Source of the DNA: Silvanigrellaceae bacterium
GTDB lineage: Bacteria > Bdellovibrionota_B > Oligoflexia > Silvanigrellales > CANGWC01
Direction of reading: 5' to 3'
NCBI GenBank assembly: GCA_947457515.1
Contig: CANGWC010000006.1
Location: 1 to 40,451, forward strand
DNA: 40,451 bases
Shown here: one piece after another, positions 1 to 40,451 of the stretch
Layout: each line of letters opens with the position of its first letter
Numbering within the stretch: position 1 is the first letter of the stretch
Notes under the pieces: generated by a model
What the model was told of the DNA's origin: nothing
Databases searched by the model: none
Seen by the model: only the letters and a program-made list of their open reading frames with translations
Made by a program: the position numbers and the translations under genes

Positions 1-120
1 AAAGCTCTTAAAATTAAATATTCTATATGGCAAACCCGCAGTCGAAGTGTTGCTAATTATTTTGTCAATATCTTTGGCGCTATTTGTGCTCATGGGCTTG
101 GGTATAAATTTGGATTTTGA
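1..120 (+). CDS. C-terminal fragment of a protein (truncated by window edge), possible outer-membrane beta-barrel end
   Basis: Frame 1 is open from base 1 to TGA at 118-120 (...SVANYFVNIFGAICAHGLGYKFGF*). Alternating hydrophobic/aromatic residues ending in Phe resemble an OMP C-terminal beta-signal. Confidence 0.45.
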   Translation, partial: KALKIKYSIWQTRSRSVANYFVNIFGAICAHGLGYKFGF

Positions 121-473
121 AGCTCTTATCCCGAACTCACGTTATTAGTATCATTATGAAACTTATCAAAGAATCCATAGAACAGAAATTCGAACCTTTT
201 CCAGGTTTTATAGGTTTGGCGCATGATTTTTTATTTGAGTTGACTCAGGAATTACGTGTACAACTTAACTTAATATTTACAGAGAGTAGCGATTTGCTTG
301 ATAGAATGAGTGATAGTGAGTCGGAAGTTTATCAGGAAGGATTAACTGATAATCCATTCCAACTACCAAGTCATATTGAGAAAGCAATGAGTATATTAGA
401 AAGATATGAAAAATGGCTTATGGAAACAAAGGATTCCTATGAACTAAAACTTCAAAAAATCAGCTCTTTATAG
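117..473 (+). CDS. Small helical protein of unknown function, paralogous to 847..1158 (real start may be the internal Met at 156)
   Basis: ORF. Shares GLxHxFLxxxTQExRxQL...ILERYxKWLxxTKxxYELKL with the ORF at 847..1158. Confidence 0.6.
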   Translation: MKLLSRTHVISIIMKLIKESIEQKFEPFPGFIGLAHDFLFELTQELRVQLNLIFTESSDLLDRMSDSESEVYQEGLTDNPFQLPSHIEKAMSILERYEKWLMETKDSYELKLQKISSL

Positions 474-545
474 TGAATTTTCTATTTAAAAAACAAGTGA
501 TTATAAACATTTGTTTTTGAGGATTTTTGAAGGTATGCATAGTCG

Positions 546-836
546 ATGAGCACTCTAAAAAATCAAAAATATCTCTACTGTTTTTTCATTATTGTAAGTT
601 TCCAGACTTTAATTGCGCAAGAGCTTTATAATAGAGTTAAATATATTAATGGTAGTTTACATCAAAGTGGTTACGTATATGATCAATTAGGTTTTGAAGC
701 TATACGTCAAGGGATGCCCATTAAAGTTGCATTACAGCAAGACATTGACATGATCACCACAAGGATAGATAGTTTTTGTCGTTATGGCTATACATCGAAA
801 TTTTTAGAAGAATTAGCTCAAAAAAAAAGAGAGTAA
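546..836 (+). CDS. Small predicted secreted protein, unknown function
   Basis: ORF with N-terminal hydrophobic signal-like segment (YLYCFFIIVSFQTLIAQ). Confidence 0.55.
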   Translation: MSTLKNQKYLYCFFIIVSFQTLIAQELYNRVKYINGSLHQSGYVYDQLGFEAIRQGMPIKVALQQDIDMITTRIDSFCRYGYTSKFLEELAQKKRE

Positions 837-846
837 CCTTGGTCTT

Positions 847-1158
847 ATGGTTGCCTGCATGTTTGTATCATCGTCAATAGAGCCGGAGCATTGCTGTTTT
901 GATGGATTAATACATAATTTTTTATATCAGCCGACTCAGGAATCAAGAGAGCAACTTGAGTTATTATGGAAGGAGAGTCTTGAGCTGTTCAATAAAATCA
1001 GTGATGATAGCAGTTCAAAATTAAATCACTATGAAGGATCACCAAGTAACGCTGAGGCAACACTCAATATCTTAGAAAGATATCAAAAATGGCTCACAGA
1101 TACAAAAGTTGCATATGAACTTAAACTTGAAGACATCATCATGCTCTCGAGACACTGA
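847..1158 (+). CDS. Small helical protein of unknown function, paralogous to 117..473
   Basis: ORF. Conserved block shared with 117..473 (TQESREQLELLWKESLELFNKIS / ILERYQKWLTDTKVAYELKLEDI). Confidence 0.6.
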   Translation: MVACMFVSSSIEPEHCCFDGLIHNFLYQPTQESREQLELLWKESLELFNKISDDSSSKLNHYEGSPSNAEATLNILERYQKWLTDTKVAYELKLEDIIMLSRH

Positions 1159-1177
1159 TTCCTAATCCCTAAGAGTC

Positions 1178-1822
1178 TTATTCAATACTCACACCAATGG
1201 TTAAACCCATATCGATTCTAAATGCTGTCATAGAATTCAAAATATCACTTCGAGTTCTACGCCAAGTATCAGAAAAAGAACCATTTAGCCCTTGCTGAAT
1301 ATCACTATCTAATATCCTAGGTTCAGGGATGTTCATTCCCCCACCAAAGTATCCAGAGATAGTTAACCCAGAGAATGAGGTCATGCGGTATCCAAAGTTT
1401 ACGGTAGGAGAGAATATCCATAAAGAGTTTTTGGCTTCTGTAGAGCCAATGAGGATATTCCAATCATTTTTCCCTGTAAGAAGTTTAAGTCCAAAGAATA
1501 CTCCATCCATAGCATCTAAAGGATAGAATCGAACTTGGGGACCAATTCCTATGTAACCAATTCTCACAACTTGGGTAGAGTTATCTGTAATTTTATTTTG
1601 AAGATATTGAACTTCAGTTCCTAAAGAGAATTTCTTACCTAACCAAAATTCCCCTTGAAATGATAGTGTTCTTCGATAAAGAAGCAGAGGATTAATTTCA
1701 AGAATATAGGAAGACTTGGGGGAGGTTGGTCGAAATTTTTTCCCAGAATAATCTGCTTGTTGTTCAAAGTTTTGTTCAAAAGGGAGTTGTTCTCCCTGCG
1801 GTGGGGTATAACTTAATAACAC
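1178..1822 (-). CDS. Predicted beta-barrel / outer-membrane-like protein
   Basis: Beta-rich sequence with alternating aromatics. GTG start preceded by AGGAG that overlaps the stop codon of the upstream gene. Confidence 0.6.
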   Translation of the reverse strand: MLLSYTPPQGEQLPFEQNFEQQADYSGKKFRPTSPKSSYILEINPLLLYRRTLSFQGEFWLGKKFSLGTEVQYLQNKITDNSTQVVRIGYIGIGPQVRFYPLDAMDGVFFGLKLLTGKNDWNILIGSTEAKNSLWIFSPTVNFGYRMTSFSGLTISGYFGGGMNIPEPRILDSDIQQGLNGSFSDTWRRTRSDILNSMTAFRIDMGLTIGVSIE

Positions 1823-1831
1823 AAAGTTCTC

Positions 1832-2560
1832 CTAAGAGTGTTCTTGAAAAAGAGGTTTCCAATAATCACGAGTGACGTTTAATCTCTGACAAAGATGATA
1901 TAAAACTTGAGACGGTGCATCAATATAATCTCCAGATTTATTCAGTTTCGAAAAATTCTTAATATAAAAAGTAGATTGATTAACTTGTTTTTGTGAAACA
2001 AGATTATGAAAAACATTATTAATAAATCCTTCAATTTGAACATCTAAAGGTATTCCAATTCTTAATTTCACATGATTTGAAAGATGAACTTTATGAGGGT
2101 TAATCAAAAAAACCTTATCGATTTTTTCTGGGAAAGATAAACAAGCTCCTAAAGCAAGGTAACAACCCATTCCTTGTGCTAATAAAACCAGAGGATAATT
2201 AATATTAAGTTGAGACTCCATGTAATTTTGAACCAGAGATGGTGTTTGTAGGAAAAGAGCAAAATCAAGTTCAGTTTTATATTTTTTACTATGTCCATCC
2301 CATAGAAAATATAAAATGCTATAACCTTTTTGCAAAAGTTTACTGATCCAATCAGATTTGGTCAGGAGATCATGATTACCCAGATCATGAATCATAAGAA
2401 TAGTTTTGCGAATAGGAATTAAAGGTTTAATATGAAAAGCTGAAGATAATCCAGAAGCAATGGGGACTTCTAAAATACTGACTTCAAAGGAATCTTTTGA
2501 ATCTAAGTTTTTAAGAGTTTCTGTCTCTGGAAAAAGATTTATATGAGCTAAGGGTTCCAT
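1832..2560 (-). CDS. Alpha/beta-hydrolase-fold protein with degenerate nucleophile elbow
   Basis: Hydrolase-like layout (TILMIHDLGNHDLL... YPLVLLAQGMGCYLALGACL... KVFLINPH) but no Ser in the GxSxG position. Confidence 0.6.
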   Translation of the reverse strand: MEPLAHINLFPETETLKNLDSKDSFEVSILEVPIASGLSSAFHIKPLIPIRKTILMIHDLGNHDLLTKSDWISKLLQKGYSILYFLWDGHSKKYKTELDFALFLQTPSLVQNYMESQLNINYPLVLLAQGMGCYLALGACLSFPEKIDKVFLINPHKVHLSNHVKLRIGIPLDVQIEGFINNVFHNLVSQKQVNQSTFYIKNFSKLNKSGDYIDAPSQVLYHLCQRLNVTRDYWKPLFQEHS

Positions 2561-2579
2561 AACGAAAGGATATCATAAA

Positions 2580-2900
2580 GTGTCATCTATCGAGATCACT
2601 CCTCAAGATTTTTTAAAACAATATGATCCTAAAAATCATATTGTTCTAGATGTTCGCCAAGACTGGGAAATAAAAATTGCTTTTTATGATAAGGCTCAAA
2701 TATTAAATGCCCATAATTTTGATTCTTGGATACAAGCAAGTCAGGATTATTCCCGTATATTTATTTTATGTCACCATGGTGTGAGATCACTCCATGCAGC
2801 AAAAATGTTTCAAGATCATAAAGTCACTCATGTTCAGAGTATTCAGGGAGGAATAGACGCTTTAGGAGATCTTCTTGAGCCACCTTTAGCAAAATACTAA
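2580..2900 (+). CDS. Rhodanese-like domain protein
   Basis: Single-domain rhodanese layout: IVLDVRQDWE, active-site loop CHHGVRS, VQSIQGGIDAL. GTG start. Confidence 0.88.
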   Translation: MSSIEITPQDFLKQYDPKNHIVLDVRQDWEIKIAFYDKAQILNAHNFDSWIQASQDYSRIFILCHHGVRSLHAAKMFQDHKVTHVQSIQGGIDALGDLLEPPLAKY

Positions 2901-2922
2901 ACGTACATCGAAAAAATATTCA

Positions 2923-3495
2923 ATGCTTAATACAATCTCTTTACTTGTGATCCCCCATTTATCAATGCCTTTCATAGAGGTAACAGAGCCGTTTGGTTTC
3001 TTTAAAGAGGTGCCCTCACAAATTTGTATAAACTTATCTGAGGAATTACCTCACGCCACACATATTCAATGTACAAGTACGGAGAGTGAACAGAACTTAT
3101 GTTTTATAAAGCAAAAACAGGTATGCTTTTTGCCACAAGAAATCCCTCATTTTCAGAATTCTATGGGTAATTTTATTTGGAATTTCAAACTTAATGTTGT
3201 TTTTTTAGGAGAGGTGATTGAAAGTGAGCAGATTAAAATAGAACAATTACATCTTAACCATCGACCCCAAATTATTTTTTTAGATAAAAACACTCGAAGT
3301 TGTCATTTCCAGGTTTTAGATGAAGATAAAGATGAATTACAAATAGAAATCTGTTTTCTTCCTGATCAAGTGTGTCATAAAACAAAGTCACAAAACGATA
3401 TTTTTAAATTTGATCTTAAAAAATCACAAAAAGGCTGTAGTGTAAAAGTGTCCGATGGAGTTTTATTTGATTTCAAGAAGAGCTATGAATTTTGA
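2923..3495 (+). CDS. Hypothetical cysteine-containing protein
   Basis: 190-aa ORF between rhodanese and the ldcA-mpl fusion. No recognised domain. Confidence 0.55.
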   Translation: MLNTISLLVIPHLSMPFIEVTEPFGFFKEVPSQICINLSEELPHATHIQCTSTESEQNLCFIKQKQVCFLPQEIPHFQNSMGNFIWNFKLNVVFLGEVIESEQIKIEQLHLNHRPQIIFLDKNTRSCHFQVLDEDKDELQIEICFLPDQVCHKTKSQNDIFKFDLKKSQKGCSVKVSDGVLFDFKKSYEF

Positions 3496-3519
3496 AAGAC
3501 GTTGTGATAATGTCTTTTT

Positions 3520-5895
3520 ATGTCATTCAAAGTACTTGTTATTTCTCCTGCCCGTAAAGCTCAAGATCAGCACAATCAGTTTCCTGAATCTTTATTTCCA
3601 AAATTAGAATGTCCTATTGGGATTACAAGTGGTCCTCCATATGAAAGAGCCGCACTTCTTTCACAAGCTCTCACATCTCGTAAAAATGATGTTCTCTGGT
3701 GTGCAAGAGGTGGATATGGAGGAACTGAAATAGCGCCCCTTCTTTCCTATCTATTGCCTAAAGTGATTGCACCTAAGGTCTTTATAGGTTTTTCGGATAA
3801 TTCTTATTTAGGGATTATCCTCTCTACTGTTTTTAAAGATGTCACCTATATCCATTCTGATCACGCGCATCAGGATATGGAAAATAGACCATATGGAAAC
3901 ATTCTTAAAACTTATTTGTTAGAAGGTAAATTTCCAGACTTTGTTGAGTTTCCTTATGTAAAGCAGTGGGGGATCACTCAAGCACTCTCTGGGCCACTCA
4001 TCCCTATCAACCTAAGCTTAGCAGAAAGTTTATGCTCATTACCGCAATTTGAAATTCCATTAGGAGCTATTCTTTTCTTAGAGGACTGCGAAGAAGAACC
4101 CTATAAAATCCATCGAAAAATTGATTCTCTTATCAATCGGGGGTGGATAGCTCGATGTGGTGCTATAGTCTTTGGAAGGTATACTCAGGATACAAAAGAT
4201 ATTCCTGATGAAGCCATGATATCTTTTTTAGATGTAATGGCATCTAAGCTCCAAAAACCTGTTGTTTATCTCCCTATTTTTGGACATAGCCAAGAAAGAT
4301 TTCCCTTAGTCGCTCACTCTATTGTGACTTTGGAGCCTGACAAACTTAAACTCTCTTTTTCCAAAGATTCAAATCAAGAATACAATATTCAATATTCAGA
4401 TCTTTTTCCATGGAGTAAAGTACACTCTATCCATTTTTCAGGTATTGCAGGCACAGGAATGGTTGCAGCAGCGAGATTAGCTATAGATGGAGGGTATAGG
4501 GTTACTGGGAGTGATCAAATAAAAATTTACCCTCCTATGGATAAAGTCGTAGAAGATCTTAACGTAACTATCCATAAAGGATATTCAAAAGATAACATTT
4601 TAAACAATAACCCCGATCTTGTTGTGGTTTCTAATGCATTATCTTTAGTTGGGCCCGATCTTAAACCTCATCCAGAGGTGACTCAACTCTTAAATATGAG
4701 ATTACCTTTTACAAGTTTCCCTAGATTTCTTTCGAAAACATTTTTAGAAAAATCTCAAAACATTGTTGTTACAGGAACTCACGGAAAGACAACAACAACA
4801 TGGACTTTGATACATCTTTTCCAGGAGTTAAACTTAAATCCTTCTTATTTTGTGGGAGGAGCTTCAGCTAATCCTAAACAAAATAAGAGTGCTGCACTGG
4901 GTGATCAGAATCTTTTTATTATGGAAGGCGATGAATACGATACAGCTTTATTTGATAAAGGCCCTAAATTTTTACATTATCACCCTAAAATATTACTGGT
5001 TAACCCTGTAGAATATGATCATGTAGATATTTATGCTTCTTTAGAAGCTATTATTCAAGAATTTCAAAGACTCCTCAATTTATTGATAATCAATAAAGGA
5101 ACAGCTGTGGTTCATTGGCCCACAACTTTAGAGGAAGCTTTAAAGAGAATTGCTCAATCAGAAAGTTATCAAAAAGATTTTAAGATCTTTTGTTTCACAG
5201 ATCAGGATTCAAAAGAAGACTGTTCCTATCCTTTATGGAAAATTGAAAAAAGAGAACCACTTCCTGATGGACAAAGAATCACAATCAGAACACCGCAGGG
5301 GGAGATAAAAGAATTCTTTATTAAACTCAAAGGAAGACATAATGCTTTAAATACCCTAGGAGCTTTAGCGTCTTATCATGCAATGTACCCGGAACAAGAT
5401 CTTGAAAAAGCAATGGAAGCTTTAGGAACTTTCTTAGGGGTTCAAAGAAGACTCCAGGATTATGGATCAGTCAATAATGTTAGAGTCTATGATGATTTTG
5501 CACATCATCCTACGGCGATGAAGATGGGAATACTCACAGTTAAAGAATGTCATCCAGATTCTCGAATACTTCTGTGTTTTGAACCTAAAAATGCAACCAT
5601 GAGAAGGAATATTTTTCAAAATGAACTGATAGAAGTTTTGAAAATGGTTTCCAAGGTGTATCTTTGTCACCCACCACAAGATGAAAGGATCTCACAGGAA
5701 AATAGACTCGATCCTAAGCTCATTGAAAAACAACTGAAGAATGATGTTTTTAATTTTTATGATTACGAGAAGCTTTTTGAGAGTCTTAAGGGTGAAATCA
5801 AAAAAGGTGATGTTGTGATCTTCATGTCCAGCGGATCTTTTGGAGAACTCCCCCAGAAAACAATAGAATTTCTGAAATCTCATCGTGATTTTTAA
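3520..5895 (+). CDS. Fusion protein: LD-carboxypeptidase (LdcA/S66 family) + UDP-N-acetylmuramate:L-Ala-gamma-D-Glu-meso-DAP ligase (Mpl, MurC-like)
   Basis: N-terminal half: ARGGYGG, GFSDNS, LEDCEEEPYKIHRKI and GHS (S66 Ser/Glu/His positions). C-terminal half: SGIAGTGMVAAA, VTGTHGKTTTT, MEGDEYDTALFDKGPKF, NALNTLGA, DDFAHHPTA (Mpl/Mur ligase). Confidence 0.92.
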   Translation: MSFKVLVISPARKAQDQHNQFPESLFPKLECPIGITSGPPYERAALLSQALTSRKNDVLWCARGGYGGTEIAPLLSYLLPKVIAPKVFIGFSDNSYLGIILSTVFKDVTYIHSDHAHQDMENRPYGNILKTYLLEGKFPDFVEFPYVKQWGITQALSGPLIPINLSLAESLCSLPQFEIPLGAILFLEDCEEEPYKIHRKIDSLINRGWIARCGAIVFGRYTQDTKDIPDEAMISFLDVMASKLQKPVVYLPIFGHSQERFPLVAHSIVTLEPDKLKLSFSKDSNQEYNIQYSDLFPWSKVHSIHFSGIAGTGMVAAARLAIDGGYRVTGSDQIKIYPPMDKVVEDLNVTIHKGYSKDNILNNNPDLVVVSNALSLVGPDLKPHPEVTQLLNMRLPFTSFPRFLSKTFLEKSQNIVVTGTHGKTTTTWTLIHLFQELNLNPSYFVGGASANPKQNKSAALGDQNLFIMEGDEYDTALFDKGPKFLHYHPKILLVNPVEYDHVDIYASLEAIIQEFQRLLNLLIINKGTAVVHWPTTLEEALKRIAQSESYQKDFKIFCFTDQDSKEDCSYPLWKIEKREPLPDGQRITIRTPQGEIKEFFIKLKGRHNALNTLGALASYHAMYPEQDLEKAMEALGTFLGVQRRLQDYGSVNNVRVYDDFAHHPTAMKMGILTVKECHPDSRILLCFEPKNATMRRNIFQNELIEVLKMVSKVYLCHPPQDERISQENRLDPKLIEKQLKNDVFNFYDYEKLFESLKGEIKKGDVVIFMSSGSFGELPQKTIEFLKSHRDF

Positions 5896-7006
5896 GTTAC
5901 TTATTCTCATTATTCTAACAGGGTGTCTTTCCACACAAGAGCAAAAGACACCTGAAATCAAAGAAGAATTGATGTTTAGTTCTTCTGAAGAATTAAACTT
6001 TCTTTTAGCAGAAGATTTTTTGACTCAGGGGAAATTCAAAGAAGCAGAAAAAATTTATCTCCAGATATTTGAAAAGAACCCTAATTTCATTGTTGGGCAA
6101 AAACTTTTCATATTAAGCCTAGGTCAGAAACAACTTGAGTCTGCTATTATGTATGCAAATAAACTTCATGTAATGTTTCCTAAAAGAACAGAGCCCATTC
6201 TATGGTTATCTGATTTACATAGATTACAAGGTGATTCTCAAAGTTCTTTTTCTATTCTCAGAGAAGGAAGCCAGGATGATCCTCTTATCGTTCAGAAAAT
6301 CAGCGAAAAACTTTTCGAGAATTTCCAAAATTATTTAGATCAAGGTCTTGAGGCTAAAGCATTACAAAGTTTAAATGAAATTGAAAAAAATTACTTATTT
6401 AATGAACAAAGTTACATCATGCTCATTATGGGTTACCAACGACTCAAAAACTATTCAAAAAGTACACAGGTTCTTAAGGAAGCTCAGGGGATATACCCGC
6501 ATTCTAGAGATCTTGAATTTCAAGAAATCATTTTAGTAGAATTTATAGAATCAATAGATAAAGCTATAGAAAAAATGGAGAGTTTCATTATTAAGTATCC
6601 TCAATTTGGTAAGGGGTTAAATTATTTAGGTTATGCCTATATTCTTAAATCGACTCAATTAGAAAAAGGCTATTCTTTGATCCAAAGAGCCTTAGAATGT
6701 GAGCCAAAGAATCCCTATTTTAAAGACTCGCTAGGTTGGGCTGAATATCACAGAGAAAATTATAGGGAGGCTCTTAAGATTTTTGAGGAAGCATTAAAAT
6801 TAGACTCGGAAGAACCTATTATCTATTTTCATCAAGGTAAAACATATTTAAAACTAGAAAAGTTTGATAAAGCTCAGGTAGCTTTTGATAAGGCTTTAAA
6901 GCTGATAGAAAAGAAAAGTCAAAAATTTTTAGATCCAGAAGTTCTCTCTATATTAGATGAACTTCATGAACAACTCAAAAAACTTCAAAACCATAAATCA
7001 GGATAA
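5885..7006 (+). CDS. TPR-repeat lipoprotein
   Basis: GTG start, lipobox (LIILTGC), multiple TPR motifs (GYAYILKSTQLEKGYSLIQRALECEPKNP; AEYHRENYREALKIFEEALKLDSEEP). Confidence 0.85.
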   Translation: MIFKLLILIILTGCLSTQEQKTPEIKEELMFSSSEELNFLLAEDFLTQGKFKEAEKIYLQIFEKNPNFIVGQKLFILSLGQKQLESAIMYANKLHVMFPKRTEPILWLSDLHRLQGDSQSSFSILREGSQDDPLIVQKISEKLFENFQNYLDQGLEAKALQSLNEIEKNYLFNEQSYIMLIMGYQRLKNYSKSTQVLKEAQGIYPHSRDLEFQEIILVEFIESIDKAIEKMESFIIKYPQFGKGLNYLGYAYILKSTQLEKGYSLIQRALECEPKNPYFKDSLGWAEYHRENYREALKIFEEALKLDSEEPIIYFHQGKTYLKLEKFDKAQVAFDKALKLIEKKSQKFLDPEVLSILDELHEQLKKLQNHKSG

Positions 7007-7010
7007 GTTC

Positions 7011-8456
7011 ATGATAAGACCACCTAGGCAGACTCTTTTAGAAGATTTAGATTTGGTTTTTTTTGATTTAGAAACAACAGGTGGGCATCCCAGTACGGGA
7101 GCTATTCTAGAAATTGCAGCTGTTAGGATGAATTCCCAGGAAGAGGTTAAAAGCACATTTCACTCTTTAATAAAGCCACCTATTCCTATTCCTCCATTTA
7201 TCCAATCTATGACGGGACTCACAACAGAGTTTCTTCGAAGTAGTCCAAGTATCACTGAAATTCTGCCGGATTTTTTAGAGTTTAAAGGAGACGCTCCTTT
7301 AATATCACACGGAGTGATGAATGATTTTTCTTTTATTCAGAATGCTCAGTTAAGATCCACAGGAGAAATGATCGATGCGTGGAAAATTTGTTCACATCGA
7401 CTCGTTCAAATGGCTTTTCCTGAAAATCCACAGAGATCGCTTAAAGCTATGGCAGAATACTTTGGTTTAACTTTTCATCAAAAGCATAGAGCCTTAGATG
7501 ATGCTATTATGACAGGCCAAGTCTTTTGGAAAACAATACACGCGCTCTCCGTAAAAACATTAGAAGATCTGTGTCTTCTCTTAGGAGATAAAGTTTCTCT
7601 AGATCTTTTAGGTCCAGGTTTAGAGAATACAGAAATAGAAAGTTTTCCTGAGAGCTCTGGTTTATGCACTTTTTTAAATTCCCAAAAAAAATCTATTTAT
7701 CATCTTGCAACTCCTAATATTAGAGAAACGGTAGATCAATTTAAAACTTTTAAACAACACCTTCAAATCGATAAAGTAATTTCAGAATCCAGAGATATTT
7801 CTTATCAAGAGACATCTCTATTTATGGAAGCAGTTCTTATGGAAACAAGTCTAAACGTTTATTTATGGCCTAAACGAAAGCATGAGTTTCTTAAAATCAT
7901 TCACAAGAAAAATGCTTCTGAGCCAGATCATCAGGGTTCTTATAAAGCTATCTTAGGGGTACCTCACATTGGAGAAAAGGCTTGGGCTTGGGGTCCCATT
8001 TCCGAAGATATCTCAAGTCTTATCTCATATTTACACCTTACATTTCCTCTAAGAGGTGAGAATTTCTATGAAAATAGAGTTCATGCACTGATGTGGGGGC
8101 TTTTAATCACAGGTCAGTGGAATCAACTGGGTCTCAAAAGTATTCGAGACAAATGGTCTTTAATTTCTCCTCAAAATGTCTCTTTAAAATTTATGCAAAC
8201 AGTAGAAAAGAAAATGGTAGCCAGTAGAGTAAATCCTCCTATGCCGTGGATGTTTGGAAATATCCAATTGAATCATAAATATTATACTGTTTTTGGGAAT
8301 CAATTTGATTCCCAGCCCTATATGACTCAGGCTGAAATCATTTATCCACAAAGAGATGCTATGGAGTATTCCCTATGGACAGAAAAAAAATGTAGAGATC
8401 TGTTTCGATTTAGTGATTGGTGTGTGTTAAAAGAAGGAATATGGCAAAATCTTTAA
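7011..8456 (+). CDS. DEDDh 3'-5' exonuclease (DnaQ-like) with C-terminal degenerate UvrC/Cho-like domain
   Basis: FFDLETTG (Exo I), SHGVMNDFSFI (Exo II), HRALDDA (Exo III). C-terminal IYHLATPNIRETVDQF...SLFMEAVLMETSLNVYLWPKRK...WGPISEDISSLISYLHLTFPLR aligns by eye to UvrC N-terminal region. ORF track start 6957; ATG at 7011 preferred. Confidence 0.85.
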   Translation: MIRPPRQTLLEDLDLVFFDLETTGGHPSTGAILEIAAVRMNSQEEVKSTFHSLIKPPIPIPPFIQSMTGLTTEFLRSSPSITEILPDFLEFKGDAPLISHGVMNDFSFIQNAQLRSTGEMIDAWKICSHRLVQMAFPENPQRSLKAMAEYFGLTFHQKHRALDDAIMTGQVFWKTIHALSVKTLEDLCLLLGDKVSLDLLGPGLENTEIESFPESSGLCTFLNSQKKSIYHLATPNIRETVDQFKTFKQHLQIDKVISESRDISYQETSLFMEAVLMETSLNVYLWPKRKHEFLKIIHKKNASEPDHQGSYKAILGVPHIGEKAWAWGPISEDISSLISYLHLTFPLRGENFYENRVHALMWGLLITGQWNQLGLKSIRDKWSLISPQNVSLKFMQTVEKKMVASRVNPPMPWMFGNIQLNHKYYTVFGNQFDSQPYMTQAEIIYPQRDAMEYSLWTEKKCRDLFRFSDWCVLKEGIWQNL

Positions 8457-9316
8457 AACAAACTCAATTTATATTTAAAATCATCAGTATCTTACCCTTA
8501 TTTGTTCAAGCGTTTCCTATCAATTCAGACACATTAGACTCACTCATAGCAGTGGTAGGAGATGAGCCTATTTTATGGAGTGATCTTAAGGAAGATGTTG
8601 AAATTCTATCGGAGAAAAAAGCAACTCTTGAAACGCCTTTTAAGATTGTGGGTGATTTTAAGATTCCTTTAAAGGAAATTCTAGAACAAAGAATAGATAA
8701 AAAAATCATAGAGATTCAATCTAAAGAGCATCAAACCTATATAGATGATGAAGAGCTACAAAGAGAAATCGATAAGTTCTTATTATCTAAAGGAATCGAA
8801 GAAAAAATTTTCCAGGACATGCTCCATAAGCAAGGTCAATCTTTAGATAAGTATAAACAAGAATTTAGGTATCAACTCACCCTTCAAAAAACCCTCCAAA
8901 GTGTCATTAGACCACAACTCACCTTAGGGGAAGATGAAGTTAAAACTTTGTATTATCAAACATATGCCCACGGCAAAAAAACCAAATATCTTCTTCACTC
9001 ATTAAAAGATGAGAATGATAAGATAGGTCAACCCTTACCATTAAGATCTTTAGAAGAGTTTCCCACTGAGGTTCAATCACTTCTCAAAACAGCGACTTCC
9101 GGAAGTCTTATAGGTCCGGTAAAGATTGGATCGACATCATTTCTTTTTAGCTTCAAAGGGTTACAAGAAGTCTCGTTTGATCAGGATCACTTTACATCCG
9201 TCAAAGAAGATCTTCAGAAGAAACTCTTAGAAACCAAAGGTCAAGAGAAGCTTAAAGAATATATTTTTCAACAAAGACAAAAAGTTAAAATAGTTTATTT
9301 ATCTTTATTAAATTAA
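8441..9316 (+). CDS. SurA-like periplasmic chaperone (SurA_N type) with reduced parvulin region
   Basis: Signal-like N-terminus, SLIAVVGDEPILWSDLKEDVEIL, SKGIEEKIFQDMLHKQGQSLDKYKQEFRYQLTLQK. ORF track start 8417; ATG at 8441 preferred. Confidence 0.75.
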   Translation: MAKSLKQTQFIFKIISILPLFVQAFPINSDTLDSLIAVVGDEPILWSDLKEDVEILSEKKATLETPFKIVGDFKIPLKEILEQRIDKKIIEIQSKEHQTYIDDEELQREIDKFLLSKGIEEKIFQDMLHKQGQSLDKYKQEFRYQLTLQKTLQSVIRPQLTLGEDEVKTLYYQTYAHGKKTKYLLHSLKDENDKIGQPLPLRSLEEFPTEVQSLLKTATSGSLIGPVKIGSTSFLFSFKGLQEVSFDQDHFTSVKEDLQKKLLETKGQEKLKEYIFQQRQKVKIVYLSLLN

Positions 9317-9356
9317 TTATTTACAAAAACCAAAACATAAAATATATTAAATTAAT

Positions 9357-10550
9357 ATGAAAAAAATACTAATATACCTAACTTCCTTATTTTCTTTAAT
9401 AAGTTATGCAGATGATGTCGTCATCGGTAAGACAATGATTTATCCCGGTAGACAAGCCACGGATCTTCCCGATCTTTTAACTTACGAGAGATTTGAATCT
9501 ATCCGTCAAGAAGCCCTAAAAGATCTCCTCTTCAGTGCCACCGGTCAAGGCGCACCCAGTGAGGACTGGGAAGTTCTAGGATGTAGTCCTGTGATGCAAT
9601 GGAACGGTGTGGGTCTGATTCCAGCAACAACTCCAGGACCTAAGACTCTTAAGTCTTGTGGAAGATATGTCACCCACCCTGAAAAAATCAAAGTGATTGT
9701 TCTGATAGGAACGGTCAGCGGAGATCCTGTGAATGGAATGGTTCAAGAATTTACATTTGCCAGCGATGTGTTTCATTCAAATCTCCAGATCCGATCTCGT
9801 CATGTTTTACCCAATCAAGTCACCGTTAAACTTCGCCCTGAAGCATGGGGAACACAGATCGAAACATTCACCTCGGCTACAAATAGATACTGGGATGCCA
9901 ATACATCTGGACAAAGATTCTCTAAAGTCTTAGACAGATTTTCAAGTTTTTATAATATGACGTTTTCATTTGCTGAATCTGCAGCAAATTCTCTTTCTAC
10001 CAGATCTAACCCTCTCAAAAAATCTAAAGATAAAAAAACAGAAAAAGACGAAAAAGAGAATAAACCAGCGAGTTTCTTTACGGGAGCCATTGCAGAATTT
10101 CATGGTGGATTACCGGATCATCTGGCATCTTTTTCGAGAAGTTACATTATATCCGATACGTTAAGTATGCTTGAGTATGTTGTTTCTTACACAATGTATT
10201 ATGGATGGATGAAAGGTGACCTTGAAGGCATCAAAGTTGCTGTTAATGCTATGAAAGTCGGAAAACCTTTAGGTACCATTACAACGGCACTGATCCCTTT
10301 TAAGATTTCTGCTGCCGTGTTTAACTTTATGCAGTTAATTGAGATCAGAAGACAACTATATCATGGAGATCCTAACGATCCTACCGTTCAAAAACTCAAA
10401 GCCGCTTGGGAAGTGGTAGAGAAACCCGCAGAAATGTACTTTAATGCTCAAGGAATTCTTTTAGCCCTATCTCCTATCTTAGCAGGATTCCAACTCACTC
10501 CTCAATTCTATGAACTCTTTCAAGCTTACAGAGCCAACAAACCTCTTTAA
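9357..10550 (+). CDS. Predicted secreted protein of unknown function
   Basis: Signal peptide (MKKILIYLTSLFSLISYADD), 397-aa ORF, Lys/Glu-rich linker near the middle. Confidence 0.7.
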   Translation: MKKILIYLTSLFSLISYADDVVIGKTMIYPGRQATDLPDLLTYERFESIRQEALKDLLFSATGQGAPSEDWEVLGCSPVMQWNGVGLIPATTPGPKTLKSCGRYVTHPEKIKVIVLIGTVSGDPVNGMVQEFTFASDVFHSNLQIRSRHVLPNQVTVKLRPEAWGTQIETFTSATNRYWDANTSGQRFSKVLDRFSSFYNMTFSFAESAANSLSTRSNPLKKSKDKKTEKDEKENKPASFFTGAIAEFHGGLPDHLASFSRSYIISDTLSMLEYVVSYTMYYGWMKGDLEGIKVAVNAMKVGKPLGTITTALIPFKISAAVFNFMQLIEIRRQLYHGDPNDPTVQKLKAAWEVVEKPAEMYFNAQGILLALSPILAGFQLTPQFYELFQAYRANKPL

Positions 10551-11716
10551 AATAGAGAGTTAATCTCTTTTTTTAGGGATTCAGAAAGATAATGAATCCC
10601 TCCTTTATCATCAGGAGTGAGATACAAATAAGGCTTCCCATAAGCCATCGTACTTTCCTGTTCTACCCATTGACCCAATTGATTCTGTTTGGGATGAGGT
10701 GAAATCGTTCCTGTAATGGTCATACTATCAGGACTATCGGCGTGAGCCATTCCAAATTGATGCCCAATTTCATGCAATAAAACATGAAACCCACCTAGGG
10801 TGGGAGTGTAAGCTTGATTTAAAGATGTCTGGGGAGAAGATCCAAATTGCTTTACAAGAGTATCAAGAGTGCTATCTCCCAAACCTAAAGCGGATTCACT
10901 TTCTAAAAGATTTTTAAAATCCAAAAGATTTTCATATTTAGGATCACCTAATAAAGTGAGATATTTTTGAGCCATTAACGACAGCGTCTTCCGGGGATCT
11001 TCAGAACTCACCTTAAAGAAGACCAAAACGTTTTTGAGAAGATCACCAATTTTATCTAAAGGATTTTTTTGAGAGGCGGATAAGGCAATATCAGATGAAA
11101 CACCTAATTGTCTTGAAATAGGTAGCCATCTAACATAGGGACTTAAGTAAGCAAAAGAAGGATTTAATAATTTAAAAGATGCTAAATTGCCTTTAATATA
11201 AGTATAGTCTCCAGCTTTCCCTAGGCCTAATTTTTGATTTGTTGACTGACAGTGACTTTGAATAGATCGAGATGAAGAGTTTTTGGTTTTTTGACATTGG
11301 ATCTTCCCAGGTAAAAATTCATTTTGATGGGCAAGAGCAAGATCGTTAGATACCAGGGGATCTAAAAACAAAATATGAATTTTACTAGAGGCTTTACACG
11401 GGGAAGAAGGTGTATCAAAAAGAAACTGTAAAGACGAAAGAGCTTTTCGTGATTCATCTCCTAAGGCTGCATGAAACCACATCAAATAAGCTAATTTAAG
11501 TTCTAATAAAATTTCAGGATCTGTATAATCAGAGTGGGTTTTTTGGATGCAGACTCGAATATTTTGAAATTGAGTGATTTGAGAAGAAAGATAATAAAGA
11601 CCTAAAGGACCACCTATACTCATTTGAGGTGGAAAGTAAGCCCATTTAGGTAAGGAAACAGATCTGGGAAGAGTACACCCTAAAAAAATAAAGAAACTAA
11701 ATAAAATTTTGTGCAA
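10547..11716 (-). CDS. Zinc metalloprotease lipoprotein (metzincin-like)
   Basis: Lipobox (FFIFLGC), HEIGHQFGMAH (HExxHxxGxxH), downstream STMAYG as candidate Met-turn. Confidence 0.85.
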   Translation of the reverse strand: MHKILFSFFIFLGCTLPRSVSLPKWAYFPPQMSIGGPLGLYYLSSQITQFQNIRVCIQKTHSDYTDPEILLELKLAYLMWFHAALGDESRKALSSLQFLFDTPSSPCKASSKIHILFLDPLVSNDLALAHQNEFLPGKIQCQKTKNSSSRSIQSHCQSTNQKLGLGKAGDYTYIKGNLASFKLLNPSFAYLSPYVRWLPISRQLGVSSDIALSASQKNPLDKIGDLLKNVLVFFKVSSEDPRKTLSLMAQKYLTLLGDPKYENLLDFKNLLESESALGLGDSTLDTLVKQFGSSPQTSLNQAYTPTLGGFHVLLHEIGHQFGMAHADSPDSMTITGTISPHPKQNQLGQWVEQESTMAYGKPYLYLTPDDKGGIHYLSESLKKEINSLF

Positions 11717-12629
11717 TTTTTACAAGTTCCTGATTCACAGTTGCAGATTTTTCGAAGGCTGATTTCTCTTCGGGAGATAAAGGAATAGAGATGATCTTAG
11801 ACCAACCTTCTTTCCCTAAAACAACAGGCACTCCTAGGAAACAGTTAGAAATGCCTAATTCACCTTTCAGTTCTACAGAGCAAGGAAGAACTCTTTTTTC
11901 ATCTAAGATAATGGCCTCTACCATGGATGCAGTGGCTTTGCCTGGAGTAACCCAAGCAGAGGTTCCAATGAGTTTTGTGAGTTCAGCTCCTCCTGTTTTT
12001 GTTTTTTCAACAATCTCTTGGATATCCGCAGAAGAGGCTAAAGAGGATAAGGGAACTCCTCCTACAGTGGCTGTAGATACCACAGGAACCATATCTTTAT
12101 CTGTGTGAGCACCTAAAACAATGGCTTTAACATCACGAACAGAAACTTTGAGTTTATCTGCAATGGCTGTTTGAAAGCGAGAGGAATCTAAAACTCCCGC
12201 TGATCCAATGACTCTATTTCTGGGAAAACCTGTGACACTTTGAGCCACATAAACCATAGCATCTAAAGGATTAGAAACGATCACATAGATACAATTAGGA
12301 GCATATTTAGCCACTTCTAAAGAAACACTTTGAACAATTTTAGCATTGGTTTCAATGAGTTCTTCTCGAGTTTGACCGGGTTTTCGAGGAAGACCAGCTG
12401 TAATCACAACAACATCAGAACCTTCGATAGCACTGAGTTCTGAACTTGCTTCAAATGAAAAATCAAACCCATGTAAAGGACCACTTTGTCTCAGATCCGT
12501 TGCTTTACCCTTTGCAACATCGCTTTTAAGATCGATAAGAACCGTGTGACAAATTTTTCTGAGGTTTAACCACATAGCTACAGATGCACCTACATTTCCC
12601 GCTGCTCCGATGATAGAAACTTTTTTCAT
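11697..12629 (-). CDS. mdh: Malate dehydrogenase (LDH-like type)
   Basis: GAAGNVGASVA Rossmann motif, AGLPRKPGQTREEL substrate loop, VSNPLDAMVYVA, GVLDSSRF, GAHTDKDMVPV. AAGGAG Shine-Dalgarno upstream. Confidence 0.9.
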   Translation of the reverse strand: MKKVSIIGAAGNVGASVAMWLNLRKICHTVLIDLKSDVAKGKATDLRQSGPLHGFDFSFEASSELSAIEGSDVVVITAGLPRKPGQTREELIETNAKIVQSVSLEVAKYAPNCIYVIVSNPLDAMVYVAQSVTGFPRNRVIGSAGVLDSSRFQTAIADKLKVSVRDVKAIVLGAHTDKDMVPVVSTATVGGVPLSSLASSADIQEIVEKTKTGGAELTKLIGTSAWVTPGKATASMVEAIILDEKRVLPCSVELKGELGISNCFLGVPVVLGKEGWSKIISIPLSPEEKSAFEKSATVNQELVKIAQNFI

Positions 12630-12729
12630 ATTGACTCCTTAAAAATAAAATTCAACTTTTATGACATGTATCTTAATTAAAAACTTTTTTTCATTTAAAA
12701 TCTATATATCCAGAGAAAAGAGATAAAAA

Positions 12730-13767
12730 ATGTTGATTTTTTTAATATTAATGAGTTGTACTCCAACAAAATTTATTGCTGACAATAAAGCAAAGATAAC
12801 ACCTCCTGCAGCAGTTACCTCAGCAGTAACAGATTCAGAACCCACAACGTCTAATCAGATCTCCCCCACAAATGGAAATTCAACTCCTCCAGCAACTCAG
12901 ACTTGTATTGCTGGATACAAACCTGCACGCATTGCTTATATTATAGATAACTCTGCATCTCACGGAGCAGATCCCTCTAAGCAAGTCGATTATGATGTTT
13001 TAAAAAGTCAGGGTGGTTCTTTCAGTGGAACTGACCCTTTATTTATAGGAGGCTCTGTCCGAGGAAAAAGAGAACTCTTTACACGAAGACAGTCAGCTGT
13101 ATACCAATCTATTATGACAATATGGGATATCGAGAAGAAAGCTTCAGTCTCTCAGGGAACAGATATTGGATTAGCTTATTTCCCTACGGGTAAAGATAGC
13201 AATAATCGTGATCTTCTCGATCCTGTTTATGTTTATGGTAACGATAAGATTTTAAAGTCTAAACTAACCTCTTTAAAAGATCTCCAATTAGATCAAGATT
13301 CTCAGAAAGACCAAGTGTGGAAACTTTTAGATTTTACCTATAAGTCTCAAGGGATCACTCCTTATCTTTCTGGAATGAATGCAGCTTATAATATCCTGAA
13401 AACAGATCGTAACCCTAATGATACAAGACAAGATATTGTGATTTTTATTACAGATGGTCTCCCTACAGATGCAAAATTATCTGATGTGATCAAAAGAGGA
13501 CAAGATTTAGCTCCTACATTTATTTCTGTAATTTCTCTTCTCTACACAACATCAATTTTGGATGAAGCTAAGAATACATCGCAATTGATTTGGAATCGAT
13601 ACAACGATCCTGATCAGTTAGGTTCTTTTGCTGCATACTGGCAAGCCGTTTTAGACACGCCTAAGAAATTAGCACAACCTTCAAATCTTTATATGATGTT
13701 AAGTGATTTTGCAGATCTGGATAATCAACTTAAGACTCTAATTCAAACTCAGCTCAGTTGTCAGTGA
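12730..13767 (+). CDS. Lipoprotein with von Willebrand factor A-like domain
   Basis: Lipobox (LILMSC). IAYIIDNSAS MIDAS-like, DIVIFITDGLPTDA. Confidence 0.75.
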   Translation: MLIFLILMSCTPTKFIADNKAKITPPAAVTSAVTDSEPTTSNQISPTNGNSTPPATQTCIAGYKPARIAYIIDNSASHGADPSKQVDYDVLKSQGGSFSGTDPLFIGGSVRGKRELFTRRQSAVYQSIMTIWDIEKKASVSQGTDIGLAYFPTGKDSNNRDLLDPVYVYGNDKILKSKLTSLKDLQLDQDSQKDQVWKLLDFTYKSQGITPYLSGMNAAYNILKTDRNPNDTRQDIVIFITDGLPTDAKLSDVIKRGQDLAPTFISVISLLYTTSILDEAKNTSQLIWNRYNDPDQLGSFAAYWQAVLDTPKKLAQPSNLYMMLSDFADLDNQLKTLIQTQLSCQ

Positions 13768-14875
13768 TTTTTTTGGTAAGAGAATAACTTTTCCGGGTTG
13801 TTTTTAGAATGACTGCCGACTTATTCGCATCACCATTTTGATTAAACTTAAAGTTACCAGAGACTCCTTCATAAGATCCAGACGATATCAAGCCTCGGAG
13901 ATCACTTAGGGGAGTCTTAACTTGTTTGAGTGCTGTGTAGGCAACCATCATGGAGTCATAACTCAGTGCTGCAATGACACTGGGGTCTTCTGAGGTTTCT
14001 TTTTTAAAATCCTTTGTAAATGTTTCAGCACTCTTTAAGCTTTGATGGAAATGAGTGGAGATATAATGTCCAGAAGATCCTTTCCCAGCAAGAGTGAATA
14101 ACTGAGGACTTTCCCAACCATCAACGCCTAAGAAAGGAATTCGCATGCCCAATGCATAGGCTTGGTTAAGGATACGACCGGCTTCAGGATAATAGGCCGG
14201 GAGGAGAACAGCATCGGGTTTCAATTGACGTATTTTAGAAAGTAATGTTTTAAATTCCACAGTTCCGGATGGGAAACTGAGTTGAGAAAGAATTTTACCT
14301 TTATAAGAATCTTTAAAAGATTGAATGATCCCTTGGCTAAAATCCGATCCCTCTTCTCCTAAAGTGACAACAGATTTAAAATTCATGTCATTAAAAGCAA
14401 ATTTAGAGAGGACTTTCCCTTGATAAGAATTTTCAAAGCACACTCTAAAAAGATAATTCTTAGAATCAGTGAGTCCTGTTGCAGTAGATCCTGGAGAGAT
14501 CAAAGGTATCTTGTTTTTCTCGGTGAGGGCAGATGCTGCGAGTGTGCTGGAACTGATAAAATCTCCTACAATTAAAGAAACTTTTTTCAAATGAATCAGA
14601 TTTTTAGTCGCTAAGGTTGCTCCTTGAGCAGTGCCTTGAGAATCTTCAAAATAGATGGGAAATTCATGTTTAGGATCCCATTTCTTTTGAGCAAGAAGGA
14701 TTCCTTTTCGAGAGTTTTCTCCGATGTTGGCTAAAGCTCCCGATAGGGGAAGAAGGATCCCTATGCTATGGGCATATAAAGGATTAAAGGGAAGGGACAG
14801 GGACCCCAGTAGAATCCTGAATATAAATAGGCTGGTAAATAGGCTGTGTTGAGTTTTTAGGGTTGTCATAATCAT
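13754..14875 (-). CDS. ABC-type substrate-binding protein, branched-chain amino-acid (LivJ / Peripla_BP_6) family
   Basis: Signal peptide then IGILLPLSGALANIGENSRKGILLA, IPLISPGSTATGLTDSKNYLFRV, LGVDGWESPQL, YDSMMVAYTALKQ. Confidence 0.85.
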   Translation of the reverse strand: MIMTTLKTQHSLFTSLFIFRILLGSLSLPFNPLYAHSIGILLPLSGALANIGENSRKGILLAQKKWDPKHEFPIYFEDSQGTAQGATLATKNLIHLKKVSLIVGDFISSSTLAASALTEKNKIPLISPGSTATGLTDSKNYLFRVCFENSYQGKVLSKFAFNDMNFKSVVTLGEEGSDFSQGIIQSFKDSYKGKILSQLSFPSGTVEFKTLLSKIRQLKPDAVLLPAYYPEAGRILNQAYALGMRIPFLGVDGWESPQLFTLAGKGSSGHYISTHFHQSLKSAETFTKDFKKETSEDPSVIAALSYDSMMVAYTALKQVKTPLSDLRGLISSGSYEGVSGNFKFNQNGDANKSAVILKTTRKSYSLTKKITDN

Positions 14876-15944
14876 CTCGTGTCGTTGCAGGGTTGTCGCT
14901 TGTATCTACACTACGCCATCGAAACCAATTCATAAGCTCATGAAAAAGCTCTAAAAATGACAAAAACTCAATAGCCGTAAATTTATCCCAGGCAATGAGA
15001 TTATTGGTTGTTTGAAATGAAGTGAAAAGATTAGCTGTCACAGAAGTAGGAAGTACTTTAAAGACACCTTTTGCTAAAACTAATAGAACCGCCATAGCTG
15101 AAGAGGCTTCAGCAAACTTAAGAGATTGATCGTAAGCAGCTTTCAATTCAGGAGTGTCTAATCCCTCTCTTTGTTGGTCCCATTGAAGAAGCGCAAAGAC
15201 ATTTCCTAACGTTAAACCTAGTGTGATGAGTGCTTGAGTCACAACAAGGAATGAAGAGAGATGAGCATCTTCTGATCCCTTTACTCTATTGAGAAATTCA
15301 AAGACGTTATCTGGGCCTGTAAATGATGCATGCACTTCTTTTGCAGCTAGGAAAAACATAAAGACATCTAAACATAGACGAAGCCTCTTCAGATAGAAGT
15401 AATGAAGATTTTCTTTTTCCCAAGCTAATGAAAAAGAATCTATATCAGGGAAGAAATCTTTATTCAGAAGACTTCCTAAGAGCCTTGATTGATTCTCATT
15501 TATAGGTTTTAGGGTCGAAAGTGCTAAAGTATACATATCCTTAACAGAGTATTTAGGTCTGATATGTAAAAATAAATCTGAAGATAGAGGAGATACAGAA
15601 ATAAAGTCTGTCCTACAAAGACCTTGAATGGCGGCTATTTTTTGGTAGAGCTTTGAGTTAAAGGAGAAAACCGAAAATTCTAATCTGACCCAACCTTTCC
15701 AATACATGGGATGAGCACAAACCTGAGGTGGAAAGAAAACTTTTGGAGTAGAGATCTGAGGAACTTCAAATGAAGACTCTTTTTGAGGAACAAATGATTG
15801 AGGATTTGAAAATTGTTGATGAAGTTCTAAAGACTGAGAAGAGGTTAAAAATTCAGGATAAGTTGATTTATTCTCTTGAGTTTGTGTTGCCCAATAAACA
15901 GATAAGGAGCCAATACGAGCATCTTGTGTCTCTACTGGGAACAT
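14784..15944 (-). CDS. Hypothetical protein with hydrophobic segments
   Basis: 386-aa ORF in a same-strand series, overlapping both neighbours. Confidence 0.6.
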   Translation of the reverse strand: MFPVETQDARIGSLSVYWATQTQENKSTYPEFLTSSQSLELHQQFSNPQSFVPQKESSFEVPQISTPKVFFPPQVCAHPMYWKGWVRLEFSVFSFNSKLYQKIAAIQGLCRTDFISVSPLSSDLFLHIRPKYSVKDMYTLALSTLKPINENQSRLLGSLLNKDFFPDIDSFSLAWEKENLHYFYLKRLRLCLDVFMFFLAAKEVHASFTGPDNVFEFLNRVKGSEDAHLSSFLVVTQALITLGLTLGNVFALLQWDQQREGLDTPELKAAYDQSLKFAEASSAMAVLLVLAKGVFKVLPTSVTANLFTSFQTTNNLIAWDKFTAIEFLSFLELFHELMNWFRWRSVDTSDNPATTRDDYDNPKNSTQPIYQPIYIQDSTGVPVPSL

Positions 15945-17728
15945 TTATCAAAGAGGATGAATGCCGCAGCCACATATTGCCGACTTGCAGCAGCATCAGG
16001 GCTAAAATAGCGACTAGGCACAGATACAAATTCATCATTATTCACAAATTTAGGAGAAAGGAGATTATCACCTTGAGTGATACTAGGACAAGAATTAATC
16101 AGTTTTGAAACAGTACCTTTAATCCAATGTTTAGATACATCCAAGAAAGGAATATTGATTGCAATATTAGGAGAATCTATAGCAGGATCTTTGAGTTTCA
16201 AGATTTGAAAAAGAACTTGTAGCATCTGAGCCCTTGTTAAAACATCTGATGGATGGAACCTTCCATCATCATAGCCTTTGAATATATTTAAACTGCTTGT
16301 AAATGCAATAGATTTATAGCTCCATCTTGTAGAAGGCACATCATCAAAATTAATGACAGGAAGACCTTCTGTAGAATAATTTTGAGATTTATTCAAATAG
16401 TTCTGTGTAATAGCAGCCATTTGTTCCCGGGTGATAGGTTCAATAGGTCTGAATTCATTGGTATCAAATCCAGAAATAAATCCTTTACGTCTTGCTTCTA
16501 AGACGGGAAGTTTAAAATTGGCCCCTATTTTGTCTTCATCAACCCAAGGAGTAGAGTTGGAAGTTAGAGTAGGAACTGAAGGCCAGCTTTTTGTAACTTT
16601 AGCTGGTTGAGCGGTGGGGAATACCACATAACAATCAAAGTTTTTCAGCTCGTAAGTATTGGGATCAAAGCCACAGGTTTGATCAGGAGAGAGATCTTGG
16701 AGAGGTCCTTGTTGGAATAAAGGATGGGTAGAAGGAAGATTTTTTGCACATCCCACAAAAACGTTAATATTTTGGCTAAGTAACCATGTTTGAAAAGAAG
16801 AAGAATTTCTGGGAGCCTGACAAACCTGTAAATCCAGAGATTCTAGAGAGGGACGAGCCAGAACAGCCCCGGTAGAAAAATCCAAGTAAATATTAAAGTA
16901 ATACTCAAATTTTTTAGCGAGCAGTGCTCCGAGAGCTCCATTTTTTTGAACTTCACTATTAGGGCCTATCACAATGCCCTGAGCTGTTCCTTGATTTGAT
17001 TGGGGAATACTGAGAACAGCTTGAATATTATCTAATTTACTTTGGGAACTCTTTAGACGAGTTGTATTTTTAAGAAGAAGAGTGAAAAGAGATGAATTTG
17101 TAGGGGCAAGATTACTTTGAATACTGGTTATCAGAGTAGTCACAGCATTTGTGAGATTAGCATCATCAGTTGTTGCCGCATTGGCTAATGCAATGATTTT
17201 TTGAGTTTGATCTTGGACATCTTTAGAATAAGAACGGGAAAAATCTTTAAGAGCAGAGAGATGACCGGGAGTCAGAGCCGAATCAATCCCAAAGAAATAA
17301 ACGGGGTTTTTAGGGTTTTTCTTATTAAAATCACCTACCCAAGCAATCAAATCTGGATTTTGAAATTGAATCACAGGAAGAAGTCTTTGAATACAAGCCG
17401 AGTCTCCTTCAACGATACAAGTATTAAGATATATTGTATCCCCTAATGCTGCATTAGAAAGAAATATAGAACGGTAGCCATAGTTTTCAACAAGATTCTT
17501 AGTGATTTGTAAGAGGACTTTTTGAATCTCAATGACATTCCCTGTAGAAACTCCTAAACCTATAAAATTTGATTTTTTAATAGAAGTCTCAAAAACCGTA
17601 AGATTAGGTCCAATGGACGCTACAGAAGATTTCTGAGATTGAGAAGGAGAAATGATTGAAGAACTTGTTCTTGGTTTACAAGAAACAAATAAAATACAAA
17701 TATAAAAAAGTTTTAAAATCCGAGCCAT
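15932..17728 (-). CDS. Lipoprotein: erythromycin-esterase-like domain (degenerate) + three SLH (S-layer homology) repeats
   Basis: Lipobox (CILFVSC). GLGVSTGNVIEIQKVLLQITKNLVENYGYRSIFL...YFFGIDS resembles EreA family. C-terminal repeats: GFISGFDTNEFRPIEPITREQMAAI; FDDVPSTRWSYKSIAFTSSLNIFKGYDDGRFHPSDVLTRAQMLQVL; FLDVSKHWIKGTVSKLI...YFSPDAAASRQYVAAAF. Confidence 0.8.
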   Translation of the reverse strand: MARILKLFYICILFVSCKPRTSSSIISPSQSQKSSVASIGPNLTVFETSIKKSNFIGLGVSTGNVIEIQKVLLQITKNLVENYGYRSIFLSNAALGDTIYLNTCIVEGDSACIQRLLPVIQFQNPDLIAWVGDFNKKNPKNPVYFFGIDSALTPGHLSALKDFSRSYSKDVQDQTQKIIALANAATTDDANLTNAVTTLITSIQSNLAPTNSSLFTLLLKNTTRLKSSQSKLDNIQAVLSIPQSNQGTAQGIVIGPNSEVQKNGALGALLAKKFEYYFNIYLDFSTGAVLARPSLESLDLQVCQAPRNSSSFQTWLLSQNINVFVGCAKNLPSTHPLFQQGPLQDLSPDQTCGFDPNTYELKNFDCYVVFPTAQPAKVTKSWPSVPTLTSNSTPWVDEDKIGANFKLPVLEARRKGFISGFDTNEFRPIEPITREQMAAITQNYLNKSQNYSTEGLPVINFDDVPSTRWSYKSIAFTSSLNIFKGYDDGRFHPSDVLTRAQMLQVLFQILKLKDPAIDSPNIAINIPFLDVSKHWIKGTVSKLINSCPSITQGDNLLSPKFVNNDEFVSVPSRYFSPDAAASRQYVAAAFILFDKCSQ

Positions 17729-18552
17729 TCTCTGATTATATCAGATGATTTCTTTTTGTCTTCTGAGAACCTAATTTTTGGTAGAGATTCTAATTTAAGA
17801 AGCTCTTTAAAGTAGATTTTAGCATCTTCCCAATCACCAATTTTATCCACAAGGTGAAGATTAAGTGCTTCATCCCCTAGCACAACTCTACCATCGCTCA
17901 GATAATCAAGGGTTGTTTCTGTGAGGTCTCTATGTTTTTGGATATCTCTCACAAAAAGCTTTCGTGTTTTTTCAATGAGAGTATGAATATATTCTTCTTC
18001 TTCAGGACTCCAAGCATGGGTAGGACTTCCAAAGTCTTTAAGCTTTCCGGTTTTGACTGTTTTGGGAGTCACTTTTGCCCATTCTAAAAGTTTACTAAAA
18101 TCAAAGGTTTGAAGAATCACGCCAATGCTTCCAATTAAAGATGCAGAGTTGGCTATAATAAAAGAGGTAGCCGCAATAGAATAGTAAGAACCACTTACGG
18201 CAGAATTTCTGACATAACTCATGATAGGTTTTTTATCTTTGGATCTGATCACTTTCCAAAAAATTTCTTGGCTGGGAACGACTTGTCCACCCGGACTATC
18301 AACCTCTAAAACAATACCTAAGACTTTTTTATTCTCTATAGCATCATCAATTTTTTGAATGTATTGAGAAGCGAATTCAGAATTGATCTGTTTATCCAGT
18401 CGTAGAGCTAAAATATAAGGACTTTGACTCAGAGATATCAGAGAAGACTCATCAGAGTGATAAAAAGAAATAAAAATGGAAGCTAAAGCTGCGGTAATGG
18501 AAAGAAAAAGCAATAATCCAAGAATAGCAAAAGCGCCAATAATAGACTTCAT
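17713..18552 (-). CDS. sppA: Signal peptide peptidase SppA (S49)
   Basis: LEVDSPGGQVVPSQEI, AVSGSYYSIAATSFIIANSASLIGSIGVI, TPKTVKTGKLKDFGSP. Confidence 0.92.
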   Translation of the reverse strand: MKSIIGAFAILGLLLFLSITAALASIFISFYHSDESSLISLSQSPYILALRLDKQINSEFASQYIQKIDDAIENKKVLGIVLEVDSPGGQVVPSQEIFWKVIRSKDKKPIMSYVRNSAVSGSYYSIAATSFIIANSASLIGSIGVILQTFDFSKLLEWAKVTPKTVKTGKLKDFGSPTHAWSPEEEEYIHTLIEKTRKLFVRDIQKHRDLTETTLDYLSDGRVVLGDEALNLHLVDKIGDWEDAKIYFKELLKLESLPKIRFSEDKKKSSDIIREWLGF

Positions 18553-18563
18553 TTAGAGTCTAA

Positions 18564-20180
18564 TTAAACAAGACTGAGTTCAAAAACTCGATCTTCTTTT
18601 CTGAACTTATCAATCACGTAGTCTAAAGTATCACCAATAGCTGGTTCTAAACTTTTAGCTTCTAGAGTTGCTTTAGGAATAAAACCATCTACATGTTGCA
18701 TGAGTTCTAGATAAATACCTTCAGAAGAAATCTCCGTTACGGGAGCAGAAGCTTTATATCCAGGTTTAAGATTTTTTGCTGCACCCATGAAAGGATCTTC
18801 TGATAATGCTTTCATACTGAGTGAGAATTTCATGTTTTCTGAATCGATATTTGTGACACGAGCTTCAACTTCATCACCTTTTTTAAACATTTCTGAAAGA
18901 TTTTTTTGACGTCTATTCCAAGAAATATCCGAAATATGGATAAGACCATCAATACCATCTTGGATACCGATAAAAATACCAAAGTCGGTAATATTACAGA
19001 TACGAGCTCTTAACACATCGCCTTCTTGGTATTTCTGAGTGATAGATTCCCAAGGGTTTTGGTTAGAACCTTTCATCCTTAGGGAGATACGTCTGTTAGA
19101 AGGATCAATACCAATCACGGTAACATCGACTTCTTCCCCTACGGAAACAAGTTTGGAAGGATGTTTGATCTTCTTATTAGCAGTCATTTCTGTAATATGA
19201 ATGAGTCCTTCTACTCCAGGTTCTAATTCAACGAATGCACCATAATCAGCTAGGCTAATCACCTTAGCTTTGAATTGACCATCGATAGGGAATTTCTCAG
19301 GAACAAGTTCCCAAGGATCAGGAAGAAGATGTTTCATTCCTAAAGAGATCCGTCGGGTTGCAGGATCATAGCTGAGAACTTTAACATTGATCTTTTGACT
19401 AACAGTCAGAACTTCAGATGGATGTCCAATACGACCCCAAGAGATATCAGTGATATGGAGTAAGCCATCTATTCCACCAATATCAATAAATGCACCATAG
19501 TCGGTGATGTTTTTTACAGATCCAGGAAGTTCTGAACCTACTTCAATATTTTCTCTAGTGCGTATTTTTTCTTTGATGTCTGAAACAACTTTCCGGGAAA
19601 GTACAATATTCCCACGTCTCTTATTAAACTTGATAATTTTAAAATCAAGAGTTTGGCCGAGATACTTTTCCAAATTACGAGTAGGTTTTGCTTCAATCTG
19701 AGAACCTGGAAGAAAAGCTTTCACTCCAATATCTACAGAAAGACCACCTTTGACTTTTCCAAGGACAGTTCCTTGAACAAATTCGCCTTTTTCAAAAGCG
19801 ACAGAAATGCGATCCCAAGCTTGAAAGATATCAGCTTTTTCTTTGGAAAGAATAATCTCACCATTATCGTCTTCAAAAACGTCAACGTAAACGTCGATTT
19901 CTGACTGAAGAACAAGATCATCTTGTCTAAATTCGTCTCTTGGAATCTGACCTACTGATTTATGACCGACATCGACCACAACGGAATCAGATCTGATCTC
20001 AATGATCTTGCCTCGAATAATCTGACCTTCTTTAACCTGACGAGGACGTGAGCCTTCGAAGGTTTGATAAAGAGCTTCAAAATCTTTATGTAGCTCTTTA
20101 TCAGGATTAGCAAAATCTTCATCTTGATCGACCCAAGGCAAGTCTCTATATTTATCTTTAGAAGGTAAAGGGTAAACCAT
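18564..20180 (-). CDS. rpsA: 30S ribosomal protein S1, six S1 domains
   Basis: Repeated S1 motifs, e.g. GSVKNITDYGAFIDIGGIDGLLHITDISW and AKVISLADYGAFVELEPGVEGLIHITEM. Confidence 0.97.
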   Translation of the reverse strand: MVYPLPSKDKYRDLPWVDQDEDFANPDKELHKDFEALYQTFEGSRPRQVKEGQIIRGKIIEIRSDSVVVDVGHKSVGQIPRDEFRQDDLVLQSEIDVYVDVFEDDNGEIILSKEKADIFQAWDRISVAFEKGEFVQGTVLGKVKGGLSVDIGVKAFLPGSQIEAKPTRNLEKYLGQTLDFKIIKFNKRRGNIVLSRKVVSDIKEKIRTRENIEVGSELPGSVKNITDYGAFIDIGGIDGLLHITDISWGRIGHPSEVLTVSQKINVKVLSYDPATRRISLGMKHLLPDPWELVPEKFPIDGQFKAKVISLADYGAFVELEPGVEGLIHITEMTANKKIKHPSKLVSVGEEVDVTVIGIDPSNRRISLRMKGSNQNPWESITQKYQEGDVLRARICNITDFGIFIGIQDGIDGLIHISDISWNRRQKNLSEMFKKGDEVEARVTNIDSENMKFSLSMKALSEDPFMGAAKNLKPGYKASAPVTEISSEGIYLELMQHVDGFIPKATLEAKSLEPAIGDTLDYVIDKFRKEDRVFELSLV

Positions 20181-20182
20181 TC

Positions 20183-20225
20183 AGTACGTACTCCATCTTT
20201 GATACTCTCCAAACAAAGAATGGAG
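20183..20225 (-). promoter_or_regulatory. Stem-loop in rpsA 5' leader that sequesters the ribosome-binding site
   Basis: On the minus strand: CTCCAT-T-CTTTG / loop TTTGGAGAGTAT / CAAAGATGGAG, then TACGTACTGA-ATG. 11 bp with one bulge; the GGAG is in the 3' arm. Confidence 0.6.
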
Positions 20226-20479
20226 ATTCTTGAACAACGTAATGTTATCCAAAGGCACTATCAAATCACCTTTATATTTTTTAACACCAGTTTAAGAAAT
20301 TCGGGTTAACCCGTTTCACGGCTAGTCTAAATAGTTCATATAATATTGAATTATTTAATGCAATAAACATATTCTCAATAGACTAAAGCTTGTGAATGCC
20401 TATCACCCCACTTGTAAAGTTAGGTTATGAGACACGTTCTTTTTGGCAAGCAAGGTATTACCCTACCAAAATAACTATC

Positions 20480-21292
20480 TCAAGTATATTTCTTCTCATA
20501 GTTCCATTTTGTTCCTTCTTTAATGCCGTGATACAAAAGTTGAAGGGCTTTTTGTAGGGGTGAATTTCCAATAAAATCAATTGACTGAGGAGATTTTAAA
20601 TAGTTTTTCCAAAATGCTTGCCGGGAGATAGGCAGACTATCAGGTAAAGATTTTACCCGAGTTAAAAAAAGATCCCATAAAGCATTTTCTTCCTTATTAA
20701 GAGGTCTTAAAAGTGAGAGAGCTAATAAAATATCTCCCGATCTTTTCCATGAGGGATGGCGCCTAAGAAGATGGATAAAGTCTTGGAAGAATAAAAAGTG
20801 TTCTGAAGAAGGAATAAAAGAAGTCTGTTGGGCCTTCTTCATGAGATTCTGGAATATTTCTAATAAATGCCTTTCTATCCACAAAGGAGTGGCGGAATAA
20901 AGTATCGATAATAAAAAAGATTCTGGAGAAACCAGAATCCATTCTGGAGGGTAATGCAAATCACTGCTCCAGGTCCTTTGATTAAGACAACACATCCATT
21001 CCCAATGAATAGGTTGCAAGAAAAGAGAATTTTCATTGCAATGAGGTTTTATTTCTTTAAAAAATGAAAAATCTGCTTTCTCTATAATCAAACATGCAAT
21101 AGAAGAGAAGAGTACCCAAGAAGATGGCTCTTCTTCCTTCTCAATATTTTGAGCAAAGTCTGAAAGACTATGAAGAAAAGATAGCAGAGCCCAAGGTTTC
21201 TCTTTCCAAGAATCTATGGCATCGTTTGCTTTTTGATAGACAATAGACTGGACTGTAGACGAATTTAAATCTTCTTTGAGTAATTCTTTCAT
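20480..21292 (-). CDS. Hypothetical protein
   Basis: 270-aa ORF with helical composition, divergent from pyrG with a 27-bp gap. Confidence 0.6.
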   Translation of the reverse strand: MKELLKEDLNSSTVQSIVYQKANDAIDSWKEKPWALLSFLHSLSDFAQNIEKEEEPSSWVLFSSIACLIIEKADFSFFKEIKPHCNENSLFLQPIHWEWMCCLNQRTWSSDLHYPPEWILVSPESFLLSILYSATPLWIERHLLEIFQNLMKKAQQTSFIPSSEHFLFFQDFIHLLRRHPSWKRSGDILLALSLLRPLNKEENALWDLFLTRVKSLPDSLPISRQAFWKNYLKSPQSIDFIGNSPLQKALQLLYHGIKEGTKWNYEKKYT

Positions 21293-21310
21293 TTTCTCAG
21301 TCTAAACTAG

Positions 21311-22979
<1,669 letters not shown>

Positions 22980-22984
22980 GAAAT

Positions 22985-23371
22985 ATGATTAATTGCAAAA
23001 AATGGACATTTGTCAAGTTTTTTATCCTAATAATAAATTTGGGGCTCCTTCCCGGAGATCTCAAAGCACAAGGATTGATGGAAGAACAATTCCAAGATGT
23101 TTTTGTACTGGCGGGGTATTCAGGTATCCTAGGAGCAGCGTTGGTAGCGGCCACCTTGCCCTTTTTTAATGAGTACCCTATTCCACCTCTGCGACTCGTG
23201 GCTGGAGGGGCTTCCTTAGGCTTTATTTTGGGAACTGCTTTTGCTTTATCTCAAATGATGCCACCGCAAGGATTGCTAGAACAAAAAGGAGTTTCTCTTT
23301 CTTTAAACATACCTTCATTTAAACTGGATGAAATGGGTCCTTCCATCATTTTATATCACTGGAACTTTTAG
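22985..23371 (+). CDS. Small predicted exported/membrane protein
   Basis: Signal-like N-terminus and Gly/Ala-rich hydrophobic segments (GYSGILGAALVAATLPF; LVAGGASLGFILGTAFAL). Confidence 0.55.
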   Translation: MINCKKWTFVKFFILIINLGLLPGDLKAQGLMEEQFQDVFVLAGYSGILGAALVAATLPFFNEYPIPPLRLVAGGASLGFILGTAFALSQMMPPQGLLEQKGVSLSLNIPSFKLDEMGPSIILYHWNF

Positions 23372-23415
23372 AAATAGACTTTTCTTTTTGATGTGTGTTC
23401 CATTAGAATCAATCC

Positions 23416-24357
23416 ATGCGCTCTCGTTATGTATTCGTTCAAAATATTCAAAAATCTTTTTTGAAGTATTTTATTTTAAGTTTATTTTTCTTTTCCAATC
23501 CTATCTATGCTCTTCATTATATTATTGATGAAGCTCTTCCATTACCTGACTTTTCCATCGTTCCAGAGAAATCAGTCGGATTTCTCTATAGCACTTCATC
23601 ATCACCTTTATGGAAGGAAGATCAGAATACAAAATTTTATTTAGAAGCTCTTAAAAGTGAAATGAACTCAGGTTCTTTGTCTTATGAAAAGGCTGTACAA
23701 GATCATAAAATCCAAAATGGACCTCAAAATTTTATAGGCACAAAACTGCAAAGAAACAGATGGGGTAGTCAAGTTGATTTGAATTTAGAACCTTTGAACT
23801 TAGAAGATTTTACCGTTTCTTTTAAGTTACGTTTTGATCAAATGAAGCTGTCTTATTATTTCCAAAATCCTATGGAAAATGAAAAATATACCAATATTTC
23901 AGATTGGACTTTACAATCACAAATTAAAATTCAGTACTCCTATCTTGGAGATGTCTCTCTTGTTTTAGGTAAACCTAGCTATATCTCTTACTTTACAATT
24001 CCCACCCATATCCAGGGAAGCTGGAAATTTCCAATAGGTTCTTTTTTTACAACAGGTGTCACTTTAGGAACACGTATCTATCATCAAAAAGAAATCAAAT
24101 TATGGAAGGATGAGTACACTCAAAATTCTTCTTTAATTCCTGGATTTTATATATTAGGCCATGCAGAGTTTTCCCATGGTTGGGTAGGAAGTATTCAATT
24201 CTTGCATCGTCTTTATTTAGGTTATCAATACGGTGGACCGATCCCCTGTATCTGGGATGTCGAACTCAGGTTTTTACCATGGGTACATCTTTTCTTAAGA
24301 ACTGATTACAAAGACGACTGGGTCCAATTTATGCCTTCACTTAGAATCTTATGGTAA
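23416..24357 (+). CDS. Predicted exported beta-rich (outer membrane-like) protein
   Basis: Signal-like YFILSLFFFSNPIYA, alternating beta-strand pattern, overlaps start of the PBP gene by 7 bp. Confidence 0.6.
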   Translation: MRSRYVFVQNIQKSFLKYFILSLFFFSNPIYALHYIIDEALPLPDFSIVPEKSVGFLYSTSSSPLWKEDQNTKFYLEALKSEMNSGSLSYEKAVQDHKIQNGPQNFIGTKLQRNRWGSQVDLNLEPLNLEDFTVSFKLRFDQMKLSYYFQNPMENEKYTNISDWTLQSQIKIQYSYLGDVSLVLGKPSYISYFTIPTHIQGSWKFPIGSFFTTGVTLGTRIYHQKEIKLWKDEYTQNSSLIPGFYILGHAEFSHGWVGSIQFLHRLYLGYQYGGPIPCIWDVELRFLPWVHLFLRTDYKDDWVQFMPSLRILW

Positions 24358-26624
24358 AAAAATTTTTTATTATTTTTGGGATCATGGTTGTTATCACAAT
24401 CAGTTTTTCTTTGAGTGCAATATACTTTATCTTTTTAAGTTTACCACCTTTAGATAAAATGACTCACTATGTTCCGCATTTGCCGACTTTAGTTTGGAGT
24501 CAAGATGGATACAAAATTGGAGAAATCTACTTAGAAAAAAGATACCCTAAAAAACTTTCTGAAATATCATCTGTTCTTGTTTCTGCTTTTTTAGCAGCGG
24601 AAGATGGTTCTTTCTATGAGCATCCAGGGATTGATATCTACGGACTCATGAGAGCGACTTTAGACTTTCTTTCTCATCCTTGGCAAAGCAGACAAGGAGG
24701 AAGCACGATCACTCAGCAACTGGCCAAAAATCTGCTTTTAACTAAAGAAAGAACTGTTACCAGAAAAGTCAAAGACATCTTATTAGCCTTAGAAATCGAA
24801 AAAGTCATGTCTAAAGATCAAATCTTGGAACTTTATTTGAATACGCTATTCTTAGGAAATCAATCTTACGGAGTGGAAGCAGCTGCTCAGAACTACTTTC
24901 ATAAAACCAATACCGAACTCACTTTAGGAGAGTGTTCTTTATTAGCCGGTTTACCTCCAGCTCCTTCAGCTTACGCTCCTACAGAGCATAGGGATAAATC
25001 CCGGGTAAGACAGAAATTTGTATTAGATCAAATGATCAGTAATGGACTCATCACTGAAGCTGAGAAGAAGAAAGCATTGGATGAAAATATTAGAGTTTAT
25101 AAGGCTAAATCTCCCAATACAACAGAATCTCCCCATTTTTTTATGGAGATCAAAAAAGAACTTCAAGAACAATGGGGCTTAGCTGATTTAGAAACGGAAG
25201 GCTATCAAGTCCAGACAACTTTAGTTCATTCTTTACAAAAAAGTTTAGAAAAACGATTTACTGAGGAGTTAAAACGATGGGATTATCTAGAGGGTTTTAA
25301 AGGGCCCATTAAACCTACTCAAAAGCAAGACTATCCCAAAGAAGCATTAGGAGTTGTGGAAGATCTTTTGCCTGAGTTAGATGCTGTTCTTTTAAGAGTT
25401 TCTCATGGAGTCGGATTACTCATAAGAGAAGATCATAAAACTCTTTTAAGGGTACAAAGAACAAAAGATTCATCTTTTTCTGATTTTTCACAGCTTCTTA
25501 AAATTGGCGATACAGTTGCCATTACTCTTAAAACACCTGCGTTACCTCAAAGATTTAAAAATACAAAAATTTTTAATGAATCATCCTATAAAGGAAGATT
25601 TACTCTGACAGATAAAGAAAAAATAGAGGCTTCTTTTTTCTTGATGGAAGTGAATACCGGGAATGTTTTAGCTCTTATAGGAGGTCGAAGTTTTGATGAC
25701 AGTCAATATAATAGAGCGACTCTTTCAAAAAGACAGTTAGGCAGTGTTGTTAAGCCATTATATTATAGTTTTGCTATAGAAGAAGGAGAAAGTCCTCTTT
25801 CTATTATTGAAAGTCCTCCCATTGTTTTTGGAGAGTGGAAACCTCAAAACTATAAAGAAGAAGTCATTGAAAATGCAACTATAAGAGAATCCTTGATTCG
25901 TTCTTATAATGTTCCCAGCATTCATTTATTTCAATCATTAGATCCTGAAAAAATACATCAGTTTTTTCAAAGTTTAGGTTATCAATGGCCTAAAAATGAC
26001 TGGTCATTAGCTTTAGGTTCAGGAGCATCTACTCTTCAAGAAATTGTGGAATCTTATACACCTTTTGTTCATCAAGGACAAAAACAAAAGGCAAGATGGA
26101 TACTCAGCATTAAAAATAAAAAAGGACAAGAGATTTCTCCTCCACAAAAGAAAGAAAGTCCTCAAATTTTTTCTGCTGAAACAGCTTATATTATGTATTC
26201 TTTATTAAGAGATGTGGTGACTTTTGGTACAGGTAATCAAGCAGCAAATCTATCTCCTAAAATTGGTGGGAAAACGGGAACATCTAATGGATATACCGAT
26301 GCTTGGTTTGTGGGAGTCACACCGAGTTATGTAAGTGGTGTATGGATGGGATTTGATGACTTTAAAAAAAGTTTAGGTAATCAAGGAACAGGAGGAAGTA
26401 TGGCTACTCCATTATGGAGAGCTCTGACAGAGGAACTCTTAAAATGGACCACGGAGAAAAAAGAACTTGAAAGACCTAAAGATATTACTTACATCCCCAC
26501 AGTTGTCACAGTGCAAAATAAAAAAGTTACCTTAAATATCCCTACAAACAGCAAAAAATCAAAAACAACTCTTAAGTTAGCTCCAAGTCAAAAAGCAGAA
26601 TCTTCATTACGATCTTATCTGTAA
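24351..26624 (+). CDS. Class A penicillin-binding protein (PBP1A-type transglycosylase/transpeptidase)
   Basis: EDGSFYEHPGID, RQGGSTITQQLAKN (GT51). Transpeptidase motifs SVVK, SYN, KTGTS. Confidence 0.96.
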   Translation: MVKKFFIIFGIMVVITISFSLSAIYFIFLSLPPLDKMTHYVPHLPTLVWSQDGYKIGEIYLEKRYPKKLSEISSVLVSAFLAAEDGSFYEHPGIDIYGLMRATLDFLSHPWQSRQGGSTITQQLAKNLLLTKERTVTRKVKDILLALEIEKVMSKDQILELYLNTLFLGNQSYGVEAAAQNYFHKTNTELTLGECSLLAGLPPAPSAYAPTEHRDKSRVRQKFVLDQMISNGLITEAEKKKALDENIRVYKAKSPNTTESPHFFMEIKKELQEQWGLADLETEGYQVQTTLVHSLQKSLEKRFTEELKRWDYLEGFKGPIKPTQKQDYPKEALGVVEDLLPELDAVLLRVSHGVGLLIREDHKTLLRVQRTKDSSFSDFSQLLKIGDTVAITLKTPALPQRFKNTKIFNESSYKGRFTLTDKEKIEASFFLMEVNTGNVLALIGGRSFDDSQYNRATLSKRQLGSVVKPLYYSFAIEEGESPLSIIESPPIVFGEWKPQNYKEEVIENATIRESLIRSYNVPSIHLFQSLDPEKIHQFFQSLGYQWPKNDWSLALGSGASTLQEIVESYTPFVHQGQKQKARWILSIKNKKGQEISPPQKKESPQIFSAETAYIMYSLLRDVVTFGTGNQAANLSPKIGGKTGTSNGYTDAWFVGVTPSYVSGVWMGFDDFKKSLGNQGTGGSMATPLWRALTEELLKWTTEKKELERPKDITYIPTVVTVQNKKVTLNIPTNSKKSKTTLKLAPSQKAESSLRSYL

Positions 26625-27237
26625 TTATTTAAAAAGAGGCCATTGTAGACCTAGTCCACCGAAGATACCTTCATTATTAAAAGAAAAGATCTGATTGGAA
26701 TTGACACAAGAAGAATCACAGTATTGCCATTCTTCTTGCCAGCCTAATGTAACAGCTACTTTTGCAGAATTTAGAAAAGCAGGTAAAGTAAAAGATGTCC
26801 ATAAAATAGAAAGAAAAACTTTATCTGGTGTAGAAGGATATGAAGAACCATTAGCCATTAAATAGGGATACCAATTCAATGTGTATTCTCCCAGTATAGC
26901 AAAATCACCAAAAGAAATACCACAAATTAAGGAGGGCAGACTTAAGTATGGACCAAGATCTAGCTGTTGATTTGGCCACATCTGAGAGCCTACACCTAGA
27001 GCTGTTCCTAAAATTCCTGTAAAATTATCAAAGAATAAAAAATGGTAATGGTATTTTAAATTGATCTGACTCAAGGTAATATTATCTTTATATTCAGTGG
27101 TTTTTAGGGGTTCTAGAAACCGAGAACGGGGTAACCACGTAGAAAGTGAAAACTCTAAATTGTGTCCAAGATGATCAATCCCTCCATAAAGATTTTGAAA
27201 TATTATTATGATCAGAAGGAAAGAATTCTTTTTCATG
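26625..27237 (-). CDS. Predicted outer-membrane beta-barrel-like protein
   Basis: MKKNSFLLIIIIFQNLYGG signal-like start. ORF track extends to 27275. Confidence 0.6.
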
Positions 27238-27641
27238 GGATTATTTTTTGTTCCTATTTTTTTGCAACATATCAACAGCCATTTAAAATAAGAGAAGATG
27301 CTTATTTTACAGCTTCTTTATTTTGGATGATATGTTTGATCTCTGCAATTTTTCCGAGAGTATTTTCTCAAATAGCCTTATGTCGGTTATGCTTTTTGAT
27401 GTGGGTAAATTTAATAGAATCTCCCTGGGAAAAAACAATGGTATTTATTTTAGCAACGTACAGTGAATTGATTCACTCATCTTATTTTGATGAGTGGGGA
27501 GGAAAATCAGAATTGAATTTTGAATTTTCCCCTACAACCTCCAAGTACTCTATTTTGACTTTAGGGATGATTTTTATACTAGGTACAGTTCTCTGTTTCT
27601 ATCCTAGCCTTATCCCTTTTATTTTAGCTGGGATCCTCTAA
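27171..27641 (+). CDS. Predicted small multi-pass membrane protein
   Basis: Several hydrophobic helices. Stop is immediately followed by the ATG of the next gene. Start uncertain (27162 GTG, 27171 ATG or about 27327 ATG). Confidence 0.55.
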   Translation: MINPSIKILKYYYDQKERILFHGIIFCSYFFATYQQPFKIREDAYFTASLFWMICLISAIFPRVFSQIALCRLCFLMWVNLIESPWEKTMVFILATYSELIHSSYFDEWGGKSELNFEFSPTTSKYSILTLGMIFILGTVLCFYPSLIPFILAGIL

Positions 27642-28718
27642 ATGAAAACTCATAGAAATCAGGTTATATTCTTCTTTTTAAGTCTCTTTATTGGAATAGT
27701 AACTTTAGTCATTCTCTTAAAATCAATTTTTATTCCATTAACCATGGCTTATGCAATTTCTTATATTTTAAACCCAACCATTAAATCATTAGAAGCAAAA
27801 GGTATCCCCAGAATCAGATCTTTATCTTATCTTTTTGTCTTTATCATCATTTTAATTTTAGGAATTATTTTATTTATTCTCCCTTATATAGTGGATCAAT
27901 TAGAGGTTCTGATTAAAAGAATTCCTTTTTTTATTGCCTATATGGATAATCAAATTTTTCCTAAAATTTTAAAGTTTTCTGCACAGTTCCTAGGTCCTTT
28001 AAAATTCAATATTAATATGAATCAGTTCTTCTCAGAAGTTTTCCAAGACCCCTTAAATTTTGCCTTAGAAGGAATCTCTAAAAGTATACATGTCATATTC
28101 TATTGGGCTGTTCCTGTGATCATCACTCCTGTGTTTTCTTTTTTGATACTTAAAGATTACGAAAAATATAAAAACAAATTTTATAGTCTTATCCCCATGA
28201 GTTTTAGAACTAAGCTTCAAGGAGTGACTCAAATTCTTGATCACACTCTTCGATCAGTTTTAAAAGGTCAGATCCTCATTGTGGGTTGTATGACAATGCT
28301 TTATTGCATTGGCTTTATGCTATGCGATCTTCCCGCAGCTCTCGTGATTGGCATCATCACAGGCTTTGCTCGATTAGTTCCTTATCTAGATATCTTTGTA
28401 GGACTTGCTTTAACTTTATTTATGCAAGTGACTAATAATGATCTTGATTCATGGTTAAATCTTTTATGGCCTGTTCTCACTATCCTCATCATTCAAGGGA
28501 TTGATGGAGCCTTCCTCACTCCTAAAATATTAGGACAAGTCTCAGGACTACCCCCCCTTGTTATCTTAATCTCTATTTTTGTCTTTGGAGATTGGCTAGG
28601 AGTTTACGGAGTCTTATTAGCAGTACCCACTATGGCACTAATCGCTATGCTTCTTAAAAATCTCATTAAACAATATAGATTATCTTATTTCTATATGGAG
28701 AAAGAAGATAAGCTCTAG
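27642..28718 (+). CDS. AI-2E (PerM) family transporter
   Basis: FIPLTMAYAISYILNPTIKSLEAKGIPR..., SVLKGQILIVGCMTMLYCIGF, TGFARLVPYLDIFVG, GIDGAFLTPKILGQVSGLPPLVILISIFVFGDWLGVYGVLLAVP. Confidence 0.92.
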   Translation: MKTHRNQVIFFFLSLFIGIVTLVILLKSIFIPLTMAYAISYILNPTIKSLEAKGIPRIRSLSYLFVFIIILILGIILFILPYIVDQLEVLIKRIPFFIAYMDNQIFPKILKFSAQFLGPLKFNINMNQFFSEVFQDPLNFALEGISKSIHVIFYWAVPVIITPVFSFLILKDYEKYKNKFYSLIPMSFRTKLQGVTQILDHTLRSVLKGQILIVGCMTMLYCIGFMLCDLPAALVIGIITGFARLVPYLDIFVGLALTLFMQVTNNDLDSWLNLLWPVLTILIIQGIDGAFLTPKILGQVSGLPPLVILISIFVFGDWLGVYGVLLAVPTMALIAMLLKNLIKQYRLSYFYMEKEDKL

Positions 28719-28739
28719 TGAGACATAGATATTTGGTGA

Positions 28740-29165
28740 TTATTCTATGGGGTATTCACTGCGGTTATAATAAGATATCCAAGTATCTGCAAATTCAAAA
28801 AGACTTGATATTGCCATGTACTTTTTAACTTTTGTAGCATGCATTGAATCACCTTCTAATAAGAAAACTTGAACCAGTAAGTCCTCTGCAATCTTTTTGG
28901 GGGATAAAATCAGTTCGGGTTTTTGTGTTTCTAATTGATCTATTTTTAATTGAGCTATTAATTTATCAGATAATTGAGGAAGTTTTTCTAATTGAGAGAT
29001 GCAGTCTCTTAAGAAAAGGGTTAAATCAGAATGATTCTCTGAAGTTTCAAAGGCAGTCCAGTGACTTTCAAATTCATTATGAGAGTGAGCATAGGCTTGT
29101 AATTTTAAGTTAAGAGTGAGTAGTCCAACAGTAAGAATAAGTATAAATTTCATAGGTTCCTCCAA
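28740..29165 (-). CDS. Small predicted secreted protein, unknown function
   Basis: Signal peptide (MKFILILTVGLLTLNLKLQAYA). Start codon may be the internal Met. Confidence 0.55.
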   Translation of the reverse strand: MEEPMKFILILTVGLLTLNLKLQAYAHSHNEFESHWTAFETSENHSDLTLFLRDCISQLEKLPQLSDKLIAQLKIDQLETQKPELILSPKKIAEDLLVQVFLLEGDSMHATKVKKYMAISSLFEFADTWISYYNRSEYPIE

Positions 29166-29286
29166 GTAACACTAACATGAATATTTGTTTATGAAGGTAA
29201 AATTAATGTTTATTTTAAAATATTTGATAAAAAATTTAAATTATTGTAAATACTAGGTATTCCTAGGTTATTGCAATTAGAAATTA

Positions 29287-29316
29287 TTGACAGTTTTATA
29301 AAAAATTTATTATTGA
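29287..29316 (+). promoter_or_regulatory. Candidate sigma70-type promoter upstream of the PRiA4-like gene
   Basis: Consensus -35 TTGACA at 29287-29292, 18-bp spacer, TATTGA at 29311-29316. Confidence 0.3.
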
Positions 29317-29346
29317 TAACTCATAAAATTTTAAAAGAAAGTTAAA

Positions 29347-29763
29347 ATGAAAGATAAAATTTTTACATTTAAAGTGTACTTCGAAGAGAAGGTCTATCGT
29401 GTTATCGAAATACCAGGAGAAAAGTCTTTATATGATCTCGCTGAGGCCATTGTGAAGGCTTTTGGTTTTAACTTTGATCACGCGTTTGGATTTTATAATA
29501 ATATTGAAAATCTTTATGAAAGCGATGAGGTTTATGAGCTTTTTGTTGATATGGGACAATCTGAACCCGGCAAAAAAGGAGTCAAAGATGAAGATGTATG
29601 TGACGTTTTTGAACTTCATAAACAAATGATTTTTCTGTTTGACTACGGTGATGATTGGATGTTTCTCGTGGAATGTAAAGCGATATCTGACAGGGTTTCC
29701 AAAGTTAGATATCCTAAAGTTGCACAGAAAGTTGGAAAAGCCCCAGAACAATATCCGGAATGA
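29347..29763 (+). CDS. pRiA4b ORF-3-like family protein
   Basis: KVYFEEKVYRVIEIPGEKSLYDLAEAIVKAFGF...HAFGFYNN; MIFLFDYGDDWMFLVECKAI; YPKVAQKVGKAPEQYPE, a pattern typical of this family. Confidence 0.8.
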   Translation: MKDKIFTFKVYFEEKVYRVIEIPGEKSLYDLAEAIVKAFGFNFDHAFGFYNNIENLYESDEVYELFVDMGQSEPGKKGVKDEDVCDVFELHKQMIFLFDYGDDWMFLVECKAISDRVSKVRYPKVAQKVGKAPEQYPE

Positions 29764-29817
29764 TGATCTGATTCGTTACTAAAAAATGTATTTACTATCA
29801 ACACCTTGGAAAGCTCA

Positions 29818-30177
29818 TTATTCTAAATAGTTATGAGACAATTGATGAAAATTTCCGATATCTTCCACTAAAGATATAAGACTATCTATAGCTTCTTTTC
29901 TTTCAGCTAGATTTTTAGAATTAAGAGTAGGGAGTTCTTCTATTTTCGCCTTAATACGCAGAACTAAATTACCTAATTGAAAACAACAAGGAAAGCCTGT
30001 AGGGCTTAAATCTCTAGTAGTATCATTAAGATAATCTATAATAAGAGAAGCATCGCCGGTTTCATCAAATGATTGAATGCAATCTCCCAAAGTAGGAGTA
30101 GCCATGAGATGATTGGAAGATAAGCTAATGAATAAGAATACAAAAAATGGGATGAATAAATTTTTCATACAAATCAT
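29818..30177 (-). CDS. Small predicted secreted protein, unknown function
   Basis: Signal peptide (MKNLFIPFFVFLFISLSSNHLMA). Confidence 0.55.
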   Translation of the reverse strand: MICMKNLFIPFFVFLFISLSSNHLMATPTLGDCIQSFDETGDASLIIDYLNDTTRDLSPTGFPCCFQLGNLVLRIKAKIEELPTLNSKNLAERKEAIDSLISLVEDIGNFHQLSHNYLE

Positions 30178-30235
30178 TAAAATATTTTAATGATTTAGTC
30201 AAAATTCTTTTATGTACAGATAATTTAAGACAGAA

Positions 30236-30451
30236 CTATTCTTTTAAAGATGAACAGAAGTCTGCTAAGTTTTTAACATTAACTTTACCGCAGGCGATTT
30301 CTCTCAGAGCTGTAACAGCTTCTTTATTTCGGCATTGTACAAGAGGTTCACTTCCTTTTTGAAGTTGTCTCATACGTCTAGCTGCAAGCAGCACAACGAC
30401 AAAACGATTAGGAATTTTATCAAGACAATCTTGGATGGATATTCTAGCCAT
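30236..30451 (-). CDS. rpoZ: RNA polymerase omega subunit
   Basis: MARISIQDCLDKIPNRFVVVLLAARRMRQLQKGSEPLV...ALREIACGKV. Confidence 0.93.
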   Translation of the reverse strand: MARISIQDCLDKIPNRFVVVLLAARRMRQLQKGSEPLVQCRNKEAVTALREIACGKVNVKNLADFCSSLKE

Positions 30452-30494
30452 GGTTCACCTGTGATTAATATAGAAATAAAGGTAAAATAAAAAG

Positions 30495-31988
30495 ATGAAG
30501 CTTTTTATTTCTCTATGTGTTTTTACAATAATGATAAGTATCATTATTTTTCCTAAAAGTCATACTCCTTTTTCATTGGTGGTTGCAATGGAAACAAAAC
30601 CGAGCACTTTGGACCCTAGATGGATTGGGGGAGATGTGAATGCTCAGTATTTAGAAGAACTTCTGTTTTTGCCGCTCGTGAGTTTTGATCCTCAGGGTGA
30701 ACATATGAATGTTATTGCAGAAAGTATAGATTCTCAGGATGGGAAAGTCTGGCGTATTAAACTCAAAAAAGGAGTCTTCTTTGGAAATGGTCAAGAGATC
30801 ACATCTTTAGATGTCGTAGCTACCTATCAGTATTTTTTGGGACCATTAGCTCCTCGAAGAAGCAGTTTTAAAGATGTGATACTGATTAAAGAGATCAATG
30901 CTTATGAATTAGAAATTCATTTGAAAGCACCCTATGTCGCTTTTCCCACGAATTTAACCATTGGAATCCTTCCTAAAGATATCTTCACTCAGAAAGAAAT
31001 CAGTCTGAGTGGATTAGAGTCGGGTCCTTATAAATCAGAATCACAAGAAGATGATAAGTGGTTCTTTGTGCCCAATCCTCGATATAAGAAAGCAGTTAAT
31101 CCTTGGATTTCAGTTCCTAAGATACCTTTAACCATTAAATTTATCCCGGATCCTATGGCTAGGTTAAGTGTTCTGATGAATGGTGATGCAGATCTTCTTC
31201 AAAGATCTTTAGATATGGATAGAATTTATTTTCTTCAAAATCAGTCTCAATATCATCTTAATATTGATTTCGCTCCGAGTTTGGAAACAACTTATTTAGC
31301 TTTTAAGATGGATAATCCCCAGGTTTCATCTTTAGAAGTGAGGAGGAAACTCAAAAACAGCCTGAATATTCCTGAAATTTTAAAAGCATTATTCCATGGG
31401 TATGCAACGGAGGCTAAAGGCATGTTTCCTTCTGTATTTCCCTATTTTTATTCTAGTCATGAGGATCTGAATACCTCAGGTTCTCCGGGTGAGCTTGATG
31501 ATATGACATTGACTTTAAGCACAGCTAGAGAGTCTCAAATTGTGGCTAAAGTGTTACAAGCACAATGGAAAGAAGCAGGAGTCAATATTAAGCTAACTGT
31601 TTTAGAACCAAGTCTATTCCAAAAAGTCATTCAAAATGGGGGAGCTATGATGTGGCTTGGATCATGGATAGGGTATAAAGATCCTGATCATTTAAGATTT
31701 GTTTTTCATTCAGAATCTATCCCTCCGTTTGGAGGTAACAGAGGAAGGTTCCGTAATGCGAAAGTTGATAAAGCATTAAAACTCGGCATGGTTTCTTTAA
31801 ATCATCAGTTACGTAAGTCTTATTATAATGAGGCTCAAGAAGAACTCAATAGAAATATACCCTATATTTATTTATGGCATAGAGATAATTTTGTTATCAT
31901 GTCTCAACAAATTAAAAATTTTCAAATCTTTAGAGATGGAAGATATCTCGGAGTGACTCAAGTCGAAAAAAATGAAATACGTTCGTAA
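30495..31988 (+). CDS. Peptide ABC transporter substrate-binding protein (SBP family 5, DppA/OppA-like)
   Basis: METKPSTLDPRWIGGDVNAQYLEELLFLPLVSFD; WRIKLKKGVFFGNGQEITSLDVVATYQ; SLNIPEILKALFHGYATEAKGMFP. Confidence 0.92.
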   Translation: MKLFISLCVFTIMISIIIFPKSHTPFSLVVAMETKPSTLDPRWIGGDVNAQYLEELLFLPLVSFDPQGEHMNVIAESIDSQDGKVWRIKLKKGVFFGNGQEITSLDVVATYQYFLGPLAPRRSSFKDVILIKEINAYELEIHLKAPYVAFPTNLTIGILPKDIFTQKEISLSGLESGPYKSESQEDDKWFFVPNPRYKKAVNPWISVPKIPLTIKFIPDPMARLSVLMNGDADLLQRSLDMDRIYFLQNQSQYHLNIDFAPSLETTYLAFKMDNPQVSSLEVRRKLKNSLNIPEILKALFHGYATEAKGMFPSVFPYFYSSHEDLNTSGSPGELDDMTLTLSTARESQIVAKVLQAQWKEAGVNIKLTVLEPSLFQKVIQNGGAMMWLGSWIGYKDPDHLRFVFHSESIPPFGGNRGRFRNAKVDKALKLGMVSLNHQLRKSYYNEAQEELNRNIPYIYLWHRDNFVIMSQQIKNFQIFRDGRYLGVTQVEKNEIRS

Positions 31989-32877
31989 AATATTATCTTT
32001 ATTATTGAGTTTATGGTTATTGCTGACCATTATTTTTTTCTTACAAAGATTACTTCCAGGGAATCCTGCAGAACTGATTTTAGGAGTTGATGCTTCGGAG
32101 GAATCTAAAAGAATTTGGTTGCAACAACATGGAATGGATCTTTCTTTAATCACTCAATATCAAAATTATTTTTTAGGTCTGTTGAAAGGGAATTTAGGAA
32201 TTACCTATTTTGATGGCACGGAGATCACACCCCTTTTATTGAAAAGATTAGGTGTTTCTATGCAGCTTGGTTTCTTTGCGTATATTGTTGCTCTTTTGGG
32301 AGCCATGCTTGCTCTTTATTTTTCGGAAAGAAATCAATTCTTAAAAAGCATCATTAAAAATGCTGCTTTTGTTTCAGCTTCTTTACCTGGATCTATTTTG
32401 GGTCCTATCCTGATTTGGCTTTTTGCTGTGAAGTTTCAAGTTTTTCCCGTGGGAGGGATGCAGGGAAGCATATCTTTAATTCTTCCTATGATCACTTTAG
32501 CCGTTCCTTTAATGGGTAACCAATTTAGATATTTAGAATCCACTATAAAAGATATTTCTCTTAAAGAATTTATTCGTGTGGCTCGAGCTAAAGGTGTCAG
32601 TGAACACAAACTTTTTATGACACATAAGTTAACATTGCTTTTCTATGCAGCACTTCCTATTTTTTCTTTACAATTAGGAGCTCTTCTCACAGGAGTGGTC
32701 ATCACTGAAGTTGTGTTTTCTTATCCAGGTTTAGGAACGTTAACTTTACAATCTGTTTTAATGAGAGAGTATTCATTAGCATCTGCTTGTGTTTTAGTAA
32801 CAGCAACCATGTATATTATTATAAATACCTTAACTGATTTATTTTTAAGTATGAAGGATCCTCGAAGATATGGCTAA
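31972..32877 (+). CDS. Peptide ABC transporter permease (DppB-like)
   Basis: LQRLLPGNPAELILG; EFIRVARAKGVSEHKLFMTHKL; TEVVFSYPGLGTLTLQSVLMREY. Confidence 0.94.
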   Translation: MKYVRKILSLLLSLWLLLTIIFFLQRLLPGNPAELILGVDASEESKRIWLQQHGMDLSLITQYQNYFLGLLKGNLGITYFDGTEITPLLLKRLGVSMQLGFFAYIVALLGAMLALYFSERNQFLKSIIKNAAFVSASLPGSILGPILIWLFAVKFQVFPVGGMQGSISLILPMITLAVPLMGNQFRYLESTIKDISLKEFIRVARAKGVSEHKLFMTHKLTLLFYAALPIFSLQLGALLTGVVITEVVFSYPGLGTLTLQSVLMREYSLASACVLVTATMYIIINTLTDLFLSMKDPRRYG

Positions 32878-33634
32878 AAAGTTTTCTTTTACCATTATTG
32901 CAATATGGTTTGCTCTCTGTCTGTATTCTTATTTTTATATCACAGCTCCGGGTATTGAACTGAGCCAAAGACTCATTCCTCCGGGAAGCCTTTATTTTTT
33001 AGGGACAAATCATTTAGGTCAAAGTTTACTCGTGATTATGGTTTATTCTCTCCCAGTATCTCTTTGGATCTCTTTAATGACAGCTTTTTTTTGTGTGATT
33101 TTAGGGATTATATTAGGAAGTTTAGGTGGATTGAAATCAGGAATATTTAAAGAAGTGATTAATCGTATTATGGATATTTTTATCTCTTTCCCTCCGTTAG
33201 TTTTGCCTTTAGTGATCTATATGTTCATAGGAGCAAGAATTGAAGGGATCATCCTTGCTTTAACTTTGAGTCATTGGGTGCCATTTGCAAAACTGATTCA
33301 AAATCAAATGGAAGTCTTAAAATATCAGCCTTTTGCTGTTGCAAGTAAGGCTTTAGGGTCTACTGAATGGAGAGTTTGGTTGATTCATCTTTTGCCACAA
33401 TGTATCACACCTATGATCCTACAGATCTCTTTATCTGTTCCAAGTTTTATTTTATCAGAAACAGCGTTAAGTTTTTTAGGTTTAGGATTAGAAAGAGAAT
33501 CTATTGGTACTCTTTTGAGTGATGGTAGATTATATTTATTTGATGCCCCATATCTTGTGATATTCCCGTCTCTACTGCTTTTGTTAATTGTTGTAGCATG
33601 GAATACACTAGGGGAATCGTTTCATAGGAGTTAG
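32870..33634 (+). CDS. Peptide ABC transporter permease (DppC-like)
   Basis: FLGTNHLGQSLLVIMVYSLPVSLWISL; MDIFISFPPLVLPLVI; ASKALGSTEWRVWLIHLLPQCI; ETALSFLGLGLE. Confidence 0.94.
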   Translation: MAKKFSFTIIAIWFALCLYSYFYITAPGIELSQRLIPPGSLYFLGTNHLGQSLLVIMVYSLPVSLWISLMTAFFCVILGIILGSLGGLKSGIFKEVINRIMDIFISFPPLVLPLVIYMFIGARIEGIILALTLSHWVPFAKLIQNQMEVLKYQPFAVASKALGSTEWRVWLIHLLPQCITPMILQISLSVPSFILSETALSFLGLGLERESIGTLLSDGRLYLFDAPYLVIFPSLLLLLIVVAWNTLGESFHRS

Positions 33635-33636
33635 TT

Positions 33637-34872
33637 ATGGAAATTTTAATGCCACAAATGGGAGAGTCGATCCAGGAAGCTACCCTGACTAAATGGTATA
33701 AAAAAGTCGGTGATTTTGTTAAAACAGAAGAGATTCTTTTTGAAATATCTACAGATAAAGTGGATACAGAGATCCCGTCTCCTGTATCAGGTGTATTGAA
33801 AGAAAGAAGATTTGAAGAAGGGGCAGTGATTGCTGTTCACTCTGTGGTTGCAGTGATTGACGAAAAAGCTCAGGCTTTGGCTAAGGATGCAACGTCTACA
33901 GAAAAAACTCCTGATAAAATAGTGGTCTCTGAAAAAGTTTCAGAAACTCAAGTGGAAATTAAAACAGAAGAGATTAAAGTTACCGCTAGTCCTTTAGTGA
34001 AGAAAATTGCAAAAGAAGAAGGAATTGATCTTGATAAAGTGAAAGGTTCTGGATCGGGAGGAAAGATCACTAAAGAAGATCTGATAGCTCATACAGAGAA
34101 CCTTAAGAATCCTTCCTCTATTCCTGAAGTGGCTCCACAGCTAAAGCAAGAGATTAAAGAAAGCGAGCCTATCAATAGCGGAGTCAGAGAAACGAGAGTG
34201 CCTTTATCTCCTATGCGTAAAAAAATTGCAGAACATATGGTTTTAAGTAAGAGAACCAGTCCACATGTGACAAGTGTTATTGAAATTGATGTTCAAAAAA
34301 TTGTTGATATTAGAGAGAAACTCAAAAAATCCTTTGAAAAAGATTATGGGTTTAAATTAACTTATATGCCTTTTTTCATGAAGGCTGCATTAGCTGGAAT
34401 TAAGGCCGTACCAGAAGTTAATTCTATGTTAGATGGAAGTACATTAGTCTATAAAAAAGATGTTAACTTAGGGGTTGCTGTAGCCTTAGAAGCAGGACTG
34501 ATCGTTCCTATTCTAAAGAATGCTCAAGAAAAAAGTTTTCAAGGCATTGCCAAAGAACTCAATATTCTAGCTCAGAAGGCAAGAGCTAAAAAACTTTCTC
34601 CCGATGAAGTTCAAGGAGGAACTTTCTCTATTTCTAATTATGGAGGATTTGGAACAGTGATAGGTCAGCCTATTATTAATCAACCTCAAGTTGCTATTAT
34701 GGGATTGGGAGCTATGACAAAAAAACCTGTCGTAGTTCAAGACGCTATCGCTATACATACAACCTGTTATGTAGTACTTACATTTGATCACCGGATCATG
34801 GATGGATCTCACAGCGGTAAGTTTCTATCCACCGTGAAAGATTATTTAGAAAATTGGGATGAAGTCATTTAG
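33637..34872 (+). CDS. Dihydrolipoamide acyltransferase (E2) of a 2-oxoacid dehydrogenase complex
   Basis: Lipoyl domain with FEISTDKVDTEIPSP; PSBD SPLVKKIAKEEGIDLDKVKGSGSGGKITKEDL; catalytic domain with DHRIMDGSHSGKFL. Confidence 0.95.
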   Translation: MEILMPQMGESIQEATLTKWYKKVGDFVKTEEILFEISTDKVDTEIPSPVSGVLKERRFEEGAVIAVHSVVAVIDEKAQALAKDATSTEKTPDKIVVSEKVSETQVEIKTEEIKVTASPLVKKIAKEEGIDLDKVKGSGSGGKITKEDLIAHTENLKNPSSIPEVAPQLKQEIKESEPINSGVRETRVPLSPMRKKIAEHMVLSKRTSPHVTSVIEIDVQKIVDIREKLKKSFEKDYGFKLTYMPFFMKAALAGIKAVPEVNSMLDGSTLVYKKDVNLGVAVALEAGLIVPILKNAQEKSFQGIAKELNILAQKARAKKLSPDEVQGGTFSISNYGGFGTVIGQPIINQPQVAIMGLGAMTKKPVVVQDAIAIHTTCYVVLTFDHRIMDGSHSGKFLSTVKDYLENWDEVI

Positions 34873-34917
34873 CTTCATTTCAGCTTATTAGGATGATTCC
34901 TGTGAGTTTAACGAAGT

Positions 34918-36051
34918 GTGATTATGAAAAGTTTAGTTTTAGGTTTATTAGGTTTATTTGTTTTTAGCCCAGTTGTTTATGCAAATAGTGAACAGTCTCC
35001 TACTGAAGCGCTGTTCAATGAGATACAAAGAATTCGCGAACTCAATCTTGAATCTATCATAGAAACTCTATTACTCCAGTTACGTTATCGTTTAAGCTTG
35101 TCTCAAGCACCTTCGAGTGAAAATGATCAAATTCGGACTGAAATTTATTCTATTTTATTGAATAATGGTATTCCAGAAGATTTAAAGATTATGGCCAATA
35201 TACAGCCAAGCAGTCTTTTCAGTTGGTTGGAAAAGAGAATTCAAAGTCTTGCTGATTCTTTTAAGATAACTATAGAAAGAAGTGAATTTAATATAACAAC
35301 TCTATCCAAAGGTATCGATTACCCACCAAGGCATTTATTAAGTTTCGGTTTACTCAATCCCTTAGCAAAGGCATTGAATGGTATAGAGAATGATTTTAAT
35401 TACGAAGACGAGAGTGGAGCAGCCTTCCCAGGCAATTGGGGACCAGATGCCAAAGGGTTCTCGGGAACACTGGAATCTTTGGTCATTCACGATACTACAG
35501 AATTATTTAGAAATGATAATCTGAATGGTATTATGATTGAATCTCTTCATAACAAGATTGAGAAATATAGGGATCAATTCTCAATTCTAAATCAATATAT
35601 TAATATTCTAAATCTTAGGGGACCTGAAGATGTTCAATGGCTTATAGATAATCTTTTGAAACAGCAAAGTGGAAGCCCAAAGATTAACGTTCAGACTCCT
35701 GAGGAACTCACATCAACTGATTTAACTGATTCAATTGATAGGTATAAGTCATATATCTATCTCTATTTGGGGGCACTTGAAAAAGGACTGCAAAAAAGTA
35801 TTTTAAACCCGATTAGCTCAATATCTCTTTCAGGACAAGATCTTCTAGAAAGTATCAAACAAGATGCTAAATTATTGATCGATGATATTAAAGCTGTTTG
35901 TAAAGAACATGAAATAGAGACAGTCAGAATGGATCATATTGTAGATGATTTTATTGAATATAAAAAAAACTATCCTAATCTTCCTGAAGAAATCATTCTA
36001 CAAAATTTTATTGATCAGCATTCTAAACAAGGTATTCAAGACAAAAGTTAA
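34918..36051 (+). CDS. Predicted secreted helical protein, unknown function
   Basis: Signal peptide (MKSLVLGLLGLFVFSPVVYANS), 377 aa. Confidence 0.65.
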   Translation: MIMKSLVLGLLGLFVFSPVVYANSEQSPTEALFNEIQRIRELNLESIIETLLLQLRYRLSLSQAPSSENDQIRTEIYSILLNNGIPEDLKIMANIQPSSLFSWLEKRIQSLADSFKITIERSEFNITTLSKGIDYPPRHLLSFGLLNPLAKALNGIENDFNYEDESGAAFPGNWGPDAKGFSGTLESLVIHDTTELFRNDNLNGIMIESLHNKIEKYRDQFSILNQYINILNLRGPEDVQWLIDNLLKQQSGSPKINVQTPEELTSTDLTDSIDRYKSYIYLYLGALEKGLQKSILNPISSISLSGQDLLESIKQDAKLLIDDIKAVCKEHEIETVRMDHIVDDFIEYKKNYPNLPEEIILQNFIDQHSKQGIQDKS

Positions 36052-36083
36052 CTTCACTCAAGTCTTTGCATAATCCTCATATA

Positions 36084-36989
36084 TTACTTCAAAAACTGTA
36101 ACAAACTAGGGCTCAACATTTGTGCACTGGATTGTAACGTAAACTCTAATCCGGTTTTCATCCTTTGAAGATCTAAGGCTGCTTGGATCATATCCGTACT
36201 TTCTAATTGGTTAGATTGAGATAACAAATGCTCTTCTGCAAAGTCGGTTCTTTGGGCAACATCATCTAAAGCTTGACGACGAGATCCTAAAGATGTGATG
36301 GCTTGAATTGTATTTTCCATAGCAGTCTCTAGAGTCGGTAGAACAGAGAATATCTTATCAGCTTGATTATGTTCTAAGCCTAAATAAAGATGATCTAAGA
36401 CTTCTGCTAATGTGAGTTTATCCTCACGACCTTCGACGGAATAAATCCGATCAAAGACTTTCTTCCCGGAGATATTAATGGGACGGAAGGTATCATCATT
36501 TACTTGAATGAAAATAGATCCATCATCCCCGGTAAAAGTTCCATCTGGACTGACTGGAGGCAACTGAGATTGAAATCCTCCAAAAATAAATTTGCCATTA
36601 TACTTTGTATTGGCAAGAGAAATGAGATGATCTTTAAGTTCATGGACTTCGGATGCTACCGCTTTGCGAGCTGTGGCATCCCAAGTGGCATTTGCTTGTT
36701 GAACTCCCAGTTCTTTTGTTCGAATCAGAACATCATTAATAGAAAGAAGAGTATTTTCCGTTAATGCCATGTAGCCTTTCACAAACTCAGAAGTTCTTCT
36801 ATATTGTTGAATATTCTCTAACTTATGTCGGTTTCTCAGGATCTGTGTACTTCCCACAGGGTTATCAGATATATGATGGAGTTTTCTGCCAGATACAGCA
36901 TCTTGTTGTGATTTGTCTGCAAGTTCTTTTGCATAACCAATACGAGTTTGAGTGGATGCAATGCGGGAGCGTTCTGAAATTCTAGTCAT
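36084..36989 (-). CDS. flgL: Flagellar hook-associated protein 3
   Basis: MTRISERSRIASTQTRIGYAKELADKSQQDAVSGRKLHHISDNPVGSTQILRNR; located after flgK. Confidence 0.92.
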   Translation of the reverse strand: MTRISERSRIASTQTRIGYAKELADKSQQDAVSGRKLHHISDNPVGSTQILRNRHKLENIQQYRRTSEFVKGYMALTENTLLSINDVLIRTKELGVQQANATWDATARKAVASEVHELKDHLISLANTKYNGKFIFGGFQSQLPPVSPDGTFTGDDGSIFIQVNDDTFRPINISGKKVFDRIYSVEGREDKLTLAEVLDHLYLGLEHNQADKIFSVLPTLETAMENTIQAITSLGSRRQALDDVAQRTDFAEEHLLSQSNQLESTDMIQAALDLQRMKTGLEFTLQSSAQMLSPSLLQFLK

Positions 36990-37006
36990 ATTTTAGGATT
37001 CCTACA

Positions 37007-38419
37007 TTACCGTTTCAGCTGGAGAATCACCTGAAATAATTCATCCATAGTTGTGATGATTTTAGAACTTGCTGCGAAAAGATGTTGATATTTAATGAGT
37101 TCCGTTGCTTCTTCATCAAGAGAAACCCCGGAGATACTTTCTTTTCTTCCATCTAATTGAGCAACAACAATTTTACTGGCCTTCAGGTCATTTTGAGATC
37201 TTAGGGAGTGAGTTCCTAGGTTTCCAACTAAAGTGTCATAGAATTCTAAAGTAGATTTTCGATCGATAAGAGGAGCATGAAGGAGTTTAAGATAACGGTT
37301 TGCGATAACGTTATCTCCAGGACTATGTCCTGTAATGGCTGTTGCAAGAGCTCTAGGATCTTCTTGAATTAATGAAGTGACTTTAAGATTTTTTAAGACA
37401 TTATTAGGATCATCTAACCCTTCAAAAAACTTGCGTCCAGAAGTTTCACTATAGTCTCCGACTCCAAAACCTTCTTCATGAGTTTCATTAAATTTATGGG
37501 CGTAAGAATAAGCCATAGTATTCAGATTTTCTCTTAATTTAGGGATATAAGAATCACGAATATTAAGTAATCCACCCAGTCTTCCTTCTTTAGGTTTTAA
37601 GATATGAGTTCCTGTTCCTGTAATATCTGAACAGGTAAAAGCAGGTTGTTCTATGGTTCCTTGAGAAGGATCGACGGAGAACAGGCTATGTGCCTGGCCT
37701 TCCATAAGAAGAACATCTCCAGGTCCTCTGATAATGAAACCAGTCCTTTCATCTTCATAAACTTTAATATCTATAAAATGAGAAATGTCTCTGATAAGGC
37801 CATCTCTTTGATCTTCAAGATCTCCCGGACTCGAACCATTGGATTTAAGTTCTTTGATAGATTGATTAACCTGAGTTAATGATGAGAACTTTTTGTTGAG
37901 AGTAGAGCAATGACTGTCGAGCTCAGCATTAATATCACGACTCATGTTACTTAATGAATTATCATTTGCTTGGAGAGATTGAATGAACGTTTGAGCACAT
38001 TCTACAACATTAAGTCTTACGCTTGTTTCTTCAGGGAAATTACTTAAATCTCTTAATGAGTTTTCAAAGGCAACCATTCTATCTCTGACAGTAGATGTGA
38101 GTTCAGGATTAAAAAGATCTTCAAGATCAACTAACCCTTTACCTTGAGCTTCAGTGAAACCTAAATGATGAGATTCTTTAAGAATTTGAGTTTCTAAGAA
38201 GCGATCATGACTCCTGGCGATGTCATTGACCCGGGCACCATTTCCAAAGCAATGCCCCCCTCTCAGAGTTGGTGTTTTGGTTTGTAGATTGATAACTTGT
38301 TTACTATAGCCAGGAGTTTGAGCATTGGCGATATTATGTCCGGTAACATCCAGTCCCTGCCTAGAATTCTGTAGGGATTCTGATCCCATATTCATAATAC
38401 CTTGGAGACTAGATGACAT
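37007..38419 (-). CDS. flgK: Flagellar hook-associated protein 1
   Basis: SLQNSRQGLDVTGHNIANAQTPGYSKQVINLQT; C-terminal SGVSLDEEATELIKYQHLFAASSKIITTMDELFQVILQL. Confidence 0.95.
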   Translation of the reverse strand: MSSSLQGIMNMGSESLQNSRQGLDVTGHNIANAQTPGYSKQVINLQTKTPTLRGGHCFGNGARVNDIARSHDRFLETQILKESHHLGFTEAQGKGLVDLEDLFNPELTSTVRDRMVAFENSLRDLSNFPEETSVRLNVVECAQTFIQSLQANDNSLSNMSRDINAELDSHCSTLNKKFSSLTQVNQSIKELKSNGSSPGDLEDQRDGLIRDISHFIDIKVYEDERTGFIIRGPGDVLLMEGQAHSLFSVDPSQGTIEQPAFTCSDITGTGTHILKPKEGRLGGLLNIRDSYIPKLRENLNTMAYSYAHKFNETHEEGFGVGDYSETSGRKFFEGLDDPNNVLKNLKVTSLIQEDPRALATAITGHSPGDNVIANRYLKLLHAPLIDRKSTLEFYDTLVGNLGTHSLRSQNDLKASKIVVAQLDGRKESISGVSLDEEATELIKYQHLFAASSKIITTMDELFQVILQLKR

Positions 38420-38441
38420 AGGTGTTTCTCAATACATGATT

Positions 38442-39008
38442 TTAGGCTTTGACTTGAATCAGGGAATAATTTTGAGAAAACTGAGGTTTCCCTTCTACTC
38501 CATAACTTGTCATAGGCCCTTCTTTCATAAAGGAAAGAAGATGTTGAAAGGAGAGTTGAAAACTCTTATAAAGCTTCTCCATAAGATTTTGATTTTGTTC
38601 AATGATAGGATGAATCTCTTTAAAGATCTGTAATGAATCCTGAGCAACATCCTTAAGTTTATGAGTGATGTCTCTTAAAGATTGCAAATGTTCTTTATCA
38701 ATTAAAGATTGGATTCGAATCTGATAGTTTTCAAGAATCACAATAAATTCTTGAAGACTAGGTTCTTCTCCGGAGTAACCTGTTAAAGGCAGAATTTTAT
38801 GAAAAAGAAATTTTCTTCTTTCTTCTGTATAACGAAGTTTATTTTGGAGAAGGTTTTTTTGAGAAAGAGTTTTTTGAAGATCATTTAAATTAAGAGATTC
38901 TAAATATTCTTCTTCTTTTTTTAAGATATGGCCGATACTAATCAGTACTTCTGAATATTGAGGTAAAGTGATGAGAAGTTCTTGTAAGAGTTTTTGTAGG
39001 ATTTCCAT
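38442..39008 (-). CDS. flgN: FlgN-like flagellar chaperone
   Basis: Helical ORF directly upstream of flgK, FlgN-like position and composition. Confidence 0.75.
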   Translation of the reverse strand: MEILQKLLQELLITLPQYSEVLISIGHILKKEEEYLESLNLNDLQKTLSQKNLLQNKLRYTEERRKFLFHKILPLTGYSGEEPSLQEFIVILENYQIRIQSLIDKEHLQSLRDITHKLKDVAQDSLQIFKEIHPIIEQNQNLMEKLYKSFQLSFQHLLSFMKEGPMTSYGVEGKPQFSQNYSLIQVKA

Positions 39009-39353
39009 TTAGGCTTCTCCCTTAACAGAATCTTTTTTGAGGATCATCTCCGGTGTTTTAGAGATTTCATCTTTAATAGCTTCTTTTACAATGCTTTGAG
39101 AGATTTTATCTGAATCTAATTTATAGGTGCCATTGTTAATTTTAGCAGCGAGTTCTTTGACTTTATCTTCACGAATATCTGGAGTTTCTTGATACACTTT
39201 CTTAATTTTTTGAAGTTCTTTAGCTTTAGAAGAAAGTGTTGTTTTACTTGCAGTATCTAGAGATGGAGAAGATATATCAGGCTTATTCTTTTGATTAATT
39301 TGAGTGGTTGGTGCTTGTATCCCGGCTGAAGCATTTGGTTTGATCGTTGTCAT
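39009..39353 (-). CDS. flgM: Negative regulator of flagellin synthesis, anti-sigma-28
   Basis: Disordered N-terminus, C-terminal VKELAAKINNGTYKLDSDKISQSIVKE typical of FlgM; first in the flgMNKL block. Confidence 0.88.
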   Translation of the reverse strand: MTTIKPNASAGIQAPTTQINQKNKPDISSPSLDTASKTTLSSKAKELQKIKKVYQETPDIREDKVKELAAKINNGTYKLDSDKISQSIVKEAIKDEISKTPEMILKKDSVKGEA

Positions 39354-39474
39354 AGTTCCCTCATGTAATACACCTTAAAAGTATTTTGTAAAAAATTAAT
39401 GAGTGATTCTTGCCTTATGGTTTGTTTTTGACTCAGGAAAAAAATAGTATGAACTCCCTATAAGGATAAATACT

Positions 39475-40215
39475 ATGGATCAAAATCAGAAGTCAGGAAC
39501 AGTTATTTTATGTGGATCCTCTGGAAGACTGGGAAGTCTCATATTAAAGGAGTCTCAAAATCATCCCTATCCTTTTCAAGTGTATGCTCCTTCCCGATCA
39601 GAACTCCTAGAAAAAATTACCCAGCAAAAAGATTCCTATTGGCTTTTAGATGTCACGCTTCCTGAAGGGACAGAAAGCCTTGTAGATTTCTTTCTCCAGA
39701 ATCCTCTTCAAAAAAAAATCCTCAAAGGAATGATCATAGGTTCCACAGGACACTCAGATATTCTCCTCCAAAAAATTCAGAAGTTATCAGAGTCTCTTCC
39801 CATGATTATTGTTTCTAATTTTTCGTTAGGAGTGATGGCTCTACAAGAGATTCTTAAGGCTTCTATTGATAAAGATTTTAAAGTCATCGATCTCTTAAAG
39901 AGTTTAGGATTTCTTTCATCATTAGTGGAAGTGCATCATATCCACAAGAAAGATAAACCCAGTGGAACAGCTAAATCTTTAGCTCATGCTGCTCAAATAT
40001 CTTTTGAAGATGTTGTTTCTTTAAGAGAAGGAGAAGTGGTGGGAGATCATAAACTCATCTATTCCCGGGAAGGAGAAGAACTCTCTTTTCAACATGTGGC
40101 CCATGATCGAAATATTTTTGCTAAAGGGGCCTTGAAACTTTTGGAAAGAGCGATGGAACAGGAATTCAAGCCTGGTATTTATGAGTCAAAGGATGTATTT
40201 TTGAAGAACAACTAG
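39475..40215 (+). CDS. dapB: 4-hydroxy-tetrahydrodipicolinate reductase
   Basis: VILCGSSGRLGSLI; GSTGH; SNFSLGV; EVHHIHKKDKPSGTAKSLA; FAKGALKLLE. Confidence 0.92.
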   Translation: MDQNQKSGTVILCGSSGRLGSLILKESQNHPYPFQVYAPSRSELLEKITQQKDSYWLLDVTLPEGTESLVDFFLQNPLQKKILKGMIIGSTGHSDILLQKIQKLSESLPMIIVSNFSLGVMALQEILKASIDKDFKVIDLLKSLGFLSSLVEVHHIHKKDKPSGTAKSLAHAAQISFEDVVSLREGEVVGDHKLIYSREGEELSFQHVAHDRNIFAKGALKLLERAMEQEFKPGIYESKDVFLKNN

Positions 40216-40263
40216 GCAAAAATTACTCACACATTCTCGCATAAGTTCATTTAAGATAAGAGA

Positions 40264-40451
40264 ATGCTTTCAATTTTACCTAAGAGAATTTTTGTTTATT
40301 TATGCTTAAGCTCTTGTATTAAATTAGCACCAGTAAAAATACCCGGAAATGGATCTGATGTTTTAACGGGTGTTGAAAGACAGAGCTATCCCATAGATTT
40401 AGGAGATTCCCGTTGTACTTATGGGGGTACACTTTTTACAAGTTGGACAGA
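40264..40451 (+). CDS. N-terminal fragment of a predicted lipoprotein (truncated by window edge)
   Basis: ATG at 40264, open to end: MLSILPKRIFVYLCLSSCIKLAPVKIPGNG..., lipobox LSSC. Confidence 0.55.
   Translation, partial: MLSILPKRIFVYLCLSSCIKLAPVKIPGNGSDVLTGVERQSYPIDLGDSRCTYGGTLFTSWT

Follow-up and report, generated by a model that had tools for sequence, protein, structure and literature searches.

The window, here the whole 40,451-nucleotide stretch that was analyzed, is a contig of a 1.17-Mb, 68-contig, 74%-complete genome of a Silvanigrellaceae bacterium. Near its start it encodes a 791-residue protein in which an LdcA-like peptidase of family S66 is joined to a complete ligase of the Mpl (murein peptide ligase) type (Table 1). 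The original prediction, made from the sequence alone, described one continuous open reading frame with an S66 half followed by an Mpl half, a boundary near position 4410, and intact catalytic motifs on both sides. All these features are borne out. The gene is a single frame of 791 codons, whose chance of staying open at the local base composition is about 1e-25, and its coding periodicity runs on across the LdcA/Mpl junction. The S66 and Mur_ligase domains all score above their Pfam cut-offs, so that the proposed HMM check does recover S66 in the N-terminal half. Every quoted motif is found, namely GFSD (residues 90 to 93), LEDCEEEPYKIHR (187 to 199), and GHS (255 to 257) in the S66 half and GTHGKTTTT (419 to 427) and MEGDEYDTALFDK (468 to 480) in the ligase half. 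The boundary falls within a linker, with the flanking domains ending at residue 268 and starting at residue 304 (approximately positions 4324 to 4428). As there is no in-frame ATG, GTG, or TTG codon from the end of the S66 domain to the glycine loop of the Mur ligase in this frame, separate initiation of Mpl is not expected. In the relatives, the candidate start codons share no conserved position, and an internal start in the linker was rejected as a reading. The protein is divergent, with approximately 40% identity to other fusions and long branches, and its full-length structural model (pLDDT, 79) places the domains with only moderate confidence. Upstream of the gene, two small similar ORFs (positions 117 to 473, 118 residues, and 847 to 1158, 103 residues) flank an unrelated ORF of 96 residues; the two look like paralogues.

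Table 1. Coordinates of the fusion gene, its domains and predicted functional residues, and a transporter locus in the same window
Feature	Position	Strand	Basis or remark
LdcA-Mpl fusion gene	3520..5895	+	791 aa, ATG start
S66 N-terminal domain, aa 1-155	3520..3984	+	Pfam Peptidase_S66, aa 36-103
Ser92, predicted S66 nucleophile (GFSD)	3793..3795	+	Aligns with Ser115 of P. aeruginosa LdcA (PaLdcA)
S66 C-terminal domain, aa 157-268	3988..4323	+	Pfam Peptidase_S66C
Glu188, predicted triad Glu	4081..4083	+	Aligns with Glu217 of PaLdcA
His256, predicted triad His	4285..4287	+	Aligns with His285 of PaLdcA
Interdomain linker, ~20 residues (aa 283-303)	4366..4428	+	Low-confidence stretch in models
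Mur ligase N-terminal UDP-MurNAc-binding domain, aa 304-406	4429..4737	+	Pfam Mur_ligase, above cut-off
Mur ligase middle ATPase domain, aa 417-618	4768..5373	+	Pfam Mur_ligase_M, above cut-off; GTHGKTTTT at aa 419-427
Mpl-specific loop EYDTALFDK, aa 472-480	4933..4959	+	Signature positions listed in PMC3060825
Mur ligase C-terminal peptide-binding domain, aa 643-772	5446..5835	+	Pfam Mur_ligase_C, above cut-off
Opp/Nik-type ABC transporter	30495..33634		SBP_bac_5 binding protein and two permeases

The S66 half matches Peptidase_S66 at residues 36 to 103 (49.7 bits; cut-off, 25) and Peptidase_S66C at residues 157 to 268 (62.6 bits; cut-off, 23.7). The position of the predicted nucleophile is occupied by Ser in all 57 homologues, that of Glu188 by Glu in 55 of the 57 and by Asp in the other 2, and that of His256 by His in all 56 alignment rows that have a residue there; the Ser-Glu-His triad is unchanged in every fused protein. 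The N terminus of this half had been thought to be shortened, and comparison with its relatives agrees: strand β1 (VLVISPA) is retained, and some 12 to 20 residues, where the relatives have their first helix, are absent or unalignable. The triad residues lie outside this reduced helix. The model of the S66 half (pLDDT, 89.8; pTM, 0.89) has its best PDB matches among LD-carboxypeptidases, with TM scores of at most 0.77, and these rank ahead of MccF. Some g2 genomes encode a second, unlinked S66 protein of approximately 360 residues (L131 to L134), which groups with the S66 proteins of Bdellovibrionales and not with the fused clade.

The ligase half contains most of the signature residues of Mpl, with positions taken from the enzyme PaMpl (PMC3060825). 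These include Tyr337, Asn372, the loop at residues 472 to 480, and, in the C-terminal domain, the RR (643 to 644) and DDFAHHP (658 to 664) motifs, the latter with the listed residues Phe660 to His663. The Mpl-conserved Arg73 of PaMpl corresponds to Leu376 in this protein and to Arg in most of its relatives, and Gly91 corresponds to Phe400. The ligase scores 277 bits against the equivalog cut-off of 388.7 for Mpl (NCBIfam TIGR01081) and 240.5 bits against that of 335.1 for MurC (TIGR01082). The Mpl cut-off is also missed by an unfused Mpl from the same class (362.4) and by the fused protein of the relative G007 (317.4), so that it marks a limit for annotation and does not define the family. In a quick tree, the ligase groups within the Mpl proteins and outside MurC.

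A whole-genome search found the same architecture, in frame, in 13 further genomes from this order, each assembled independently and two of them as a single contig. The fusion is present in 14 of 14 assessable genomes; the sole member of the order without it is G014, a 72%-complete assembly in which the mpl match starts at base 9 of its contig. The taxonomic survey proposed with the original prediction confines the fusion to this one order among the genomes surveyed. No in-frame fusion was found in 43 further genomes of the class, where S66 and mpl are separate neighboring genes, in that order, with stop codons between them. Among the matches listed for the best few candidates per genome, a ranking that a fusion would have topped, there was none in 291 other Bdellovibrionota or in 247 Acidobacteriota; Myxococcota and Desulfobacterota were covered by single loci only. 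An apparent independent fusion in G048 (an “812-aa open frame”) was rejected, as three stop codons separate its two ORFs. Adjoining but separate S66 and mpl genes are also found in Acidobacteriota and other phyla. With the fusion inside the order and adjoining separate genes elsewhere in the class, the order marks the boundary between operon and fusion. In quick maximum-likelihood trees of each half, all fused Mpl halves fall into one clade (SH-aLRT, 97), in which the window protein is basal and which is sister to the unfused Mpl proteins of the class (support for the joint clade, 99); the MurC of G007 lies outside all Mpl proteins. The fused S66 halves likewise form one clade (support, 100) on a branch of 1.77. 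Since the tree of each half joins all fusions in one clade, a single operon-to-fusion event is likely, and, on the simplest reading, neighboring ldcA and mpl genes fused once, in an ancestor shared by the order. The gene is, then, a true fusion that joins two known recycling enzymes and is conserved throughout its clade.

In several genomes of Myxococcota, Desulfobacterota, and Bdellovibrionales (L039, L051, L088, L089, L091, and L096), S66 and mpl are separated by a serine beta-lactamase-like gene, confirmed as PF00144 for L089 and L091; this arrangement suggests a recycling cluster of three genes.

In the known pathway of murein peptide recycling, AmpD frees the tetrapeptide, an L,D-carboxypeptidase takes off D-Ala, Mpl loads the tripeptide on UDP-MurNAc, and completion falls to MurF. 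The view that LdcA and Mpl catalyze consecutive steps is supported. The genome encodes AmpD (265.6 bits; NCBIfam cut-off, 143), a NagZ-like GH3 protein, and a MurF-like ligase, the last assigned by reading its sequence. AmpG was not found in this 74%-complete genome. Within the order, strong AmpG matches are found in genera g3 and g5, whereas five near-complete g2 genomes have no credible match (a comparison of G001, G002, G003, G005, and G007 with G006, G008, G010, and G012); the distribution of Amidase_2 proteins is nearly opposite to that of AmpG. Other bacteria that lack AmpG take up muropeptides via an ABC system, which in Agrobacterium is YejBEF-YepA (PMC9790009). The window contains an Opp/Nik-type transporter (Table 1) with no recognized ATPase gene adjoining it within the window, and a link of this transporter to recycling is speculation.

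The dcw cluster of the same genome has the order murE-mraY-murD-ftsW-(ftsQ-like ORF)-ftsZ (L154, positions 397 to 4767, G000:C9); the ftsQ-like ORF, of 234 residues, directly follows ftsW and precedes ftsZ. In the relative G007, the order is ftsW-murC-ftsQ-ftsA-ftsZ (L155). Neither murC nor ftsA was found in the 1.17-Mb, 74%-complete assembly. Elsewhere in this genome, a FolC-like ORF continues, with no intervening stop codon, into an LptD-like outer membrane protein (L156, positions 2857 to 6564, G000:C22), giving a 1,236-codon frame that matches Mur_ligase_M/C and LptD_2 in Pfam. This second stopless join in the genome is odd, because LptD needs a signal peptide.

Taken together, the fusion is very probably a cytoplasmic bifunctional murein-recycling enzyme that arose from an ancestral ldcA-mpl gene pair. 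Both halves look active, and a one-polypeptide recycling enzyme with two predicted activities is a sound prediction; the activities of the halves, the order in which they act, and the advantage of joining them are inferences from the observed fusion, its conservation, the S66 fold and triad, the Mpl placement, the operon precursor, and the presence of AmpD and a NagZ-like GH3. Points that speak against this reading are the divergence of the window protein, its reduced N terminus, its score below the Mpl cut-off, the Leu at the Arg73 position, and the lack of an AmpG match in this incomplete genome. AmpD would free L-Ala-γ-D-Glu-mDAP-D-Ala from recycled anhydromuropeptides. Through Ser92, Glu188, and His256, the S66 half would then cut the terminal D-Ala off this tetrapeptide, and the Mpl half would use ATP to join the tripeptide to UDP-MurNAc, yielding the UDP-MurNAc-tripeptide for MurF. 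The probable selective value lies in coupling in cis, which would give each Mpl active site its own L,D-carboxypeptidase. The tetrapeptide could then lose its D-Ala either ahead of ligation or once it is attached to UDP-MurNAc, which would prevent a build-up of dead-end tetrapeptide precursors. A reason for such coupling is provided by two earlier studies. PaMpl turns over the tripeptide at 260 per min and the tetrapeptide at 5.9 per min (PMC3060825). In Acinetobacter baumannii without the recycling L,D-carboxypeptidase, Mpl loads the tetrapeptide, which leads to UDP-MurNAc-tetrapeptide and toxic dead-end stems, and the defect is suppressed by loss of mpl (PMC8649774).

The order of the two steps allows more than one reading. 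The original prediction saw substrate channeling in the fusion, which finds no support here; simple tethering or post-ligation editing fits the fusion equally well. True channeling, a stronger version of the bifunctional enzyme in which the tripeptide would be handed straight from the S66 to the Mpl active site before it can equilibrate with the cytoplasm, is unlikely: the reactions are consecutive within one chain and the fusion is conserved, but a short flexible linker does not by itself confer channeling and the full-length model (pLDDT, 79) is only moderately confident. Editing is possible but still doubtful. In this variant of the bifunctional enzyme, with the steps reversed, Mpl would load the tetrapeptide first and the S66 domain would then act as a proofreading domain, trimming UDP-MurNAc-tetrapeptide. 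It is consistent with the slow use of the tetrapeptide by Mpl (PMC3060825) and with the dead-end UDP-linked product that builds up in ldcA mutants of Escherichia coli, as stated in PMC5646250, and likewise in A. baumannii without the recycling carboxypeptidase (PMC8649774). However, PaMpl favors the tripeptide approximately 44-fold (PMC3060825), so that trimming first should dominate unless the Mpl of the window has a relaxed specificity. Trimming first, editing, and direct handover cannot be told apart from sequence.

Other readings question one of the halves or the joint itself. An S66 half that is inactive, structural, or of another specificity, e.g., MccF-like, might be suspected from the long branch of the fused S66 clade (1.77) and the reduced first helix of the window protein. 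The triad, however, is invariant in the fused proteins and aligned to that of PaLdcA, LdcA structures rank above MccF, and constraint is retained across two families, all of which makes a nonworking peptidase highly improbable. A ligase half that acts as MurC, the L-Ala ligase, or also as MurC, has a slim chance at best. It would fit an assembly without murC, the empty syntenic place between ftsW and ftsQ, and the small gap between the mpl and murC scores (277 versus 240). Nevertheless, the ligase belongs to the Mpl clade, apart from MurC, and retains the signature residues of the Mpl loop and C-terminal domain; murC may sit in the missing part of the 74%-complete genome; G007, a relative that has the same fusion, keeps a murC; and PaMpl uses L-Ala very poorly (0.7 versus 260 per min; PMC3060825). 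As 26% of the genome is missing, murC has more likely moved than been lost, and the presence of murD and murE speaks for continued synthesis of UDP-MurNAc-L-Ala. It is very improbable that the lineage has truly lost murC and that the fusion is its only UDP-MurNAc-loading enzyme, in which case the cell wall would need salvaged peptides or an L-Ala-accepting Mpl. As for an assembly or sequencing error that joined two genes, the source assembly is fragmented and incomplete, but the in-frame fusion recurs in 13 other assemblies, single-contig genomes included, and periodicity is unbroken at the junction; an artefact is ruled out at the level of the clade and has a negligible probability for the window.

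If both activities of the bifunctional recycling enzyme are confirmed, it would represent a natural enzyme that carries out two successive recycling steps with a single chain. Such a fusion would provide direct genomic evidence that the L,D-carboxypeptidase and Mpl form a functional unit, in line with what the genetics of A. baumannii suggests, and a handy reagent for establishing the order of trimming and ligation. The conserved ldcA-mpl pair in several phyla flags recycling L,D-carboxypeptidases where S66 proteins are hard to assign. No description of an LdcA/Mpl fusion or operon was found in the open-licence literature searched; both enzymes are already known, and what is new is an architecture undescribed in that literature.

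Each half has close counterparts among known proteins. LdcA (MEROPS family S66; P. aeruginosa PA5198, PDB 1zrs, and E. coli LdcA, PDB 5z01) has the same fold as the S66 half and the same triad order and motifs, but is a stand-alone protein of approximately 305 to 310 residues, whereas the S66 half is fused to a ligase and has a reduced first helix. The ligase half shares with Mpl (e.g., P. arcticus Mpl, PDB 3hn7) the three Mur domains, the GTHGKT and EYD..FDK loops, the RR and DDFAHHP signatures, and clade membership; it differs from known Mpl proteins in the added N-terminal S66 domain, the score below the NCBI equivalog cut-off, and the Leu in place of Arg73. The ldcA-mpl pairs of the class and of Acidobacteriota (L015 to L030, L037, L040, and L044) encode the same enzymes in the same order and direction, but as two ORFs parted by stop codons. 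Precedents for fusing consecutive enzymes of cell wall precursor synthesis are MurC-Ddl (NCBIfam PRK14573) and MurE-MurF (PRK11929). In contrast to these fusions, which join biosynthetic steps, LdcA-Mpl joins two recycling steps, one of them catalyzed by a peptidase.
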